This document shows positions 1 to 64,000 of a stretch of 64,000 bases of DNA, one piece after another. The notes beneath the pieces are model-generated. The model saw only the letters and a program-made list of their open reading frames with translations, was not told the origin of the DNA and did not search any database. The position numbers and the translations under genes are program-made. Numbering within the stretch: position 1 is the stretch's first letter; the number at the start of each line of letters is the position of its first letter. Source of the stretch: Aquibium microcysteis (GTDB lineage: Bacteria; Pseudomonadota; Alphaproteobacteria; Rhizobiales; Rhizobiaceae); the NCBI RefSeq assembly GCF_014495845.1, contig NZ_CP061080.1, forward strand, positions 5,942,001 to 6,006,000, given 5' to 3'.

Positions 1-1
1 C

Positions 2-145
2 CGTGCCGGCGTCGACCGCGTGATCGCCGACGAGCGTTATCGCGCCGGTCTGGTGGAGCGCGGCTTCGCCAATGCCGCGCGCTTCAGCGCCGCCGCGGTG
101 GCCGAGCGCTATGCCGCGCTCTACCGCGAGATTGCGCAAGAATGA
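2..145 (+). CDS. Glycosyltransferase, C-terminal fragment (cut by window edge)
   Basis: The first 47 codons read in frame to a TGA and end in a helical, alanine-rich tail of the kind that closes GT4 glycosyltransferases (ERGFANAARFSAAAVAERY, then ALYREI). No catalytic part lies in the window, so the assignment rests on the tail alone and on the family 4 glycosyltransferases found downstream on the same strand. It probably belongs to the same surface-polysaccharide neighbourhood. The start lies beyond the left edge. Confidence 0.5.
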   Translation, partial: RAGVDRVIADERYRAGLVERGFANAARFSAAAVAERYAALYREIAQE

Positions 146-146
146 C

Positions 147-174
147 GGCCGCCGGGACCCAACACCCGGCGGCC
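147..174 (+). terminator. Hairpin after the truncated glycosyltransferase
   Basis: A perfect 10-bp stem (GGCCGCCGGG / CCCGGCGGCC) with an 8-nt loop starts directly after the stop codon. No T-run follows it, so it may slow or stabilise the transcript end rather than act as a classical intrinsic terminator. The rest of 175-310 shows no gene. Confidence 0.4.
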
Positions 175-310
175 GCCTGCGAATGACGGGAGAGAGAAGC
201 CCGCCATCCGCGCCGGGGCGGGCCTCACGCGGCGTGGAACGTCGCCGCGGAGGCCTCGGCCCCTGCCTCGTTACGGGCGCGCGGAGACCGGCCGCCTCCG
301 CGCGCGCGCC

Positions 311-1525
311 TCATGCCGCGAACTTCAGGAGCTTGATGGCGTTGAAGTCGCTGATGCCGCCGCCCACCCGCTTGGTCACGTAGAACAGCACGTAGGGCTT
401 GGCCGAGTAGGGATCGCGCAGCACCTGCACGCCGCGGCGGTCCACCACCAGATAGCCGCGCTCGAAATCGCCGAAGGCGAGGCTGGCCGCGCCCGGCGCG
501 ATGTCGGGCATGTCGTCGCACTCCTCCACCGGGAAGCCGAGCAGGGTGGGACGCAGGCTGCCGGCGAGATCCGGCTGCCAGAGGTAGTTGCCGTTGTCGT
601 CCTTGATGCGCCGGATGGCCGACTGGGTCATCCGGTTCATCACGAAGCGCGCATTGCGGCGGTAGGCGGCTTTCAGCGCGAAGACGAGGTCGTAGAGCAC
701 GTCGGCGGCATAGTCGGCCGGCAGGCCGCCGGAGACGCCGGTCGCCACGTAGCCCACCTTGCCCCAGGCCCAGGCGTCGTTGGCGGCCTGGTCGTAGGCG
801 AGGAAGCCCTTGGGCTGGTTCACGCCGGTGCCGGAGACGAAGGCGCGGCTCTCGGCGGTGGCGAAGGCATCCACGATCTCGCGGTTCAGCCAGGCATCCA
901 CGTCCACGGCGGCATCGTCGAGAAGCTTGCCGGTGGCGGCGGGGCAGGCATAGATCTCCATCGTGGGATAGGAGAGCTCGGCGATCTTCGGCGTGCCGGT
1001 GACCGGGCGGTCGTCGGTCTCGCCCACCCAGCCGGTGGCCGCGCCCGCGGTCACGAAGGGCCGCTTGTAGACGCTGGACGAGACGGTGAGGTGCCCGGCG
1101 ATGCGGCGGATGGGGGAGAGCTCCTTCAGCTCCCCGAACAGCGCCGTCTCGGAACTCTCGGGCACGAGGAAGCCGCCGTCGGGCTCGGAGCCGACGCTCA
1201 TGCCCTTGCCCTCGAGCGAGAGCAGATGCGAGGGATCACCCCTGCGGACATAGCGCTCGAAGGCGCTCTTGGCCTCGCTCGCGCCGTCCACCCGGGCCAG
1301 GATCGGGCGGTTGAGGCGCAGGAACTCCTGGTCGACCTTCTGGAGGGTCTGCTCGATGCGCGCCAGCTTGTCCTCCACCAGCGGATCGACCGACTTGCGG
1401 CTTTCCAGCGCCAGCAGCCGGGCGTCGTTCTCGGCCTTGAAGGCCTCGAAGGCATTCATGTAGGTGTCGAAGGCGCCGGCGGCGTCGGGGAAGCTCTCCG
1501 GGGCGGCGATGTGGTCATATTGCAT
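311..1525 (-). CDS. HK97-fold phage major capsid protein, gene-transfer-agent type
   Basis: A 404-residue protein that would form the capsid shell of a phage-like particle. Residues about 25-75 are charged and heptad-like, as in the N-terminal delta/scaffold segment of HK97 capsids. The body then contains DGGFLVPES, RLLDD-like KLLDDAAVDVDAWL, GTGVNQPKGF, FVMNRMT and DMPDIAPGA, and ends in SDFNAIKLLKFAA. This motif order and the ending match capsid proteins of Rhodobacter-type gene transfer agents as I know them. The start at 1525 has a GGGAGA Shine-Dalgarno; an upstream in-frame ATG at 1720 lacks one. No portal, protease, terminase or tail gene lies within this window, so the gene is isolated between glycosyltransferases. 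Confidence 0.85.
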   Translation of the reverse strand: MQYDHIAAPESFPDAAGAFDTYMNAFEAFKAENDARLLALESRKSVDPLVEDKLARIEQTLQKVDQEFLRLNRPILARVDGASEAKSAFERYVRRGDPSHLLSLEGKGMSVGSEPDGGFLVPESSETALFGELKELSPIRRIAGHLTVSSSVYKRPFVTAGAATGWVGETDDRPVTGTPKIAELSYPTMEIYACPAATGKLLDDAAVDVDAWLNREIVDAFATAESRAFVSGTGVNQPKGFLAYDQAANDAWAWGKVGYVATGVSGGLPADYAADVLYDLVFALKAAYRRNARFVMNRMTQSAIRRIKDDNGNYLWQPDLAGSLRPTLLGFPVEECDDMPDIAPGAASLAFGDFERGYLVVDRRGVQVLRDPYSAKPYVLFYVTKRVGGGISDFNAIKLLKFAA

Positions 1526-1788
1526 GCACGGTCTCCCTTTCGGTGCGTCCCGGATCGGGGATCGATCCGGCAGCGCCCGCAAAGGATGCGGCCGCCCGGA
1601 GGGGGTGGGGACAGAGGGGTTCGGAATTTTTTCTTCATTGCCCCTCGGGCTGCATGCCGACCCAATGAAATCAGGACCTTGGCGTTGAAAAAAAGTTCGT
1701 GCCCCATGAAATCCATGCACGCGGCGCGGGCGAAACCGACGCGAAGCGGAACCCGCATGGCGCCTGCCGGCGGCGGCGGGAGGCCGTG

Positions 1789-2964
1789 ATGGCGCAGCCG
1801 CGGCCCGTCATCATGGTGTTCGTCCGCTACTACCTGCCCGGCTACCGGTCCGGCGGCCCGATCCGCACGATCGCCAACCTCGTCGAGGCCCTCGGCGACG
1901 CGTTCGATTTCCGGATCGTCACGTCCGACCGCGATGCGACGGACGAGCGGGCCTATGGCGGCGTCGACGTCGACGCGTGGAACCGGGTCGGCAAGGCTTC
2001 GGTCTGGTATGCCAGCCCCGCCGGCCGAAGGCTCCCGGCCCTCGTGCGCCTCGTGCGCGACACGCCGCACGACGCGCTCTACCTGAACAGTTTCTTCGAT
2101 CCCGAATTCACCATCCTGCCGCTCCTCTGCCGCAGGCTGGGATTGTTCCCCCGTCGGCCCTGCCTGCTTGCACCCCGGGGCGAATTCGCCCCGTCGGCGC
2201 TCGCCATCAAACCCGGGAAGAAGAAGGCCTACCTGGCGGCAGCGGCCGCGCTGCGGCTCCACGGACAGGTGCTCTTCCAGGCATCGACCCCGCATGAGCG
2301 TGCGGACGTCCTGCGCATGTTTCCGGCGTCGGCTCCGCGTATCCGGGTGGCGTCCGATCTTCCGGGCCCGCAGGCCGCCGTTCCGGCGACCATGGCGGAG
2401 GAGCGCAGCGGTCCGATCCGCATCTGCTTCCTCTCCCGGATCACGCCGATGAAGAACCTCGACTACGCCATCGACGTGCTGTCGCGGCTGTCCACGCCTG
2501 CCTCGCTCGACATCTACGGCCCCGTGCGCGACGATGCCTATTGGGACCTGTGCAGACGGGCGATCGCCGACCTTCCGCCCCATGTCTCGGCCGTCCATCG
2601 CGGCGAGGTCGAGCATGCCGCGGTCCCGGAGACGCTCGCGCGATACGATCTCTTCTTCCTTCCCACGCGGGGAGAGAATTACGGCCACGTCATTCTGGAA
2701 GCGCTGGCGGCCGGGCTTCCGGTGCTCATCGCCGATACCACGCCCTGGCGCGGACTGGCTTCGACGGGCGCGGGCTGGGACCTGCCGCTGGCGGATCCCG
2801 ATGCCTTCCGGGAAAAGATCGAGGACGTGTCGCGGATGGACCGCGGGCAGCGGCTGCAGCTGCGCGACTCAGCGCTGGCGCTGGCGCGCAGGCATCTGGA
2901 GGATGCATCGACGATCGAGCAGAACCGCCAGCTGCTGCACGACCTGACCGGCAGAGTGGCATGA
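1789..2964 (+). CDS. Family 4 glycosyltransferase (copy 1)
   Basis: A 391-residue GT-B fold glycosyltransferase that should transfer an activated sugar to a lipid-linked or polysaccharide acceptor at the cytoplasmic face of the membrane. The N-terminus carries YYLPGYRSGGPIRTIANL, the donor-independent GT4 glycine loop. The C-terminal half starts at CFLSRITPMKNLDYAI and holds the E-x7-E element in GENYGHVILEALAAGLPV. The start at 1789 is preceded by GGGAGG at good spacing; an earlier ATG at 1699 has no ribosome site. The gene is the first copy of a 1,488-bp tandem duplication. Substrate cannot be told from sequence. Confidence 0.85.
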   Translation: MAQPRPVIMVFVRYYLPGYRSGGPIRTIANLVEALGDAFDFRIVTSDRDATDERAYGGVDVDAWNRVGKASVWYASPAGRRLPALVRLVRDTPHDALYLNSFFDPEFTILPLLCRRLGLFPRRPCLLAPRGEFAPSALAIKPGKKKAYLAAAAALRLHGQVLFQASTPHERADVLRMFPASAPRIRVASDLPGPQAAVPATMAEERSGPIRICFLSRITPMKNLDYAIDVLSRLSTPASLDIYGPVRDDAYWDLCRRAIADLPPHVSAVHRGEVEHAAVPETLARYDLFFLPTRGENYGHVILEALAAGLPVLIADTTPWRGLASTGAGWDLPLADPDAFREKIEDVSRMDRGQRLQLRDSALALARRHLEDASTIEQNRQLLHDLTGRVA

Positions 2965-3303
2965 GCACGGCGTGCCGGGCCCGGCCTGCGTGGGCACGGC
3001 CCGCGCCGCCCGCTTAGGCCGGCACACCGGAGGCCCTCGTCGTCGACCCTCCGCGCCGCCCCTGATACGACTGGCCTCTACCTTCGACCCTCGCGCCGCC
3101 CCTCATCCGCCTGCCGGCACCTTCTCCCCGTAACACGGGGAGAAGAACGCCGTCACCGACGGCTTCGCCGGTCGCAAAGGTCGCCTACCTGGTGCCGATG
3201 TCGCGGCCGTGCCCCCTTCTCTCCGCTTGCGGGGAGAAGGTGCCGGCAGTCGGATGAGGGGCAGCGCTGTGGGTCAATCGAAAAGACCGCTGGTATCATA
3301 CCG
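1816..3303 (+). repeat. Tandem duplication, unit 1 (1,488 bp)
   Basis: Unit 1 runs from codon 10 of the first glycosyltransferase through its 3' intergenic hairpin element. Unit 2 follows directly with a constant offset of 1,488 bp. Apart from the first roughly 45-60 bp, where the units are clearly diverged, the units differ at only scattered bases, and two compensating 1-bp indels lie in the intergenic part. The 339 bp after the gene (2965-3303) hold no further gene. Confidence 0.95.
3095..3267. repeat. RIME-like inverted-repeat element A1
   Basis: The element is bounded by inverted repeats of about 35 bp: GCCCCTCATCCG-type ends, then CTGCCGGCACCTTCTCCCC on the left and its complement on the right. 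An inner hairpin around CTCCCCGTAACACGGGGAG is also present. This is the format of the rhizobial intergenic mosaic elements (RIME) seen in Rhizobiales genomes. It has no coding capacity of its own. Confidence 0.7.
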
Positions 3304-4452
3304 GTGTTCATACGCGATGACCTCCCCGGCTACAGGTCCGGCGGCCCGATCCGAACGATCGCCAACCTCGTCGAGGCCCTCGGCGACGCGTTCGATTTCC
3401 GGATCGTCACGTCCGACCGCGATGCGACGGACGAGCGGGCCTATGGCGGCGTCGACGTCGACGCGTGGAACCGGGTCGGCAAGGCTTCGGTCTGGTATGC
3501 CAGCCCCGCCGGGCGAAGGCTCCCGGCCCTCGTGCGCCTCGTGCGCGACACGCCGCACGACGCGCTCTACCTGAACAGTTTCTTCGATCCCGAATTCACC
3601 ATCCTGCCGCTCCTCTGCCGCAGGCTGGGATTGTTCCCCCGTCGGCCCTGCCTGCTTGCACCCCGGGGCGAATTCGCCCCGTCGGCGCTCGCCATCAAAC
3701 CCGGGAAGAAGAAGGCCTACCTGGCGGCAGCGGCCGCGCTGCGGCTCCACGGACAGGTGCTCTTCCAGGCATCGACCCCGCATGAGCGTGCGGACGTCCT
3801 GCGCATGTTCCCGGCGTCGGCTCCGCGTATCCGGGTGGCGTCCGATCTTCCGGGCCCGCAGGCCGCCGTTCCGGCGACCATGGCGGAGGAGCGCACCGGT
3901 CCGATCCGCATCTGCTTCCTCTCCCGGATCACGCCGATGAAGAACCTCGACTACGCCATCGACGTGCTGTCGCGGCTGTCCACGCCTGCCTCGCTCGACA
4001 TCTACGGCCCCGTGCGCGACGATGCCTATTGGGACCTGTGCAGACGGGCGATCGCCGACCTTCCGCCCCATGTCTCGGCCGTCCATCGCGGCGAGGTCGA
4101 GCATGCCGCGGTCCCGGAGACGCTCGCGCGATACGATCTCTTCTTCCTTCCCACGCGGGGAGAGAATTACGGCCACGTCATTCTGGAAGCGCTGGCGGTC
4201 GGGCTTCCGGTGCTCATCGCCGATACCACGCCCTGGCGCGGACTGGCTTCGACGGGCGCGGGCTGGGACCTGCCGCTGGCGGATCCCGATGCCTTCCGGG
4301 AAAAGATCGAGGACGTGTCGCGGATGGACCGCGGGCAGCGGCTGCAGCTGCGCGACTCAGCGCTGGCGCTGGCGCGCAGGCATCTGGAGGATGCATCGAC
4401 CATCGAGCAGAACCGCCAGCTGCTGCACGACCTGACCGGCAGAGCGGCATGA
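3304..4452 (+). CDS. Family 4 glycosyltransferase (copy 2, altered N-terminus)
   Basis: The second copy of the tandem duplication gives 382 residues from a GTG at 3304. It lacks the first nine residues of copy 1, and its next residues read FIRDDLPGYRSGG instead of FVRYYLPGYRSGG. From there on the two proteins differ by only three substitutions (S to T and A to V internally, V to A near the end). No Shine-Dalgarno precedes the GTG, and the hairpin element lies directly upstream, so expression is doubtful. It may be a functional paralogue with a different start, a pseudogene, or a donor for gene conversion. The GT4 motif GENYGHVILEAL is intact. Confidence 0.65.
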   Translation: MFIRDDLPGYRSGGPIRTIANLVEALGDAFDFRIVTSDRDATDERAYGGVDVDAWNRVGKASVWYASPAGRRLPALVRLVRDTPHDALYLNSFFDPEFTILPLLCRRLGLFPRRPCLLAPRGEFAPSALAIKPGKKKAYLAAAAALRLHGQVLFQASTPHERADVLRMFPASAPRIRVASDLPGPQAAVPATMAEERTGPIRICFLSRITPMKNLDYAIDVLSRLSTPASLDIYGPVRDDAYWDLCRRAIADLPPHVSAVHRGEVEHAAVPETLARYDLFFLPTRGENYGHVILEALAVGLPVLIADTTPWRGLASTGAGWDLPLADPDAFREKIEDVSRMDRGQRLQLRDSALALARRHLEDASTIEQNRQLLHDLTGRAA

Positions 4453-4582
4453 GCACGGCGTGCCCGGCCCGGCCTGCGTGGGCACGGCCCGCGCCGCCCG
4501 CATCGGCCGGCACACCGGAGGCCCTCATCGTCGACCTTCCGCGCCGCCCCTGATACGACTGGCCTCTACCTTCGACCCTCGC

Positions 4583-4755
4583 GCCGCCCCTCATCCGCCT
4601 GCCGGCGTTCTTCTCCCCGTAACACGGGGAGAAGAACGCCGTCACCGACGGCTTCGCCGGTCGCAAAGGTCGCCTACCTGGTGCCGATGTCGCGGCCGTG
4701 CCCCTTCTCCCCGCTTGCGGGGAGAAGGTGCCGGCAGGCGGATGAGGGGCAGCGC
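4583..4755. repeat. RIME-like inverted-repeat element A2
   Basis: The copy of element A1 carried by unit 2 of the duplication. It has the same outer ends (CCTCATCCGCCTGCCGGC and its complement) and the same inner CTTCTCCCC/GGGGAGAAG hairpins, with small base differences. Confidence 0.7.
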
Positions 4756-4785
4756 CGTGGGTCAATCGAAAAGACCGCTGGTATG

Positions 4786-4943
4786 AACCCCTGCCGGCTT
4801 CTTCCCCCGCGAGCGGGGAGAAGAAGCCGTCATCGATGGCTTCGCCATTCTCAAAGGTGGGGGATATGGCACCGCAATCGCAACCGCGACCCCGTCTCCC
4901 CGCTGCGGGGAGAAGGTACCGACAGGGGGATGGGATGCTGTGT
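4786..4943. repeat. RIME-like inverted-repeat element A3 (diverged)
   Basis: A third, more diverged member begins with CCCCTGCCGGCTTCTTCCCCC and ends with GGGGAGAAGGTACCGACAGGGGGATG. It lies outside the tandem unit, so it was not copied by the same event. Confidence 0.55.
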
Positions 4944-5078
4944 TTCCCGTCAAGCCGCGGTTCGGCTCCGGAGGCGGTTCCGGGCGATGGGCGTGTCGGC
5001 GAGGACGATGCGCCTTGGCATGACGGCGACGAGGGCGTCCGCGGGGGCGGAACGGCGAATGCGGTTTCGATAGGCAGG

Positions 5079-5514
5079 CGTCATTCCGGGGCCACGGAGC
5101 GGAAGCCGGAATCCAGGACGCCGACCTTCACCGTATCGCGCCCGCGCGGGGCGAGCTTCGCATGCGGCGCGGCGCCGGATCCCGGGTTCGCCGCGCGGCC
5201 CCGGAATGACGAAGGTGGGGGTGCCGGTCTCCAGCCCCTCGTCCTCACCGTCCGTCCCGGTGCGGCTGAAGCATGTCTCCCGAAAGGGGGCACCGGTTTC
5301 GGGTGAAAGACATGTGCGAAGACAAGGACCTGATGCGTCCGGAGCGAATCTGAAAGATCGCGACACGCTTTGGCCCGCGGGACACGTCATTCCGGGGCCG
5401 CGCAGCGGAACCCGGAATCCAGAGTGCCGGCTCCCGGACGGGCACGAGCGCCGCGCACTTCCATCTCGGTCAACACGCTGGATTCCGGGTTCGGCTTCGC
5501 GGCCCCGGCATGAC
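5079..5514. repeat. Cluster of four inverted copies of a second intergenic repeat
   Basis: The motif CGTCATTCCGGGGCCGC-GCAGCGGAA-CCCGGAATCCAG occurs four times: 5079-5114 and 5385-5423 in one orientation, and 5178-5211 and 5478-5514 in the other. They form two head-to-head pairs. The whole stretch 4453-5792 has no convincing gene; its open frames are repeat-derived and GC-driven. Confidence 0.7.
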
Positions 5515-5792
5515 ACCGATGAGGAGGCCGCGCGGGTGGGCTTCGATGCCCGCCTGCAGATGCTCGAGTGCAGCAGAGTTGATGACGGCGCGGCGGACGG
5601 GCCAGCGGCGCGACGCAGTGAGGCGGCGGCTTGCAGAGGCATGCGTCCTTCGAGGTTCGCCGCGCGGGGTCATGCTCCGCTGGCGGGGGCGTGCAGGCTC
5701 GCACCTCGGGATGAGGGGGAGGGCGCCGACGGTCGATCGAAAGGAACGCCGGCATCATCCGGCGCCGGCGGCTGGCCGGAGGGCGGTCGCGA

Positions 5793-6740
5793 TCAGCGGC
5801 GTTCCAGGATCGGCACGCAGACGTCGAGGTCGTTGGTGGCGAGGTGGGCGTAGCGCATCGTCATCGTCAGCGTCTGGTGGCCGAGCCAGGTCTGGACGCG
5901 GCGGATGTCGATCCCGCCCTGCACCAGGCGCGACGCGCAGGTGTGGCGCAGCACGTGGGGCACGACGTCGGCGTCCGACCCCAGTCCGATCGATTCCTTC
6001 GCCTCGTTCCAGACCGCGCGGTACCTGTGCTGCAGGATGCCGGAGAAGGGGCCGCCGCGGCGGCCGGCCTGCGCGGTGACCACCTCCATCGCGCGATGCG
6101 TGAGGGGGATCGACCGGCTGCGGCCGGATTTGGTGATCCAGAAGCTGACGCGGCCCTCGCCGACGTCGCCCCATTTCAGCCCGATCGCCTCGCCGAGACG
6201 CGCGCCGGTATCGACCAGGAACACCGAGAGCCGGTAGTAATCCTCGGATCGGACGCGAATGGCGTCGAAGAGCGCGGCTTCTTCCTCGGCCGTTAGGAAC
6301 CTGATCCGGCCGGCGCGCTCCTTCTGGCGGATGAAGTCCGGAAGGCTGTGGACGTCGCCCATTTTCAGCGCCTTGCGAAGCAGCTTGCTCAGCGCGGCCA
6401 TCTTGCGGTTGATGGTGGCGTTGCTGTTGCCGCGGCTGCGCAGCGCCCCCGTGATCTCGTCGACAGTGTCCTGGGAGATCGCGCTGAACGCGCTGCCGCC
6501 CAGGATGGCATGCATCTCGTGAATGAAGGCGCAGACGTTGTTCTTGTGCGAGCCGTCTTCCCAAAGAATGTCGGCATAACGCCGGTAGAGATCCGCCAGT
6601 GTCTGCTCGCGCACGAGGCGCGGAGCGGATTGCGCGGAATAGGTCAGGGCGTAGGAGAAGCCAGGGATGTCCTGCCGGGCAGGAGCGGCGTTCCCTGTGG
6701 GCTCTTCGCGTGGGGTGTCCAGTGCTTTCGAAACGGCCAC
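5793..6740 (-). CDS. Tyrosine recombinase / site-specific integrase
   Basis: A 315-residue phage-integrase-family protein that cuts and rejoins DNA through a covalent tyrosine. Residues 40-130 form a SAM-like N-terminal core-binding domain. The catalytic set is complete: Arg181 (GARLGEA), Lys204 (ITKSGR), His262 and Arg265 (PHVLRHTC), His288 (TWLGHQ) and Tyr297 (MRYAHL). Size and architecture resemble XerC/D-like or small island integrases. No excisionase, recognisable att duplication or cargo boundary was found nearby, so its target is unknown. It lies downstream of porin 1 on the same strand, separated by a strong hairpin. Confidence 0.9.
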   Translation of the reverse strand: MAVSKALDTPREEPTGNAAPARQDIPGFSYALTYSAQSAPRLVREQTLADLYRRYADILWEDGSHKNNVCAFIHEMHAILGGSAFSAISQDTVDEITGALRSRGNSNATINRKMAALSKLLRKALKMGDVHSLPDFIRQKERAGRIRFLTAEEEAALFDAIRVRSEDYYRLSVFLVDTGARLGEAIGLKWGDVGEGRVSFWITKSGRSRSIPLTHRAMEVVTAQAGRRGGPFSGILQHRYRAVWNEAKESIGLGSDADVVPHVLRHTCASRLVQGGIDIRRVQTWLGHQTLTMTMRYAHLATNDLDVCVPILERR

Positions 6741-6841
6741 GAGAGGTCTTTCATCCTGGAATGAAGCCCCCCGGCTTACCGCAATAAAGGGACATCCACC
6801 GCCGCGTACCGGCCGCGATGCCCGTATATTGCCAAAAGGTT

Positions 6842-6873
6842 CGGGTCCGCAATTGTTAAAAATTGCGGACCCG
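6842..6873 (-). terminator. Perfect 13-bp stem hairpin between porin 1 and the integrase
   Basis: CGGGTCCGCAATT and AATTGCGGACCCG flank a 6-nt loop. Read on the minus strand, the stem begins about 20 nt past the porin stop and is followed by a short AACCTTTT tract, which fits a weak intrinsic terminator. The symmetry would also suit a protein or recombinase binding site upstream of the integrase. Confidence 0.55.
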
Positions 6874-6894
6874 ACGGTCTAGACGCTCAGGCGC

Positions 6895-8013
6895 TTAGAA
6901 GTAGCGCGTGAAGCGGAGGAAGCCGTTCCAGGCATCGCCGTCGCCGCGGTTGAGGACGTTGTCTTCGTCGGCGTAGGAGCCCTCGAGACGAACCTCGAAG
7001 TTGGTGACGGGAGCCCAGACCACAGCACCCTGGACCATCCAGGCATTGTTGCCGTTGAAGGCCTCGAAGTACTGGCCGCCGACCGTGCCGCTCCACTGAG
7101 CATTGAACTTGTGGTTATACGAACCGGCAACCGACCACTCGACGGCATTCGCGCCAGCAGCGCCCGACACGGGCATGCTGAGAGCGTAGGCGTTGGTGCC
7201 CGAAGCGTAGAACACGCCAGCGCGGATGTTGGAGCCGGCCATGTTCGGGATGTTGTACTGCATGCCGATCATGCCAGCCCATTCATCGTTCGACTCGTCA
7301 TAGGCAGCCTTGCCCCAGACGCCGCCCCAGCCCTGGCTGATGCCGAGGACGCCGACCACGTCGGGCATGTAGCCCTCGCCGCCCACGTCAGCGATGGTGT
7401 CGTCTTCCAGAACGATCGAGCCGAACACGCCGTTGCCGCCCGAGAAGGTGTAGCCGATCTGCTGGCGCTGCTGGTAGGCATAGGCGCCGCCGTTGTCGGT
7501 GTGCAGGATGCCGAAGCGGGCGATGCCCGGCAGGCCCCACGGGGCAGCCCATGCGGATTCGGTGTAGCCGACGTAGAAGCCGCCGAGCTGCACGATCGCC
7601 TGGTCCATGCCGTAAGCGGCGTCGGTGTTCGACACGGCGTCGGCCTGGATGCGCATGTAGCCGCGCAGCGTGCCCCACTCGGTGTCCGAGCGCGCATCGA
7701 CGTTCAGACGGGCGCGGGTGTTGAAGCGCCAGCCTTCCGCGATGTCGCGGCGGTCGAGAGTGACGCCAGGGCCCGGATCCGCATCGTACACTTCGTCGCC
7801 GCCGGAAGCGTTCACCTGCATGCGGACGTAGCCGTCGAACTTCAGGCAGGTCTCGGTGCCGGGGATGTAGAAGAAGCCAGCGCCGTAGGCGTCGCAGACG
7901 CGGACGTATTCGACCGGCTCCGGCTCGGCGATGACGACGGCGTCGGCGGCGCGAGCGCCGGTGACTGCGACGAGGGCCGCAGCCGAGCCGAGAAGAAGGC
8001 TCTTGATGTTCAT
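6895..8013 (-). CDS. Outer-membrane porin (rhizobial type), porin 1
   Basis: A 372-residue precursor of a trimeric 16-strand outer-membrane porin for passive solute uptake. It has a Sec signal peptide (MNIKSLLLGSAAALVAVTGA-RA, cleavage after ARA), then VCDAYGAGFFYIPGTETCL, a motif of Rhizobiales porins with two cysteines. It ends in LRFTRYF, the terminal-phenylalanine signal for BAM-dependent assembly. The start at 8013 has a strong GGAGG; the frame stays open upstream but has no ribosome site. The protein is a close paralogue of the porin at 9000-10109, differing mainly in extracellular-loop-like stretches. Confidence 0.95.
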   Translation of the reverse strand: MNIKSLLLGSAAALVAVTGARAADAVVIAEPEPVEYVRVCDAYGAGFFYIPGTETCLKFDGYVRMQVNASGGDEVYDADPGPGVTLDRRDIAEGWRFNTRARLNVDARSDTEWGTLRGYMRIQADAVSNTDAAYGMDQAIVQLGGFYVGYTESAWAAPWGLPGIARFGILHTDNGGAYAYQQRQQIGYTFSGGNGVFGSIVLEDDTIADVGGEGYMPDVVGVLGISQGWGGVWGKAAYDESNDEWAGMIGMQYNIPNMAGSNIRAGVFYASGTNAYALSMPVSGAAGANAVEWSVAGSYNHKFNAQWSGTVGGQYFEAFNGNNAWMVQGAVVWAPVTNFEVRLEGSYADEDNVLNRGDGDAWNGFLRFTRYF

Positions 8014-8546
8014 TTTCTGACCTCCAGTCAAAGTTTCAAAGTGGGTCTGGGTATTCTGGCTGAAGGACAGCATGGACTGCCCCATCCCCTTTTCCGAAAA
8101 AGATGCGTCTCTGCGCCCCTTCTCCGAGGCCAACCATACTCGCCGCCGCGGCCGGTTCAACTGCGGAACCGCCCGATCCCGGGCTTCCGCTGCTTGATGC
8201 CCGGCGTCTGTTGCACAAAAGCCACGAAAATCCCGGCCAGGCGCCGCAAATCGGGCCGCGTTTCAGAAAGCGGTAACACTTGTGGCACCCCCGACGGCCG
8301 GGAATCGCCCGTCCGGCGCTGGAATCGCGCCTTTTCCCGGTTGCGCCCGCGCCCCGTCGCAGCCGGCGCTTTGCCGCGCGGTTCCGCCAAGGCGGCAACG
8401 CCGATTCGCAGGCCTGCCCTGCCGCTGCCGCCGCACGAAGCCCGTGCCCTGTGCCGCCCATGCAGCCGGCTCGCCCCGTTCCTCTCCTACCTCCCGCCGG
8501 AAAATGCCTTGTGCGGCGGGACATTCCGGTCTATCCGGGCGGCAAC
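8014..8546. other. Long leader/promoter region of porin 1
   Basis: No gene seen. The stretch next to the porin start (TTTGACTGGAGGTCAGAAA in porin orientation) is the same as in front of porin 2, so the two genes share their translation-initiation region. The remainder is GC-rich and shows no convincing open frame on either strand. Confidence 0.5.
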
Positions 8547-8637
8547 GGAGAGGTGGCCGAGTGGTCGAAGGCGCTCCCCTGCTAAGGGAGTAGAGGTCAA
8601 AAGCTTCTCGTGGGTTCGAATCCCATCCTCTCCGCCA
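8547..8637 (+). tRNA. tRNA-Ser (anticodon GCU)
   Basis: A class II tRNA with 7-bp acceptor stem GGAGAGG/CCTCTCC, discriminator G and an encoded CCA at 8635-8637. The anticodon loop CTGCTAA gives GCU. A long variable arm (TAGAGGTCAAAAGCTTCTC) identifies serine, and the T arm has GGTTCGAATCC. It reads AGC/AGU codons. It lies between the two divergent porin genes. Confidence 0.97.
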
Positions 8638-8999
8638 CTTTCCCCCGGGTACCGCCCACAGATTCTCCTGCTTCGCGCCCCACATGCGCCGGATCTACCG
8701 GACGAACAGGATCTGGCACCGGGCCCGGGAACCGGCCCGGCATCCGTCCCTCCGTCCCAGGTCCGCCGCGATTCCCGGCGCCGGGCCGCCAAACCGCCGA
8801 TCCGCGGTATGGCGCTCCATGCGGGGGCCGATTCGTCCGAAAATCCTCCTGCCGGTGGCGCGCAAGCCCGTCCGCGTGCGGCGCCCGCGGATGGGCTGCC
8901 CGACATCGGCACTCTCAAGTCCTTGAAAAGACGAGCGCAATCGCGCCGGCGCCCTCCATCGGCCGCTCTCCCGTCCATACTTTGACTGGAGGTCAGAAA
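8638..8999. other. Intergenic region, tRNA-Ser to porin 2
   Basis: No gene seen. The frame of porin 2 remains open back to 8610, but the upstream part lacks a start with a ribosome site and has the composition of non-coding DNA. The last 25 bp carry the ACTTTGACTGGAGGTCAGAA leader shared with porin 1. Confidence 0.5.
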
Positions 9000-10109
9000 A
9001 TGAACATCAAGAGCCTTCTTCTCGGCTCGGCTGCGGCCCTCGTCGCAGTCACCGGCGCCCGCGCCGCCGACGCCATCGTCATCGCCGAGCCGGAGCCGGT
9101 GGAATACGTCCGCGTCTGCGACGCCTACGGCGCTGGCTTCTTCTACATCCCCGGCACCGAGACCTGCCTGAAGTTCGACGGCTACGTCCGCATGCAGGTG
9201 AACACCAACGAGAACGGCTACTCGATCGGTGGCATCGCCACTGACGACGAAGACTTCGACGGCTTCGAGGAAGGCTGGCAGTTCAACACCCGCGCCCGTC
9301 TGAACGTCGATGCGCGTTCCGACACCGAGTGGGGCACGCTGCGCGGCTTCCTCCGTATCCAGGCCGATGCGCTGACCAACGCCGACGCCGCCTACGGCAT
9401 GGATCAGGCGATCGTGCAGCTCGGCGGCTTCTACGTCGGCTACACCGAGTCGGCCTTCGCTGCCCCGTGGGGCCTGCCGGGCATCTCGCGCTTCGGCATC
9501 ATCCCGACCGATGGCGGCGGCGTCTATGCCTACCAGCAGCGCCAGCAGATCGGCTACACCTTCTCGGGCGGCAACGGCCTCTTCGGCTCGATCGTCCTCG
9601 AAGACGACGTCGCCACGGGTGAAGGCTACATGCCCGACGTGGTCGGCGTGCTCGGCATCAGCCAGGGCTGGGGTGGCGTCTGGGGCAAGGTCGCCTACGA
9701 CGAGTCGGCCGAAGCCTGGGCTGGCCTGATCGGCATGCAGTACAACATCCCGAACATGGCGGGCTCCAACATCCGCCTCGGTGCCTTCTACGCGTCGGAT
9801 CCGAACTCCTACGCCCTGAACCTGCCGGTTTCCGGCGGCCCCGCCGGCGCACCCGGCAACAACTTCGTCGAGTGGTCGGTCGCCGGTGCCTACACCCACG
9901 CCTTCAACGCTCAGTGGAGCGCCACCATCGGCGGCCAGTACTTCGAGGCCTTCGACGGCGACAACGCCTGGCTGGTCCAGGGTGCGGTGGTCTGGGTTCC
10001 GGTCACCAACTTCGAGGTTCGCCTCGAGGGTACCTATGCCGAGGAAGACTTCGGCCCGGTCACCGACGACACCTGGAACGGCTTCCTCCGCTTCACGCGC
10101 TACTTCTGA
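9000..10109 (+). CDS. Outer-membrane porin (rhizobial type), porin 2
   Basis: A 369-residue porin precursor with almost the same signal peptide and N-terminal segment as porin 1, the same VCDAYGAGFFYIPG motif, and the terminal LRFTRYF. Differences cluster in loop-like segments, for example NENGYSIGGIATDDEDF after the first strands and the DPNSYALNLPVSGGPAG stretch. The start at 9000 has GGAGG at ideal spacing. The gene diverges from porin 1 with tRNA-Ser between. An intrinsic terminator follows. Confidence 0.95.
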   Translation: MNIKSLLLGSAAALVAVTGARAADAIVIAEPEPVEYVRVCDAYGAGFFYIPGTETCLKFDGYVRMQVNTNENGYSIGGIATDDEDFDGFEEGWQFNTRARLNVDARSDTEWGTLRGFLRIQADALTNADAAYGMDQAIVQLGGFYVGYTESAFAAPWGLPGISRFGIIPTDGGGVYAYQQRQQIGYTFSGGNGLFGSIVLEDDVATGEGYMPDVVGVLGISQGWGGVWGKVAYDESAEAWAGLIGMQYNIPNMAGSNIRLGAFYASDPNSYALNLPVSGGPAGAPGNNFVEWSVAGAYTHAFNAQWSATIGGQYFEAFDGDNAWLVQGAVVWVPVTNFEVRLEGTYAEEDFGPVTDDTWNGFLRFTRYF

Positions 10110-10131
10110 TCCTTTTCGGGATCGGTTCGAG

Positions 10132-10160
10132 AACCCGGCGGGCAACCGCCGGGTTTTCTT
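10132..10160 (+). terminator. Rho-independent terminator of porin 2
   Basis: AACCCGGCGG-GCAA-CCGCCGGGTT stem-loop followed by TTCTTC, 22 bp after the porin stop and before the convergent transglycosylase gene. Confidence 0.8.
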
Positions 10161-10253
10161 CGTTCAGGTCGGTGTTTCGGCACGTTGGCTGCCGCCGCTG
10201 CGATGCGGGACGCGGTCGCCGGTTTCGGCCCGTGCCGGCAACGGCCCCGCAGT

Positions 10254-12320
10254 CTACCGCCCCGCGACGAGGTCGCGCGCGACGTCCGTGCGGCCGGTCA
10301 GCCGCATCTTGTAGACCTGGTAGTTCTCCATCACCCGCTGCACGTAGTTGCGCGTTTCTGTGAAGGGGATGCGCTCGATCCAGTCCACCACCGCCGCGAG
10401 GTCGGCGCCGCGCGGATCGCCGTAGCGCTCCACCCAGTCGCGCGCGCGGCCGGGGCCGGCATTGTAGCCCGCGAAGGTCAGCACGTAGGAACCGTCGAAG
10501 CGGCCGAGCTGGTCGGCCAGGAAGGCGGCCCCCAGCGTCGCGTTGTAGGCGGCATCCGTGGTCAGCCGCGCCGGCGAATAGGGCAGGCCGGCGCCGCGCG
10601 CCATGTCGCGCGCCGTGCCGGGCAGCAGCTGCAGCAGCCCGCGCGCGCCCGCGCCCGACACCGCGCCGGCGTTGAACTCGCTCTCCTGCCTGGCGATCGC
10701 ATAGGCCAGCGCCGCGCCGGCATCCGAAATCTCCGCTTCCGGCGGGATGGCCCCGAGCGGATGCGCCAGCGCGCCGACGTCGAGGCCGCGCGCGGCGGCG
10801 ATCTTGCCCACCCTCAGCGCCAGCGTGTGGTCGCCGCGCCGCTCGGCCATGGCGGAAAGCAGCGCGATCTCGCGCGGGTTTTCCAGCGTCGCCGCGAGCC
10901 CGCGATAGAGCGCTTCGGCCCGGCCGGCATGCCCTGCCTCCTCCAGCCGGCGGATCGCCGCCACCTCCGGCCGGCGGGCGAAGGCCAAGCGCTCGTGGGG
11001 CGACGGCTGCGGCGCGGCGACCGGGATCGTCTGCCGGCCGAGCTTCGCTGCGGCGATCTGGCCGTAGAAGGCCGTGCCGAAGGCCGCGGCCTTCTCGTAG
11101 GCGGCGCCGGCGTCGCCCGGCGCGCCGGCCTCCATCGCCCGTGCCATCCAGTAGAATGCCCGCGACTGCGAGATCGCGCCCGACGTCAGCGCGGCGATGC
11201 GTTCGAAATGGGCGAGCGCCGTTTCCGGCTGGTCGAGGAAGGACAGCGCATACCAGCCGGCATGGAACTCGGCGTCCGCCGCCATCGCCGGGCTCTCCGC
11301 CGAATGCGCTGCGGCGATGGCATAGGCGAGGTCGGGCCGGCCGATGTCGAGCATCTCGCGCGACAGCACGCGCCGTTCCACCCACCACGCATCGGGGTCG
11401 ACGACGTCCTGCGCGTCCCGCCGCACGGAGAGCATCGTCTCCGCCGCCTCGAGGAACCGGCCGCCGCGCCGCAGGAAGCGGGCCTTGGCGAAGATGTAGG
11501 CCGACGTCCGCTGCTCTTCCGGCACGGCGTCGAGCAGCGCGGCGGCGGTCCTGTCGCCGCGGTTCACCGCGGTCCAGGCGCGGGCCAGTGCCTCCGCGCC
11601 CGCCAGCCCCGCCACGCGCAGCGCCGATTGCGCGCGCTCGTCGTGCAGCATCGTCTCCATGCGCACGCGGTGGTCCTCGCGCGACAGGATTTCGCCGAAC
11701 TCCGCGATCAGCCGTACCTCCGTCGCGCCGTCCAGCCTCTGCATGCGCCAGACCGGGGCCAGCACCGCCGCCGCTGCCGCCCCGTCGCCGACCGAACGAT
11801 GCGCCCGCGCGAGCATGAGCTTGCCTTCCAGCGTCAGCGGCGGGCGTCCGGCGAAGGCCTGGATCACCGCCTCCGGTTCCGCAGGCAGCCGCGCCAGCGC
11901 GCGCTCGCGGTTGCGCTCGATGCCGTCGAGGCCCGGCCAGCCGTCGAGCTCCGTCAGCGCGGCGGCCAGCTCGTCTGCGCCGACGGCCGAGAATCCGCCG
12001 CTCGCCAGCGCGAAGGTCAGGATGGCGCGGTCGAGCGAACCCGCCGGCAGCGCGTCGCGGATCGCCCGCAAGGCTTCGATCTCGGTCTGGTCGAGCGCGT
12101 CCAGCCCGCGGGCGACGGGATCGGCGGCGCGCCGCAGCGCCTTCGGGTCGGGCGTCATGCCGAGCGTCGGCGGATCGGGAACGATCGCGCCGGTGACGTC
12201 CGCGGGGTCGGGACGCGCCGAAGGCAGCGGCACCTCCGCCGCAGGCAGGCGCAGCGCCTGCGCCGGCAGCGGTGCGGCCGCGCCCGCCATCAGCGCCGCC
12301 ATCAGGACGATCCCGCGCAT
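10254..12320 (-). CDS. slt: Soluble lytic murein transglycosylase
   Basis: A periplasmic enzyme of 688 residues that cleaves the MurNAc-GlcNAc bond of peptidoglycan to give 1,6-anhydro ends. It has a signal peptide (MRGIVLMAALMAGAAA), a long alpha-helical repeat region typical of the Slt70 ring, and a C-terminal SLT domain. The catalytic glutamate lies in ARQESEFNAG, followed by GLLQLLPGTA and FAGYNAGPGR. I chose ATG 12320 because CGGAGG precedes it at 9 nt; a longer frame from 12371 would add 17 residues and bury the signal peptide. It diverges from dapA. Confidence 0.92.
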   Translation of the reverse strand: MRGIVLMAALMAGAAAPLPAQALRLPAAEVPLPSARPDPADVTGAIVPDPPTLGMTPDPKALRRAADPVARGLDALDQTEIEALRAIRDALPAGSLDRAILTFALASGGFSAVGADELAAALTELDGWPGLDGIERNRERALARLPAEPEAVIQAFAGRPPLTLEGKLMLARAHRSVGDGAAAAAVLAPVWRMQRLDGATEVRLIAEFGEILSREDHRVRMETMLHDERAQSALRVAGLAGAEALARAWTAVNRGDRTAAALLDAVPEEQRTSAYIFAKARFLRRGGRFLEAAETMLSVRRDAQDVVDPDAWWVERRVLSREMLDIGRPDLAYAIAAAHSAESPAMAADAEFHAGWYALSFLDQPETALAHFERIAALTSGAISQSRAFYWMARAMEAGAPGDAGAAYEKAAAFGTAFYGQIAAAKLGRQTIPVAAPQPSPHERLAFARRPEVAAIRRLEEAGHAGRAEALYRGLAATLENPREIALLSAMAERRGDHTLALRVGKIAAARGLDVGALAHPLGAIPPEAEISDAGAALAYAIARQESEFNAGAVSGAGARGLLQLLPGTARDMARGAGLPYSPARLTTDAAYNATLGAAFLADQLGRFDGSYVLTFAGYNAGPGRARDWVERYGDPRGADLAAVVDWIERIPFTETRNYVQRVMENYQVYKMRLTGRTDVARDLVAGR

Positions 12321-12562
12321 GGGGACTGGCCTCCGGATCGTGTCTCTCTCGCGTCCTATGATGCGCTTCATCCCTGCCGAAATGGTTACCGGATGCTTCC
12401 TCCGCCAGCGTCGCCTCGCATGCGGGGCGAAAATGCCACACCGGCCGCGTCCACCGGCGCTCCTGCGCCGGCTGCCTATGGTGCGCGCCGCTGCAATCGG
12501 CTAAACAGCCCGCGCGCGCTGCCGTCGTGCCGCGACCAATGCCAGGGGAGTTCGTCGGAAAA

Positions 12563-13444
12563 ATGTTCAGAGGCTCGTTCACCGCTCTCGTCACGCCCTT
12601 CCAGCGGGATGGCGCGTTCGATGAGAAAGCCTTCAAGGCCTTCGTGGAGTGGCAGATCGCCGAGGGCTCCGACGGCGTCGTTCCGGTGGGCACCACCGGC
12701 GAATCCCCCACGCTGTCGCATGACGAGCACCGCCGGGTGGTGAAGGCCTGCATCGACGTGGCCAAGGGCAACGTGCCGGTCATCGCCGGCGCAGGCTCCA
12801 ACAACACCGTGGAAGCGGTCGAACTCGCCCGCTTCGCCGAAGCAGCCGGCGCGGACGCGGTGCTGGTGGTCACGCCCTATTACAACAAGCCCACCCAGCG
12901 CGGGCTCTACGAGCACTTCGCCGCCGTTGCGCGCGCCACCGCGCTGCCGATCATCATCTACAACATCCCACCGCGCTCGGTCATCGACATGACGCCCGAG
13001 ACCATGGGCCGGCTGGCGCACGACTTTTCCAACATCGTCGGCGTCAAGGACGCCACCGGCAAGATCGAACGTGTCTCGGAACAGCGCATCACCTGCGGGC
13101 CGGACTTCATTCAGCTCTCCGGCGAGGACGCTTCCGCGCTCGGCTTCAACGCCCATGGCGGCGTCGGCGCCATTTCGGTGACGTCCAACGTCGCGCCGCG
13201 CCTCTGCGCCGAGTTCCAGGCCGCCACCATGGCCAACGACCGCGACCGCGCACTGGCGCTGCAGGACCGGCTGATGCCGCTGCACAAGGCGATCTTCCTG
13301 GAACCCGGCGTGTCCGGCGCCAAATACGCCCTGTCGCGGCTCGGCCGGGTCGAAAACGTCGTGCGCTCGCCGCTCGTCACCATCGAGGCGGCCACCGCCG
13401 AGAAGATCGACGCGGCCATGCAGCACGCCGGCCTCTTGAACTGA
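12563..13444 (+). CDS. dapA: 4-hydroxy-tetrahydrodipicolinate synthase
   Basis: Condenses pyruvate with aspartate semialdehyde, the first committed step to diaminopimelate and lysine, in the cytoplasm. The 293-residue TIM barrel shows the substrate loop [10 protein letters not shown], the tyrosine motif [10 protein letters not shown] and the Schiff-base lysine in [10 protein letters not shown]. The start at MFRGSFTAL matches the family; an ATG 36 bp earlier is less likely. smpB follows 25 bp downstream on the same strand, a common pairing in Rhizobiales. Confidence 0.97.
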
Positions 13445-13469
13445 CGCGGAAAGACCGCATCTTTCAGCC

Positions 13470-13949
13470 ATGGTCCAGGTCAGAAAAGCCGATCCGAACA
13501 ACCGCACCGTTGCCGAGAACCGCAAGGCCCGCTTCAACTACGAGATTCTCGACACGATCGAGACGGGCCTCGTGCTCAACGGCACGGAGGTGAAGTCGCT
13601 GCGCCAGGGCCAGGCGAACATCCAGGAAAGCTACGCCTCCAGCGAGGGCGGCGAGATCTGGCTGATCAATTCCTATCTGCCGGAATATCTGCAGGCCAAC
13701 CGCTTCAACCACGAGCCCCGCCGCCGGCGGAAGCTCCTCGTCAGCAAGCGCGAGATGGCCAGGCTCGCCCAGTCGGTCGAGCGCGAAGGCATGACCATGG
13801 TGCCGCTGAAGATCTACTTCAACGACCAGGGCCGCGCCAAGCTCCTGCTCGGCGTCGCCCGCGGCAAGAAGCTGCACGACAAGCGCCAGTCCGAGAAGGA
13901 ACGCGACTGGTCGCGCGAGAAGGGCCGCCTGCTGAAGGAGCGGGGCTGA
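13470..13949 (+). CDS. smpB: SsrA-binding protein SmpB
   Basis: Binds tmRNA and delivers it to stalled ribosomes for trans-translation. It is 159 residues, the usual length, with the core [20 protein letters not shown] and [18 protein letters not shown]. The basic C-terminal tail [18 protein letters not shown] enters the mRNA channel. It directly follows dapA, probably as one transcript. Confidence 0.97.
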
Positions 13950-14038
13950 CGCGTGTTCGGCCGCGCGCTGCGCACGCGGCCGTTCGCCATCGTCCCGCTG
14001 CAGCCGGGCTGACCGGCCGCAGCGCTCCCGGCGAGGCC

Positions 14039-14266
14039 TCAGGCCCGCTGGGCGGCAGCAAAGGGCGCGCGGCGGCGCACGACCATCACCGGCGCCTTGT
14101 TGCGGTCGGTGCGCTGGATGAATTCGATCTGGTCGCGGAAATGCAGCTTGAGCTTCTTCAGCGACAGGAGCTTCAGGGCGTCGGGCCTTGGCCGCGCCAT
14201 CTCCGCGTCGATCCTGGCCTGAACCTCCTGGCGCCGCCGTTCCAGAGCCTTCACGAATGTATCCAT
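14039..14266 (-). CDS. DUF465 / YdcH-like small protein
   Basis: A 75-residue, strongly charged, helical protein with the DUF465 pattern ARIDAEMARPRPDALKLLSL-KKLKLHFRDQIE. Members are small coiled-coil proteins of unknown function, common in alphaproteobacteria. A perfect AGGAGG sits 7 nt before the ATG at 14266, while the longer in-frame extension upstream has none. It is divergent from the LysR regulator at 14368. Confidence 0.85.
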   Translation of the reverse strand: MDTFVKALERRRQEVQARIDAEMARPRPDALKLLSLKKLKLHFRDQIEFIQRTDRNKAPVMVVRRRAPFAAAQRA

Positions 14267-14367
14267 GTCCTGTCCTCCTGTGGTGGTGACGACAGGGAGA
14301 TGAGAATCCCGAAGCGATAGTTCCAATTGATTGTTGAATTGGCTTCGATAGAGCCGATATATCGGGA

Positions 14368-15321
14368 ATGCCGTTCCGCCCGACGCACCGCCAGCTCGAA
14401 TATGTCGTCGCCCTCGACGACGAGCGCCATTTCGGCCGCGCGGCCCGCCGCTGTCACGTCTCGCAGCCGACGCTCTCGATCCAGGTCGCATTGCTGGAGA
14501 AGCAGCTCGGCGCCACGCTGTTCGATCGCATTCCGGCAGCCGTCGAGCCGACGCCGCTCGGCCGCCGCGTCGTCGCCACGGCGCGGTCGGTGCTGGCCTC
14601 GCTCGACGACATCGTGACGGAGGCGAGGGCGGGCGCAACCAATCTCGGCGGGCTGATCCGCCTCGGCGTCGCGCCGACCTTCGGGCCGTACTTCCTGCCG
14701 AGCCTCCTGCCGTCCATCCACCGCACCTATCCCGACCTGCAGCTCTACATCCGCGAGGACCGGCCGACATCGATCGAGCGCGACGTCCTCGACGGGATCA
14801 TCGATTGCGGGCTGGGCCCCGGCCCGCGCGCCGAGCGCCTCGTCTTCCGCCCGCTGTGCGAGGAGGGGATCTTCCTCGGCGTCCCCGCCGGCCACCGGCT
14901 GGACGGCACGGGCACGGCCTGCGTGGAGGATCTGCGCGGCGAACGCCTGCTGACGCTCGGCCGCGGCCATCGGCTGTTCGACAGCGTGCGCGACCTCGCT
15001 GCCGCCTCCGGCGCCGTCTTCGTCGAGGACTACGAAGGCACCAGCCTCGACGCGATCCGCCAGATGGTCTCGATCGGCATGGGCTGCTCGCTGTTTCCCG
15101 AACTCTACGTCCGCTCCGAGTTCAGGCGCGAGGCCGATGTCCGGCTGGTCCCGCTCACGGGCTGGTCCGGCCGGCGCACGATCGGCTTCTTCTGGCGCGA
15201 GAACAGCGGCCGCCTGCGTCACTTCGAGAAGCTGGCGGCCGAGAGCGACGCCATCATCCGCGCACTCGCCCTGACCGGCGATCCGCTCGACGCCATGCGG
15301 ATCGCGCGCGCCGGAGGCTGA
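14368..15321 (+). CDS. LysR-family regulator, OxyR-like but lacking the redox cysteines
   Basis: A 317-residue transcription factor with an N-terminal winged helix (HRQLEYVVALDDERHFGRAA, CHVSQPTLSIQV) and a C-terminal effector domain. The effector half aligns with OxyR: LTLGRGHRLFDSV, then TSLDAIRQMVSIGMGCSLFPEL. In OxyR the GHC-LRDQAMGFC segment carries the peroxide-sensing cysteines; here the first is arginine (GHR) and the second position is not cysteine. It is therefore unlikely to sense peroxide by the classical disulfide. Targets may include the adjacent DUF465 gene or the exporter downstream. Confidence 0.85.
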   Translation: MPFRPTHRQLEYVVALDDERHFGRAARRCHVSQPTLSIQVALLEKQLGATLFDRIPAAVEPTPLGRRVVATARSVLASLDDIVTEARAGATNLGGLIRLGVAPTFGPYFLPSLLPSIHRTYPDLQLYIREDRPTSIERDVLDGIIDCGLGPGPRAERLVFRPLCEEGIFLGVPAGHRLDGTGTACVEDLRGERLLTLGRGHRLFDSVRDLAAASGAVFVEDYEGTSLDAIRQMVSIGMGCSLFPELYVRSEFRREADVRLVPLTGWSGRRTIGFFWRENSGRLRHFEKLAAESDAIIRALALTGDPLDAMRIARAGG

Positions 15322-15352
15322 CGGCGGCCGATCCGCCAGCGCCGCCGCCCGC

Positions 15353-16240
15353 TCACGCCGTCGGGGCGACCCGTCGGCTGCGGCGGTCCATCAGCACGAT
15401 CGCCAGCCCGCTGCCGGCCACCAGCAGGATGCCGGCGCTGGCCAGCGCATTGGGCAGCTCGCCGAACACGGTGTAGCCCGAGATCACCGCCCAGACCGTG
15501 AAGGCGTAGTAGAACGGCGCCACCGTGGCGGTCGCGGCCGCGCGATAGGCCGAGAAGATGAAGAAGTGGCCGAAGACGAGGAAGAAGCCGGAGGCGGCGA
15601 GCAGCAGCAGGTGCCGCGGGCCGGGCGTCACCCAGCTTTCGGCGGCGACGTGCGCCACCCCCGCGCCGATCACCACCACCACCACGGCCGACATCGCCAC
15701 GACCAGCCCCGGCACGCGGGCATCGATCCGGCGGCCGGAAAGGTCGCGCACGGCGCTGAACAGCGCATTGCCGAGCGCCAGCAGCGCGAAGACCGAGACG
15801 CCCTGCATCGTCGGCTGTGCCACCATGATCGCGCCGGCGAAACCGAGCCCGATCAGCGCCGCCCGCAGCCGTCCGATCCGCTCGCCGAAGAACAGGGCCG
15901 CCCCCACCAGCATCAGGAGCGGCGTCACCTGGCCGAGCGCGATCGCGTCGGCGATCGGCATGCTGGCCAGCGCCACGACGTAGCAGAGCACCGCGGCGAG
16001 TTCCATGCAGCTGCGCACCAGCACGCGGCCGTCGGCCATCAGCGGCGCGTTGCGCGCCTGTCCGGCCAGCGCCAGCAGCGGCAGGCCCCACAGCAGCGCC
16101 GCCACGCCGCGCAGGAACAACACCTGGTACGGCGGCAGGCCGTCGGTCGCGAGCTTCATGAAGGTGTCGTTGATCACGTAGGATCCGGTCGCCGCGACCA
16201 TGAGGAGCGGGCCGCGGATGACGGATGGAATCATGTGCAT
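15353..16240 (-). CDS. EamA/DMT-family transporter
   Basis: A polytopic inner-membrane protein of about 295 residues with ten predicted helices in two repeated halves, as in drug/metabolite transporters. Typical segments are VLFLRGVAALLWGLPLL, LGQVTPLLMLVGAALFFGE and the C-terminal APFYYAFTVWAVISGYTVFGE. The substrate is unknown. The start is uncertain: ATG 16240 and ATG 16234 are both possible, and an upstream frame from 16282 has no ribosome site. It is convergent with the LysR gene. Confidence 0.8.
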   Translation of the reverse strand: MHMIPSVIRGPLLMVAATGSYVINDTFMKLATDGLPPYQVLFLRGVAALLWGLPLLALAGQARNAPLMADGRVLVRSCMELAAVLCYVVALASMPIADAIALGQVTPLLMLVGAALFFGERIGRLRAALIGLGFAGAIMVAQPTMQGVSVFALLALGNALFSAVRDLSGRRIDARVPGLVVAMSAVVVVVIGAGVAHVAAESWVTPGPRHLLLLAASGFFLVFGHFFIFSAYRAAATATVAPFYYAFTVWAVISGYTVFGELPNALASAGILLVAGSGLAIVLMDRRSRRVAPTA

Positions 16241-16354
16241 GCGGGTGACCCGAAAGGCGCGCGCCGGGAGCCGCCGGCCCATGCCTTCTACATCGACCGC
16301 GACGGCAACGCCAGCGGGTCGGATCCCGGTCGTGGGGCGCTCCTGGCCGGAGCC

Positions 16355-17005
16355 CTATGCGTCTCCGGCCCGACCCTTCAGACCTCGCACCTGAGCCGCT
16401 GCCCGCCGCAGCGCGGTCAGCCCGGCGCCGATCGCGACCGCCCAGAGGGCGAGGGGCACGGCCAGGCCCGCTTCCGGCCAGAGCGGCGCGCAGGCCGCGG
16501 CGAGCGCGGCTGCGGTCATCAGCGCCATGCGGTGCTGCTTGGCCATCGGTCCGCTAAAATCGGAGGGAAGGCCGTTGGCGCGGCCGAGTTCGCGCACATA
16601 GGCCGTCAGCACCGCGAAACCCGCGGCGGCCCAGCCGAGCGCCGGTTCCGCCGCGCCGAGCCCCGCGCCGACGAGAATGAGGATGTCGGCGACGCGATCG
16701 GGAAACTCGTTCCAGAACGGTCCGTCGGCGGCCTGCCTGCCGCCCTCGACGGCGACCAGCCCGTCGAACAGGTTGCACAGCAGCCGCAGCTGACAGAACA
16801 GGGCCGCGGCGACGAACAACCCGCTCCGAAGCCAGCCCTCCGCCGACCCCGCCGCCCAGAAGCCCGCGCCCGCGAGCGCGGCGGCGACCATGCTCGCCAT
16901 CGAGATCTGGTTGGGCGTGACCGGCGTCGTCGCCAGCCAGGCGGTGATCGCTCGCGCCCAGCCGGTATCGCGGCTCGACAGCGGCCGCCGGTCGGATCCC
17001 GTCAT
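16355..17005 (-). CDS. CDP-alcohol phosphatidyltransferase family protein
   Basis: A 216-residue integral membrane enzyme, last of four coupled genes. The family joins a CDP-activated lipid or alcohol to an alcohol acceptor. The active-site stretch reads FDGLVAVEGG, then G-PFW-N-EFPDRVAD. Compared with the consensus D-G-x2-A-R-x8-9-G-x3-D-x3-D, the first half is modified (no AR) and the third aspartate is Asn, while DG and the final Asp remain. I take it as a divergent subfamily rather than a dead enzyme, because the block is orderly. The ATG at 17005 overlaps the stop of the gene before it. Confidence 0.8.
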   Translation of the reverse strand: MTGSDRRPLSSRDTGWARAITAWLATTPVTPNQISMASMVAAALAGAGFWAAGSAEGWLRSGLFVAAALFCQLRLLCNLFDGLVAVEGGRQAADGPFWNEFPDRVADILILVGAGLGAAEPALGWAAAGFAVLTAYVRELGRANGLPSDFSGPMAKQHRMALMTAAALAAACAPLWPEAGLAVPLALWAVAIGAGLTALRRAAAQVRGLKGRAGDA

Positions 17006-17397
17006 GTCGTCCGCTCCCGTTCCTTCCAGAGCCACCACGAATAGAGCGCGGCATAGCCGGTCGACACCGTCAGCGGGACGACGATCGTCCGCGCGATCTC
17101 GGGCGTGCCGCTCGCCGAATGCAGCAGGATCAGCAGCGTCGCCGACAGGGCGAAGGCGGTCAGCGGCGGAACCACGAGACCGGCGACGCCGCGGAACCGC
17201 TGCGACACGCGCTCGACCAGCCGCTTCAGCCCGAGGGTGATCAGGCCCGACATGGTCCCCTGGAGAGCGCCCGCGACCAGCGCCTCCGGCAGCGGATGCG
17301 CCCGGTTGGCGAAAACCGCCCAGCCGCCCATCAGCACGAAGGCCGTCAGCACGTGCAGCAGGCCGTTCTTCGCCGCCGTGGGACCTGCGGGCCTCAT
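17002..17397 (-). CDS. Small polytopic membrane protein in lipid cluster
   Basis: I do not recognise the family. The 131-residue protein has about four hydrophobic segments (HVLTAFVLMGGWAVFA, ALQGTMSGLITLGL, GLVVPPLTAFALSATLLILL and VPLTVSTGYAALYSWWLW) and a basic cytoplasmic-like loop KRLVERVSQRFR. It overlaps its upstream neighbour by 4 bp and its downstream neighbour by 4 bp, so it is translationally coupled to CdsA-like and CDP-alcohol transferase genes. A role as partner, flippase or acceptor-binding subunit is possible but unproven. Confidence 0.7.
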   Translation of the reverse strand: MRPAGPTAAKNGLLHVLTAFVLMGGWAVFANRAHPLPEALVAGALQGTMSGLITLGLKRLVERVSQRFRGVAGLVVPPLTAFALSATLLILLHSASGTPEIARTIVVPLTVSTGYAALYSWWLWKERERTT

Positions 17398-18371
17398 ACG
17401 GTCGACCACCAGTAGCGGACCAGATGGAAGAAGACCGGCGCCGCGAACACCACCGAATCGAGCCGGTCGATGAAGCCGCCATGTCCGGCGATCATGTGGC
17501 CCCAGTCCTTGACGCCGCGGTCGCGCTTGATCGCCGACATCACGAGCCCGCCGAAGAAGCCCATCAGCACGATGACGAAGGACAGCAGCGCCGCCTGGAC
17601 CGGCGTGAAGGGCGTCATCCACGACAGCGCCGCGCCGAGCGCGGTGGCGCTGAGCGCACCGCCGGCGAAGCCCTCGACCGTCTTCGACGGCGACAGCTTC
17701 GGCGCGATCGGCGTGCGCCCGGCGAGCTTGCCCCAGACATATTGCAGCACGTCGCTGCTCTGCACCACCAGCACCAGGAAGGCGATCAGCATCACCGTGC
17801 GGCCCTCGTAGCCGGGAATCTGCAGGGTCAGCAGCGCCGGCACGTGCGAGGCGCAGAAGACGGTGATCATCAGCGCCCACTGCACCTCCGAGATCCGCAC
17901 CAGGTAGTTCTCGGTGTCGCCGCGCAGGGCGGCCACGATCGGCATGGCCAGGAACGCGTAGACCGGGATGAAGATCGAGTAGAGCCCGTACCAGTCGATG
18001 TAGACCAGCCAGTACTGCACCGGAAGCACGATGAAGAACGCGCCCGCGAGCGCCCAGTGGTCGCCGCGCCGGGTGCTGGTCAGCGTCAGGAACTCGCGCA
18101 GCGCCGCAAAGGAGCACAGCGCGAACAGCACCACCACCCCGCCCTTTCCCGCTAGGAGCGCGACCGCCATGGCCACGACCATCACCCACCAGGACCGGAT
18201 CCGGTCGTTCAGGTTCTCGATCACGGCATTGGTGCCGTCCGGCGAGAGCCGGCGCTCGAGCGCGTAGCCGATCGCCGAGGCCGCGACCAGGACGGCAAAC
18301 AGCGCGACGAGCAGCGTGACGAGATCGGGATGCGGCGAGACGAGGAAGCGGGGCTGCGCGTCGTCGGTCAT
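17394..18371 (-). CDS. Phosphatidate cytidylyltransferase (CdsA-like)
   Basis: A 325-residue membrane enzyme expected to make CDP-diacylglycerol from phosphatidic acid and CTP. It has about eight hydrophobic helices, and the C-terminal CdsA signature is intact in SAIKRDRGVKDWGHMIAGHGG followed by FIDRLDS. The ATG at 18371 overlaps the stop of the acyltransferase gene, and its own stop overlaps the next ATG. The usual housekeeping cdsA of rhizobia sits elsewhere, next to frr and uppS, so this is probably a second, dedicated copy; that is inference. Confidence 0.88.
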   Translation of the reverse strand: MTDDAQPRFLVSPHPDLVTLLVALFAVLVAASAIGYALERRLSPDGTNAVIENLNDRIRSWWVMVVAMAVALLAGKGGVVVLFALCSFAALREFLTLTSTRRGDHWALAGAFFIVLPVQYWLVYIDWYGLYSIFIPVYAFLAMPIVAALRGDTENYLVRISEVQWALMITVFCASHVPALLTLQIPGYEGRTVMLIAFLVLVVQSSDVLQYVWGKLAGRTPIAPKLSPSKTVEGFAGGALSATALGAALSWMTPFTPVQAALLSFVIVLMGFFGGLVMSAIKRDRGVKDWGHMIAGHGGFIDRLDSVVFAAPVFFHLVRYWWSTV

Positions 18372-19051
18372 GGGCGTCTTCCGTTGGGGGCCAGCGCCAG
18401 CAGCGCCGCGCGGGTGCGCGCCAAGAAGGCGTCCTTGTCTTCCGATGCGGCGATGTGGAGCGGCGCCCCGAAGGTGACCGTACAGAGCAGCGGCACCGGC
18501 AGGACCTCGCCTTTCGGCATGACCCGGTTGAGATTGGCGATCCACACCGGCACCAGTTCGACGTCCGGACGCGCTTTGGCGAGGTGGTAGAGCCCGGTCC
18601 TGAACGGCAGCAGCGGCTCGTCGCCGGTGTTGCGCGTGCCTTCGGGAAACAGGATCAGCGACGCCCGCTCGTCGAGCGCACGCGCCATCTGCTGGACCGG
18701 GTCTTCCTGCCGGCGTTCGGGATCGCGCTCGATCAGGATGGCGCGGAAGACGTCGCGCCCGATGAAGGCGCGTGCCCTGGTCTTCAACCAGTAGTCGGCT
18801 CCGGCGACGGGCCGGGTGCGCCGCCGCAGCCGCTTGGGCAGCACCGTCCAGATCAGGATGAAGTCGCCATGGCTGGCATGGTTGGCGAAGTAGACGCGCT
18901 GCACGCCGCTGAGGTCCGCCCCCTGCCAGACGGCGCGCACCGCGGTGACGAGCCTTGCGAAGGTGACGATCGCCTGCGCCGCGACGGCGGCCGATGCCAG
19001 CCGCGCCAGCCGCTTCAGCGTGGTCCCCGCACCTGTCGGCCCCCCGGCCAT
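18368..19051 (-). CDS. 1-acylglycerol-3-phosphate acyltransferase-like (PlsC domain)
   Basis: A 227-residue membrane-associated acyltransferase. The catalytic H-x4-D motif appears as NHASHGDF, and the acceptor motif as FPEGTRNTGD. A hydrophobic N-terminal helix precedes the domain. It would acylate lysophosphatidate or a related alcohol and opens a four-gene coupled cluster that could run from acyl acceptor through CDP-lipid to a final phospholipid. ATG 19051 is favoured by GGGGA at 6 nt over the in-frame ATG at 19099. Confidence 0.85.
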   Translation of the reverse strand: MAGGPTGAGTTLKRLARLASAAVAAQAIVTFARLVTAVRAVWQGADLSGVQRVYFANHASHGDFILIWTVLPKRLRRRTRPVAGADYWLKTRARAFIGRDVFRAILIERDPERRQEDPVQQMARALDERASLILFPEGTRNTGDEPLLPFRTGLYHLAKARPDVELVPVWIANLNRVMPKGEVLPVPLLCTVTFGAPLHIAASEDKDAFLARTRAALLALAPNGRRP

Positions 19052-19130
19052 CGTCGTCCCCGGCCCCCTGTCGTTACCTTTCCCGCCGCTGCCCGGCAAT
19101 CGAAGCCTGCATCCGCCGTCTGCGGCCGCG

Positions 19131-19778
19131 CTACCCCAGCGCTTCCCGCACCGCCGCGAAGACGTCCACGAACATCGCCTCCGTCAGGCGGCCGGTGTTC
19201 GTATTGTAGCGCGAGCAGTGGTAGCTCGGAAACAGCGTCACCGCGCCCGTCGCCTGCCGGGCGCCGTGCCGGAAGGGGAGGGCGGCGACGCGCTGGCCGA
19301 GCGCCCGCACCGTCGACTGGTGGGCGATGGCGCCGAGCGTCACGATCGCTTCGAGCCTCGGAAAACGGGCGATCGTCGGCACGAGGAACTGCCGGCAGGT
19401 TGCGATCTCGGCGCCGACCGGCTTGTTCTCCGGCGGCACGCAGCGCACCGCGTTGGTGATCGCGGTTCCGATCAGTTCCAGCCCGTCGTCGGGCCGCGCC
19501 TGGAACTCGCCGCGCGCGAAGCCGAAGCGCTTCAGCGTGGAATAGAGCAGGTCGCCCGCATAGTCTCCGGTGAAGGGCCGCCCGGTGCGGTTGGCGCCGC
19601 GCAGCCCGGGCGCCAGCCCCACCACCAGCAGCCGCACCGTCTCCTCGCCCTGCGGCGGCAGGAAGCTCGGCACCGGCGCGTTGTGCCAGGAAGGTTCGCG
19701 CGCGCGCCACTCGGCGATGAAGCCGTGCAGGCGCGGGCAGAGCGGACAGTCGCGGTGCGGCTCGACGGCGGCGGCCAT
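19131..19778 (-). CDS. Uracil-DNA glycosylase, family 5 (UdgB type)
   Basis: A base-excision repair enzyme of 215 residues that removes uracil and related deaminated bases from DNA. The active-site loop VVGLAPGLRGANRTGRPFTGD has the family 5 form rather than GEAPG of family 4. Four cysteines suited to a 4Fe-4S cluster occur: Cys11 and Cys14 (CPLC), Cys113 (VRC) and Cys128. The second motif is FPSYHCSRYNTNTGRL. It lies just downstream of the NYN gene on the same strand. Confidence 0.9.
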   Translation of the reverse strand: MAAAVEPHRDCPLCPRLHGFIAEWRAREPSWHNAPVPSFLPPQGEETVRLLVVGLAPGLRGANRTGRPFTGDYAGDLLYSTLKRFGFARGEFQARPDDGLELIGTAITNAVRCVPPENKPVGAEIATCRQFLVPTIARFPRLEAIVTLGAIAHQSTVRALGQRVAALPFRHGARQATGAVTLFPSYHCSRYNTNTGRLTEAMFVDVFAAVREALG

Positions 19779-19789
19779 CGTCGACCGGC

Positions 19790-20371
19790 TCAAAGGTCGT
19801 CGTCGTCCGTCTCGACCGGCTCCACCCGCCGCGACGGACGCTCGGAGGGATCGCGCCCGACCTCGGCGCGCAGGCTCACCAGATCGACGAAATGGTCGGC
19901 CTGCCGGCGCAGGTCGTCGGAGATCATCGGCGGCTGCGAGCTCATTGTCGACACGACGCTGACCTTGCGGCCGCGCCGCTGCAGCGCCTCCACCAGCGTC
20001 CGGAAGTCGCCGTCGCCGGAGAAGATCACGTAATGGTCCACCACCTCGGACAGCTCGAGCGCATCGATCGTCAGCTCGATGTCCATGTTGCCCTTGATCT
20101 TGCGCCGCCCGGCCGAGTCGGTGAACTCCTTGGCGGGCTTCGTCACCACCTTGTAGCCATTGTAGTCCAGCCAGTCGATCAGCGGCCGGATCGACGAGTA
20201 TTCCTGGTCCTCGATCAGCGCCGTGTAGTAATAGGCGCGCAGCAGGTAGCCCTTCTTCTGGAAGGCCGCGAGCAGCTTGCGATAGTCGATGTCGAAGCCG
20301 AGCGCGCGCGACGTGGCATAGAGGTTGGCGCCGTCGATGAAGAGCGCGATCTTTTCGCGGGGATCGAACAT
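19790..20371 (-). CDS. NYN-domain protein (LabA/DUF88-like)
   Basis: A 193-residue PIN-like fold protein with the acidic signature IALFIDGANLY at the start, DIELTIDAL in the middle and VIFSGDGDFRTLVEALQ later. NYN proteins of this type are putative RNases acting on structured or uridylated RNA. The C-terminal tail is acidic (VETDDDDL). The ATG at 20371 has GAGGAA at 8 nt; a slightly longer frame begins at TTG. It is divergent from rpoZ, and this arrangement (NYN beside rpoZ-rsh) recurs in Rhizobiales in my experience. Confidence 0.88.
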   Translation of the reverse strand: MFDPREKIALFIDGANLYATSRALGFDIDYRKLLAAFQKKGYLLRAYYYTALIEDQEYSSIRPLIDWLDYNGYKVVTKPAKEFTDSAGRRKIKGNMDIELTIDALELSEVVDHYVIFSGDGDFRTLVEALQRRGRKVSVVSTMSSQPPMISDDLRRQADHFVDLVSLRAEVGRDPSERPSRRVEPVETDDDDL

Positions 20372-20615
20372 CCGAAATTTCCTCGTCGTCAAAAACTGTT
20401 GCGCAATGAACGGGACGCCGGGCTGCCGACGGTCGAATCGTCACGAACCTGCCACAAATCGCCGGTCCGCGAAACGGACCTGAAGTTTCACCCTGCGCGG
20501 GGTGCGAGCAGACGGGGGTCCGCGCTGCGGCTTCCGCTGCCGCGCTTGTGTTTTCGGCCCGTTCGGAGTATGGCACCCGTCACTCTCCGACAATGAGCTA
20601 TGAAAGGGGCACTCC

Positions 20616-21011
20616 ATGGCCCGCGTCACCGTTGAAGACTGCATCGACAAGGTCGACAACCGCTTCGAACTCGTGCTGCTCGCAAGCCACCGCGCCCGCC
20701 TGATCTCGCAGGGCGCGCAGATCACCATCGACCGCGACAACGACAAGAACCCCGTCGTGGCGCTGCGCGAGATCGCCGACGAGACGCTGTCGCCGGGCGA
20801 TCTCAAGGAAGACCTGATCCACTCGCTGCAGAAGCACGTCGAGGTCGACGAGCCGGAGGCCGAGGCGCCCGAGATGATCGACCGCGCCGCCGACGAGAGC
20901 GTCGAGGCCGCGTCGGACGACGAGCCGGTCGCCTTCGACCGCATGACCGAGGAAGACCTGCTCGCCGGCATCGAGGGCCTGGTTCCGCCGGAGAAGAGCG
21001 ACGACTACTGA
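20616..21011 (+). CDS. rpoZ: RNA polymerase omega subunit
   Basis: A 131-residue subunit that helps assemble beta' and binds ppGpp at its interface. The start [20 protein letters not shown] and [20 protein letters not shown] are diagnostic. The C-terminal third is acidic ([12 protein letters not shown]), as in alphaproteobacterial omegas. It precedes the (p)ppGpp synthetase gene, so polymerase and alarmone functions sit side by side. Confidence 0.97.
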
Positions 21012-21064
21012 AGCCTGGCCCCATCGTCGCCACTACCGCGGCCGCCCGGACATGGTTATCTGTA

Positions 21065-21099
21065 ACATGCGTCGCGACTCCCGCGGCGCATGTTTCGTT
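21065..21099 (+). terminator. Hairpin between rpoZ and rsh
   Basis: A 12-bp stem (ACATGCGTCGCG / CGCGGCGCATGT, one G-T wobble) with a 5-nt loop, followed by TTCGTTC, suits an intrinsic terminator or attenuator. An alternative rsh ATG at 21090 lies inside the stem, which argues against that start. Confidence 0.6.
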
Positions 21100-21116
21100 C
21101 GGGAGCCCCGCCGCCG

Positions 21117-23372
21117 ATGATGCGTCAGTACGAGCTTGTCGAGCGCGTCCAGCGCTACAAGCCCGACATCAATGAAGCCCTTCTGAACAAGGCCTACGTC
21201 TACGCCATGCAGAAGCATGGCCATCAGAAGCGCGCCTCGGGGGATCCCTATTTCTCCCACCCGCTCGAAGTGGCGGCCATCCTCACCGACATGCACCTCG
21301 ACGAGGCCACGATCGCGGTCGCGCTGCTGCACGACACGATCGAGGACACCTCCGCCACCCGCCAGGAGATCGACGATCTCTTCGGCCCCGACATCGGCAA
21401 GCTGGTCGAGGGTCTGACCAAGCTCAAGAAGCTCGATCTGGTCTCCAAGAAGGCCGCGCAGGCCGAAAACCTTCGCAAGCTGCTGCTGGCGATCTCCGAG
21501 GACGTGCGCGTGCTGCTCGTCAAGCTCGCCGACCGCCTCCACAACATGCGCACGCTCGACCACGTGCCCGAAGAGAAGCGCCAGCGCATCGCCGAGGAGA
21601 CGATGGACATCTATGCGCCGCTCGCCGGCCGCATGGGCATGCAGGACATGCGCGAGGAGCTCGAGGAACTCGCCTTCCGCCACATCAATCCCGGCGGCCA
21701 CAAGGCCGTCACCGAACGCCTGGCCGACATCTTCGAGCGCCACAAGGGCGTCATCTCCGACATTGAGGCGGCGCTGAAGACGCTGTTCGAGAAGTACGGG
21801 CTGAAGGCGCAGGTCACCAGCCGCCAGAAGAAGCCCTGGTCGGTGTTCCGCAAGATGGAATCGAAGGCGCTGTCCTTCGAGCAGCTGTCCGACATCTTCG
21901 CCTTCCGCGTCATCGTCGACGAGGTGGAGGACTGCTACAAGGCGCTCTGCGCCATCCACACCACCTGGTCCATGGTGCCGGGCCGCTTCAAGGACTACAT
22001 CTCGACGCCCAAGCAGAACGACTACCGCTCCATCCACACCACCATCGTCGGCCCGTCGCGCCAGCGCGTCGAACTGCAGATCCGCACCTGGCAGATGCAC
22101 AAGGTGGCCGAATACGGCGTCGCTGCCCATTCGATCTACAAGGACATGGGCGGCAAGGTGAACGGCGCCGGTCACGCCATCTCCAGGGAGACCAACTCCT
22201 ACGGCTGGCTGAAGCGCACCATCGAGGTGCTGTCGGAGGGCGACAATCCCGAGGAGTTCCTGGAGAACACGCGCCTGGAGATGTTCCAGGACCAGGTGTT
22301 CTGCTTCACGCCCAAGGGCCGGCTGATCGCGCTGCCGCGCGGCGCCACCCCGATCGACTTCGCCTATGCCGTCCACACCGACGTCGGCGACACCTGCGTC
22401 GGCGCCAAGGTCAACGGCCGCATCATGCCGCTGATGACGGAACTGAAGAACGGCGACGAGGTCGAGATCATCTGCTCGAAGGCGCAGGTGCCGCCCGCCG
22501 CCTGGGAACAGGTCGTCGTCACCGGCAAGGCGCGCTCGGCCATCCGCCGCGCCACGCGCGCCGCCATCCGCAAGCAGTATTCCGGCCTCGGCACCCGCAT
22601 CCTCGAACGCGCCTTCGAGCGCGCCGGACGCTCCTTCGGCAAGGACATGCTGAAGCCCGTCCTGCATCGCCTGGCCCGCAAGGACGTCGAGGACGTGCTG
22701 GCCGCCGTCGGCCGCGGCGAACTCTCGTCGCCCGACGTGCTGCGCGCCGTCTACCCCGACTTCAAGGACGAGCGCGTCACCGTCGCGCCGCCGAAGGTGC
22801 GCGAGGAGGGCTGGTTCAACCTGCGCAATGCCGCCGGCATGCTGTTCCAGATCCCCGGCCGCTCCTCCCGCAAGGAGAAGGAGAAGGACCGCGCCAAGGG
22901 CGAGGGCAAGGCCGGCAAGGGCGAGCCGCTGCCCATCCGTGGCGTCTCCGGCGACCTGCCGGTGCGTTTCGCCCCGGAGGGCGCCGTCCCGGGCGACCGC
23001 ATCGTCGGCATCCTGCAACCCGGCTCGGGCATCACCATCTACCCGATCCAATCGCCCTCGCTCACCGCCTTCGACGACCAGCCCGAGCGCTGGATCGACG
23101 TGCGCTGGGACATCGACGAGGATACCAAGGAGCGGTTCCCCGCCCGCATCTCCGTCACCGCCATCAACGAGCCCGGCTCGCTGGCAGAGATCGCGCAGGT
23201 CGTCGCCGCCAACGACGCCAACATCCACACGCTGTCGATGGCGCGCACCGCGCCCGACTTCACCGAGATGATCCTCGACCTCGAGGTCTGGGATCTCAAG
23301 CACCTCAACCGGCTGCTGTCGCAGCTCAAGGACACGTCGGCCGTCTCGGATGCGCGCCGCGTCAACGGCTGA
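21117..23372 (+). CDS. rsh: Bifunctional (p)ppGpp synthetase/hydrolase (RelA/SpoT homologue)
   Basis: A 751-residue cytoplasmic regulator of the stringent response. The domain order is HD hydrolase ([29 protein letters not shown]), synthetase ([24 protein letters not shown]), TGS ([19 protein letters not shown]) and C-terminal ACT ([20 protein letters not shown]). Both catalytic halves look intact, as expected for the single long Rsh of Rhizobiales. The start [14 protein letters not shown] at 21117 follows GGGAG and matches the family; the frame opens nine codons earlier inside the hairpin. Confidence 0.97.
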
Positions 23373-23386
23373 CGAAGGAGGCAACG

Positions 23387-23971
23387 ATGGCGATGGACAG
23401 GGACGAGGTGCTCGCGATCTTCCGCGAGGCGGGCGCGATCCTGGAGGGACATTTCATCCTCACCTCCGGTCTGCGCAGCCCGATCTTCCTGCAGAAGGCG
23501 CGGGTCTTCATGCATGCCGACAAGACCGGGCGCCTGTGCAAGGCGCTCGCCGCCCGCATCCGCGCGGCGGTGGGCGAGGGCATCGACTACGTCGTCGGCC
23601 CGGCCGTCGGCGGCATCATTCCGGCCTACGAGACCTCGCGCCATCTCGGCGTCCCGGCAATCTGGGTCGAGCGCGAGGCCGGCGTCTTCCGTCTGCGTCG
23701 CTTCGAGATCGCGCCAGGCGCGCGCGTCGTCATCGTCGAGGATATCGTGACGACCGGGCTTTCGATCCGCGAGACGGTGGAGTGCCTGCGCAGCATCGGC
23801 GCCGAGGTCGTTGCGGCCGCCTGCATCATCGACCGCTCGGCCGGGAAGGCGGATGTCGGCGTGCCGCTGGTCGCGCTGGCGCAATACGAGGTGCCGGCCT
23901 ATCCCGCCGACGCGCTGCCGCCGGAACTCGCCGCCATCCCTCCCGTCAAGCCGGGCAGCCGCAACATCTGA
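23387..23971 (+). CDS. pyrE: Orotate phosphoribosyltransferase
   Basis: Adds ribose 5-phosphate from PRPP to orotate in pyrimidine synthesis. It is 194 residues, with the ligand loop [14 protein letters not shown] and the PRPP motif [22 protein letters not shown] precedes the ATG. It follows rsh by 14 bp and is probably co-transcribed. A pyrC-like gene lies far away at 54.6 kb. Confidence 0.96.
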
Positions 23972-24047
23972 CGCCCGGCTGCGCTGCTTCCGCAGCGGCA
24001 CGGCGATCGTCGCAGCAAAGAGGCGACGCGGCGTTGTTCACGACCTG

Positions 24048-24070
24048 TGACATGAGTATACCTTATGTCA
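24048..24070. promoter_or_regulatory. Possible operator TGACAT-N11-ATGTCA
   Basis: An isolated 6+6 inverted repeat in a locally AT-richer stretch between pyrE and the DUF2062 gene, about 107 bp before the latter. It could be a regulator site; nothing else supports this. Confidence 0.25.
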
Positions 24071-24176
24071 GTGGGCATGGCGATCCGGAGTCGCGGCCGG
24101 CCGGTTTAAGGCCGAGTCTGACACATTCCATGCCTATATCGGGAGACGGACGAGAAGACGGAGCAGGACGACCGGC

Positions 24177-24764
24177 ATGTTGTTTCGGCGCAGAAAGCCG
24201 GCAGATATCCTGGAGCGTCTGCGCACGATGCTCTGGCCGCGCCGCTCCTTCTGGCGTTCGGCCCAGTATTTCGCCAAGCGCGTCCTGCGCCTGACGGCGA
24301 CGCCGCACGCCATCGCCGCCGGCGTGGCGGCGGGCGTCTTCGTGTCCTTCCTTCCCTTTATCGGCCTCCACTTCATCCTCGCCGCGGCCCTTGCCTGGCT
24401 CATGGCCGGAAATCTGATTGCCTCGGCCTTCGGCACCGCGATCGGCAATCCGATCACGTTTCCGATCATCTGGGCGACCAGCTACAAGCTCGGCTGCGCC
24501 ATCCTCGGTGCCAAGGCCACGCACGGCGATGCGCCGATCCAGCTCGGCAAGCTCCTGGAGCGGCTGGAGTTCGGCCAGCTCTGGGATCCGCTCCTGAAGC
24601 CCATGACGGTCGGCGGCTTCCCGATCGGGCTCGCCTTCGCGATCGTGTTCTACGTCCTGACGCGCTGGGGCGTCGCGGCCTTCCGGCGCCAGCGGCAGCT
24701 GCGCCTGCTGGAAAGGGCGAGGCGCCGCGCCGAAGCGCAGGCGATGGCGGCCGGCGGCGCATGA
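24177..24764 (+). CDS. DUF2062 membrane protein
   Basis: A 195-residue protein of unknown function with a basic N-terminus ([14 protein letters not shown]) and at least three hydrophobic segments ([39 protein letters not shown] and [14 protein letters not shown]). The [10 protein letters not shown] block is the family hallmark. Its stop overlaps the ATG of acpS by 4 bp, so the two are coupled. Confidence 0.9.
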
Positions 24765-25183
24765 TCATCGGGCTCGGATCTGACCTGATCGACATCCGCC
24801 GCATCGAGCGGTCGATCGAGCGCCACGGCGAGCGCTTCACCGAACGCGTGTTCAGCGAGGGCGAGCGCCAGCGCGCCGAAAGCCGCGGCGGCCGCATCGC
24901 TTCCTATGCCAAGCGCTTCGCCGCCAAGGAGGCCTGCGCCAAGGCGCTCGGCACCGGCATCGCCCAGGGCGTCTTCTGGAAGGACATGTGCGTCGTCAAC
25001 CTCGCCGGCGGCATGCCGGTCATGGAGCTTTCCGGAGGCGCCGCCGCGCGGCTGGCCAGCATGCTGCCGGCCGGCCACCGCGGCGTCGTTCACCTGACGA
25101 TCACCGACGACTATCCGCTCGCGCAGGCCTTCGTCGTCATCGAGGCGGTGCCGGTCGAGACGCCGCCGCACCTGCGGGGATAG
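24761..25183 (+). CDS. acpS: Holo-[acyl-carrier-protein] synthase
   Basis: Transfers 4'-phosphopantetheine from CoA to acyl carrier proteins, the activating step for fatty-acid synthesis. The 140-residue protein begins [15 protein letters not shown], with the Mg-binding Asp, and holds [18 protein letters not shown] with the second conserved acidic residue. ATGA overlap with the DUF2062 gene. Confidence 0.97.
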
Positions 25184-25313
25184 ACCTGGCGCGCGAAGCG
25201 GAGTATCGCACGCGCAATCTTCGTCGATGTCCGGTGCCGCTCGCGTGCCGGCGATGCCGTTGCCCCGCATCGCGCGAGCCGGTAGAAGCTTCCCATTCCA
25301 AACCGAGGACGAC

Positions 25314-26060
25314 ATGAGCGTGGCGGACAAATCGCAAAAGAAATCGGGCGGTCTCGGCGAGACCATCAGCGTCATCGTTCAGGCGCTGCTGCTCGCCGTG
25401 GTCATCCGGACGCTGCTTTTCCAGCCCTTCTCGATTCCCTCGGGCTCGATGCGGCCGACCCTCCTCGAAGGGGATTATCTCTTCGTGACCAAGTGGGCCT
25501 ACGGCTATTCCCGCCATTCCCTGCCGTTCTCGCCCGATCTCTTCTCGGGCCGCATCTGGGCAACCGCGCCCGAGCGCGGCGACGTGGCGGTATTCAAGTA
25601 TCCGCCGAACCCGTCGCTCGACTACATCAAGCGCGTCATCGGCCTGCCCGGCGACCGCGTCCAGATGCGCGACGGCCAGCTCTACATCAACGGCACCGCG
25701 GTGCAGCGCGAGAAGGCGGGCCAGATCGACAATCCCGACATCACCGAAGAGAACCGTCCGGTCGACGTCTACCGCGAGACGCTGCCCAACGGCGTCTCCT
25801 ACGACACGCTCGACGTGACGCCCAACGGCTTCTCCGACAACACCCGCGAATTCGTCGTTCCGGCCGGGCACTATTTCATGATGGGCGACAACCGCGACAA
25901 TTCCGCCGACAGCCGCGTCTTCGGCTTCGTCCCGGAGGAGAACTTCGTCGGCCGCGCCAACATCATCTTCTTCTCGATCGCGGGCGGAGCCAGCCCGCTC
26001 GAGATCTGGAAGTGGCCTTCGCTGATCCGCCCGTCGCGCCTCTTCGAATTCGTCGACTGA
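25314..26060 (+). CDS. lepB: Signal peptidase I
   Basis: An inner-membrane protease that removes Sec and Tat signal peptides. It is 248 residues, with a single N-terminal membrane helix (VIVQALLLAVVIRTLLF), the catalytic serine in FSIPSGSMRPTLLEGD, the lysine in DYIKRVIGLPGDRV, and the box GDNRDNSADSR. ATG 25314 follows GAGG at 7 nt; the frame remains open to 25227 without a ribosome site. It is followed by rnc after 3 bp. Confidence 0.97.
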   Translation: MSVADKSQKKSGGLGETISVIVQALLLAVVIRTLLFQPFSIPSGSMRPTLLEGDYLFVTKWAYGYSRHSLPFSPDLFSGRIWATAPERGDVAVFKYPPNPSLDYIKRVIGLPGDRVQMRDGQLYINGTAVQREKAGQIDNPDITEENRPVDVYRETLPNGVSYDTLDVTPNGFSDNTREFVVPAGHYFMMGDNRDNSADSRVFGFVPEENFVGRANIIFFSIAGGASPLEIWKWPSLIRPSRLFEFVD

Positions 26061-26063
26061 TCG

Positions 26064-26783
26064 ATGGCCGCCCGCAAGCCGGCCGGACAGGCGCTGGCGG
26101 AACTGGCCGCCGAACGCACCGGCCACGTCTTTCGCGACGTCGAACGGCTCGAACGCGCGCTCACCCATTCCAGCGCACGCCGCCACGCCGGCGCCGACTA
26201 CGAGCGGCTGGAATTCCTGGGAGACAGGGTGCTCGGGCTCGTCGTCGCCGAGATGCTGTTCAAGGCCTTTCCCGGTGCGCCGGAAGGCGAGCTCGCCGTG
26301 CGGCTCAATGCGCTCGTCAGCGGTGCCACCTGCGCCGAGGTCGCCGAGGAGATCGGCCTGGCGGATCTGATCCGCGCGGATTCAGGGCTGAAGACGCTCT
26401 CCGGCCCCAACGGCCGCTCCACGCGGGCTGACGCGATGGAAGCCCTGCTGGCCGCGATCTATCTCGAGGGCGGGCTCGAAGCCGCTCGGCCGCTGATCGA
26501 GCGGCACTGGGGTCCGCGCAGCCGCCACGCGCAGGGCGCCAAGCGCGATCCGAAGACCGAGCTGCAGGAATGGGCGCACCAGTCGGCGGCCGCCACCCCG
26601 GTCTACTCCATCGCCGGTCGCGAAGGGCCGGATCACGAGCCGGTCTTCACCGTCACGGTGAGCGTCGGCACCCTTGAACCCACCATCGGCCGCGGCCGTT
26701 CCAAGCGCGAGGCCGAGCAGGCCGGTGCCGCAGCCATGCTCCAGCGCGAAGGCGTCTGGCCCAGATCGGAAGACCCCACATGA
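26064..26783 (+). CDS. rnc: Ribonuclease III
   Basis: Cuts double-stranded RNA, including rRNA precursors. The 239-residue protein has the signature ERLEFLGDRVLGL, the second acidic site around DAMEALLAAIYLEGG, and a C-terminal double-stranded RNA-binding domain ending KREAEQAGAAAML. The last 4 bp overlap era, as is usual for the lepB-rnc-era operon. Confidence 0.97.
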   Translation: MAARKPAGQALAELAAERTGHVFRDVERLERALTHSSARRHAGADYERLEFLGDRVLGLVVAEMLFKAFPGAPEGELAVRLNALVSGATCAEVAEEIGLADLIRADSGLKTLSGPNGRSTRADAMEALLAAIYLEGGLEAARPLIERHWGPRSRHAQGAKRDPKTELQEWAHQSAAATPVYSIAGREGPDHEPVFTVTVSVGTLEPTIGRGRSKREAEQAGAAAMLQREGVWPRSEDPT

Positions 26784-27730
26784 GCGACCAGGACCCGGCC
26801 CGTCCGGACGAGACCCCCGAAACCGCCGTACCCGGTGCCGCGCAACGCTCCGGCTTCGTGGCGCTGATCGGCGCGCCGAACGCCGGCAAGTCGACGCTGA
26901 TCAACCAGCTCGTCGGCACCAAGGTTTCCATCGTTACCCACAAGGTGCAGACGACGCGCGCCATCGTGCGCGGCATCGCCACCCATCAGGCCGCCCAGAT
27001 CGTCTTCGTCGACACGCCCGGCATCTTCAAGCCCCGTCGCACGCTCGACCGCGCCATGGTCCGCACCGCCTGGGGCGGCGCCAAGGACGCCGACCTCGTG
27101 CTGGTGCTGATCGACGCCGAGCGCGGGCTGAAGGGCGATGCGGGCGCGCTGGTCGAGAATCTCGCCGAGGTGCACCAGCCCAAGATCCTGGTCCTCAACA
27201 AGATCGACCGCGTGAAGCGCGAATCGCTCCTGGCGCTCACCGCCGAGATCAACGCGAAGGCGTCCTTCGAGCGCACCTTCATGATCTCCGCCCTCGACGG
27301 CTCCGGCTGTTCCGATCTTCTCGACCATCTCGCCGGGAGGCTTCCCGCCGGTCCCTGGTACTATCCGGAGGATCAGGTCTCCGACCTGCCGATGCGCCAG
27401 CTCGCCGCCGAGATCACCCGCGAGAAGCTCTATCTGCGCCTGCACCAGGAACTTCCCTATTCCTCGCATGTCGAGACCGAGAAGTGGGAGGAACTGCCGA
27501 ACGGATCGGTCCGGATCGAGCAGGTGATCTATGTCGAGCGCGACAGCCAGAAGAAGATCGTGCTCGGCCACAAGGGCGAGACCATCAAGGCCATCGGCCA
27601 GGCCGCCCGCAAGGAGATCGCCGAGATCCTCGAGCAGAAGGCCCATCTCTTCCTCTTCGTGAAGGTGCGCGAGAACTGGAGCGACGACCCCGAGCGCTAC
27701 CGCGAGATGGGGCTGGAGTTCCCGGGCTGA
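26780..27730 (+). CDS. era: GTPase Era
   Basis: An essential GTPase that binds 16S rRNA near its 3' end during 30S assembly. It is 316 residues, with G1 GAPNAGKSTLIN, G3 DTPGI, G4 NKID, and a C-terminal KH domain containing GHKGETIKAIGQAARKEI. A 24-residue Pro/Glu-rich N-terminal extension precedes the G domain. recO, often next to era, is here separated by a repeat element, a GNAT gene and a toxin-antitoxin pair. Confidence 0.97.
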   Translation: MSDQDPARPDETPETAVPGAAQRSGFVALIGAPNAGKSTLINQLVGTKVSIVTHKVQTTRAIVRGIATHQAAQIVFVDTPGIFKPRRTLDRAMVRTAWGGAKDADLVLVLIDAERGLKGDAGALVENLAEVHQPKILVLNKIDRVKRESLLALTAEINAKASFERTFMISALDGSGCSDLLDHLAGRLPAGPWYYPEDQVSDLPMRQLAAEITREKLYLRLHQELPYSSHVETEKWEELPNGSVRIEQVIYVERDSQKKIVLGHKGETIKAIGQAARKEIAEILEQKAHLFLFVKVRENWSDDPERYREMGLEFPG

Positions 27731-27773
27731 GGGGAGGGCGGGCTCTTTGCCTTGCCGGCCACTCGCTCCGTCG

Positions 27774-27979
27774 CGCCCCCCTCTGCCCTGCCGGGCGGGG
27801 CGAGCCACTTGTCTCGCCCGTCCTTCGGACCCCCCACAAGGGGGGAGATTGGCAGCTTCGGCGTCAGCGCCAGTCCTGCGATGATGGCGATCCTGCGATG
27901 ATGGCGATCGGGCGAAGCCGGCGGAGCGCGTGATCTCCCCCCTTGTGGGGGAGATGGCCGGCAGGCCAGAGGGGGGCGA
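27774..27979. repeat. Inverted-repeat intergenic element, family B copy 1
   Basis: Outer ends CGCCCCCCTCTGCCCTGCCGG and CCGGCAGGCCAGAGGGGGGCG, with inner CCCCCCACAAGGGGGGAGAT and its complement. In the centre CCTGCGATGATGGCGAT occurs twice in tandem. The same ends appear at 62510-62665. No gene lies in 27731-28012. Confidence 0.7.
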
Positions 27980-28012
27980 CGTAGGGCAAGGCCCGTTCCG
28001 GTGATCCCCCCT

Positions 28013-28495
28013 TCACCCGCCCTCCAGCCCCTTCTCGAACCACAGATCCGCGTAGGGATTGTCGTTGAAGCGTTCGATCGCGCGATAGCCCGCGCTCCTG
28101 TAGAGCGCCTGCGCCTCCGTCAGCGCCCGGTTGGTGTCGAGCCGCACCCGCTCGAAGTTCAGCGCCCGCGCCTCGTCCTCCAGCGCCGCGAGCAGCCGGC
28201 GTGACAGGCCGAGCCCGCGCGCTTCGGGCGCGACCCACATCCGCTTGATCTCGCCCACGCCCGGCGAAAGCCGCCGCAGCGCCCCGCAGCCCACCGCCCG
28301 GCCGTCCAGACGCGCCACGAGGAAGCACCCGGCCGGCGGCGTCAGCGCGTCGTCGTCCGGGGTCGGATTGCCGTTGCCCGGATCGAATCCTCCCTCGAAG
28401 CGGCGTCCGAGTTCGCCGACATAGGCCGCCACGCAGGCCCGCGCGTCCGGCGAGCCCGGCGGCTCGACCGCGATGGTCAACGAGGATGCCGCCAT
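28013..28495 (-). CDS. GNAT-family N-acetyltransferase
   Basis: A 160-residue acetyltransferase of unknown substrate. The acetyl-CoA site reads IKRMWVAPEARGLGLSRRLL (motif A, R/Q-x2-G-x-G/A), followed by ALYRSAGYRAIERF near the C-terminus. ATG 28495 has GGGAGG upstream; in-frame ATGs at 28516 and 28534 are possible. It stands alone and is transcribed opposite to era and recO. Confidence 0.88.
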   Translation of the reverse strand: MAASSLTIAVEPPGSPDARACVAAYVGELGRRFEGGFDPGNGNPTPDDDALTPPAGCFLVARLDGRAVGCGALRRLSPGVGEIKRMWVAPEARGLGLSRRLLAALEDEARALNFERVRLDTNRALTEAQALYRSAGYRAIERFNDNPYADLWFEKGLEGG

Positions 28496-28730
28496 GAGCC
28501 GTCGAACCTCCCGCATCCAGGCCACCAGCCGCAACCGTTCTTCCGGCGTTTCACGACGCGGTCGAAGGCAGGGATGATGCCGATCGGTGCCTGCCTGTTC
28601 TCGGACTTTAGTCAGAGAGTATTTCCGCGCGCAAGACCGGCATCATGGCGCGGCTGAATGGCGACCCATGCCGATCGGCCCTCTCTATCCGCGAGGGGTC
28701 CACTTGCGCCAAGCCGAGTGAGCGACTACT

Positions 28731-28752
28731 TCTGACCTGAAATCTGGTCAGA
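28731..28752. promoter_or_regulatory. Operator-like palindrome in front of vapBC
   Basis: A perfect inverted repeat TCTGACC-N8-GGTCAGA ends 7 bp before the antitoxin ATG and overlaps its Shine-Dalgarno region. VapB-type antitoxins commonly repress their own operon through such sites. The preceding 28535-28730 shows no gene. Confidence 0.55.
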
Positions 28753-28759
28753 GGTTCCC

Positions 28760-29002
28760 ATGCGAACGGTCAGCATTGCCGAAGCGAAGGCCCATCTCAG
28801 CGACCTGACGGCCAGAGCAGCGGCAGGCGAAACGGTCACCATCACGAGGCATGGTAGACCGATAGCGCAATTGACCGCGGTCGACGAGCCGCGTGAGCGT
28901 GTTGATCTGGCAGCGCTGCGAGCCTTGACCACGGCAGTTCCCCGCCAGTCCGAAACCGCAGGTGATTTCGTCCGGAGCATGCGCGACGACGACCGCTACT
29001 GA
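28760..29002 (+). CDS. vapB: Antitoxin, Phd/YefM fold (VapB-like)
   Basis: An 80-residue antitoxin. The N-terminal MRTVSIAEAKAHLSDL and TITRHGRPIAQLTAV are the Phd/YefM DNA-binding fold, and the C-terminal third should wrap the toxin. It begins 7 bp after a 22-bp palindrome and overlaps the toxin gene by one base (TGATG). Confidence 0.9.
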   Translation: MRTVSIAEAKAHLSDLTARAAAGETVTITRHGRPIAQLTAVDEPRERVDLAALRALTTAVPRQSETAGDFVRSMRDDDRY

Positions 29003-29424
29003 TGCTCTATCTCGACACGTCCGTTCTCGTTGCCATGCTGACCAGCGAAGACGCGACCGCGCGTGTGCAGGACTGGATTGCCGACCAGTCGCCTGGCAGT
29101 CTCGCCCTGAGTGAGTGGGTGCACACCGAATTCGCCTCGGCCATGTCGATCAAGGTGAGGACGGGACAGGTCGGCGACGATGATCGTGCGACGATCATGG
29201 CGACTTATACGCGCATCGTCCGGGCGTCGTTTCGTGTGCTTCCCGTGTCCAGCGAGGACTTCCGCATCGCCGCGCTCCACCTGAAAGATCACGTACTTGG
29301 TCTGCGGGCCGGCGATGCGCTGCACATCGCCGTGGCGGCCGTGCACGGCGCGACACTCTGCACGCTCGACCGCCGTATGGCCGTCGCGGCTACCGTCCTG
29401 GGCGTCCAGTCGCTGCTTCTGTAG
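29002..29424 (+). CDS. vapC: PIN-domain toxin (VapC-like ribonuclease)
   Basis: A 140-residue RNase toxin. The acidic active-site residues lie in LYLDTSVLVAML (Asp), SEWVHTEFASA (Glu) and GLRAGDALHIAVAA (Asp), with a final TLDRRM. In known VapCs the target is often an initiator tRNA or 23S rRNA; the target here is not known. It is coupled to the antitoxin by overlapping stop and start. Confidence 0.92.
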   Translation: MLYLDTSVLVAMLTSEDATARVQDWIADQSPGSLALSEWVHTEFASAMSIKVRTGQVGDDDRATIMATYTRIVRASFRVLPVSSEDFRIAALHLKDHVLGLRAGDALHIAVAAVHGATLCTLDRRMAVAATVLGVQSLLL

Positions 29425-29768
29425 AAGCGTCGGGTCCTGCGCCGGGACGCGGGGCAGCCGCATCGAGACGGAGGCTGAGGAGGAAGGCCTGGAAGCCGGC
29501 GTACCCCTCCGTTTCGTCATCCCGGAACGACGTCCGAGCGCAGCGAAGGACGACGTATCCGGGATCCATGCCTCGCCGCCCATGCGCGCGATCGGATGCA
29601 CGACGAGGCACGTGGCGCCGCCGCCCGGGGACGCCGCTGCCGCGAGCCGGAACCCGCCGCATGCCGGCCTTGCCGGGCCCCTCCACTCTCGTCATCCCGA
29701 ACCGGCCTGTCCCATCCCACCCGCGCCATCCTTGCATTCACCGCCGATCCGGTGGAAACCTCCGGGCC
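29425..29768. other. Intergenic region vapC-recO with repeat
   Basis: No gene seen. 29515-29568 holds an inverted-repeat element (CGTCATCCCGGAACGACG to CGTATCCGGGAT), a relative of the CGTCATTCCGG family near 5.1-5.5 kb. A half copy (CGTCATCCCGAACCGG) lies near 29690. The recO frame stays open upstream to 29568 but lacks a ribosome site there. Confidence 0.5.
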
Positions 29769-30536
29769 ATGGAGTGGCGAGACGAAGGCATCATCATCGG
29801 GTCGCGCCGGCATGGCGAAACGAGCCTCATTCTCGAAGTGATGACCCGCGCGCATGGCCGCCACATGGGCATCGTCCGCGGCGGCCGGTCGCGCCGCATG
29901 CAGCCGGTCCTCCAGGCCGGCAACCGCGTCGATCTGGTCTGGCGCGCCCGCCTCGACGAGCATATGGGCCAGTTCCAGGTCGAGCCGATCGAGCAGAACG
30001 CGGCGCGGTTTCTGGCCAGCGGCGCGGCGGTCTACGCGCTGCAGACGCTTGCTGCCCATCTCCGGCTCCTGCCCGAACGCGATCCGCACGGGCCGCTCTT
30101 CGAGACGCTGGCGATCATCCTCGACCATCTCGACGAGCCGCGCGCCGCCGCCGAGCTTCTGGTCCGCTTCGAACTGCTCGTCCTCGACGAACTCGGCTTC
30201 GGGCTCGATCTGTCCTCCTGCGCGGCCACAGGATCGCTCCAGGATCTGGCCTTCGTCTCCCCGAAGTCCGGCCGCGCGGTCAGCCGGACCGCCGGCGAGC
30301 CTTGGCGCGACAGGCTGCTGCCGCTGCCCGCCTTCCTCACCGCCGGCCCCGGCCTGCGCGGCGACGAGCGCTCCCTCGAAGACGCGTTCCGCCTCACCGG
30401 CTTCTTCTTCGGGCGCCATGTCTACGAACCGCGCGGCATCGAGCCGCCCGAGACCCGTGCTGGCTTCCTGTCCGCCCTCAGGCGGTCCTTCCGTGACGAT
30501 ACCCTGCCATCCAGAGAGAACGAGCCTGCGCAATGA
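29769..30536 (+). CDS. recO: DNA repair protein RecO
   Basis: Loads RecA onto SSB-coated single-stranded DNA with RecR. The 255-residue protein starts MEWRDEGIIIGSRRHGETSL, the family N-terminal OB fold, and continues with RMQPVLQAGNRVDLVWRARL and RFELLVLDELGFGLDLSSC. Its stop overlaps the ATG of the thioesterase gene. Confidence 0.95.
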   Translation: MEWRDEGIIIGSRRHGETSLILEVMTRAHGRHMGIVRGGRSRRMQPVLQAGNRVDLVWRARLDEHMGQFQVEPIEQNAARFLASGAAVYALQTLAAHLRLLPERDPHGPLFETLAIILDHLDEPRAAAELLVRFELLVLDELGFGLDLSSCAATGSLQDLAFVSPKSGRAVSRTAGEPWRDRLLPLPAFLTAGPGLRGDERSLEDAFRLTGFFFGRHVYEPRGIEPPETRAGFLSALRRSFRDDTLPSRENEPAQ

Positions 30537-31051
30537 GTGAAGTCGAACTGTATCCCGGCCATGTGTCTCCCCTCGGCCTCGGCTCGATCCCGCTCGAGGA
30601 GGTGCTGCGGTACACCGGCCTGGAACTGCTGCAGCGGCTGATCGACGGCCTCTATCCGGCCCCCTCCATCGGCGCCCGGATGAATTTCGGCCTCGCCGGG
30701 ATCGGCGAGGGCCGGGCGGTGTTCCGCGGGCTGCCCTCCGAGCGCCATCTCAATCCGCTCGGCACGGTGCATGGCGGCTGGGCCGCGACGATCCTCGATT
30801 CGGCGCTTGGCTGCGCCGTCCACACCACCATGGCGAAGGGCGAGGCCTACACCACGGTCGAGTTCAAGGTGAACCTGATGCGTCCGATCACGCCGAAGAC
30901 CGGCGAGGTGGTCTGCGAGGGCCGGGTGATCAACCGCGGTCGCACCATCGCCGTCTCCGAGGCGACCCTCAAGGATGCCGCCGGCAAGCTGCTTGCCTTC
31001 GGCACCGAGACCTGCTCCATCTTTCCCGCGACGAACCTCGCGCCGCGCTGA
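30533..31051 (+). CDS. PaaI-family hotdog thioesterase
   Basis: A 172-residue acyl-CoA thioesterase-like protein. The hotdog core includes ERHLNPLGTVHGGWAATILD with the HGG element, then AYTTVEFKVNLMRPITP. The substrate is unknown. Coupled to recO by a 4-bp ATGA overlap, an arrangement that may be simply transcriptional convenience. Confidence 0.88.
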   Translation: MSEVELYPGHVSPLGLGSIPLEEVLRYTGLELLQRLIDGLYPAPSIGARMNFGLAGIGEGRAVFRGLPSERHLNPLGTVHGGWAATILDSALGCAVHTTMAKGEAYTTVEFKVNLMRPITPKTGEVVCEGRVINRGRTIAVSEATLKDAAGKLLAFGTETCSIFPATNLAPR

Positions 31052-31105
31052 TCCGGCCGTCGCGCCATCGTCGTCCATCCTGCCGCTCCGGGGGGAGCCG
31101 GTCCC

Positions 31106-34100
31106 ATGATCGAGTTCATCGTCGCCGCCATCATCGTCGCTCTGGGCGTCGTGGCCATGCGCCTCAACGACCGGCTGAACCGGCTGCAGCGCGAGTTCGA
31201 GGCGCTGCGCGGCTTCGTCCTGGAGACCATGCCGGTGCCGGCGACGACGCCCGCGCAGGAGCCCGTCCCCGCAGCGACGGCGGACGCCGGACAGGCGCCG
31301 GCCGAAACGCCCCTCGACCCGCGGGCAGCCGCTGCCGCGGCGCGCGAAGACACCACGAAGGCGCTCGCCGAACTGGAAGCTCTGGCCGCCCGGCCGCGCC
31401 GTTACGCCTGGTCGGCCGAGCCCGAGCCCGAGCCGGAACCGGAGCCCGGGCCGGCGCCTGCGCCGCCGGCCGGACCGGCGCCCGCTTCGCCAGACATCGA
31501 GACTGCACTGGGCACCCGCTGGGCGGTCTGGGTCGGCGGCCTGGCGCTGGCGCTCGGGGGCGTCTTCCTCGTTCGCTATTCCATCGAGGCCGGTGTCTTC
31601 GGCCCCGGCTTGCGGCTTCTGATGGCGGCCCTCCTCGGCGGCGGCCTCGCCGCAGCGGGCGAGTGGATCCGCCGCAGCGGTCTGCGCGTCCCGGTCGAGG
31701 GCCTCGGCGGCGCGTGGGTTCCCGGCATCCTCACGGCAGCGGGTGCCTTCGTCCTGTTCGGCACCGTCTACGCCGCCCACGGCCTCTACGGCTTCATCGG
31801 CGCGACGCTCGCCTTCCTGCTGCTCGGCCTGCTCGGCCTCGGCACCATCCTCGCGGCGCTGGTCCACGGCCAGGCGCTGGCCGGCGTCGGCCTGCTCGGC
31901 GCCTTCGCCACGCCGCTGCTCGTTTCGTCGCAGGCGCCGAGCCCCTGGGTCCTGTTCGGCTACCTCGCGGTGGTCCTCCTCGCCGCCGCCGCGATCGCCC
32001 GGCTGCGCGGCTGGACCGCCCTGATGACCGGTGCCGTCGTCGGCATGGGCCTCTGGACTCTGCTCTACCTGATCACGATGCAGGACGTGCGCCTCGCGCC
32101 GGCCCTGTTCGCCAATCTCGTCGTCCTCGCCGCGCTGGCGCTGATCTGGCTCGCCCTGCGCGACGACGGTCCGGCCGCGCGCTTCGATGCTCCCGCTGTC
32201 GCGGCCGGCGTCGTCGTCGGCTTCGCGACGCTCTTCCTGCTGATCGATCCCGATTTCATCCTCGCGGGCGGAGAGATCCACGCCGCCATCCTCGCCGTCG
32301 CCATGCTCGCCATCGCATGGCTCCAGCCGGCGGCGCTGCCGCTCCTGCACGCCGCGGGCGCCACGCTCGTCCTGGCGCAGATGCGCATCGCCCTCTCGGG
32401 CACCTTCGCCTTCGAGATTCTCGGCGAGCCGGTGACGCTCGACGGCCCGGCCGTCCTGCCCTGGACCGTCGCGGGCGCCTGGACCTCCGCGCTGCTCGGG
32501 CTGCTCGTCCTGGGCACGGGCATGGTGTCGGCGCGCGGTTTCGCCGCCCGCCGGCCGCGCCGCGCCGCCATCTGGGCCGGCCATGCCGTGCTCGTGCCGC
32601 TCGCGATCCTGGCCGCGGGCTGGATCGCCTACGGCGACGTCGACCGCGACTGGCTGCGCGCAGCCGCCGCGCTGGCACTGGTCGCAGCCTTCGTCGCCGC
32701 CGGGGAAGCCGTCGCGCGCTCCGAAGAGCCGCCGCTCACCGGGCGTCTCGCCGCGAGCCTCTTCTTCGGCGGTGCGGCGCTGGCGACCGCGCTCCTGCTG
32801 CTGATGGCCTTCGGCCCGCTCTGGACGACGATGCTCGCCGGCGCCGCCGCGGTGCTGCCCGCGCTCGCCACCCGCCGGCGCGGCTATCCGATCCTCGGCT
32901 GGCTTTCCGTCGGCGCCGGGGTCTTCGTGCTCGCCCGCGCCGCCGTCGATCCGACGATCGTCGGCGCGTCGGCCCTCGGCACGCTGCCCGTCTTCAATGC
33001 GCTGCTGCCCGGCTACGGCATCCCCGCGCTCGCCTTCGGCTTCTGCGCATGGCAGCTCGCCCGCACCACGGACGGCCGGCCGCGGCTCGCCATGGAGGCC
33101 GCCGCCGTGCTCTTCGCTCTCCTCACCCTGGCCATGCTGGTGCGCCACGCCATGAGCGGCGGCATCGTCGACGGGGCCGCCGTGACGCTCGCCGAACAGT
33201 CGATCTACACGCTGATCATGCTCGGCGCGGGCGCGATCCTGATCGCCATCGACGCCCGCTCGCCCAGCGCCGTCCTGCGAATCGGCTCGCTCGCCGCCGC
33301 CGTCCTTTCCGTCGTGCTCGTCGTCATCCGCCATCTCGGCACGCTGAACCCGCTCTTCACCGGCGAGCCGACCGGCTGGCTCCCGGTCCTCGATCTGCTC
33401 CTGCTCGCCTATCTCCTTCCGGCCGCCGCCGCGGCCGGGCTCGCCTGGTTCGCCCAGGGCCGGCGGCCGCGCTGGTACTCCGTCATGCTGGCGCTGACGG
33501 CCGCCGCGCTCGCCTTCGCCTGGGTCAGCCTCACCGTGCGTCGCCTGTTCCAGGGCGAGAGCATCGCCATCTGGCACGGCATGACGCAGCTCGAGACCTA
33601 TGCCTATTCCGCGGTCTGGCTGGCGCTCGGCGTCGGCACTCTCGTCCTTGGCGTTCGCCTTTCCTCACAGGCGTTGCGCATCGCGTCGGGTCTGCTCGTG
33701 GCGCTGGCGGTGGCGAAGGTCTTCCTGTTCGACCTCTCCGAACTCGAAGGCGTCCTGCGCGCCCTGTCCTTCATCGGCCTCGGCGCGGTGCTGATCGGCA
33801 TCGGCCTGTTCTACCAGCGCCTTCTCGTCGGCGCGGCCAGGCGCCGGGTTGCGCCGGTGCCGGATGCAGCCCCGGCAGAGGCCGTCGAAGGCGGGGCGAC
33901 CGGTTCCGCGGATGCGGCAGCGCCGGAGGGCGCGGAGAAGTCCACCGCGCCGGTGGCGCGGCGCGTGGTCCTGCCTGCCCGCGAAACCGCACCGGCGGGG
34001 GAAGCGGCGTCCGATCCTTCCGTTCCGCCGATCGCGCTCACGGCGTCCGTCACCGGTGCGGGAGACGCCGCGCCGGCGGTCGCACCCGTATCCGAAGGTC

Positions 34101-34501
34101 GCACTGTTTCGGACGCTTCGCCGGTGCCAGGCGCGCCGGACGAAGCCGACACTGCAGCGGCACCGGAGGCTGCCCCGGCGAGCGGGCCGGAGACGTCCGA
34201 TCCTGCCGTGTCCGCCGGGGACAAGGAGACGCGCGCCGAAGCCGCAGCGAGCGCCGCGGCCCCGTTCACCGCGCCGGTGGACCATGCTCCGCCCGTCGAC
34301 GCCAAGGCCGACATCGGCGAACCGCCTGCGCCCGCCGGGGCGACCGCTGCGACGGAAGCGACACTGCCGGATGAAGCGGCGAGGTCCGGGGGCGAGACCT
34401 CCGGGGAGGCGGTGCCGGGAGACGCGACGCCTGCGGAAACCGCGAAAAGCGAAAAAGGCGAGGCCGAAGCCCCGCCTTCCTCCAAGCCGGATCGGCCGTG
34501 A
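31106..34501 (+). CDS. Large DUF2339 polytopic membrane protein
   Basis: A 1131-residue inner-membrane protein of unknown function. A short N-terminal helix is followed by coiled-coil-like charged sequence, a Pro-Glu/Pro-Ala linker at about 112-135, then WAVWVGGLALALGGVFLVRYSIEAG, the DUF2339 entry motif, and some two dozen hydrophobic helices up to residue about 910. The last 220 residues form a low-complexity Ala/Pro/Glu/Thr tail, probably disordered. GGGGGGAG precedes the ATG. It ends 3 bp from the convergent PhoX gene, with no room for a separate terminator. Confidence 0.88.
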   Translation: MIEFIVAAIIVALGVVAMRLNDRLNRLQREFEALRGFVLETMPVPATTPAQEPVPAATADAGQAPAETPLDPRAAAAAAREDTTKALAELEALAARPRRYAWSAEPEPEPEPEPGPAPAPPAGPAPASPDIETALGTRWAVWVGGLALALGGVFLVRYSIEAGVFGPGLRLLMAALLGGGLAAAGEWIRRSGLRVPVEGLGGAWVPGILTAAGAFVLFGTVYAAHGLYGFIGATLAFLLLGLLGLGTILAALVHGQALAGVGLLGAFATPLLVSSQAPSPWVLFGYLAVVLLAAAAIARLRGWTALMTGAVVGMGLWTLLYLITMQDVRLAPALFANLVVLAALALIWLALRDDGPAARFDAPAVAAGVVVGFATLFLLIDPDFILAGGEIHAAILAVAMLAIAWLQPAALPLLHAAGATLVLAQMRIALSGTFAFEILGEPVTLDGPAVLPWTVAGAWTSALLGLLVLGTGMVSARGFAARRPRRAAIWAGHAVLVPLAILAAGWIAYGDVDRDWLRAAAALALVAAFVAAGEAVARSEEPPLTGRLAASLFFGGAALATALLLLMAFGPLWTTMLAGAAAVLPALATRRRGYPILGWLSVGAGVFVLARAAVDPTIVGASALGTLPVFNALLPGYGIPALAFGFCAWQLARTTDGRPRLAMEAAAVLFALLTLAMLVRHAMSGGIVDGAAVTLAEQSIYTLIMLGAGAILIAIDARSPSAVLRIGSLAAAVLSVVLVVIRHLGTLNPLFTGEPTGWLPVLDLLLLAYLLPAAAAAGLAWFAQGRRPRWYSVMLALTAAALAFAWVSLTVRRLFQGESIAIWHGMTQLETYAYSAVWLALGVGTLVLGVRLSSQALRIASGLLVALAVAKVFLFDLSELEGVLRALSFIGLGAVLIGIGLFYQRLLVGAARRRVAPVPDAAPAEAVEGGATGSADAAAPEGAEKSTAPVARRVVLPARETAPAGEAASDPSVPPIALTASVTGAGDAAPAVAPVSEGRTVSDASPVPGAPDEADTAAAPEAAPASGPETSDPAVSAGDKETRAEAAASAAAPFTAPVDHAPPVDAKADIGEPPAPAGATAATEATLPDEAARSGGETSGEAVPGDATPAETAKSEKGEAEAPPSSKPDRP

Positions 34502-34504
34502 GCG

Positions 34505-36508
34505 TCAGGCGATCTTGCCGCCGCCCTGCTTGGTGATCACCACGACCGACGGACGCGTCGGCATGCCGTCCTTGAAGTCGGGCCAGCGGGTCGCCGGCGC
34601 CTCGAAGGTCGCCAGCCCCTCGTCGCCGGGATGCTGCACGGCCAGGAACAGCGTCTCGTCGTTCGGCGTGAACGTCGGTCCGCACATCTCCGCGCCGACC
34701 GGCACCCGGAAGAACAGCTTGGAGGTGCCGCGGGCGTCGCCCTCGGTGTCCACCGCCCACAGGCCGTCGGTCCGTCCGGTCTCCTTGCGGTTGTTGCCGT
34801 CGGTCGAGACCCACAGCCGGCCGGCGGCGTCGATGGCGCAGTTGTCGGGCATGCCGAACCAGCCGTTCGCGGTGGTCGCGGTCGAGAAGGTCGCGCCGAC
34901 TTCTGCCACCGACGGATCGCCGCACTTGAGCAGGACGTTCCAGGTCGACCTGGTCGACGCGAAGTCGACGTCGGTCTCGGTGATCTCGATGATGTGGCCG
35001 AAGGCGTTCTTGGCGCGCGGGTTTGCCGCGTCGACCTGGTCGTCCTTGCGGCGCGTGTTGTTGGTCAGCATCACGTAGACCTTGCCGGTCTTCGGGTTCG
35101 GCTGCACGTCCTCCGGCCGGTCCATCCTGGTCGCGCCGAGCACGTCGCCGGCCCGCCGCGCCTCGATCAGCACGTCGGCCTGGTCCCTGAAGCCGTTTTC
35201 CGCCGTCAGCGGACCCTCGCCATGGACGAGCGGCAGCCATTCCATGGTGCCGTCGGCGTCGAAGCGCGCCACGTAGAGCGTGCCCTGGTCGAGCAGGTCC
35301 ATGTTCGCCGCGCGGTCGGCCGCGTCGTAGGTTCCGGCGGTGACGAACTTGTAGACATAGTCGAAGCGCTCGTCGTCGCCGCAGTAGATCACCACGCGGC
35401 CGTCCTTGTTGACGATCGACTCGGCGCCCTCGTGCTTGGTGCGGCCGAGCGCGGTGCGCTTCTTCGGCGTCGAACCGGCGTCGAACGGATCGACCTCGAC
35501 GATCCAGCCGAAGCGGTTCGGCTCGTTCGGCTCCCTGGCGACGTCGAACCGCTCGTGCACCGTGCCCCAGACGTACCAGCCCGACGGAACGCCGTAGCGC
35601 TTGTAGGCGGCCGCCTGCGGATCGTTCTCGGCGACCTCGCCGATGAAGTAGCCGTGGAAGTTCTCCTCGGCCATCAGATAGGTGCCCCAGGGCGTCACGC
35701 CGCCGGCGCAGTTGTTGAGCGTGCCGAGCACCTGCGTTCCCGAGGGATCGGCCTTGGTCTTCACGCGGTCGCTGCCGGCCACCGGGCCCGTCAGCATCAT
35801 CGGCGTCTCGACGGTGATGCGGCGGTTGTAGGCGCTGTCGAGCACCGGCGCCCACTTGCCGCCGGTCCTGGCGATCTCGATGACCGTGCCGCCATGCGCC
35901 ATCATCTCGATGCCGATGAGTTCGGGCGTGTATTCGCCCATCTTCACCTTCTGGACTTCCTTCTTGACCCCGTCCTTCTCCTCGACCTCGGTCACCACCG
36001 TCGCCCAGGCCGGGAACATCAGTTCGGCATTGGTGTATTCGTGGTTGACCACCAGCAGGCCGCGCTCGCTCGAGCCGTCGAGCGGGATGAAGCCGATGTA
36101 GTCGTTGTTGTAGCCGAACTGCCGCGCCTGCGCCGCGGCGGTCTGGTTCATCGGGTCGAAGTCGGGCGAATCGGCGAACACCTTGTCGCCCCAGCGCAGC
36201 AGGATCTCGGCGTCGTAGCCGGCCGCCACGTGGTGCATCTCGTCGACGCCCGCCTCGACCTCGTCGAACGAGAAGGCGCTCGCGCCGGCCGCCTTCGCCT
36301 CGTCGGCGGCGATGAGCGCCAACGGGCTGACGGTCGTGGCGATGGCGGCGACGCCGAGCGAACCGGCGAGGAAGCCGCGGCGCGAGTAGCGCCGGTTGAT
36401 GACGTCGCCGATCGTCGGATTGGCGCTGGCATTGCGGCCGATGTCTTCGGACTCCTCGCGGACCTGCGTCGGGGTGAGGAATTCCTCTGGGTTGGCGCGT
36501 TCGTTCAT
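34505..36508 (-). CDS. PhoX-family (DUF839) alkaline phosphatase-like protein
   Basis: A 667-residue exported protein. The N-terminus has a Tat signal (NRRYSRRGFLAGSLGVAA) after a cytosolic-looking lead of about 40 residues. The body is the DUF839 beta-propeller, with GGVTPWGTYLMAEENFHGYF and PDNCAIDAAGRLWVSTDGN. PhoX enzymes use Ca and Fe to hydrolyse phosphate esters in the periplasm. CAGGAGG sits before the ATG at 36508. A clear Pho box was not found upstream, so phosphate control is open. Confidence 0.9.
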   Translation of the reverse strand: MNERANPEEFLTPTQVREESEDIGRNASANPTIGDVINRRYSRRGFLAGSLGVAAIATTVSPLALIAADEAKAAGASAFSFDEVEAGVDEMHHVAAGYDAEILLRWGDKVFADSPDFDPMNQTAAAQARQFGYNNDYIGFIPLDGSSERGLLVVNHEYTNAELMFPAWATVVTEVEEKDGVKKEVQKVKMGEYTPELIGIEMMAHGGTVIEIARTGGKWAPVLDSAYNRRITVETPMMLTGPVAGSDRVKTKADPSGTQVLGTLNNCAGGVTPWGTYLMAEENFHGYFIGEVAENDPQAAAYKRYGVPSGWYVWGTVHERFDVAREPNEPNRFGWIVEVDPFDAGSTPKKRTALGRTKHEGAESIVNKDGRVVIYCGDDERFDYVYKFVTAGTYDAADRAANMDLLDQGTLYVARFDADGTMEWLPLVHGEGPLTAENGFRDQADVLIEARRAGDVLGATRMDRPEDVQPNPKTGKVYVMLTNNTRRKDDQVDAANPRAKNAFGHIIEITETDVDFASTRSTWNVLLKCGDPSVAEVGATFSTATTANGWFGMPDNCAIDAAGRLWVSTDGNNRKETGRTDGLWAVDTEGDARGTSKLFFRVPVGAEMCGPTFTPNDETLFLAVQHPGDEGLATFEAPATRWPDFKDGMPTRPSVVVITKQGGGKIA

Positions 36509-36616
36509 CCCTGCCTCCTGGGGTTGGTGAGAAGCTCTGCGGAGGCACGCCTACGGGCGCTCTGTTTCACCCGTGTGACGGTTCGGTGAAGGCCGCACGG
36601 AACCCGGTCCCCGGGG

Positions 36617-37855
36617 TCACTCCGCCGCAGCCAGCGCCGGCCGCGCCACCGGCGCCTCGCGGATCGGCCAGTGCACCACCGCCGCGAACAGGCCGAGCGC
36701 GACGCCCAGCCACCACACGGGGTCGTAGGAGCCGAAGAGATCGTAGAGGTAGCCGCCGAGCCACACGCCGAGGAACGAGCCGATCTGGTGCGACAGGAAC
36801 ACCAGCCCGCCGAGCATCCCGAGATGCCGCGTGCCGAACATGATCGCCACCAGCGCATTGGTCGGCGGCACGGTCGACAGCCACAACAGTCCCATGACGA
36901 CGGCGAAGACGATGACGCTCGCGGGCGTCTGTGGCAGGACCAGGAAGGCCGTCACGACGATCGACCGGCCGATGTAGATCCAGACCAGGAACATCGGCTT
37001 GGAATAGCGCTGGCCGATGACGCCCGAGGCCAGAGAGCCGATGATGTTGAAGAAGCCGATCAGTGCCAGCGCGATCACGGCATAGCGCGCCTGGATGCCG
37101 ATGTCGGCGATGTAGGCGGGGAAATGCGCGGTGATGAAGGCCACCTGGAAGCCGCAGACGAAGAAGCCGGAGACCAGGAGCAGGTAGCTCCTGTGCCCGA
37201 CGGCCTCGCGCAGCGCCTCGCCGGCCGTCTGCGCGATGTCGGTCTGGCGCTGCGACCCCGAGCTGGAATTGCCGCGCAGCGGGATCGCCAGCACCGGGAG
37301 GATCAGCATCATCGCCGACATCACCAGAAGCGAATCGTACCAGCCATAGGCGTCGATCAGCCCCTGGCTCAGCGGCGCGAAGATGAACATGCCGGCCGAT
37401 CCCGCGGCCGTGCCGATGCCGAAGGCGAGGCTGCGCCTTTCCGGCGCCACGTTCCGCGCGAAGGCGGCGAGCACGATGCCGAACGAACCCGACGCGATGC
37501 CGAGCCCCACCAGCACGCCGCCGCCGATATGCAGGCCCATCGCGCTCTCGGCATTGGCCATGACCGCGAGGCCGGTCGCGTACATGACGCCCGACAGCGC
37601 CAGCACCCGCCAGGTGCCGAACCGGTCGGCCAGCGCGCCGAAGAACGGCGTGCCGAGGCCCCAGGCGAGGTTCTGGAACGCCATCGCCAGGCCGAAGGTG
37701 GTGCGGTCCCAGCCCTTATCGGCCAGCATCGGCAGCTGGAAGAAGCCCATCGCCGAGCGCGGGCCGAAGGTCAGCGCCGCGATCAGGCCGCCGCACAGGA
37801 TGATGAGCCAGGGCAGGCTCGGGACGTCGCGTGCGGTCTTGGCTGCCTGCGGCAT
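36617..37855 (-). CDS. Major facilitator superfamily transporter
   Basis: A 412-residue permease with twelve hydrophobic helices and an MFS motif A-like loop (GALADRFGTWRVL). The substrate is unknown. I prefer the ATG at 37855 because GGAG lies 8 nt before it; ATG 37870, five codons earlier, is the alternative. It is divergent from a MarR regulator across a 225-bp region with two CTTG-N4-CAAG palindromes, so efflux under MarR control is plausible. Confidence 0.88.
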   Translation of the reverse strand: MPQAAKTARDVPSLPWLIILCGGLIAALTFGPRSAMGFFQLPMLADKGWDRTTFGLAMAFQNLAWGLGTPFFGALADRFGTWRVLALSGVMYATGLAVMANAESAMGLHIGGGVLVGLGIASGSFGIVLAAFARNVAPERRSLAFGIGTAAGSAGMFIFAPLSQGLIDAYGWYDSLLVMSAMMLILPVLAIPLRGNSSSGSQRQTDIAQTAGEALREAVGHRSYLLLVSGFFVCGFQVAFITAHFPAYIADIGIQARYAVIALALIGFFNIIGSLASGVIGQRYSKPMFLVWIYIGRSIVVTAFLVLPQTPASVIVFAVVMGLLWLSTVPPTNALVAIMFGTRHLGMLGGLVFLSHQIGSFLGVWLGGYLYDLFGSYDPVWWLGVALGLFAAVVHWPIREAPVARPALAAAE

Positions 37856-38019
37856 GGGGAAGCTCTCCATTCGTCCGTTGTCTACTGCATCAGTCCCGCG
37901 GCCGAAAAACGAATAGTTCGACGCCGACCGTTCAATTTCGCTGATGATGATGGCCTCGCGACCGTTTCAGCACCCCGCGCGAACGAGGGTGTCGCCGGAT
38001 CGCATCATGCGCGGCTTGC

Positions 38020-38046
38020 CTTGCACCCAAGATGCTTGCATACAAG
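38020..38046. promoter_or_regulatory. Two tandem CTTG-N4-CAAG palindromes (candidate MarR operator)
   Basis: CTTGCACCCAAG at 38020-38031 and CTTGCATACAAG at 38035-38046 are 15 bp apart start to start. They lie 35-60 bp upstream of the MarR ATG, in the divergent promoter region shared with the MFS gene. Paired palindromes are usual for dimeric MarR repressors. Confidence 0.5.
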
Positions 38047-38080
38047 ATATCAGCACGCAAGCGGATCGGATTGGGCCAGA

Positions 38081-38533
38081 ATGGAGCGGATCGAGGATTG
38101 CATCAGCTTCCTGCTCGGCAAGGCCACGCAGCAGGTGGCCCGTCGCTCGCGGGACGCGCTGGCAGCGCACGGGGTCACCCCCGTCCAGTTCGCCGCCCTG
38201 CACATATTGTCGGAACGGGACGGGCTGAGCTGCGCCGAGATGGGCGCCCGCCTCCTGCTCGACAGCGCCACCATGACCGGCATCGTCGACCGGCTGGAGA
38301 CCGCCGGCCTCGTCGAGCGGCGGCCGGACCCCGAGGGCGACCGCCGCATCAACCGCATCTATCTGAGCCCGGACGGCCGCGACCGCTTCGGCCCGATGAA
38401 CGCGGCCATGGACGGCGTCAACGCGGAGGTGGACCTGATCCTCGGCTCGCGGACGCAGGGCCTGCGCGCCGCGCTCGCGGTGCTCGGCGACGTCGGGCAG
38501 CAGCCGGCGGACGCGAAGGACCCGTCCCGGTGA
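38081..38533 (+). CDS. MarR-family transcriptional regulator
   Basis: A 150-residue dimeric winged-helix regulator: GVTPVQFAALHILSERDGLSCAEM, then LLLDSATMTGIVDRLETAGLVERRPDPEGDRRI, where the DRR wing is visible. Ligand unknown. It diverges from the MFS gene and probably represses it and itself through the paired palindromes upstream. Confidence 0.92.
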   Translation: MERIEDCISFLLGKATQQVARRSRDALAAHGVTPVQFAALHILSERDGLSCAEMGARLLLDSATMTGIVDRLETAGLVERRPDPEGDRRINRIYLSPDGRDRFGPMNAAMDGVNAEVDLILGSRTQGLRAALAVLGDVGQQPADAKDPSR

Positions 38534-38554
38534 CGGCCGCCTGGCCGCCGCCGT

Positions 38555-39559
38555 TCAATCCAGCAGCAGCTTCGGCTCGGCGCCCGCTTTCCCGGCCGCG
38601 GCGCCGTCGGCGCGGATGATGTGCAGGTCGCGCTGGGGGAAGGGGATCGAGATGCCCTTTTCGTCGAAGGCGAGCTTTGCCCGGCGCGTGAAGTCGAGCT
38701 TGGTCTGGAACCAGTCGGGCGACTTCGTCCAGTAGCGGATCGCCACCACCACCGCGTTGTCGCCCAGCGCCGAGACGAAGCAGTTGACCGGCGGGTCGGC
38801 AAGAATGCGCTCGTCGGCGGCGGCGATCTCCGCATAGGTCCGCAGCGCCAGCGCGATGTCGTCGCCATAGCCGATGCCGATGGCGATCTCCTGCATGCGC
38901 ACCGGGTTGCGCGAATAGTTCGTCACCGGCGAGTTCCAGAGCTCGCTGTTGGGCGCCATGATGAAAAGCCCGTCGAAGGTCTTCAGCTCGGTCGCGAACA
39001 GGCCGATTTCCTGCACGGTGCCCATGACGCTGCCCGCATTGATGAACTCGCCGACCCGGAACGGCCTGAGCACGAGCAGCATGATGCCGGCCGCGATGTT
39101 CTGCAGCGTTCCCTGCAGCGCCAGGCCGATCGCCAGTCCCACCGCGCCGAGCGCGGCGATGATCGAGGCGGTCTGCACGCCGAACTGCGCGAGCACCGTC
39201 ACGCCGACGATGATCAGCACCGCATAGCGCACGATCCTGGAGAAGAACTTGCGCAGCGTCTCGTCGAAGCCCCGGAAGCGGCCGAGCGCGGCGTAGGTGG
39301 AGCGCTGCAGCACGTTGGACAGGATGTATCCGATCGTCAGGACGATCAGCGCGCCGACGAGAGAGAAGGAGTAGGTCACGATCAGCGCGCTCGCCTGCTC
39401 CCAGGCGGTGCGCGCCGCGATCACCATGTCGGCCGTGCTGGTTTCGATGCGATCGATGGGGTCCAAGGGTCTGTCTCCGTTGCTTGGGCTGGGGTTTTCA
39501 ATCGATCCGGAGGGTCCGGGGCCGCCGATGGGCATGTGTTCCACAACGCCGGATGGCAC
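38555..39559 (-). CDS. Small-conductance mechanosensitive channel (MscS family)
   Basis: A 334-residue inner-membrane channel that opens under membrane tension on osmotic downshock. After a polar N-terminus of about 50 residues come three helices. The pore helix TM3 reads ALGAVGLAIGLALQGTLQNIAAG, and the beta domain entry is RPFRVGEFINAG. The chosen start is GTG 39559 with GGGAG at 6 nt; an ATG at 39535 is an alternative. Confidence 0.92.
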   Translation of the reverse strand: MPSGVVEHMPIGGPGPSGSIENPSPSNGDRPLDPIDRIETSTADMVIAARTAWEQASALIVTYSFSLVGALIVLTIGYILSNVLQRSTYAALGRFRGFDETLRKFFSRIVRYAVLIIVGVTVLAQFGVQTASIIAALGAVGLAIGLALQGTLQNIAAGIMLLVLRPFRVGEFINAGSVMGTVQEIGLFATELKTFDGLFIMAPNSELWNSPVTNYSRNPVRMQEIAIGIGYGDDIALALRTYAEIAAADERILADPPVNCFVSALGDNAVVVAIRYWTKSPDWFQTKLDFTRRAKLAFDEKGISIPFPQRDLHIIRADGAAAGKAGAEPKLLLD

Positions 39560-39710
39560 GTTGCGCTCCCGCCGGCGAGGGCCTTTCGTCTCGCCACACT
39601 TCCGTCATAATCGAAGAGCGAAGGCACCGTGCGCGCCTGCGGAATGGCCGCGCCGCAGGCTCTCCGCGAACGGGGCCGGGGGTCTTCGTCGGAGGAGATA
39701 AGTCCCTGAG

Positions 39711-40817
39711 ATGACCGCCCGCATCCGCCCTGCCGATCTGCGCGACATCGCCGAACTGGTGGCGATCGAGAACGCCGTCTTCGCGACGGACCGCATCTCG
39801 CGCCGCTCCTTCCGCCAACTGATCGAGCGCGAATCGGCCGAGACACTCGTGTTGGAGGAGGAGGCCCGCATCGCCGGCTACGCGATGGTCCTCTTTCGCA
39901 AGGGCACGGCCGTCGCCCGCCTCTATTCCATCGCCGTCGCGCCCGACCGCGCGGGGGCCGGCGCCGGCGGCAGGCTGCTGCAGGCCGCCGAGGACGCCGC
40001 CTTCGGGCACGGCCGCATGATGCTCCGGCTCGAGGTGCGCGAGGACAATGCCCGTGCCATCGCCGTCTACGAAAAGCGCGGCTATCGCCGAATCGGCCGC
40101 GAGAACGAATACTATTCCGACGGCATGGCGGCGCTGCGCTACGAGAAGACCCTGCGCGGCGGCGTTCCGGTGCAGACGCGCGTGCCCTTCTACGAGCAGA
40201 CCTGCGAGTTCACCTGCGGTCCCTGCTGCCTGATGATGGCCAAGGCCTTCTTCGACCGGTCCTTCACGCCGGACCCCGTGATGGAAATCCGCCTTTGGCG
40301 GGAGGCGACCACGGTCTTCATGATGTCGGGACCCGGCGGCTGCGAGCCCTTCGGCCTGGCGGTCGCCGCCCGCGATCACGGCCTGTCCGCGGAGATCCTG
40401 GTCTCCTTCCACGGCGCGCTCTTCCTCCAGTCGGTGCGCAGCACGGAAAAGCGCCGCGTCATGGAACTGGCGCAGGTGGATTTCCGTTTGCGCGCCGAGC
40501 GTCACGGTCTGCCCGTGTCCTACCGGCCTTTCGTGCTGGACGACATCCGCGGCGCGCTCGCGGAGGGGAAGCTCGTCATCGTGCTGGTCAGCGGCTATCT
40601 CATGTTCGGCAAGAAGGTCCCACACTGGGTCCTTGCCATCGGCGACGATGGCGACCACATCCTGTTGCATGACCCATGGGTGGAGGACGAGCGCGGCGAG
40701 ACCAAGGCGGACGCGGCCAACATTCCTGTCCCACATTCCATCTTCATGACCATGGCGCAGTTCGGCCGCGACGGCCTGAGGGCGGCCATCATCATCGGAA
40801 AGCTCGACCGTCCATGA
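39711..40817 (+). CDS. GNAT acetyltransferase fused to C39-like peptidase
   Basis: A 368-residue two-domain protein. Residues 1-145 are a RimI-like acetyltransferase (LYSIAVAPDRAGAGAGGRLL; NARAIAVYEKRGY). Residues 155-368 form a papain-like C39 peptidase: oxyanion Gln163 and catalytic Cys169 in QTCEFTCGPC, His305 in VPHWVLAI and Asp321 in LLHDPW. The C39 part is not fused to an ABC transporter, so it is not a bacteriocin exporter. Its stop overlaps the ATG of an ATP-grasp ligase, suggesting joint action in making, acetylating or trimming a peptide-like product. Confidence 0.88.
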   Translation: MTARIRPADLRDIAELVAIENAVFATDRISRRSFRQLIERESAETLVLEEEARIAGYAMVLFRKGTAVARLYSIAVAPDRAGAGAGGRLLQAAEDAAFGHGRMMLRLEVREDNARAIAVYEKRGYRRIGRENEYYSDGMAALRYEKTLRGGVPVQTRVPFYEQTCEFTCGPCCLMMAKAFFDRSFTPDPVMEIRLWREATTVFMMSGPGGCEPFGLAVAARDHGLSAEILVSFHGALFLQSVRSTEKRRVMELAQVDFRLRAERHGLPVSYRPFVLDDIRGALAEGKLVIVLVSGYLMFGKKVPHWVLAIGDDGDHILLHDPWVEDERGETKADAANIPVPHSIFMTMAQFGRDGLRAAIIIGKLDRP

Positions 40818-42277
40818 CCTGGGTCATCCTCACCGGCCGCCAGAACGACATCGACCCCTACGCCACGCCGCACAAGATCATCACCAACCGCGACTATCTC
40901 GCGCATCCGGCGCTGTTCAAGGGACAGCGGCCGAAGGTGATCAACCTGTCGAACAGCTACGCCTACCAGAGCCGCGGCTATTACGCCTCGCTGCTTGCCT
41001 CCTCGCGCGGCCACCGCGTCATCCCGACCGTCGAGACCATGATCGACCTGTCGGAGCGCAAGCTCTACGAGCACGCGCTGCCGGAACTCGAACTCGCGCT
41101 CAACAAGTGCCGCAAGGATCTCGGCGGCGTCTTCCCGACAAGGCTCCCGGTCTTCTTCGGCATCGCGCCGTCCAGGGCGACGGACCGATTCGCGAAGCTC
41201 CTCTTCGACTGGTTCCGCGCGCCGGCGCTCGAGGTCTCGATCAAGGACGAGAACGGCTGGGCCGCGATCCGCAAGATCGGCTTCGTTCCGCTCGGCCGGA
41301 TGAAGCCGGAGGAGGAGGCACGATTCCTCGAATGCCTCGCCACCTACACCCAGCGCGAATGGCGCGACACCCGGACCCGGACCCCCTCGCGCTACACCTT
41401 CGCCACGCTTGTCGACCCCAACGAGGAACTCGCCCCCTCGATGGTGTCCTCGCTGCGCCACTGGGCCAAGATCGCCGAGAAGATGGGCGTCGAGGTCGAG
41501 CCGATCGGCAAGAAGGATCTCGCCAGGCTCGCCAACTACGACGCGCTCTTCATCCGCGAGACCACCGCGATCTCCAACCACACCTACCGCTTCGCCCGCC
41601 GCGCGCAGCAGGAGGGCATGCCGGTCATCGACGACCCGATGTCGATGATCCGCTGCACCAACAAGGTCTACCTGAACGAGCTGATGACCGCCAACAAGGT
41701 GCCGGTGCCGCCGTCGGTGATGATCGCGGGCCCCGCCGACTTCGACGTCGCGGCCCAGCGGCTCGGCTTCCCGCTCGTCCTGAAGATCCCCGACGGCTCC
41801 TTTTCGCGCGGCGTCAAGAAGGCCTCCACGCCCGACGAGCTGAAGGCGCTCGCCACCGAGTGGCTCGAATCCTCCGACCTGATCATCGCGCAGAAATACC
41901 TGCCGACGCAGTATGACTGGCGCGTCGGCGTGCTCGGCGGCCAGCCGCTCTTCGCCTGCCATTATCTGATGGCCAAGAAGCACTGGCAGATCGTCAACCA
42001 CGACCGCGCCGGCAAGCCCGACCAGGGCGGCATCAAGCCCTTCCGCCTGAAGGATGCCCCGCCCGAAGTCATCGACACCGCCGTCCGCGCCGCCCGCTGC
42101 ATCGGCGACGGCCTCTACGGCGTCGACCTCAAGGAAACACCCGACGGTGTCTACGTCATCGAGGTCAACGACAACCCCAACCTCGACCACGGCTGGGAAG
42201 ACGCCGCCGAGAAGGATGAGGTCTGGGTCCGCCTCACCCAGTGGTTCCTGGACCGGCTGGAGCGCACGGGGCGGTAG
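40814..42277 (+). CDS. RimK-like ATP-grasp ligase with N-terminal extension
   Basis: A 487-residue enzyme. The C-terminal half, from about residue 270, is an ATP-grasp fold: MIRCTNKVYLNELM, FPLVLKIPDGSFSRGVKK, DLIIAQKYLPTQYDWRVGVL, and the metal-binding end YVIEVNDNPNLDHGWED. This matches RimK-type ligases that add amino acids to a carboxylate with ATP. The N-terminal 200 residues (NLSNSYAYQSRGYYASLLA) resemble an extension seen in this RimK subgroup. It is coupled by ATGA to the GNAT/C39 gene. The substrate is unknown; a peptide or protein C-terminus is a guess. Confidence 0.88.
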   Translation: MTWVILTGRQNDIDPYATPHKIITNRDYLAHPALFKGQRPKVINLSNSYAYQSRGYYASLLASSRGHRVIPTVETMIDLSERKLYEHALPELELALNKCRKDLGGVFPTRLPVFFGIAPSRATDRFAKLLFDWFRAPALEVSIKDENGWAAIRKIGFVPLGRMKPEEEARFLECLATYTQREWRDTRTRTPSRYTFATLVDPNEELAPSMVSSLRHWAKIAEKMGVEVEPIGKKDLARLANYDALFIRETTAISNHTYRFARRAQQEGMPVIDDPMSMIRCTNKVYLNELMTANKVPVPPSVMIAGPADFDVAAQRLGFPLVLKIPDGSFSRGVKKASTPDELKALATEWLESSDLIIAQKYLPTQYDWRVGVLGGQPLFACHYLMAKKHWQIVNHDRAGKPDQGGIKPFRLKDAPPEVIDTAVRAARCIGDGLYGVDLKETPDGVYVIEVNDNPNLDHGWEDAAEKDEVWVRLTQWFLDRLERTGR

Positions 42278-42292
42278 GCGCGAATGGAGGCG

Positions 42293-42314
42293 ACACGGAC
42301 ACCGGTGTCGGTGT
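42293..42314. promoter_or_regulatory. 22-bp near-perfect palindrome before the PRTase-SLOG operon
   Basis: ACACGGACACC/GGTGTCGGTGT pairs at 10 of 11 positions, with a perfect central GACACCGGTGTC. It ends 33 bp before the PRTase start in a 70-bp intergenic space, the place expected for an operator or for a leader hairpin. Confidence 0.5.
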
Positions 42315-42347
42315 ATCCTGCCGTTGTTCCCTGGGACGGCAAGCGGG

Positions 42348-42923
42348 ATGAAGTTCGAAATCCACGGCCGGTGGCGAAAGGGCTATGCGTTCGATCTCCA
42401 CACGCTCGCCAGCACCTATCTCGGGCCGGATGAATTCGGTCATGATCGCTTCGAGAGCAAGCGAAGCGAGATGGGCGAACTCGTCTATCGGCTCAAGTAC
42501 CAGAACGACCGAACCGCCATTCCGCAGATCATCCGCCTCCTCGATGGTATCGGAGGGATCGAGAAGTTCGCCGCGATCGTTCCCGTGCCATCGTCGAACG
42601 GGGCTCGTCCGTTCCAGCCAGTGGACGAGATCGCGCTGGCGCTTGGCGAAAGCCGGAATGTGCCGGTCCTGGCAGGCTTCCTGCGCAAGTCCGGTGCAAT
42701 GGAACTCAAGAACGTAGGCGATCCGGAAGAAAGGCGCTCGCTTCTGGCGGGTTCGATTTCGGTTGCGGGCCGTCAGACGCTCGAGGGCAAGCATGTGCTT
42801 CTGGTCGACGATCTGTACAGGTCGGGAGCAACGCTCGATGCCTGCTGTTCGGTCCTGCTTGACGATGCAAAGGTTGCGAGCGTCTGTGCTCTCACGATGA
42901 CCATGACGAGGAGCAAGCGATGA
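42348..42923 (+). CDS. Phosphoribosyltransferase-fold protein (ComF-like)
   Basis: A 191-residue protein with a type I PRTase fold. The PRPP-binding motif is HVLLVDDLYRSGATL at 149-163, preceded by FAAIVPVPSSNGARPFQPVDEIA. An N-terminal stretch with LYRLKY-like VYRLKYQND resembles ComF, but the usual ComF zinc cysteines are missing. The base or acceptor is unknown. It overlaps by 4 bp the SLOG gene, and composition is less GC-rich than its neighbours. The start has only a weak GGG ribosome site. Confidence 0.8.
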   Translation: MKFEIHGRWRKGYAFDLHTLASTYLGPDEFGHDRFESKRSEMGELVYRLKYQNDRTAIPQIIRLLDGIGGIEKFAAIVPVPSSNGARPFQPVDEIALALGESRNVPVLAGFLRKSGAMELKNVGDPEERRSLLAGSISVAGRQTLEGKHVLLVDDLYRSGATLDACCSVLLDDAKVASVCALTMTMTRSKR

Positions 42924-43480
42924 CGACCGTCTTCCTATCGGGTTCCCGCAGCGTGAACCGGCTCGACGACGCGATCCGCGACCGCATCCGCCGGATGATG
43001 GATCAGGAGTTCGCCATCGTCATCGGCGACGCCAGCGGCGCTGACAAGGCCATGCAGATTCATCTCGCTGCGAATGGCTATCGGAACGTCACCGTCTTCT
43101 GCGCCGGCCAGACGTGCCGCAACAATGTGGGCGAATGGCCGACGAGACACGTCGAGGTTCCTTCGTCACTGTCCGGTCGCGATTTCTACACGGTGAAGGA
43201 CAAGGCCATGGCGGGTCACGCCGACTACGGCTTCGTTCTCTGGGACGGGAAGAGCGCAGGCTCGATCAACAACGTTCTCGAACTCGTCAGGCAGGGAAAG
43301 TCGGTCGTCGTCCACCTCTCGACCACCCGAAACTTCGCCGTGGTGAAGACCGCCGAGGACATCGCGCGCCTGCTCGAACTCTGCGACCGCGACGACTATC
43401 TCGATATCGCCAGGAAGACCAACCTCACCCGAACGATGGCCGAGATCGGCCGGGCAGGGCAGGCGACGCTGAACCTGTAG
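42920..43480 (+). CDS. SLOG-fold (DprA/YspA-like) nucleotide-binding protein
   Basis: A 186-residue Rossmann-like protein. GSRSV at 8-12 and GDASGADKAM at 36-45 are the phosphate-binding SLOG motifs, and YGFVLWDGKSAGSINNV at 103-119 is the third conserved block. SLOG proteins are thought to bind or make nucleotide-derived ligands and turn up in conflict systems. Coupling with a PRTase suggests a two-step nucleotide pathway. About 60 C-terminal residues lie outside the core (NFAVVKTAEDIARLLEL). Function is inferred from fold and pairing only. Confidence 0.82.
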   Translation: MTTVFLSGSRSVNRLDDAIRDRIRRMMDQEFAIVIGDASGADKAMQIHLAANGYRNVTVFCAGQTCRNNVGEWPTRHVEVPSSLSGRDFYTVKDKAMAGHADYGFVLWDGKSAGSINNVLELVRQGKSVVVHLSTTRNFAVVKTAEDIARLLELCDRDDYLDIARKTNLTRTMAEIGRAGQATLNL

Positions 43481-43502
43481 CGGGGGAACCTCCATCGGCC
43501 GC

Positions 43503-44243
43503 TCAGCCCACCAGCGCCGCCACCGCCAGGCTCGCGCCCATCAGCGCCACCGCCGCGACCACGAACGCCGCGTCCCGCTTTCCCGCTCGCGGCGCGCCCG
43601 TCACCGTGCGCTGCGGCCCGGCGCCCAGTCCGCGCGCTTCCATGGCGATGGCCGAGCGGGACGCGCGGCGGATGGCGTAGGCGAGCAGCGGCACGACCAG
43701 CGCGGCGGCCTCGCCGGGGCCGGGGATGCGGCGCGGCGGGCGGCCCCGTCGCATGGCCCGCGCCAGCCGCATCTGCCGCGCCTCGCCGACGAGGTCCGGC
43801 ACCAGATGCAGCGCCGAGAACAGCGCGTAGCCGATCGACGGCGGCAGCCGCCACGAGACCATCATCGCCTTGATCAGCTGGCCGGGGTCGGTCGTCAGCG
43901 CAAACAGCGCCGAGACCATGCCGCAGGCGATCGCCCGCAGGAACAGCACGATGCCGGCCGACAGCGCCGCGCCGCCGAAGGGCGATTCCGACGCCACGTG
44001 CAGCGCGAAGTCGCTCTCCTGCCGGAACAGCACCGACGTGGTGAGGAAGCCGAAGCCGAACAGCGCGAAGGGAACCATCAGCGCCAGCACGAGAAGCGGC
44101 GAGCGGCGCTCGGCGAGGATCAGCGCCAGCGCCGCGACCAGGATCGTCGCCAGCTGGAAGACCGCGTCGAAGACCAGGATCGAGGCCGCGATCCAGACGA
44201 GGCAGACGACCATCCTGGGCAGCGGATGCAGCGCGCTCAGCAT
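43503..44243 (-). CDS. ykoC: ECF transporter transmembrane (T) component, YkoC/CbiQ-like
   Basis: A 246-residue membrane scaffold of an energy-coupling-factor importer. Five to six hydrophobic segments are visible. The two coupling-helix arginine motifs appear as ALFSALHLVPDLVGEARQMRLARAMRRG and AIRRASRSAIAMEARGLG. It is the last gene of the ykoFEDC-type operon and overlaps the ATPase gene by 7 bp. Confidence 0.9.
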   Translation of the reverse strand: MLSALHPLPRMVVCLVWIAASILVFDAVFQLATILVAALALILAERRSPLLVLALMVPFALFGFGFLTTSVLFRQESDFALHVASESPFGGAALSAGIVLFLRAIACGMVSALFALTTDPGQLIKAMMVSWRLPPSIGYALFSALHLVPDLVGEARQMRLARAMRRGRPPRRIPGPGEAAALVVPLLAYAIRRASRSAIAMEARGLGAGPQRTVTGAPRAGKRDAAFVVAAVALMGASLAVAALVG

Positions 44244-45949
44244 GCCGCCGCCTCCGCGCCAGCACGGGTCCAGGCGGCGAGGTCGAGCAGGGCCGGGCGC
44301 TCCAGCCCCGCGTGGCGCATCAGGTCGCGGTCGGCGAGCAGAACGGGGCAGGAGCCGTCGGCGAGAATCCGCCGCTCGCCGAGGATGACGGCGCGCGGGC
44401 AGGTCGCGAGCGCGAAGTCGAGCTCGTGCGTGATGATCGCCAGCGCCGTTCCGCGCGCCCGCAGCGCCTCCACCGTGCGCGCCAGCGCCGCGACGCCGGC
44501 GGCGTCCAGCCCGGCGGTCGGCTCGTCGAGCACCAGCAGAGGAAAACGCCCCGCCTCAACCAGGCAGGCCAGCGCCAGCCGCCGCTTCTGGCCTTGCGAC
44601 AGTTCGAACGGATGGCGCGCGGCGAGCCCCTCGAGCCGCCAGTCGCGCAGGACGGCGGCGATCCGTGCCGCGTCGGCCTCCGCCCCGCGTCCGGGGCCAG
44701 CCGGCATCGGCAGATCGTGTCCACCGGAGCCGATCCCCAGCGCCGCCGCGATCTCCTCCCCCACCGAGCCGGCCGCGAACTGGCCTTCCGGATTCTGGAA
44801 GGCGATGCCGCCGGCAGCGCCGTCGCGCCGCCCGCGCTTCAGCCGCAACAGGCCGGCGAGGCTCGCCCCCAGCGTCGACTTGCCCGCCCCATTGGCACCG
44901 AGGATCGCGATCGCCTCGCCCGCGCGGACGGCGAGGTCGATCCGATCCAGCACCATGGGGCCGAGAAACGGCGCGCAGGCCGCACTCGCGAGCCGGACCA
45001 CCTCCGTCCCGCCTCCCGCCGCGGCCGGCGCGAGGCGCTCCGACACGAAGCGGGCCGCGACGGGCCGCGCCGCCTCCCGCTGCCCCGGCGCCAGCGCGTC
45101 GAGACCGCGGATCGCCTCGCCGATGGCGAGCGGCGTGGGCTCCAGCACCACGCCCGCGGCCGCGAGGTCGGCCGCCAGTTCGGTCGCCGCCGGCCGCCAG
45201 ATGCCTTGCGCCGCCAATGTCTCGCGATGCGCCGGAAACACCGTCCGCGGATCGCCCGCGGCCACCAGCCGCCCGTCGCGGTCGAGCACCGCCACGCGGT
45301 CGACGCTGCCCACCAGCCCGTCCAGCCGGTGGTCGACGACGATCACGCTGCGCCCGTCCCGTCGAACGAGCACCAGCTCCGCCAGCCGTGCGGCCGCGGC
45401 GGGCGCCAGATGCGCCGTCGGCTCGTCCACCACCACCAGCGCCGCGTCCTGCGCCAGCAGAGCCGCCAGCGCCACGATCTGCTTCTCGCCGCCCGACAGC
45501 GCCATCGTGCGGCGGCCGCGGTCGTCGGGCGACAGGCCGACGGCCCGCATCGCCGCCGCCACGCGGGCCTCGATCTCGGCAAGGGGCAGCGCCCGGTTCT
45601 CCAGCGCGAAGGCCACCTCGTCGCCGATCGTCATGCCGCAGAGCGTCTCCTCGGCGTTCTGGAACAGCCGCGACACCACGACCGACCATTGCGCGGGCCG
45701 TCGCGCCGACGCCGCCTCGCCGAACAGCTCGACCGCGCCCGAAACTTCGGCCGGCATCGTCTGCGGCACCAGCCCGGTCAGCGTGGCGAGCAGCGTCGAC
45801 TTGCCGGCCCCCGACGGTCCGAGCAGCAGCAGCACCTCGCCCTGCCGCACCGCGAGCGTGACGGGACCGACCGCATCCGCCGCCGCATAGGGGTAGCGCA
45901 CGGCGGCGTCGCGCCAGGTCGCGGCATCGATGGCTGGCGCCTCGGGCAT
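44237..45949 (-). CDS. ykoD: ECF transporter double ATPase, YkoD-like
   Basis: A 570-residue protein with two ABC ATPase domains in one chain. The first has LLGPSGAGKSTLL, LSGGEKQIVAL and VVVDEPTAHL; the second ILGANGAGKSTLG, LSQGQKRRLAL and LVLDEPTAGLD. Such fused A1-A2 ATPases power ECF uptake of vitamins. Within the operon it serves a YkoE substrate-binding membrane protein. Confidence 0.95.
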   Translation of the reverse strand: MPEAPAIDAATWRDAAVRYPYAAADAVGPVTLAVRQGEVLLLLGPSGAGKSTLLATLTGLVPQTMPAEVSGAVELFGEAASARRPAQWSVVVSRLFQNAEETLCGMTIGDEVAFALENRALPLAEIEARVAAAMRAVGLSPDDRGRRTMALSGGEKQIVALAALLAQDAALVVVDEPTAHLAPAAAARLAELVLVRRDGRSVIVVDHRLDGLVGSVDRVAVLDRDGRLVAAGDPRTVFPAHRETLAAQGIWRPAATELAADLAAAGVVLEPTPLAIGEAIRGLDALAPGQREAARPVAARFVSERLAPAAAGGGTEVVRLASAACAPFLGPMVLDRIDLAVRAGEAIAILGANGAGKSTLGASLAGLLRLKRGRRDGAAGGIAFQNPEGQFAAGSVGEEIAAALGIGSGGHDLPMPAGPGRGAEADAARIAAVLRDWRLEGLAARHPFELSQGQKRRLALACLVEAGRFPLLVLDEPTAGLDAAGVAALARTVEALRARGTALAIITHELDFALATCPRAVILGERRILADGSCPVLLADRDLMRHAGLERPALLDLAAWTRAGAEAAAC

Positions 45950-45953
45950 GCCG

Positions 45954-46547
45954 TCACGCGATCCCGGCGCGCCGGTCGCGGTCGATGCCGAGGCCCGACA
46001 GCACGCCGGTGCGATACAGCGCCTCGGTGATCCAGTGGCCCGCGAGCCCGCCGAGCAGCGCGCCCGACAGGCAGCGCAGCGTAAACATCGCGATCAGCAA
46101 CCCCGGCGCCAGCGCGCCATAGTCGAAGCGGAACCAGGTGTATGCGAACGAGGCCACCGCCGCGCCGACGCCCGCCGCCAGCAGCACCGGCAGCCGGTAG
46201 CTGCGCCAGCGCGTCGCCGCGAACACCGCCTCCGCGCCCGCGCCCTGCACGAGCCCGGTGACCAGCAGCAGCAGCCCGGCCGGGCTGCCGAGCAGCACCT
46301 GCGTCGCTGCCGCCAGCAGTTCCGACAGCAGTGCCGCCCCCGGCTTGCGGATGATCTTGGCGGCGATAATCGAGACGATGAACCAGAAGCCCATCACCAC
46401 GTCCATGGTCACCGGCCCGAACACCGCCTGCGCGATCAGCCACACCTGCACCCAGGCCAGGTAGAGCACGCCGAACACGGCGCCGAGCACGGCGACGATC
46501 AGGATTTCGCGCAGAGTCCACGCGTTGGAGCGGGCGACGGCAGTCAT
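45954..46547 (-). CDS. ykoE: ECF substrate-binding membrane (S) component, YkoE-like
   Basis: A 197-residue polytopic protein with about five helices (ILIVAVLGAVFGVLYLAW, MDVVMGFWFIVSIIAAKIIRKPGAAL and GAGAEAVFA). The KPGAALLSELLAA block is typical of YkoE, the thiamine/hydroxymethylpyrimidine S component. TPP riboswitch control of the operon supports the substrate. Confidence 0.92.
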   Translation of the reverse strand: MTAVARSNAWTLREILIVAVLGAVFGVLYLAWVQVWLIAQAVFGPVTMDVVMGFWFIVSIIAAKIIRKPGAALLSELLAAATQVLLGSPAGLLLLVTGLVQGAGAEAVFAATRWRSYRLPVLLAAGVGAAVASFAYTWFRFDYGALAPGLLIAMFTLRCLSGALLGGLAGHWITEALYRTGVLSGLGIDRDRRAGIA

Positions 46548-46603
46548 GACGACCTCGAGGTTTTCAGGTTGGGAAGAGGGACGCGCGGACGGTCCGCGCG
46601 CGG

Positions 46604-47209
46604 TCAGGCTGCGGTCGGGCTGTTCGCCGAGACCGTCAGGTCGAGCGCGACGTGGCCCTCGCGCGCGCCGAAGCTCAGGAAGGCTTCCGACAGGGTCGAA
46701 AACACCGGTCCTGCATCACCGCGCAGCTTGGTGCAGAAATTCTTCGACCGGTCGAAGACGCCGGACCCCTTCAGGAAGTCGATGCAGCCGTAGATCTCGT
46801 CCATGTGGGCATGGGCGCCGAGCGGATAGAGCGAGAACTGCGCCGCCACCGGCTGGCCGAGCAAGGCCGCCTCTGCCACGCGCTGCCGCGCCTGCGCGAT
46901 CCGCGTCTCCAGAGGGCCGAGCGGCCCGCCGGCAAGCGGCGTGCAGAGCGCGTCGTCCGGTTCGCCGGGGCAGCCGCGCGACACCGTCGCCGACAGCACC
47001 ACGTGCACGCCGGACGCCGCCGCGGCGGTAAACAGGTCGCGCATCGCCGGGAAGATCTCTTCCGGCGGACCGACGATCAGCGTCGAGACGTCGTCGGTCT
47101 CGATCCGGAACCGTTCGCGATAGGGGTCGAGCGCCGACAAGGCGCCGAGGATCACGGCGACGAAATCGTCGCACATGGGATAAAGGGATATCTGGGCACC
47201 GGAAAACAT
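46604..47209 (-). CDS. ykoF: YkoF-like thiamine/HMP-binding protein
   Basis: A 201-residue soluble protein made of two ferredoxin-like repeats: AQISLYPMCDDFVAVIL at the start and AAQFSLYPLGAHAHMDEIYGCIDFL in the second half. Bacillus YkoF binds thiamine and may serve HMP handling. It is the first gene of the operon, with its ATG directly behind the TPP riboswitch. An isolated cysteine pair (CDD, GCID) is present but no metal motif. Confidence 0.92.
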   Translation of the reverse strand: MFSGAQISLYPMCDDFVAVILGALSALDPYRERFRIETDDVSTLIVGPPEEIFPAMRDLFTAAAASGVHVVLSATVSRGCPGEPDDALCTPLAGGPLGPLETRIAQARQRVAEAALLGQPVAAQFSLYPLGAHAHMDEIYGCIDFLKGSGVFDRSKNFCTKLRGDAGPVFSTLSEAFLSFGAREGHVALDLTVSANSPTAA

Positions 47210-47211
47210 GC

Positions 47212-47307
47212 TCGCCTCGCTCCGCTGGCATTAACCAGATCAGCTTGAGGGTCCGGAGGCATGCCGCCCCGCATCTCAGCCCCGGCGTTACGGAGCTCCC
47301 CTGTCGA
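47212..47307 (-). promoter_or_regulatory. TPP riboswitch (THI element) controlling ykoFEDC
   Basis: Read on the minus strand it has GGGGAGC near the 5' end, GGGGCTGAGATG, then GACCCTCAAGCTGATCTGG, TTAATGCCAGCG and GGAGCGAGG, which are the conserved THI-box blocks in order. The final stem includes the GCGAGG that would serve as ribosome site, and the ykoF ATG follows only a few bases later. Regulation is therefore most likely at translation initiation, by sequestering the ribosome site when TPP is bound. Confidence 0.93.
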
Positions 47308-47407
47308 ATGCATCATTGGTATCAGGCACCGGCGGCCGGCGCAAGCCGGCTCTGCAACCTTTCGCTGCATGGCTGCCATGCCGGTCGCCGCGCAACGGCC
47401 ACCGCCG

Positions 47408-48712
47408 TCACTGCATCGTGTTCGGCAGCCACATCACCACCCAGGGGAAGGCGATCAGCAGGCCGAGGCGCAGCACGTCGGTGGCCACGAAGGGCATCAC
47501 GCCGCGATAGATCGTCGGCAGGCTGACGTCGCGCGCCAGCGTGTTGATGACGAAGACGTTCATCCCGATCGGCGGCGTGATCAGCCCGAGTTCCACCGTC
47601 ATGACGATGATGACGCCGAACCAGATCGGGTCGAAGCCGAGCGCCAGGATCACCGGGAACAGGATCGGGATCATCAGGATGATCATCGCCATGGCGTCGA
47701 GGATACAGCCGAGCAGCACCATGAACAGGAGGATCAGAAGCAGCGTCGGATAGGCGCCGAGCTCCAGCGACAGCAGGAAGTTGGTCACCTTCTGCGGCGT
47801 CTGGGTGATGGTCAGGAAATAGCCGAAGAGGATGGCACCGATCAGGATCATGAAGATCCCCGCCGTCACCTGGATGCTTTCGAGCAGGCACTGGTAGAGC
47901 CGGCGCCAGCCCATCCGCCGCCGCGCGACGCTGATGATGATCGCGCCCGCGGCCCCCATGCCCGCCGCCTCCGAGGGCGTGAAGATGCCGCCATAGATGC
48001 CGCCGATGACGAAGACGAACAGGAGCAGGATCGCCCACACCCCGCGCAGCGCCGCCAGCCGCTCGCCCCAGTCCGCCCGCGGCTGTGCCGGGATGCCGCC
48101 GCCCGCCACCGCGACGTAGATCCGCACCGTCACCAGATACATCGCCAGAGCCAGCAGGCCCGGCACCAGCCCGGCAATGAACAGCCGGCCGATGTCCTGC
48201 TCCGTCATCACGCCGTAGATGGCGAGCACGATCGAGGGCGGGATCAGGACGCCGAGCGTCCCGCCGCCCGCCACGGCGCCGGTGGCCAGCGTGTCGGGAT
48301 AGCCGTATCTGCGCATCTCCGGCAGCGCCACCTTGGCCATGGTGGCGGCGGTGGCCACCGACGAGCCGCAGATCGCCGAGAATCCGCCGCAGGCGGTGAT
48401 CGTGGCCATCGCGAGCCCGCCGCGGCGATGCCCGAGGAAGGCGTTGGCGGCGCGGTAGAGTTCCGCACTCATGCCCGACGCCGAGGCCACGGCGCCCATC
48501 AGGATGAACATCGGCACCAGGCCGAGCGAATAGTCGGTCACCGTGCGGATCGGCGACAGCGACAGGAGGTTCAGCGCCGGCGTCCAGGCGGAGAGCATGC
48601 CGAAGCCGCCGACGCCGACGATGCCCATGGCGACCCCGATCGGCACGCGCAGCAGCAGAAGCAGGAACAGGACGACGAAGCCGCCGGCCGCGATGACATC
48701 GTTGCTCATCAT
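47408..48712 (-). CDS. dctM: TRAP transporter large permease (DctM)
   Basis: A 434-residue inner-membrane carrier with about twelve helices. Motifs include VPIGVAMGIVGVGGFGML, STAATMAKV-like SSVATAATMAKVALPEM and LGVLIPPSIVLAIYGVMTEQDIG. It uses the sodium gradient with DctQ and a periplasmic binding protein. The start overlaps the dctQ stop. The substrate is unknown, and the binding protein gene upstream is frameshifted. Confidence 0.95.
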   Translation of the reverse strand: MMSNDVIAAGGFVVLFLLLLLRVPIGVAMGIVGVGGFGMLSAWTPALNLLSLSPIRTVTDYSLGLVPMFILMGAVASASGMSAELYRAANAFLGHRRGGLAMATITACGGFSAICGSSVATAATMAKVALPEMRRYGYPDTLATGAVAGGGTLGVLIPPSIVLAIYGVMTEQDIGRLFIAGLVPGLLALAMYLVTVRIYVAVAGGGIPAQPRADWGERLAALRGVWAILLLFVFVIGGIYGGIFTPSEAAGMGAAGAIIISVARRRMGWRRLYQCLLESIQVTAGIFMILIGAILFGYFLTITQTPQKVTNFLLSLELGAYPTLLLILLFMVLLGCILDAMAMIILMIPILFPVILALGFDPIWFGVIIVMTVELGLITPPIGMNVFVINTLARDVSLPTIYRGVMPFVATDVLRLGLLIAFPWVVMWLPNTMQ

Positions 48713-49215
48713 GGCCGTGCGTCACCCGCAGGCGCCACCAGCGCGGCGAGCGACCGCAGCACCCGGGCCGCGAGCACCAGCGCGCAGAACAGGATGCCGA
48801 GCCAGGCCACGGCGGTGAAGGGCCAGACCGGTATTCCCATCTCGAAGGTCGTCAGGCCCGAGCCGCGCACCTTCTCGACCTGCCGGAACAGCATCCAGGC
48901 GAAGGTGAAGACGAAGCCGGCAAACAGGATGTCCGAGAACAGGTCCACCGCCTTCTGCGCGCGTGCCGGCAGGATCTGCCAGAACAGGTCGACCTTGATG
49001 TGCTCGTTGCGCCAGGCCGCCGCCGCGATGCCCCAGAAGATCGCGACGCCGAGCAGCAGCCGGCTGACGTCGAAGGAGCCGGGGAAGGGCACGTTGAAGA
49101 CGTAGCGCAGCAGCACCGCCAGGAAGGTCAGCGCCGTGATGATGGCGAGGAAGATCGCCGCCGCGCCGTCGACAAGCGCCGACACCCGGCCGATGATCCG
49201 ATCGAATCCGCTCAT
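48709..49215 (-). CDS. dctQ: TRAP transporter small permease (DctQ)
   Basis: A 168-residue four-helix membrane protein (GAAAIFLAIITALTFLAVLLRYVF and VTAVAWLGILFCALVLAARVL). The LRYVFN and WRNEHIKVDLF elements are typical of DctQ. It is needed for function of the large subunit. ATGA-type overlap with dctM. Confidence 0.93.
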   Translation of the reverse strand: MSGFDRIIGRVSALVDGAAAIFLAIITALTFLAVLLRYVFNVPFPGSFDVSRLLLGVAIFWGIAAAAWRNEHIKVDLFWQILPARAQKAVDLFSDILFAGFVFTFAWMLFRQVEKVRGSGLTTFEMGIPVWPFTAVAWLGILFCALVLAARVLRSLAALVAPAGDARP

Positions 49216-49327
49216 GGTCCGTTCCGCAAGAGAGGGTCAGTCAGTCTGGCACCGTCCGGCATCGGCTGCCGGACGCGCCGTTCGTGCGGCCGGTGCGGCG
49301 GCGTCGCGCCGCCGCACCGGGCAGGCC

Positions 49328-50354
49328 TCAATAGGCCGCGCCGCGTGCCTTCAGTTCGCTTTCCAGCGCGCTCATGGCGGCATCGGGATCGACGCCGGCC
49401 GCCTTCACCTTGTCGGCCCACTGCGCCCGCAGCGGCGCCGCGGCCTCGCGCCAGGCGGTGACGTCGGCCTCCGAGGGCACGATCAGCTCGTGGCCCTCCA
49501 TCGCCTTGATCTTCTCGCGGCCGCTGTCCTCGTTGTCGGCCCAGCCGATCGCCACCTTCTCGGCCCAGTCGCTGGTGCAGTGATCGTCGATCACCTTCTG
49601 CTGGTTCTCCGACAGCGATGCATACTTGTCGGGGTTCATCACCCAGGCGAAGGTCGTCGCGTAGAGCGGCATGTCGAGATGGTAGCTCACCGCCTTGTCG
49701 ATGCCGAAGATCAGGATCGAGTTCCACGGGAAGGTGATCGCGTCGGCCACGCCGCGCTCCAGCGCGTCGCGCGATTCGGGCGCGGAGACCTGTGCGTTCT
49801 GGCCGCCGAGCAGCGACACGAAGCTCGCCATGGTGGCATGCGCCGGCCGCACCTTGAGGCCCGAAACGTCGCCCGGCACCTTGATCGGGGTCTTCGAATG
49901 GAACGTCCCCGGCGAGTGGAAGTGCACCAGGCACACCTTCACGTCCGGCATCTCCTTCTCCGCATAGGCGCGGTACCAGGCGTCGAGCCCGGCCGAGCCG
50001 CCCTTGGCGTTGCTGATCAGAAAGGGCAGTTCGCCGGCCGCGATCACCGGGAAACGGCCCCGGCTGGTAGCCCGGATTGACGAAGGCGATGTCGGCGATG
50101 CCGTCGCGCGCCATGTCGTAATGGTCGCCGGCCTGGCCGAGCTGCTGCGCCGGATAGAGCGTCACGGTGATCGACCCGCCCGACGCCTCCTTCACCGAAT
50201 TGGCCCATTCCGTCATGCCGTTGACGTGCAGCGGATGCTGCGGCGGCACCCAGTGCGCCAGGCGCAGCTCCACCGGCGCATCCTGCGCCAGCGCACCCCC
50301 GCTCAGAAGCGCTGCTGCGGCGACGCCGGCCGCGAACATGGTTGTCCTGATCAT
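49328..50354 (-). pseudogene. dctP: TRAP substrate-binding protein (DctP) gene with a +1 frameshift
   Basis: The first part reads MIRTTMFAAGVAAAALLSGGA (signal peptide), then ELRLAHWVPPQHPLHVNG and DIAFVNPGYQPGPFP. At about 50045-50050 one extra base in a C3-G2 run (TTTCCCGGTGATC on the coding strand) moves the true continuation, VIAAGELPFLISNAKGG to ESELKARGAAY, into another frame. Total length is 1,027 bp, one base over 342 codons. Removing one base would restore a full DctP-family protein. It is either a real inactivation or a sequence error; the tidy flanks favour a recent event or an error. Confidence 0.85.
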
Positions 50355-50894
50355 GTCGTTCCTCCCTGGCTGAATGCCCCGGCGCAGTTTCCTCCCGCAG
50401 CCGGCCATGGAGAAAGCCTAGGTTGTGCGACGCCGGGAGGCAAGCGGTTTCGAGGAAGCGTGTATACATGCAGGGGGAGGGGGCCGCCGGCCGGCGGCGA
50501 CGGGGCGAGCGGACCAGTTGTGGTGGAGGCACTCTGCTCGGTCGCCGATTGAGCCGGAGCCGACGCCATTTCCGCCATTGACGCTTCACGCTGGAGATGT
50601 CCGCTTGTGGTCCACAGTGGCCAATCCAGTCGGTGAAGACCAAGCATACGATGATCTGCTGGACGCGACCGGCTGACGCAGAGATCAGAGACGGTTCCTG
50701 CCCCGGCTCCGACTTCAAGCTCGACCGCCTACCCATCTGGATGCAGTGCCCGCGTCGGCCATTCTAACGTTGTCGAGATCGAATGTATCTTGTTCGACTC
50801 CAATGTATCGGTAAATGACGATCCTGTTCGCTTTGCCAGAATCGGGCCGAGATGCGTATGGTGGCCAAATAGTCGATATTTAGGAGGATTTCGT
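50355..50894. other. Intergenic region dctP-helicase
   Basis: No gene seen. TGTATACA at 50461-50468 is a perfect palindrome about 107 bp before dctP, similar to GntR-family operators of TRAP operons. Composition becomes less GC-rich from about 50,760. AATGTATC occurs twice, at 50782 and 50802, exactly 20 bp apart, in front of the helicase gene. The helicase frame stays open to 50790, but the real start is 50895. Confidence 0.5.
50461..50468. promoter_or_regulatory. TGTATACA palindrome (candidate GntR-type operator)
   Basis: A perfect 8-bp palindrome in the upstream region of the TRAP operon. FadR/GntR regulators often bind a GTATAC core. No regulator gene is adjacent, so this is only a suggestion. 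Confidence 0.3.
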
Positions 50895-52688
50895 ATGCCA
50901 GGATTTTTTAAGACCCGAAAAGCTGCTGTGGACAGAAACACGCTAGTCCGTGAGCCGCAGCGTGAAGCATTCGCAGCCATTGATCGGTTCGTCAACGAGG
51001 GCGACAGGGAAGCGGGAGTCGTGCTGCCGGTCGGCTGCGGCAAGTCGGGGACGATCGCCATCTCACCGTTCGCCTTCAAGTCCAACCGCACGTTGGTTGT
51101 GGCGCCGAACCTAAACATTGCCCGACAACTTTTAAAAGAATTCGATCCCGCGAACGTGGACATGTTCTATCAGAAGGCAAAGGTGATCGGCGCTCCGTAT
51201 CCTGAGCCGGTCGAGATCAGGGGTAAAACGACCAATCGCGGCGACCTCGACGTATCTGACGTCGTCGTCACGAATATCCAACAGCTCCAAGGCGATGAAA
51301 ACCGCTGGCTTCAGGATCTGCCGGATGACTACTTCGATCTCATCCTCTTTGACGAAGGGCATCACAACGTCGCGGCGTCCTGGGACCTTCTCAAGGCGAA
51401 GTTCCCCGCCGCACGCATTGTCAACTTTAGCGCTACTCCTATGCGCTCGGACGGCCAACTCATGGCCGGCAAGATCATCTACTCTTACCCGGTCGCGCGG
51501 GCAATCCGCGCCGGCTACGTGAAGCGGCTCAAGGCCGTAGTGCTCAACCCCAAGACGCTACGTTATGTCCGGCGAGAGGACGGGCAGGAGATCGAGGTGA
51601 GCCTCGACGAAGTGCGGCGGCTTGGCGAGGACGATTCCGGTTTCCGTCGTAGCATCGTATCATCAGAGGCGACCATGACGACCATCGTCGACGCCTCGAT
51701 CCGCGAACTAGATCGGCTTCGGAAGGAAGCGGGCGACAACAATCTTAAGATCATCGCCTCCGCTCTGAACTTCGTGCACTGCGGGGAGATCGTGAAGGCA
51801 TACCGGGCGCGCGGTCGCCGCGCGGACTACGTGCACTCCCTCGAGGATGGCAAGGCCAACGATAAGGTAATGAAAAAGCTCGAGAACAACGAGCTCGATG
51901 TGATCGTTCAAGTGCGAAAGCTCGGGGAGGGCTTCGATCACCCACGCCTAGCAGTGGCCGCCGTGTTCAGCATCTTCGCCAATCTCTCGCCCTTTGTGCA
52001 GTTCGTTGGCCGCATCATGCGCGTGGTGATGCAGAACGCGCCCGACAACCCGGTGAACCGCGGCGTCGTGGTGTTCCATGCCGGCGCTAACGTCGCCAGA
52101 CGGTGGAGCGATTTCCAATCCTACACCGGCGCAGACCAGGAGTTCTTCGACGCCCTGCTGCCGATGGAGGAACTTGACTTCTCGCGTGGCGACGAGATCG
52201 AGATCGATCCAGTTGTGCCGGGATCAGGCGATAGCGTCCAGGTCCGCTCGCAAACGGAGGTCCAGCTCGAGGAGATCCCGCTCATCGAGGACGACGCTGA
52301 GGCACAGGAGATGATCCGGAAACTCCGCGAGCGCGGCTACACCGGCGAAGTTGTTGCGCGGGCCATGAATCAGCTCGACGCCGTGCCGGTGACGAAGGTG
52401 CGTCAGCGCCAGGCTCATCGTGCCGCCCTTGACATTCGGATCAAGACGGAGGTTGGCAGGATCTTTGCCGTCAGGAAGATCAACCATCAGGGATACGACC
52501 TCGACCGAAGGCGGCTGAACAAGACGAATTTCGTCGTGATGAAAGGCGCGATTGACGATCAGGCCAACAAGCTGGTCGGCAGAAAATCAGGCGAGCGCGG
52601 CGAGTTCACACAGGGAGAGCTAGACCGTATCGAGGCCGATTTCGCTGGTATCGTCGAGCGCGCGACTAAGGCGGTGTTCGATGCCTAG
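50895..52688 (+). CDS. SF2 DEAD/DEAH-type helicase (accessory)
   Basis: A 597-residue helicase of the Ssl2/type-III-restriction-like class. Walker A is PVGCGKSG (45-52), motif II DEGHH (153-157), motif III SATPM (179-183), motif V GEGFDHP (344-350) and motif VI QFVGRIMR (369-376). The last 200 residues match no domain I know. TAGGAGG precedes the ATG at 50895. Base and codon use are less GC-rich than in flanking genes, which suggests acquisition. A small Cys-containing protein is encoded in overlap, so a two-gene defence or mobile function is possible. There is no nuclease domain visible. Confidence 0.88.
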   Translation: MPGFFKTRKAAVDRNTLVREPQREAFAAIDRFVNEGDREAGVVLPVGCGKSGTIAISPFAFKSNRTLVVAPNLNIARQLLKEFDPANVDMFYQKAKVIGAPYPEPVEIRGKTTNRGDLDVSDVVVTNIQQLQGDENRWLQDLPDDYFDLILFDEGHHNVAASWDLLKAKFPAARIVNFSATPMRSDGQLMAGKIIYSYPVARAIRAGYVKRLKAVVLNPKTLRYVRREDGQEIEVSLDEVRRLGEDDSGFRRSIVSSEATMTTIVDASIRELDRLRKEAGDNNLKIIASALNFVHCGEIVKAYRARGRRADYVHSLEDGKANDKVMKKLENNELDVIVQVRKLGEGFDHPRLAVAAVFSIFANLSPFVQFVGRIMRVVMQNAPDNPVNRGVVVFHAGANVARRWSDFQSYTGADQEFFDALLPMEELDFSRGDEIEIDPVVPGSGDSVQVRSQTEVQLEEIPLIEDDAEAQEMIRKLRERGYTGEVVARAMNQLDAVPVTKVRQRQAHRAALDIRIKTEVGRIFAVRKINHQGYDLDRRRLNKTNFVVMKGAIDDQANKLVGRKSGERGEFTQGELDRIEADFAGIVERATKAVFDA

Positions 52689-52938
52689 GATCAAGTCGCT
52701 GCTCACCACCGTTGAGATCGGGATCGTGAAGAAGGGGCATAATTGCCAGGGTAACGCCACTCACCGGCTGCAGAAAGGCGACCGGCGAATGGAGGTGAAG
52801 AACGAGCGAAGTTGGGACTACTACTGCCTCGATTGCGGAGTGAGAATCTTGCAGCGTGACGCGGAAAAGATCAAAGCGACGCTTGCGCTTATCACTGCCG
52901 GCGAGGTCAACAGCGTCGAGGGAGCGGAGCCGATCTAG
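52681..52938 (+). CDS. Small Cys-rich (zinc-finger-like) protein coupled to helicase
   Basis: An 85-residue protein overlapping the helicase end by 8 bp. KKGHNCQGNATHRLQKGDRR and WDYYCLDCGVRIL supply three cysteines and two histidines. The C...H-x-L-x-KGD-R...YC-x2-C layout recalls small PARP-type or treble-clef fingers. I do not recognise a named family. The overlap suggests it acts with the helicase, perhaps as a nucleic-acid-binding subunit. Its end overlaps the convergent HD gene by about 32 bp. Confidence 0.75.
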   Translation: MPRIKSLLTTVEIGIVKKGHNCQGNATHRLQKGDRRMEVKNERSWDYYCLDCGVRILQRDAEKIKATLALITAGEVNSVEGAEPI

Positions 52939-53575
52939 GCATCCTATCCGCCGTCACCCCGTCCCGTGCCCGCTCCATCTCCCCCACCAGCCCCCCGAAC
53001 CGCTCCAGGAACGCCCGCTGCACCGCGCCCGCCGGCCTCGGCTCGAGGTCGAGCGCGCGGGCTTCGATCCCCCGCGGCTGGCCGAAGAATTTCTTCGCCT
53101 CCTCCACCGAGAAGCCGGCGAGTTCCGTCGCCTCGAAATAGGCGGCCACGAGATCGGCCTTCTTGATCGTGGCCTTCAGCCGGTCGGCGCGCAGGGGCAG
53201 CGAGAAGCGCATGTGGATGGCGTTCTGCAGGCGCTCCTCCACCGCCTTGTAGCCGCCGCCGACGGCCGCCTTGAAGGGCGAGATCATGTCGCCGATGACG
53301 TATTCGGCGCCGTCGTGCAGCAGCGCCGTCAGCCGCGCCTGCGGCGTCGCGGCCGGGTTCTGCAGCGTGAATATCGTCTCCACGAGCAGCGAGTGCTGCG
53401 CCACCGAGAACGCGTGGTCGCCGCGCGTCTGGCCGTTCCAGCGCGCGACGCGGGCGAGCCCGTGCGCGATGTCGGAAATCTCCACGTCGAGCGGGGAGGG
53501 GTCGAGCAGGTCGAGCCGGCGGCCCGACAGCATGCGCTGCCAGGCGCGGGCCGGTGCGCCGGGCCGGTCGGGCAT
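52907..53575 (-). CDS. HD-domain hydrolase, YfbR-like
   Basis: A 222-residue HD phosphohydrolase. The metal residues are seen in DHAFSVAQHSLLVE, LTALLHDGAEYVIGD and the later KKADLVAAYFEATE. YfbR acts as a 5'-deoxynucleotidase; here the substrate is not certain. It is translationally joined to ygfZ (TGATG). Its last 13 or so residues (DRMPRSAPLPRRC) are read from the antisense of the neighbouring accessory gene, so the native C-terminus was probably altered by the insert. Confidence 0.88.
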   Translation of the reverse strand: MPDRPGAPARAWQRMLSGRRLDLLDPSPLDVEISDIAHGLARVARWNGQTRGDHAFSVAQHSLLVETIFTLQNPAATPQARLTALLHDGAEYVIGDMISPFKAAVGGGYKAVEERLQNAIHMRFSLPLRADRLKATIKKADLVAAYFEATELAGFSVEEAKKFFGQPRGIEARALDLEPRPAGAVQRAFLERFGGLVGEMERARDGVTADRMPRSAPLPRRC

Positions 53576-54474
53576 CAGGGCTCCTCGCCGGCCGTGGCCT
53601 CGGGGAAGGAGAAGCCCATGCCGGGCGGGATCGACAGTGTGAGCGCCACGCCGCCGGCCGTGACCGGCGCGGCCGCATCCATCGCCGCCTTCACCTTGTC
53701 GATGCGCACCAGCGCCAGCCCCTCAGTGCCGAGCACGGTGCCGAGCGCGCCGGCCGGGCGGCCGTCGGCGAGCACCGGCGTGCCGGCGTCGGGCAGGTCG
53801 CCCTCGCCATGGGCGATCAGCACGCGCCGCCGCGCCGTGCCGCGATGATGCATGCGCGAGACGACCTCCTGGCCGACATAGCAGCCCTTGCGCAGCCCCA
53901 CGCCGCCGTTCTGGTCATACAGAACGTCGTGCGGAAACGCGTCCGACAGCGCATGGTCGCTGCCGCTCTCGGCCACCCCATGGGCGATGCGCAGCCGCGT
54001 CCAGAGGTCGAGCGAGTTCCCCGCCGCGGCGGCCTCCGCCACCGCCCGCCGCCGCACGTCGAGCGCCTCGGGGAAGCGCAGGTCGCGCAGGCCGCGTGCC
54101 TCCGCCGCGGCGCCCGGAGCCGTCGCCGTCGATCCGGCATCCGGGGCGTCCGGCCCGGCGACCCACGAAACCGCGACGAGCTGCTCGTCGCGCCTGGAAA
54201 TCGTCAGCTTGGCGCGCAGCTTGTAGAGCATCAGCCGGCGCATGAAGTCGTCGGCGATCGCGCCGCGGCACTCGAGCAGGAAGCCGTCCGCGCCGTCGCG
54301 GCTTACCAGGAAGTCGAACAGGATCTTGCCCTGCGGCGTCAGGAGCGCGCCCGGTTTCGCCACGCCCTCGGGCAGGGCGGCGAGGTCGGTCGTCAGGATC
54401 GACTGCAGCAGATGCTCCGCGTCGGGACCGGACACGGAAACGAAGGCGCGGTCGGCGAGGACGACGGTCGGCAT
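53575..54474 (-). CDS. ygfZ: Folate-binding protein YgfZ (GcvT-like)
   Basis: A 299-residue tetrahydrofolate-dependent factor that helps maintain iron-sulfur enzymes. The family signature K-G-C-Y-x-G-Q-E is intact as KGCYVGQE at 196-203. The N-terminus is AFVSVSGPDAEHLLQSILTTD, and LTPQGKILFDFLV follows. GGAGGA precedes the ATG at 54474. Its stop shares one base with the start of the HD gene. Confidence 0.95.
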   Translation of the reverse strand: MPTVVLADRAFVSVSGPDAEHLLQSILTTDLAALPEGVAKPGALLTPQGKILFDFLVSRDGADGFLLECRGAIADDFMRRLMLYKLRAKLTISRRDEQLVAVSWVAGPDAPDAGSTATAPGAAAEARGLRDLRFPEALDVRRRAVAEAAAAGNSLDLWTRLRIAHGVAESGSDHALSDAFPHDVLYDQNGGVGLRKGCYVGQEVVSRMHHRGTARRRVLIAHGEGDLPDAGTPVLADGRPAGALGTVLGTEGLALVRIDKVKAAMDAAAPVTAGGVALTLSIPPGMGFSFPEATAGEEP

Positions 54475-54593
54475 GGTGTTCCTCCGGCTCCCTTCGGCCG
54501 GCGTGGCGGCCGGCGCGGGCAGAGCCTCGGCTTGCATTCTCGGGGGCCATTACGTAAGCCGGCCGCATCATCCGGGCAAGGGCGGTGACGGCG

Positions 54594-55925
54594 ATGGCTT
54601 CAACCTGCGATCTCATCCTGACGGGCGGCACCGTGGTCAACCAGGACGGCGCGGGCATCCGCGACGTCGGCGTCCGCGCCGGCCGCATCGTCGCCATCGG
54701 CGATCTCTCGGCGGCCAGTGCTGCAGAGCGCATCGACTGCACCGGCCTGCACGTGCTGCCGGGCGTCGTCGACAGCCAGGTGCATTTCCGCGAGCCGGGG
54801 CTGGAGCACAAGGAGGATTTGGAGACGGGTTCGCGCGCGGCCGTGCTCGGCGGCGTCACCGCGGTCTTCGAGATGCCCAACACCAAGCCGCTGACCACCA
54901 GCGCCGAGGCCCTCGCCGACAAACTCGCCCGCGCCACGCATCGCATGCATTGCGACTTCGCCTTCTGGGTCGGCGGCACGCGCGACAACGCGCACGAGGT
55001 CGGCGAACTCGAACGCCTGCCGGGTGCGGCCGGCATCAAGGTCTTCATGGGCTCGTCGACCGGCGACCTTCTGGTCGAGGACGATGAGGGCGTGGCCTCG
55101 ATCCTGAAGAACACCCGCCGCCGCGCGGCCTTCCACTCCGAGGACGAGTTCCGCCTGCGCGAGCGCATGGGCGAGCGGATCGACGGCGACGCCGCCTCGC
55201 ACCCGGTCTGGCGCGACGAGATCGCAGCGCTTCAATGCACCGAGCGTCTGGTCCGCATCGCCCGGTCGGTGCGCGCCCGCATCCACGTGCTGCACATCTC
55301 CACCGCCGAGGAGATCGCCTTCCTCGAACGGCACAAGGACGTCGCCTCCTGCGAGGCCACCCCGCACCACCTGACGCTCGCCGCCGACGACTATGCCCGC
55401 CTCGGCACGCTGATCCAGATGAACCCGCCGGTGCGCGCCGCCCGCCACCGCGACGGCATCTGGACGGGCATCGCCAATGGAGTCGTCGACGTGCTCGGCT
55501 CCGACCATGCGCCGCACACGCTGGAGGAGAAGGCCAAGCCTTATCCGGCCTCGCCCTCGGGCATGACCGGCGTGCAGACGCTGGTGCCGATCATGCTCGA
55601 TCACGTCGCCGCCGGCCGCCTCTCGATCGAGCGCTTCGTCGACCTGACCAGCCACGGCCCCAACCGCCTCTTCGACATGGCCCGCAAGGGCCGCATCGCC
55701 GCCGGCTACGACGCCGACTTCACCATCGTCGACCTGAAGCGGAAGGCCGTCATCCGCAACGAGGACCAGGGCTCGCGCGCTGGCTGGACGCCCCATGACG
55801 GCCGCGCGGTCACCGGCTGGCCGGTCGGCACCATCATCCGCGGCCGCCGCGTCATGTGGGAGGGCGAGATCGTCACGCCGGGGCAGGGCGAGCCGGTGCT
55901 GTTCGCCGAAGCGCTGCCGGCCTGA
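54594..55925 (+). CDS. Dihydroorotase-like amidohydrolase
   Basis: A 443-residue member of the class I dihydroorotase family, which cyclises carbamoyl-aspartate in pyrimidine synthesis. The usual metal motif D-x-H-x-H-x-R is here DSQVHFREPG, so the first histidine is glutamine. The remaining ligands look present: carbamoylated-lysine region GIKVFMGSSTG, His in VLHISTAEE, His in EATPHHLTL, Asp in GSDHAPH. It may be a true variant enzyme or a related amidohydrolase. The GTG three codons earlier is a possible start. It diverges from ygfZ. Confidence 0.88.
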   Translation: MASTCDLILTGGTVVNQDGAGIRDVGVRAGRIVAIGDLSAASAAERIDCTGLHVLPGVVDSQVHFREPGLEHKEDLETGSRAAVLGGVTAVFEMPNTKPLTTSAEALADKLARATHRMHCDFAFWVGGTRDNAHEVGELERLPGAAGIKVFMGSSTGDLLVEDDEGVASILKNTRRRAAFHSEDEFRLRERMGERIDGDAASHPVWRDEIAALQCTERLVRIARSVRARIHVLHISTAEEIAFLERHKDVASCEATPHHLTLAADDYARLGTLIQMNPPVRAARHRDGIWTGIANGVVDVLGSDHAPHTLEEKAKPYPASPSGMTGVQTLVPIMLDHVAAGRLSIERFVDLTSHGPNRLFDMARKGRIAAGYDADFTIVDLKRKAVIRNEDQGSRAGWTPHDGRAVTGWPVGTIIRGRRVMWEGEIVTPGQGEPVLFAEALPA

Positions 55926-55980
55926 AGCCGGGGCTAGCGCGACAGGCTGCGACCTATGCCGGCCGCCGACGCCCTCGCCA

Positions 55981-56108
55981 CGTCATCTTCGGGCTTGTCC
56001 CGAGGATCTGCAATGCGGCGCAAGAAAGGTCCTGCCGACGCGCGGGACACGCCGGAGCGCCCGTCGCGCAGGAGGCGGCAGATCTTCGGGACAAGCCCGA
56101 GGATGACG
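55981..56108. repeat. Inverted-repeat element with 31-bp arms
   Basis: CGTCATCTTCGGGCTTGTCC-CGAGGATCTGC (55981-56011) and its complement at 56078-56108 match at 29 of 31 positions and enclose 66 bp. The intergenic stretch 55926-56187 has no gene. Confidence 0.75.
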
Positions 56109-56187
56109 GCCGTCCGATTTCGCAGGTGCTCGCTGGGCGGAAGAAGACGAAGGAGATGCGACGGGTCCGGCCTCGCGCGCCCGACGC

Positions 56188-56985
56188 TCAGTCTCCCGCC
56201 ACGAAGAACAGCCAGCGTCCTTCGGGCGAGAAGCCGGCACGATAGAAGGTGTAGGAGCCGTAGAGCTTCATCTCCTCGACGTCGCCCGCCGTCACGATCT
56301 TGAACAGCTCGACCCGCTGCGGGTCCGTCAGTCGCTCCAGCGGCAGGCCGAAGAAGTAGGGGAAGACGTAGATCTCGCCGGGCGTGCCGGGCGAGAGGTG
56401 CACGTAGCCGGCCTCCAGTATTTCGAGCAGGATGGCGAGGATCTCCTGACCGCGCTCGTCGCCCGACATCTCGATCAGATGGGCGATCGGGTCGTCGCCG
56501 GCGTCGCCGAAGGAGATCTGCGTGGCGCCGTCGCCGATCCCGATCAGCGGCCGCAGCCGCTCCGGGTCGCCGCTGCGGCAGGCCTCGAGGATCAGCTCGC
56601 GCATGCGACGGACCTCGTCGGGCAGCAGCGAATAATCGTAGACCACCTCCGGCAGCGTCTCGTCTGCCGCCTCGCCGTCGTCCGGCTGTTCCGGCTCTCC
56701 CGTGCCTGCCGGCGCGTCGTCCGCGGGCGAGGGTGGAACGGCCGGCACGGCGGGCAGCGGCAGCCGCAGCACCGGATCGGGCAGCGGCACGCCGCGCTCG
56801 ACCGGGGCCGTCTCGTCGGCCGCGTCTTCCTCGCTCGCCGCCGGCGCCTGGCCGATCTCGCTCAGCGCCAGAAGCGGCGCGCCCTTCGCATGCGGCACGC
56901 TTCCGGCGCGCGCGTCGGCACCGGCCGGCAGCGCGACCGCGGCTGCGAGCATGGCGATCGCCAGGGACCTCGGTGCGAACGTCAT
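56188..56985 (-). CDS. Exported protein of unknown function
   Basis: A 265-residue protein I do not recognise. A signal peptide (LAIAMLAAAVALPAGADARA) is followed by a Pro/Ala/Glu-rich, probably disordered stretch to about residue 110. A folded part comes after it: YDYSLLPDEVRRMRELILEACRSG, then FGDAGDDPIAHLIEMSGDE and IYVFPYFFGLPLERLTDPQRVELF. It is likely periplasmic. Neighbours are two other small genes on the same strand. Confidence 0.7.
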   Translation of the reverse strand: MTFAPRSLAIAMLAAAVALPAGADARAGSVPHAKGAPLLALSEIGQAPAASEEDAADETAPVERGVPLPDPVLRLPLPAVPAVPPSPADDAPAGTGEPEQPDDGEAADETLPEVVYDYSLLPDEVRRMRELILEACRSGDPERLRPLIGIGDGATQISFGDAGDDPIAHLIEMSGDERGQEILAILLEILEAGYVHLSPGTPGEIYVFPYFFGLPLERLTDPQRVELFKIVTAGDVEEMKLYGSYTFYRAGFSPEGRWLFFVAGD

Positions 56986-57034
56986 AAGCAGGGGCTCTCG
57001 TTTGGTCAGGCGTCCGGCGCCGTGTCGTGCGGCT

Positions 57035-57292
57035 TCAGTGGTGGGAGCGGACCAGTTCGAACTCGCCGGCGATCACCTTCTCGCGCATCGTGTCGAGCAG
57101 GGCCAGCGCCGTTTCCTCGCCGCAGGCGCGCAGCAGTTCCACGAAGGCCGTCGTCAGCGCGGCTTCGGCGATGATCTCCGGTTCGATGCCGGCGGAAAGA
57201 CCTTCGGCCCAGGCTTCCGTCTGGCTTTCCACCGCCGTCAGGCGCTTCTCCTCGCGGATCAGCGCGTCGATTTCGCCCAGTCCCTGTCCCAT
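57035..57292 (-). CDS. Small acidic protein of unknown function
   Basis: An 85-residue mostly helical, acidic protein (MGQGLGEIDALIREEKRL, EPEIIAEAALTTAFVELLRA). No family recognised. The frame extends upstream to 57343 from a GTG, but the ATG at 57292 has GGTGGAA nearby and a more protein-like N-terminus. It lies between two exported-protein genes on the same strand. Confidence 0.55.
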   Translation of the reverse strand: MGQGLGEIDALIREEKRLTAVESQTEAWAEGLSAGIEPEIIAEAALTTAFVELLRACGEETALALLDTMREKVIAGEFELVRSHH

Positions 57293-57427
57293 GCTTTCCA
57301 CCCACCTTGCCGCGGCGGCCGTCCCGTTTCGGGGCAGTGCCACCGTCGGTCCCTTAATGAACCGTTAATCCTTTACCACAGGACGACCGCCTTGCACGCC
57401 GCCATCCCGGGAAAAATCGCCGGCCGT

Positions 57428-57802
57428 CTAGTTGCCGAACGTGATCACCGTCTCGTGCGTCAACTGCTCGCCCTCCTTCATGTAGCGCGCGATCGCCGCC
57501 GCCACCGCCTCCGTGCAGTTCATGTGGATTTCGGAGTTGCTCCGGTAGCCGCGGTTGAAGCTTGCCACCAGCCGTGCCCGCTTCTCGGGCGACGGGTCTT
57601 CGGCCGCCACCAGCGCCTCCATCTGCTCGCGCCAGAGACTGCCGGTCTCGCCGCAGAGATTGCGCAGATAGTGCAGCGATCCCAGCACCTCGCCCAGCCG
57701 GTACAGCCGCTCCTCATAGGGCGCATCCACCGCGCCCGCCGGCAGGGGCAGGGTGACGAGGAGGCCGAGCAGGGCGGCACGGAATCGCGTGTGGCGTGAC
57801 AT
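57428..57802 (-). CDS. TIGR02301-like exported protein
   Basis: A 124-residue secreted protein with a signal peptide (FRAALLGLLVTLPLPAGAV) and a mature part containing YEERLYRLGEVLGSLHYLRNLC, SLWREQMEAL and NRGYRSNSEIHMNC. The two cysteines may form a disulfide. It resembles the uncharacterised alphaproteobacterial family TIGR02301. ATG 57802 is favoured because it places the signal peptide at the N-terminus; an ATG at 57853 is less likely. Confidence 0.75.
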   Translation of the reverse strand: MSRHTRFRAALLGLLVTLPLPAGAVDAPYEERLYRLGEVLGSLHYLRNLCGETGSLWREQMEALVAAEDPSPEKRARLVASFNRGYRSNSEIHMNCTEAVAAAIARYMKEGEQLTHETVITFGN

Positions 57803-57867
57803 CGCCCCGTTCGTGCCGCAGGAATCGGGCGCGAACAAGACACCTGCGGGCATAGGTTGCCGGATGG

Positions 57868-58275
57868 TTAACGCGGAAGCGACAATATGATCCTTGCGGC
57901 GGAAAGAGTGGACGCCGTCATCGGTAGGTCCGCCATCTCCGAAAGGGTGAAGAAGCCCGCAGCCGTGGCGTCGTCCCCGGGGATCGGCTCGCCGTCCACG
58001 TGCAGCGCGCGGAACACGGTGAGATGATAGGTCGTCTGCGGCGTCGCGCCCTCGAGCACCAGTTCCGCATGCACCTCCAGCGCGGCGGCCGAGAGCCCGG
58101 TTTCCTCCTTCAGTTCCCGGCGCGCCGCCTCTTCGAGCGTCTCGCCGTGCTCGACCCGGCCGCCGGGAAAGGCGTAGAGCCCCATCGCCGGCGCGCGCCC
58201 GCGCTTCACCAGCAGCAGGCGCTCGCCGCGTCGAAGCGCGATCGAGACGGCGGGAACGAGCACGGGCGCGGTCAC
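57868..58275 (-). CDS. Nudix hydrolase
   Basis: A 135-residue pyrophosphohydrolase of unknown substrate. The Nudix box is complete: GGRVEHGETLEEAARRELKEE with following TGLSA. A GTG at 58275 gives VTAPVLVPAVSIALRRGERL, the normal start of the fold. The frame is open to 58476, but that part has no Nudix-like content. It follows the GST gene on the same strand. Confidence 0.85.
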   Translation of the reverse strand: MTAPVLVPAVSIALRRGERLLLVKRGRAPAMGLYAFPGGRVEHGETLEEAARRELKEETGLSAAALEVHAELVLEGATPQTTYHLTVFRALHVDGEPIPGDDATAAGFFTLSEMADLPMTASTLSAARIILSLPR

Positions 58276-58336
58276 CGGCCTGAACCGGCGGCGGGCGCAG
58301 GATGCACTCTGCTTCCGCAGCCCCGCCCGCCCATGC

Positions 58337-59023
58337 TCAGCCCGCCTTGCGGTAATCGCCGGTCCAGTCGCCGACCGTGCGTGCCTCGGCCTCGTGAACC
58401 TCTTCGCGCCAGGGTTCGGCGAGCGCTGCCGCATACCAGTCCTGCATGGCCGGAAGCGCGCGGAGCCGTGCCGCATAGGCGTCGCCGGCCTCGCCCAATT
58501 CCAGCCCGTAGGTCTGGGCGCGGAAGGCGACCGGCGCGTAGAAGGCGTCGACCGCGGTGAAGACCGGCCCGCCCAGGAAAGGGCCGCCGAAGCGGTCGAG
58601 CCCCTCGGTCCAGATCTCGCCGATGCGCGCGACGTCGCGCATCAGCGCCGCCGGCCGTTCGTGCAGTCGGATGCGCAGCCCGCAGTTCATGGTGCAGACG
58701 TCGCGCAGCGTGCCGAAGGAGGAGTGCATCTCGGCCGAAGCCGACCGCGCCCAGGCGCGCGCGGCGGAATCCGCCGGCCAGACCCCTGGATGGCGCTCGG
58801 CCAGGTATTCGACGATCGCCAGCGAATCCCAGACCCGCAGCCCGCCGTCGACCAGGCAGGGCACGCGGCCGCTCGGCGAGAGCGGCTTGTACGTCGGCAG
58901 GCTGTCGCCGCCGGGAAACGGCACCAGCGTCTCGGAGAACGGAATGCCGAGCGTGCGCATCAGCACCCAGGGGCGCAGCGACCAGGACGAGTAGTTCTTG
59001 TTGGCGATGATGAGTTCGTACAC
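58337..59023 (-). CDS. Glutathione S-transferase family protein
   Basis: A 228-residue GST. The thioredoxin-like N-domain begins VYELIIANKNYSSWSLRPWV, with the likely catalytic Ser in YSSWS, and DSLAIVEYLAERHP holds the glutathione gamma-glutamyl site. The start is GTG 59023, with GGAGG at 5 nt. It lies 1 bp after the rarD-type gene. Substrate unknown. Confidence 0.9.
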   Translation of the reverse strand: MYELIIANKNYSSWSLRPWVLMRTLGIPFSETLVPFPGGDSLPTYKPLSPSGRVPCLVDGGLRVWDSLAIVEYLAERHPGVWPADSAARAWARSASAEMHSSFGTLRDVCTMNCGLRIRLHERPAALMRDVARIGEIWTEGLDRFGGPFLGGPVFTAVDAFYAPVAFRAQTYGLELGEAGDAYAARLRALPAMQDWYAAALAEPWREEVHEAEARTVGDWTGDYRKAG

Positions 59024-59024
59024 G

Positions 59025-59954
59025 TCAACCTCCGTGCGCGGCGGCGTCCGCGGCGCGCCGATCGCGGGCCTGCGAGACCATGGACCAGGTGTAGATGGCA
59101 AGGGCCACCCAGATCAGCGCGAAGGCCACCAGCCGCGCCATTCCGAAGGGCTCGCCGAAGGCGAACACGGCGATCAGGAAGATGCCGGTCGGCGCGATGT
59201 ACTGCATGATCCCGAGGGTGGAGAGCTTCAGGAGCTTGGCTCCGAAGCCGTAGAGCAGCAGCGGCACCGCCGTGGCCGGACCGCAGGCCAGCAGCAGCAT
59301 CATGTTCTGCGGTTGCGACACGACGAAATGCGACGTGCCGGAAACATGCAGCCAGATCGCGTAGGCCAGCGCCGGGACCGACAGGATCAGGATTTCGAGA
59401 AAGAAGCCCTGGCTCGGGCCGATCGGCAGCGTCTTGCGCAGGAAGCCGTAGATCGTGAAGGACCCTGCCAGCACCAGCGCCACCCAGGGCAGCACCCCCG
59501 CCTCGACCGTCATCAGGATGACGGCGCAGGTGGCGAGGCCGAGCGCGGCCACCTGCGACCGGCTGAGCCGCTCGCCGAGCAGCACCATGCCCATGACGAC
59601 GCTCATGAGCGGATTGATGTAGTAGCCGAGCGAGGTCTCGACGGTGCGCTCCACCGCGATCGCCCAGACGTAGATCCCCCAGTTGATGGAGATCAGCCCC
59701 GCGGTCAGGCTCGCCAGCGCGACCGTGCGCGGCGAGCGCAGGGCGGCCTTCAGGTCGCCGGTCCGGCCGGTGGCGACGAGCACGGCGCCGGCGATGGGGA
59801 TCGACCACAGCACGCGATGCGCCACCACCTCCAGCGCCGGCAGGTGCGATACCGCCTTCAGGAACAGCGGCAGCGTGCCCCAGAGGCCATAGGCGAGGAG
59901 CGCATAGACGAAGCCGCGCCGGGCGCCGCCTTCGGGAAGGGCATCGGGTGTCAT
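59025..59954 (-). CDS. rarD: RarD-type EamA permease
   Basis: A 309-residue inner-membrane protein with ten helices, of the RarD/chloramphenicol-sensitive family. Diagnostic stretches are ALLAYGLWGTLPLFLKAV, VVAHRVLWSIP, NWGIYVWAIA, LGYYINPLMSVVMGMVLLGE and LQYIAPT-like IMQYIAPTGIFLIAV. The transported compound is unknown. ATG 59954 fits the family length; upstream open frame to 60068 is not supported. Confidence 0.9.
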   Translation of the reverse strand: MTPDALPEGGARRGFVYALLAYGLWGTLPLFLKAVSHLPALEVVAHRVLWSIPIAGAVLVATGRTGDLKAALRSPRTVALASLTAGLISINWGIYVWAIAVERTVETSLGYYINPLMSVVMGMVLLGERLSRSQVAALGLATCAVILMTVEAGVLPWVALVLAGSFTIYGFLRKTLPIGPSQGFFLEILILSVPALAYAIWLHVSGTSHFVVSQPQNMMLLLACGPATAVPLLLYGFGAKLLKLSTLGIMQYIAPTGIFLIAVFAFGEPFGMARLVAFALIWVALAIYTWSMVSQARDRRAADAAAHGG

Positions 59955-60075
59955 GCGTGTGCTATGCGGCGGGCGGGCCGCAAAGGCCAATGGATTTTGT
60001 TGATGGATGGATGAAGGGGCGGTGAAGGGAGGGGGCTGGCGTCGGCGCGCCGGACCCACACCAGTCATAACCCCG

Positions 60076-60318
60076 TCAGCGGGGCATCTCGTCGCCGCGT
60101 TCTGGCGGCATGCCTTCGATCCGATCGAGGATCGCCAGTGCCCTCTCCGGGTCGGCCCGGCGGGCGCGCGCGCGCATCATCTTGAGGTTCGTCCTCTGAT
60201 CCAGGCCGTCGGCGATATAGGACAGAATTAAGTGATCGAGCGTGACACGCTCCTCGTCGGCGGCGGCCCGCACCTGCTCCAGAATGTCATTGGGAACCCG
60301 CAGTTGGACTTTTTTCAT
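60076..60318 (-). CDS. Antitoxin-like protein (second gene of a PIN pair)
   Basis: An 80-residue protein, MKKVQLRVPNDILEQVRAAA at the start, which suits a ribbon-helix-helix-type DNA-binding fold, then a basic RARARRADPERAL helix. It overlaps the PIN toxin gene by 4 bp and is encoded after it. The antitoxin role is inferred from this pairing. Confidence 0.65.
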   Translation of the reverse strand: MKKVQLRVPNDILEQVRAAADEERVTLDHLILSYIADGLDQRTNLKMMRARARRADPERALAILDRIEGMPPERGDEMPR

Positions 60319-60755
60319 GATGGCCTGCCTGCAGGAGTCAGTTCTGTCACGAATTCCCTGGCGGATAGCGCACGAAGGCCGAATGCGGCGACTGCGGGAT
60401 GCCTGAAATGCCGGTCGTCCGTCACGATCAGCTTGGCTCCCGACGCCAGTGCGCACTCGATGAATATATCATCCTTGGGATCGTCCAAAAAGGGTCTGAA
60501 CCTGAACGACGGACTGACCTCGACTGCCTGCGCGCACAGTGCGTCCAGAATGACGTCGATATCCGCTTCCGCGATGATGGCCGGTTCTCCGAGGGCACCG
60601 GAACGCTTCAGCACCGATTCGTACTCGAGGATCACGGCAGGTGAGGCCGCGAAGTCGATCGTGCCGCTCAGCATGCCGCGCAGAACGAAGCCCGATGCAC
60701 CCTGAGGCGACCGCACGCCTCGGAGGATCACATTGGTATCCGCGACGATCATCAT
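60315..60755 (-). CDS. PIN-domain toxin (COG1569-like)
   Basis: A 146-residue putative ribonuclease. The PIN acids are in MIVADTNVILRGV (Asp), SPAVILEYESVL (Glu), DDPKDDIFIECALA and KLIVTDDRHF (Asp). This is the COG1569 subgroup rather than VapC proper. It comes first in the pair, reversed from the usual antitoxin-first order. Either Met of the MM start may be used. Confidence 0.82.
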   Translation of the reverse strand: MMIVADTNVILRGVRSPQGASGFVLRGMLSGTIDFAASPAVILEYESVLKRSGALGEPAIIAEADIDVILDALCAQAVEVSPSFRFRPFLDDPKDDIFIECALASGAKLIVTDDRHFRHPAVAAFGLRALSAREFVTELTPAGRPS

Positions 60756-60839
60756 GGCAAATCCAGTCGCATGGGTAACCGATCGACTCGAGGTCGTGGA
60801 TCGTTCTGGACATCTGCGGTCTGCTCGCCCCGCCTGCCC

Positions 60840-62459
60840 CTACTCCGCCGCCACCAGCCCCGCCATCTCCCGGTTCTTCATCAGCTTGTAGACGATCGAA
60901 TCCATCAGCGCTTGGAAGGAAGCGTCGATGATGTTGTCGGAGACGCCCACCGTCCACCAGCGCGCGCCGGTGCCGTCGCGCGATTCGATCAGCACGCGGG
61001 TGATGGCCTCGGTGCCGCCGTTGAGGATGCGCACCTTGAAGTCGACCAGTTCCATGTCCCCGATCTCGGCCTGGAACTTGCCGAGGTCCTTGCGCAGCGC
61101 GATGTCGAGCGCGTTGACCGGGCCCTTCCCCTCCGCCACCGACATCCGCTCCTCGCCGTCGATCTCCACCTTCACGATCGCCTCCGACACCGTCTTCAGA
61201 TTGCCGTTGGCGTCGAAGCGGCGCTCGATCATGCAGCGGAACGAGGTCACCTCGAAGAAGGCCGGCACGGTGCCCAGCGTGCGCCGCGCCAGCAGCTCGA
61301 ACGACGCGTCCGCCCCCTCGTAGGCATAGCCTTCGGCCTCGCGCTCCTTCACCAGCGCAATCAGGCGGTCGAGCCGGTGATCGGCCCGGTCGACGGGAAT
61401 GCCGCGCCGCTTCAGTTCGGCGATGAAATTCGCCTTGCCGCCCTGGTCCGACACCATGACGCGGCGGCGGTTGCCGACGCTTTCGGGCGGCACGTGCTCG
61501 TAGGTCTGCGGCTCCTTCAGCAGCGCCGAGGCATGGATGCCGGCCTTGGTGGCGAAGGCCGAGGAGCCGACATAGGGCGCCTGCGCGTCCGGCGCGCGGT
61601 TGAGCAGTTCGTCGAAGGACCGCGACAGCCGCGCGATGCCGGCGAGCCGTTCCGTCGAGATGCCGGTGACGAAGCGGTCGGCGAAGGCCGGCTTCAGCAT
61701 CAGCGTCGGGATCAGCGTGACCAGGTTGGCATTGCCGCAGCGCTCGCCGATGCCGTTGAGCGTGCCCTGGATCTGGCGCACGCCGGCCTCGACCGCCGCC
61801 AGCGAATTCGCCACCGCCTGGCCGGTGTCGTCATGCGCGTGGATGCCGAGCGCCTCGCCGGGGATGCCCGCCGCGATGACGGCCGCCACGATCGCCCGCA
61901 CCTCCGACGGCTGCGTGCCGCCATTGGTGTCGCACAGCACCACCCAGCGCGCGCCGGCCGCGTGGGCCGCCTTCGCGCAGGCCAGCGCATAGCCGGGGTT
62001 TGCCTTGTAGCCGTCGAAGAAGTGTTCGCAGTCGACCATCGGCTCCTTGCCGGCGGCGGCCGCGGCCTCCACCGAGGCGCGGATGGCGTCGAGATTCTCG
62101 TCTTCCGTGCAGCCGAGCGCCACGCGCACATGGTAGTCCCAGCTCTTGGCCACGAAGCAGACCGCGTCGGAGGCCGACTGCAGGATCGCCGCCAGACCCG
62201 GATCGTTCGAGGCCGAGACGCCGACGCGCTTGGTCATGCCGAAGGCCACGAACTTCGCCCGCGCCGTGCGCTTCTTCTCGAAGAAGGCGGTATCGGTCGG
62301 ATTGGCGCCCGGATAGCCGCCCTCGACATAGTCGATGCCGAAGCCGTCGAGCATGGCCGCGATGGCGATCTTGTCCTCGACGGAAAAATCGACGCCGGGC
62401 GTCTGCTGGCCGTCGCGGAGCGTGGTGTCGAAGAGGTGGATGCGGGATTTCATTGGCAT
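60840..62459 (-). CDS. cimA: Citramalate synthase
   Basis: A 539-residue enzyme that condenses pyruvate with acetyl-CoA to (R)-citramalate, giving 2-oxobutyrate for isoleucine. The TIM barrel starts IHLFDTTLRDGQQTPGVDFS and contains GIHAHDDTGQAVANSLAAV and GTLNGIGERCGNANL. The C-terminal half has the LeuA-type regulatory domain. Length and the FDTTLRDGQQTPG form indicate CimA rather than LeuA. ATG 62459 has GGTGGA upstream; ATG 62453 is an alternative. Confidence 0.93.
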   Translation of the reverse strand: MPMKSRIHLFDTTLRDGQQTPGVDFSVEDKIAIAAMLDGFGIDYVEGGYPGANPTDTAFFEKKRTARAKFVAFGMTKRVGVSASNDPGLAAILQSASDAVCFVAKSWDYHVRVALGCTEDENLDAIRASVEAAAAAGKEPMVDCEHFFDGYKANPGYALACAKAAHAAGARWVVLCDTNGGTQPSEVRAIVAAVIAAGIPGEALGIHAHDDTGQAVANSLAAVEAGVRQIQGTLNGIGERCGNANLVTLIPTLMLKPAFADRFVTGISTERLAGIARLSRSFDELLNRAPDAQAPYVGSSAFATKAGIHASALLKEPQTYEHVPPESVGNRRRVMVSDQGGKANFIAELKRRGIPVDRADHRLDRLIALVKEREAEGYAYEGADASFELLARRTLGTVPAFFEVTSFRCMIERRFDANGNLKTVSEAIVKVEIDGEERMSVAEGKGPVNALDIALRKDLGKFQAEIGDMELVDFKVRILNGGTEAITRVLIESRDGTGARWWTVGVSDNIIDASFQALMDSIVYKLMKNREMAGLVAAE

Positions 62460-62509
62460 GCTTCCACCGAGGGATAGGTGCACGGAGTTGGTTGGGCGTA
62501 GCGCGAGGC

Positions 62510-62665
62510 GCCCCCCTCTGCCCTGCCGGGCATCTCCCCCTCAGGGGGGGAGATCGGCTGTCGCGAGCGCCTCGCCCAATCGCCACTGTCGCAGGATGGG
62601 CGCCGGTGCCGAAGCTGCCGATCTCCGCCCCTGAGGGGGAGATGGCCGGCAGGCCAGAGGGGGGT
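62510..62665. repeat. Inverted-repeat intergenic element, family B copy 2
   Basis: It has the same ends as the element at 27774-27979 (CCCCCCTCTGCCCTGCCGG and CCGGCAGGCCAGAGGGGGG), with inner ATCTCCCCCTCAGGGGGGGAG hairpin sequence. It lies between the cimA and pip genes, where no other feature is present. Confidence 0.7.
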
Positions 62666-62715
62666 GCCTGGCGCGAACGCCGGAGACACCGCAGGGCGGG
62701 ACGAAGCCAAAACCA

Positions 62716-64000
<1,285 letters not shown>

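Follow-up and report, generated by a model that had tools for sequence, protein, structure and literature searches.

The PRTase–SLOG gene pair of Aquibium microcysteis is probably, at roughly three chances in four, a mobile toxin–antitoxin module of the abortive-infection type, one of the class of phosphoribosyltransferase (PRTase) and DprA-like SLOG pairs that includes ShosTA, PsyrTA and RqlHI. This reading is supported by the inheritance of both genes as a single 1.2-kb unit, the conserved PRPP loop of the PRTase, SLOG relatives that are linked to antitoxins, and SLOG genes that have outlived their PRTase. The pair is a compact, PRTase-first form with a SLOG protein that the PADLOC ShosA and PsyrA models miss, and it would extend the PRTase/DprA-like class to a module of two proteins shorter than 200 aa. 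Proteins this small should be useful for studying how PRTase toxins poison cells.

The inserted gene pair and its proteins

A preliminary description of the window, by which we mean the whole 64-kb stretch of DNA analysed, reported a stand-alone PRTase gene overlapping a SLOG-like gene by 4 bp, starting 33 bp after a 22-bp palindrome, flanked by unrelated genes and lower in GC content. Each of these points was borne out (Table 1). The open reading frames share the bases ATGA and encode the motifs VLLVDDLYRSGATL in the PRTase and GSRSV and GDASGADKAM in the SLOG-like protein. On either side lies a gene pointing towards the pair, one ATP-grasp-like and one for a transporter (both identified by eye); in two sister species these genes join directly.

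Table 1. Features of the window, in window coordinates
Feature	Position	Strand	Remarks
Inserted unit	42283..43494	+	spans the leader, the palindrome and the two genes (1,212 bp); sister species G004 and G003 lack it at this site
Near-palindrome	42293..42314	.	22 bp; possible operator
PRTase gene (ComF-like type I phosphoribosyltransferase)	42348..42923	+	191 aa; putative toxin/effector
SLOG-like gene (probably DprA-type Rossmannoid protein)	42920..43480	+	186 aa; putative antitoxin/sensor
Repeats	1808-3595 and 3121-4784		period 1,488-1,489 bp, a tandem duplication; 300-nt copies 96% alike, a 95-nt pair 100%, an 84-nt pair 96%
Inverted repeat TCGGGTCCGCAATTGTTAAAAATTGCGGACCCGA	6841-6874		34 bp; perhaps a terminator

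The insertion was delimited by a DNA search of genomes of the same genus with window positions 41400-44240 as the query. Query stretches 1-883 and 2096-2841 are separated by 8 bp in one sister species (G004), and stretches 1-877 and 2099-2229 by 5 bp in the other (G003), so the unit between them is missing from both. Two further members of the genus hold only distant SLOGs elsewhere (35% identity); the upstream gene is present in one with a different continuation (G001), and its continuation ends at a contig end in the other (G002). Given this absence from the four relatives searched and the lower GC content of the insert (61.6% versus 68.8% for the whole window, with 2.9% of 1,212-bp stretches equally low), we infer a gain in the A. 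microcysteis lineage rather than a loss in its relatives.

The PRTase has a confidently predicted structure (pLDDT 90), and K50, R87, K121, D154, D155 and G160, the last three in the PRPP loop, are among the residues invariant in 22 diverse members. Its matches to general families fall below their cut-offs, with 24.6 bits against 26.3 for Pfam PF00156 and 36.7 bits (E 3.8e-9) against a curated 233.55 for NCBIfam comF (TIGR00201). The PADLOC ShosT model PDLC03962 gives a weak match of 28.8 bits (E 2.5e-7). We rejected this match as proof of ShosTA membership because the model is insufficiently specific: it also matches Caulobacter and 31 of 299 genomes, A. microcysteis included, and of the 30 others G708 (locus L054) was the one inspected.

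The SLOG-like protein is likely, though not proven, to be a DprA-type SLOG, as judged from sequence comparison. Its predicted structure (pLDDT 94) has strands alternating with helices in an order that fits a Rossmannoid fold, and residues invariant across 33 diverse members include G8, G36-D37-A38, G40, D42, R67, W73, K93-D94, W108, S112, G114 and N118. DprA (PF02481) is the commonest Pfam match among these 33 proteins, weakly so in 16 (E <= 0.5, best 1.4e-4); the window protein itself reaches E 0.045 and 13.4 bits, short of the gathering score of 29.6. No PADLOC family, the ShosA and PsyrA models included, matches it at E <= 1, and a distant member on a Listeria plasmid (L039) matches ShosA at 0.0026 at best. 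A profile of diverse SLOGs aligned with ShosA in register over 127 columns (P 0.031, a weak comparison); a narrower profile matched ShosA out of register (P 0.0054) and a single ShosA in register (P 0.0055). Comparison with a DUF2493 protein gave a match of only 27 columns. A sequence search for relatives of solved structure found none, the two matches at E about 2 being to a phage head decoration protein.

The near-palindrome ACACGGACACCGGTGTCGGTGT pairs at 10 of 11 positions and is centred 44 bp before the PRTase ATG. Such a palindrome is unusual at this site: when the 120 bp preceding the ATG were shuffled by dinucleotides, 1 of 200 shuffles did as well. The window as a whole, however, contains 16 gapless palindromes of the same or better score, this one included; no other copy occurs in the genome within 3 mismatches. 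Operator-like palindromes also precede the PRTase gene at loci where the SLOG carries a fused helix-turn-helix (HTH) domain (L033, L040, L088 and L094, with L088 counted by annotation and L094 by its near-identity to L040), with centres 32-66 bp before the ATG; the one at HTH-fused L034 is imperfect. Of these, L040, L088 and L094 share ATACAAAATTTTGTAT or a near variant, and L033 and L034 share a TGTAACC/GGCTACA palindrome. The window palindrome is placed like those of the HTH-fused members, yet the window SLOG has no HTH. No palindrome reached the threshold in L010, L011, L018, L020, L025, L027-L031, L035, L036, L038, L039, L089, L096 or L131-L134, and those in L026, L092 and L097 are unrelated to the window palindrome. 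HTH-less relatives do not share the window palindrome, and the genome has just this one copy. It could serve as an operator, bound by the complex or by an unlinked regulator, or be due to chance. The leader gave no sign of RNA structure (z -0.88), and a scan for sigma-70 promoters and terminators found none.

Linkage of the two genes and other partners of the SLOG domain

Across 398 Pseudomonadota genomes, the SLOG (profile A3) and the PRTase (profile A4) each occur in 7, and these are the same 7, at neighbouring coordinates, with A. microcysteis among them. The joint search for conserved adjacency that the preliminary description had proposed thus came out in favour of a linked pair. In a sample of the class, 6 of 385 genomes hold the SLOG, again including A. 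microcysteis, and the PRTase adjoins it in all 6. Evolutionary distances of the two proteins correlate in a mirror-tree analysis of 33 loci (r 0.859; 0 of 2000 permutations). Homologues living apart, named beforehand as the case that would weaken the idea of a system, were not seen for intact PRTases: none lacked a SLOG among the loci examined.

The reverse situation does occur. Among 19 SLOG loci on genome contigs, the PRTase directly upstream is complete or nearly so in 10 (L010, L011, L014, L017, L018, L020, L022, L025, L026 and L027; that of L014 is cut by the contig start, and the first residues of that of L022 lie in another frame). It is a remnant in 5: the first 72 residues, continuing into the frame of the SLOG, in L009; the last 29 in L012; the last 39 in L021; only about 20 in L023; and a further remnant in L019. 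No trace was found in the other 4 (L013, L015, L016 and L024), L015 having only 258 bp upstream. The SLOG beside a remnant is full or nearly full in L009, L012, L021, L023 and L090, and cut near the contig end in L019. The pair has features of type II-like toxin–antitoxin systems, namely co-inheritance of two genes in a putative operon, as seen in the overlap and linkage, and, among the loci examined, a putative antitoxin that outlasts the putative toxin, which does not occur alone.

Plasmids and viral contigs gave a similar picture. The pair occurs in several phyla, and the plasmids that carry it include those of Enterobacteriaceae and rhizobia. A plasmid search returned the PRTase in 64 records (60 listed) and the SLOG in 98 (75 listed). 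Of the 60 listed PRTase records, 49 recur in the SLOG listing, where the two matched stretches lie no more than 23 bp apart by the listed positions; in 4 of these 49, from Agrobacterium vitis and Allorhizobium, the PRTase is partial or in two pieces. Five further records proved to hold a SLOG after fetching (L038, L039, L088, L125 and L126), and two (L123 and L124) have a broken PRTase with no SLOG within the fetched stretch; 4 listed and 4 unlisted PRTase records stand outside this count. The PRTase is present in 5 viral contigs, all with an adjacent SLOG (the PRTase of L135 is incomplete); a viral scan with the SLOG profile and a tblastn search of the SLOG in phages found none. In the viral contigs L132, L133 and L134 the pair lies directly behind an integrase-like ORF (by eye), seemingly a position for cargo genes at the ends of prophages. 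The SLOGs of L010 and L011 are very close on the tree and come from bins labelled Fermentibacteria and Lentisphaerota, seemingly of one metagenome study, which points to recent transfer or a binning error.

SLOG relatives also keep other company. In Thiothrix lacustris (L012) the SLOG carries a fused YhfG domain (PF10832, 1.3e-15) and a Fic gene comes next (1.6e-15), and a second Thiothrix locus (L013) is alike by eye; in L016 a Fic-like ORF lies farther along. The order at L012:108-2488 is a transposase-like ORF (by eye), the PRTase remnant, SLOG-YhfG and Fic. Because the Fic-linked SLOGs nest among PRTase-linked ones on the tree, they suggest partner exchange. On the Methylobacterium plasmid pVL1_1 the genes after the SLOG encode a VapB-like protein and a PIN toxin. 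Elsewhere the PRTase is kept and the SLOG extended, by a C-terminal HI1420-type antidote HTH on Agrobacterium and Xanthomonas plasmids (dnstrm_HI1420, 1.6e-21 and 7.5e-23) or by HTH_37 in Sinorhizobium (1.8e-19); Allorhizobium pAtS4c has a SLOG-HTH beside pieces of a PRTase. In Thiolinea (L024) the SLOG is flanked by one hsdS-like gene (by eye) and one hsdM-like gene, a position where the related locus L026 holds the whole pair; the hsdM-like gene matches NCBIfam hsdM at 1e-25 and, better, the MAD2 methyltransferase at 2.7e-30, both under cut-off. Finally, a PRTase-less SLOG clade comprises L085 and L086, from Mesorhizobium and Shinella plasmids, and L002-L008, from contigs of relatives (of which the tree took in L002, L004 and L005). 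On the tree, where the branches here are long, this clade, L084 and the SLOG linked to VapBC fall close to the HTH-fused SLOGs. The SLOGs of L085 and L086 adjoin DUF2493 and DUF736 genes.

These alternative partners and PRTase-less SLOGs count against a strict one-partner model. They also bear on the proposal of the preliminary description that the PRTase makes a nucleotide, here taken to include a derivative of one, that the SLOG protein senses or cleaves. Cleavage is disfavoured because an invariant Asn, N118, occupies what by eye would be the position of the catalytic Glu in LOG enzymes. It is also unlikely that the SLOG is dedicated to reading what the PRTase makes, because related SLOGs are fused to or directly precede Fic and VapBC antitoxins and are retained where the PRTase is a remnant. 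By eye, the loci listed share no third gene that could act as an effector. The conserved PRPP loop does agree with a nucleotide signal, and nucleotide sensing or hydrolysis is the role described for SLOG domains in other settings (PMC9503650, in excerpt); set against the persistence of SLOGs without an intact PRTase and with other toxins, and against ShosTA and RqlHI being toxin–antitoxin pairs in the excerpted literature, we consider such a signalling unit unlikely. What stands of the original suggestion of a compact signalling or immunity unit is the conserved mobile unit, carried by plasmids and viral contigs and in some cases set in defence neighbourhoods; its nucleotide-signal mechanism found no support.

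The range of partners also allows a wider proposal, which we offer tentatively as a possibility. The SLOG may be a portable infection-sensing antitoxin domain, small and DprA-derived, plugged onto unrelated toxins (PRTases, Fic proteins, VapC-type nucleases and perhaps type I restriction–modification systems), with one release cue (such as phage ssDNA or a nucleotide). If so, 'SLOG-gated' defence modules would form a whole family, with the PRTase–SLOG pair as its commonest member. The swaps among Fic, VapBC and HTH antitoxins make it a testable claim that the DprA-type SLOG is a general antitoxin or sensor part.

Defence neighbourhoods, proposed mechanism and remaining alternatives

Several loci place the pair among defence genes. 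In genome G668, PADLOC places the pair between a CBASS cyclase (1.3e-111) with a SAVED-HNH-type effector (7e-162) and the Lamassu genes for LmuB (E 0) and LmuA (1.2e-253), and Sinorhizobium plasmid pSmeAK21b carries a SLOG nearly identical to that of G668, with similar genes around it (nucleotidyltransferase, HNH, SIR2). At L113:3277-15475, CBASS genes, an ORF that is SIR2-like by its likeness to L040, a PRTase-SLOG-HTH unit and Lamassu genes lie side by side; the block on the Sinorhizobium plasmid of L040 is similar, with no Lamassu in view. Genome G594 has Gabija GajA, with one internal stop, within about 6 kb of the pair, and DarT was confirmed near L021, with DarT/DarG near L011 by eye. 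Annotation places restriction–modification genes close to the pair on four plasmids, those of L036, L089, L125 and L126.

In a controlled neighbour count, named systems lay near 2 of 10 loci versus 0 of 7 control regions (with 25 of the 74 matched test families listed), a difference that is suggestive, not significant, and comes from too few loci for enrichment. The control regions match the candidate-defence models PDC-M41A/B and PDC-M30B and generic ones (mad3, PsyrT). The test list comprised 120 ORFs after removal of 20 from the PRTase/SLOG region and the control list 92, to which control region L116 contributed only 2; both lists were restricted to ORFs of at most 1,100 aa. The defence-island check raised in the preliminary description is thus answered in part: CBASS, Lamassu, Gabija or DarT lie near some loci, and no defence neighbours of any kind were seen by eye at the window locus.

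By analogy with reports on ShosT and on the PRTase domain of RqlH, a free PRTase would use PRPP and upset nucleotide pools, probably those of purines, causing DNA damage and growth arrest. The SLOG, made from an overlapping and probably translation-coupled gene, would bind the PRTase and keep it inactive, and would release it once phage infection or DNA stress changes the cue that it senses, ssDNA or a nucleotide. Selection would then act through phage defence, addiction of the carrier element, or both. The available excerpts describe the RqlH PRTase domain as genotoxic, with toxicity largely dependent on the Asp of the PRPP pocket, and RqlI as binding and restraining it (PMC4670107). According to a review, ShosT disturbs purine metabolism, ShosA is DNA-binding, and T7 Gp0.7 acts as a trigger (PMC12593503, in part); intermediates of replication or recombination may be what ShosTA responds to (PMC10732053, in part).

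The same toxin–antitoxin biochemistry could serve a purely selfish plasmid or prophage addiction module, kept by post-segregational killing with no role in defence. Carriage by viral contigs and by plasmids, 40 of the 64 PRTase records being typed conjugative, fits this idea, as do replication or partition genes near the pair in L035, L088 and L124. We nevertheless give it a low probability, given that the chromosomal insert at the window locus has no mobility genes of its own, that CBASS, Lamassu and other defence genes neighbour some loci, and that relatives defend against phage: a DprA and PRTase pair in P2-like prophages reportedly protects E. coli against T7 and lambda (PMC9122126, in excerpt). 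A DNA-uptake accessory pair of ComF and DprA-like proteins, suggested by the DprA-like SLOG and by the names ComF or ComFC that sources give to some of these PRTases, is very improbable and was rejected on distribution, which is patchy (6/385 and 7/398 genomes) and extends to plasmids, viral contigs and, in some relatives, toxin partners; the comF cut-off is also missed by far, and the genome holds another DprA-family gene (L127) besides ShosA.

Comparison with known systems

DprA homologues are described as antitoxins in shosTA, psyrTA (printed 'syrTA') and rqlHI in the excerpt of PMC9122126; the excerpt of PMC7824862 describes no such PRTase-DprA pair. Among open-licence PMC texts, no paper was found that joins ComF, SLOG and antitoxin, and none among the matches listed sets a ComF family protein alongside an antitoxin or addiction module antidote. 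Panacea (DUF4065) is likewise a single antitoxin-side domain that occurs with several toxin folds, but it is a different domain, and the terms SLOG, DprA, PRTase and phosphoribosyl have counts of 0 in the portion of PMC8832971 used. FicT with its YhfG-type antitoxin, VapBC and HI1420-type antidotes are connected more directly, through SLOG relatives fused to or directly preceding their antitoxins; the toxins are other ones, however, and the window SLOG has no such extra domain.

PsyrTA and RqlHI resemble the window pair in gene order, rqlH lying upstream of rqlI, and in the toxicity residing in the PRTase domain of RqlH, as far as the excerpted accounts go. The window PRTase aligns with the C-terminal part of PsyrT (model positions 537-687 of 689; E 2e-10, a weak match). 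In contrast, the PRTase of those systems is fused to a RecQ-like helicase, whereas the window PRTase stands alone, and the window SLOG neither matches PsyrA nor has the C-terminal HTH that the partial source reports for RqlI.

ShosTA likewise combines a stand-alone PRTase with an overlapping or abutting SLOG/DprA-type partner, and it too is mobile and linked to defence. Its gene order is reversed, the ShosA gene coming first in both L054 and L082, and ShosA is longer (295 and 245 aa) than the window SLOG. The window PRTase is also only weakly ShosT-like, its score on PDLC03962 comparing with 163.7 bits for L054 and 43.9 bits for L082. The latter is a ShosTA pair elsewhere in the A. microcysteis genome (G000:C1, about 3.1318-3.1330 Mb), where ShosA (245 aa; PADLOC 4.6e-68) is followed by an overlapping ShosT (238 aa; 6e-12). 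With this ShosTA pair already in the genome, the window pair would be its second module of the class, and a different one.
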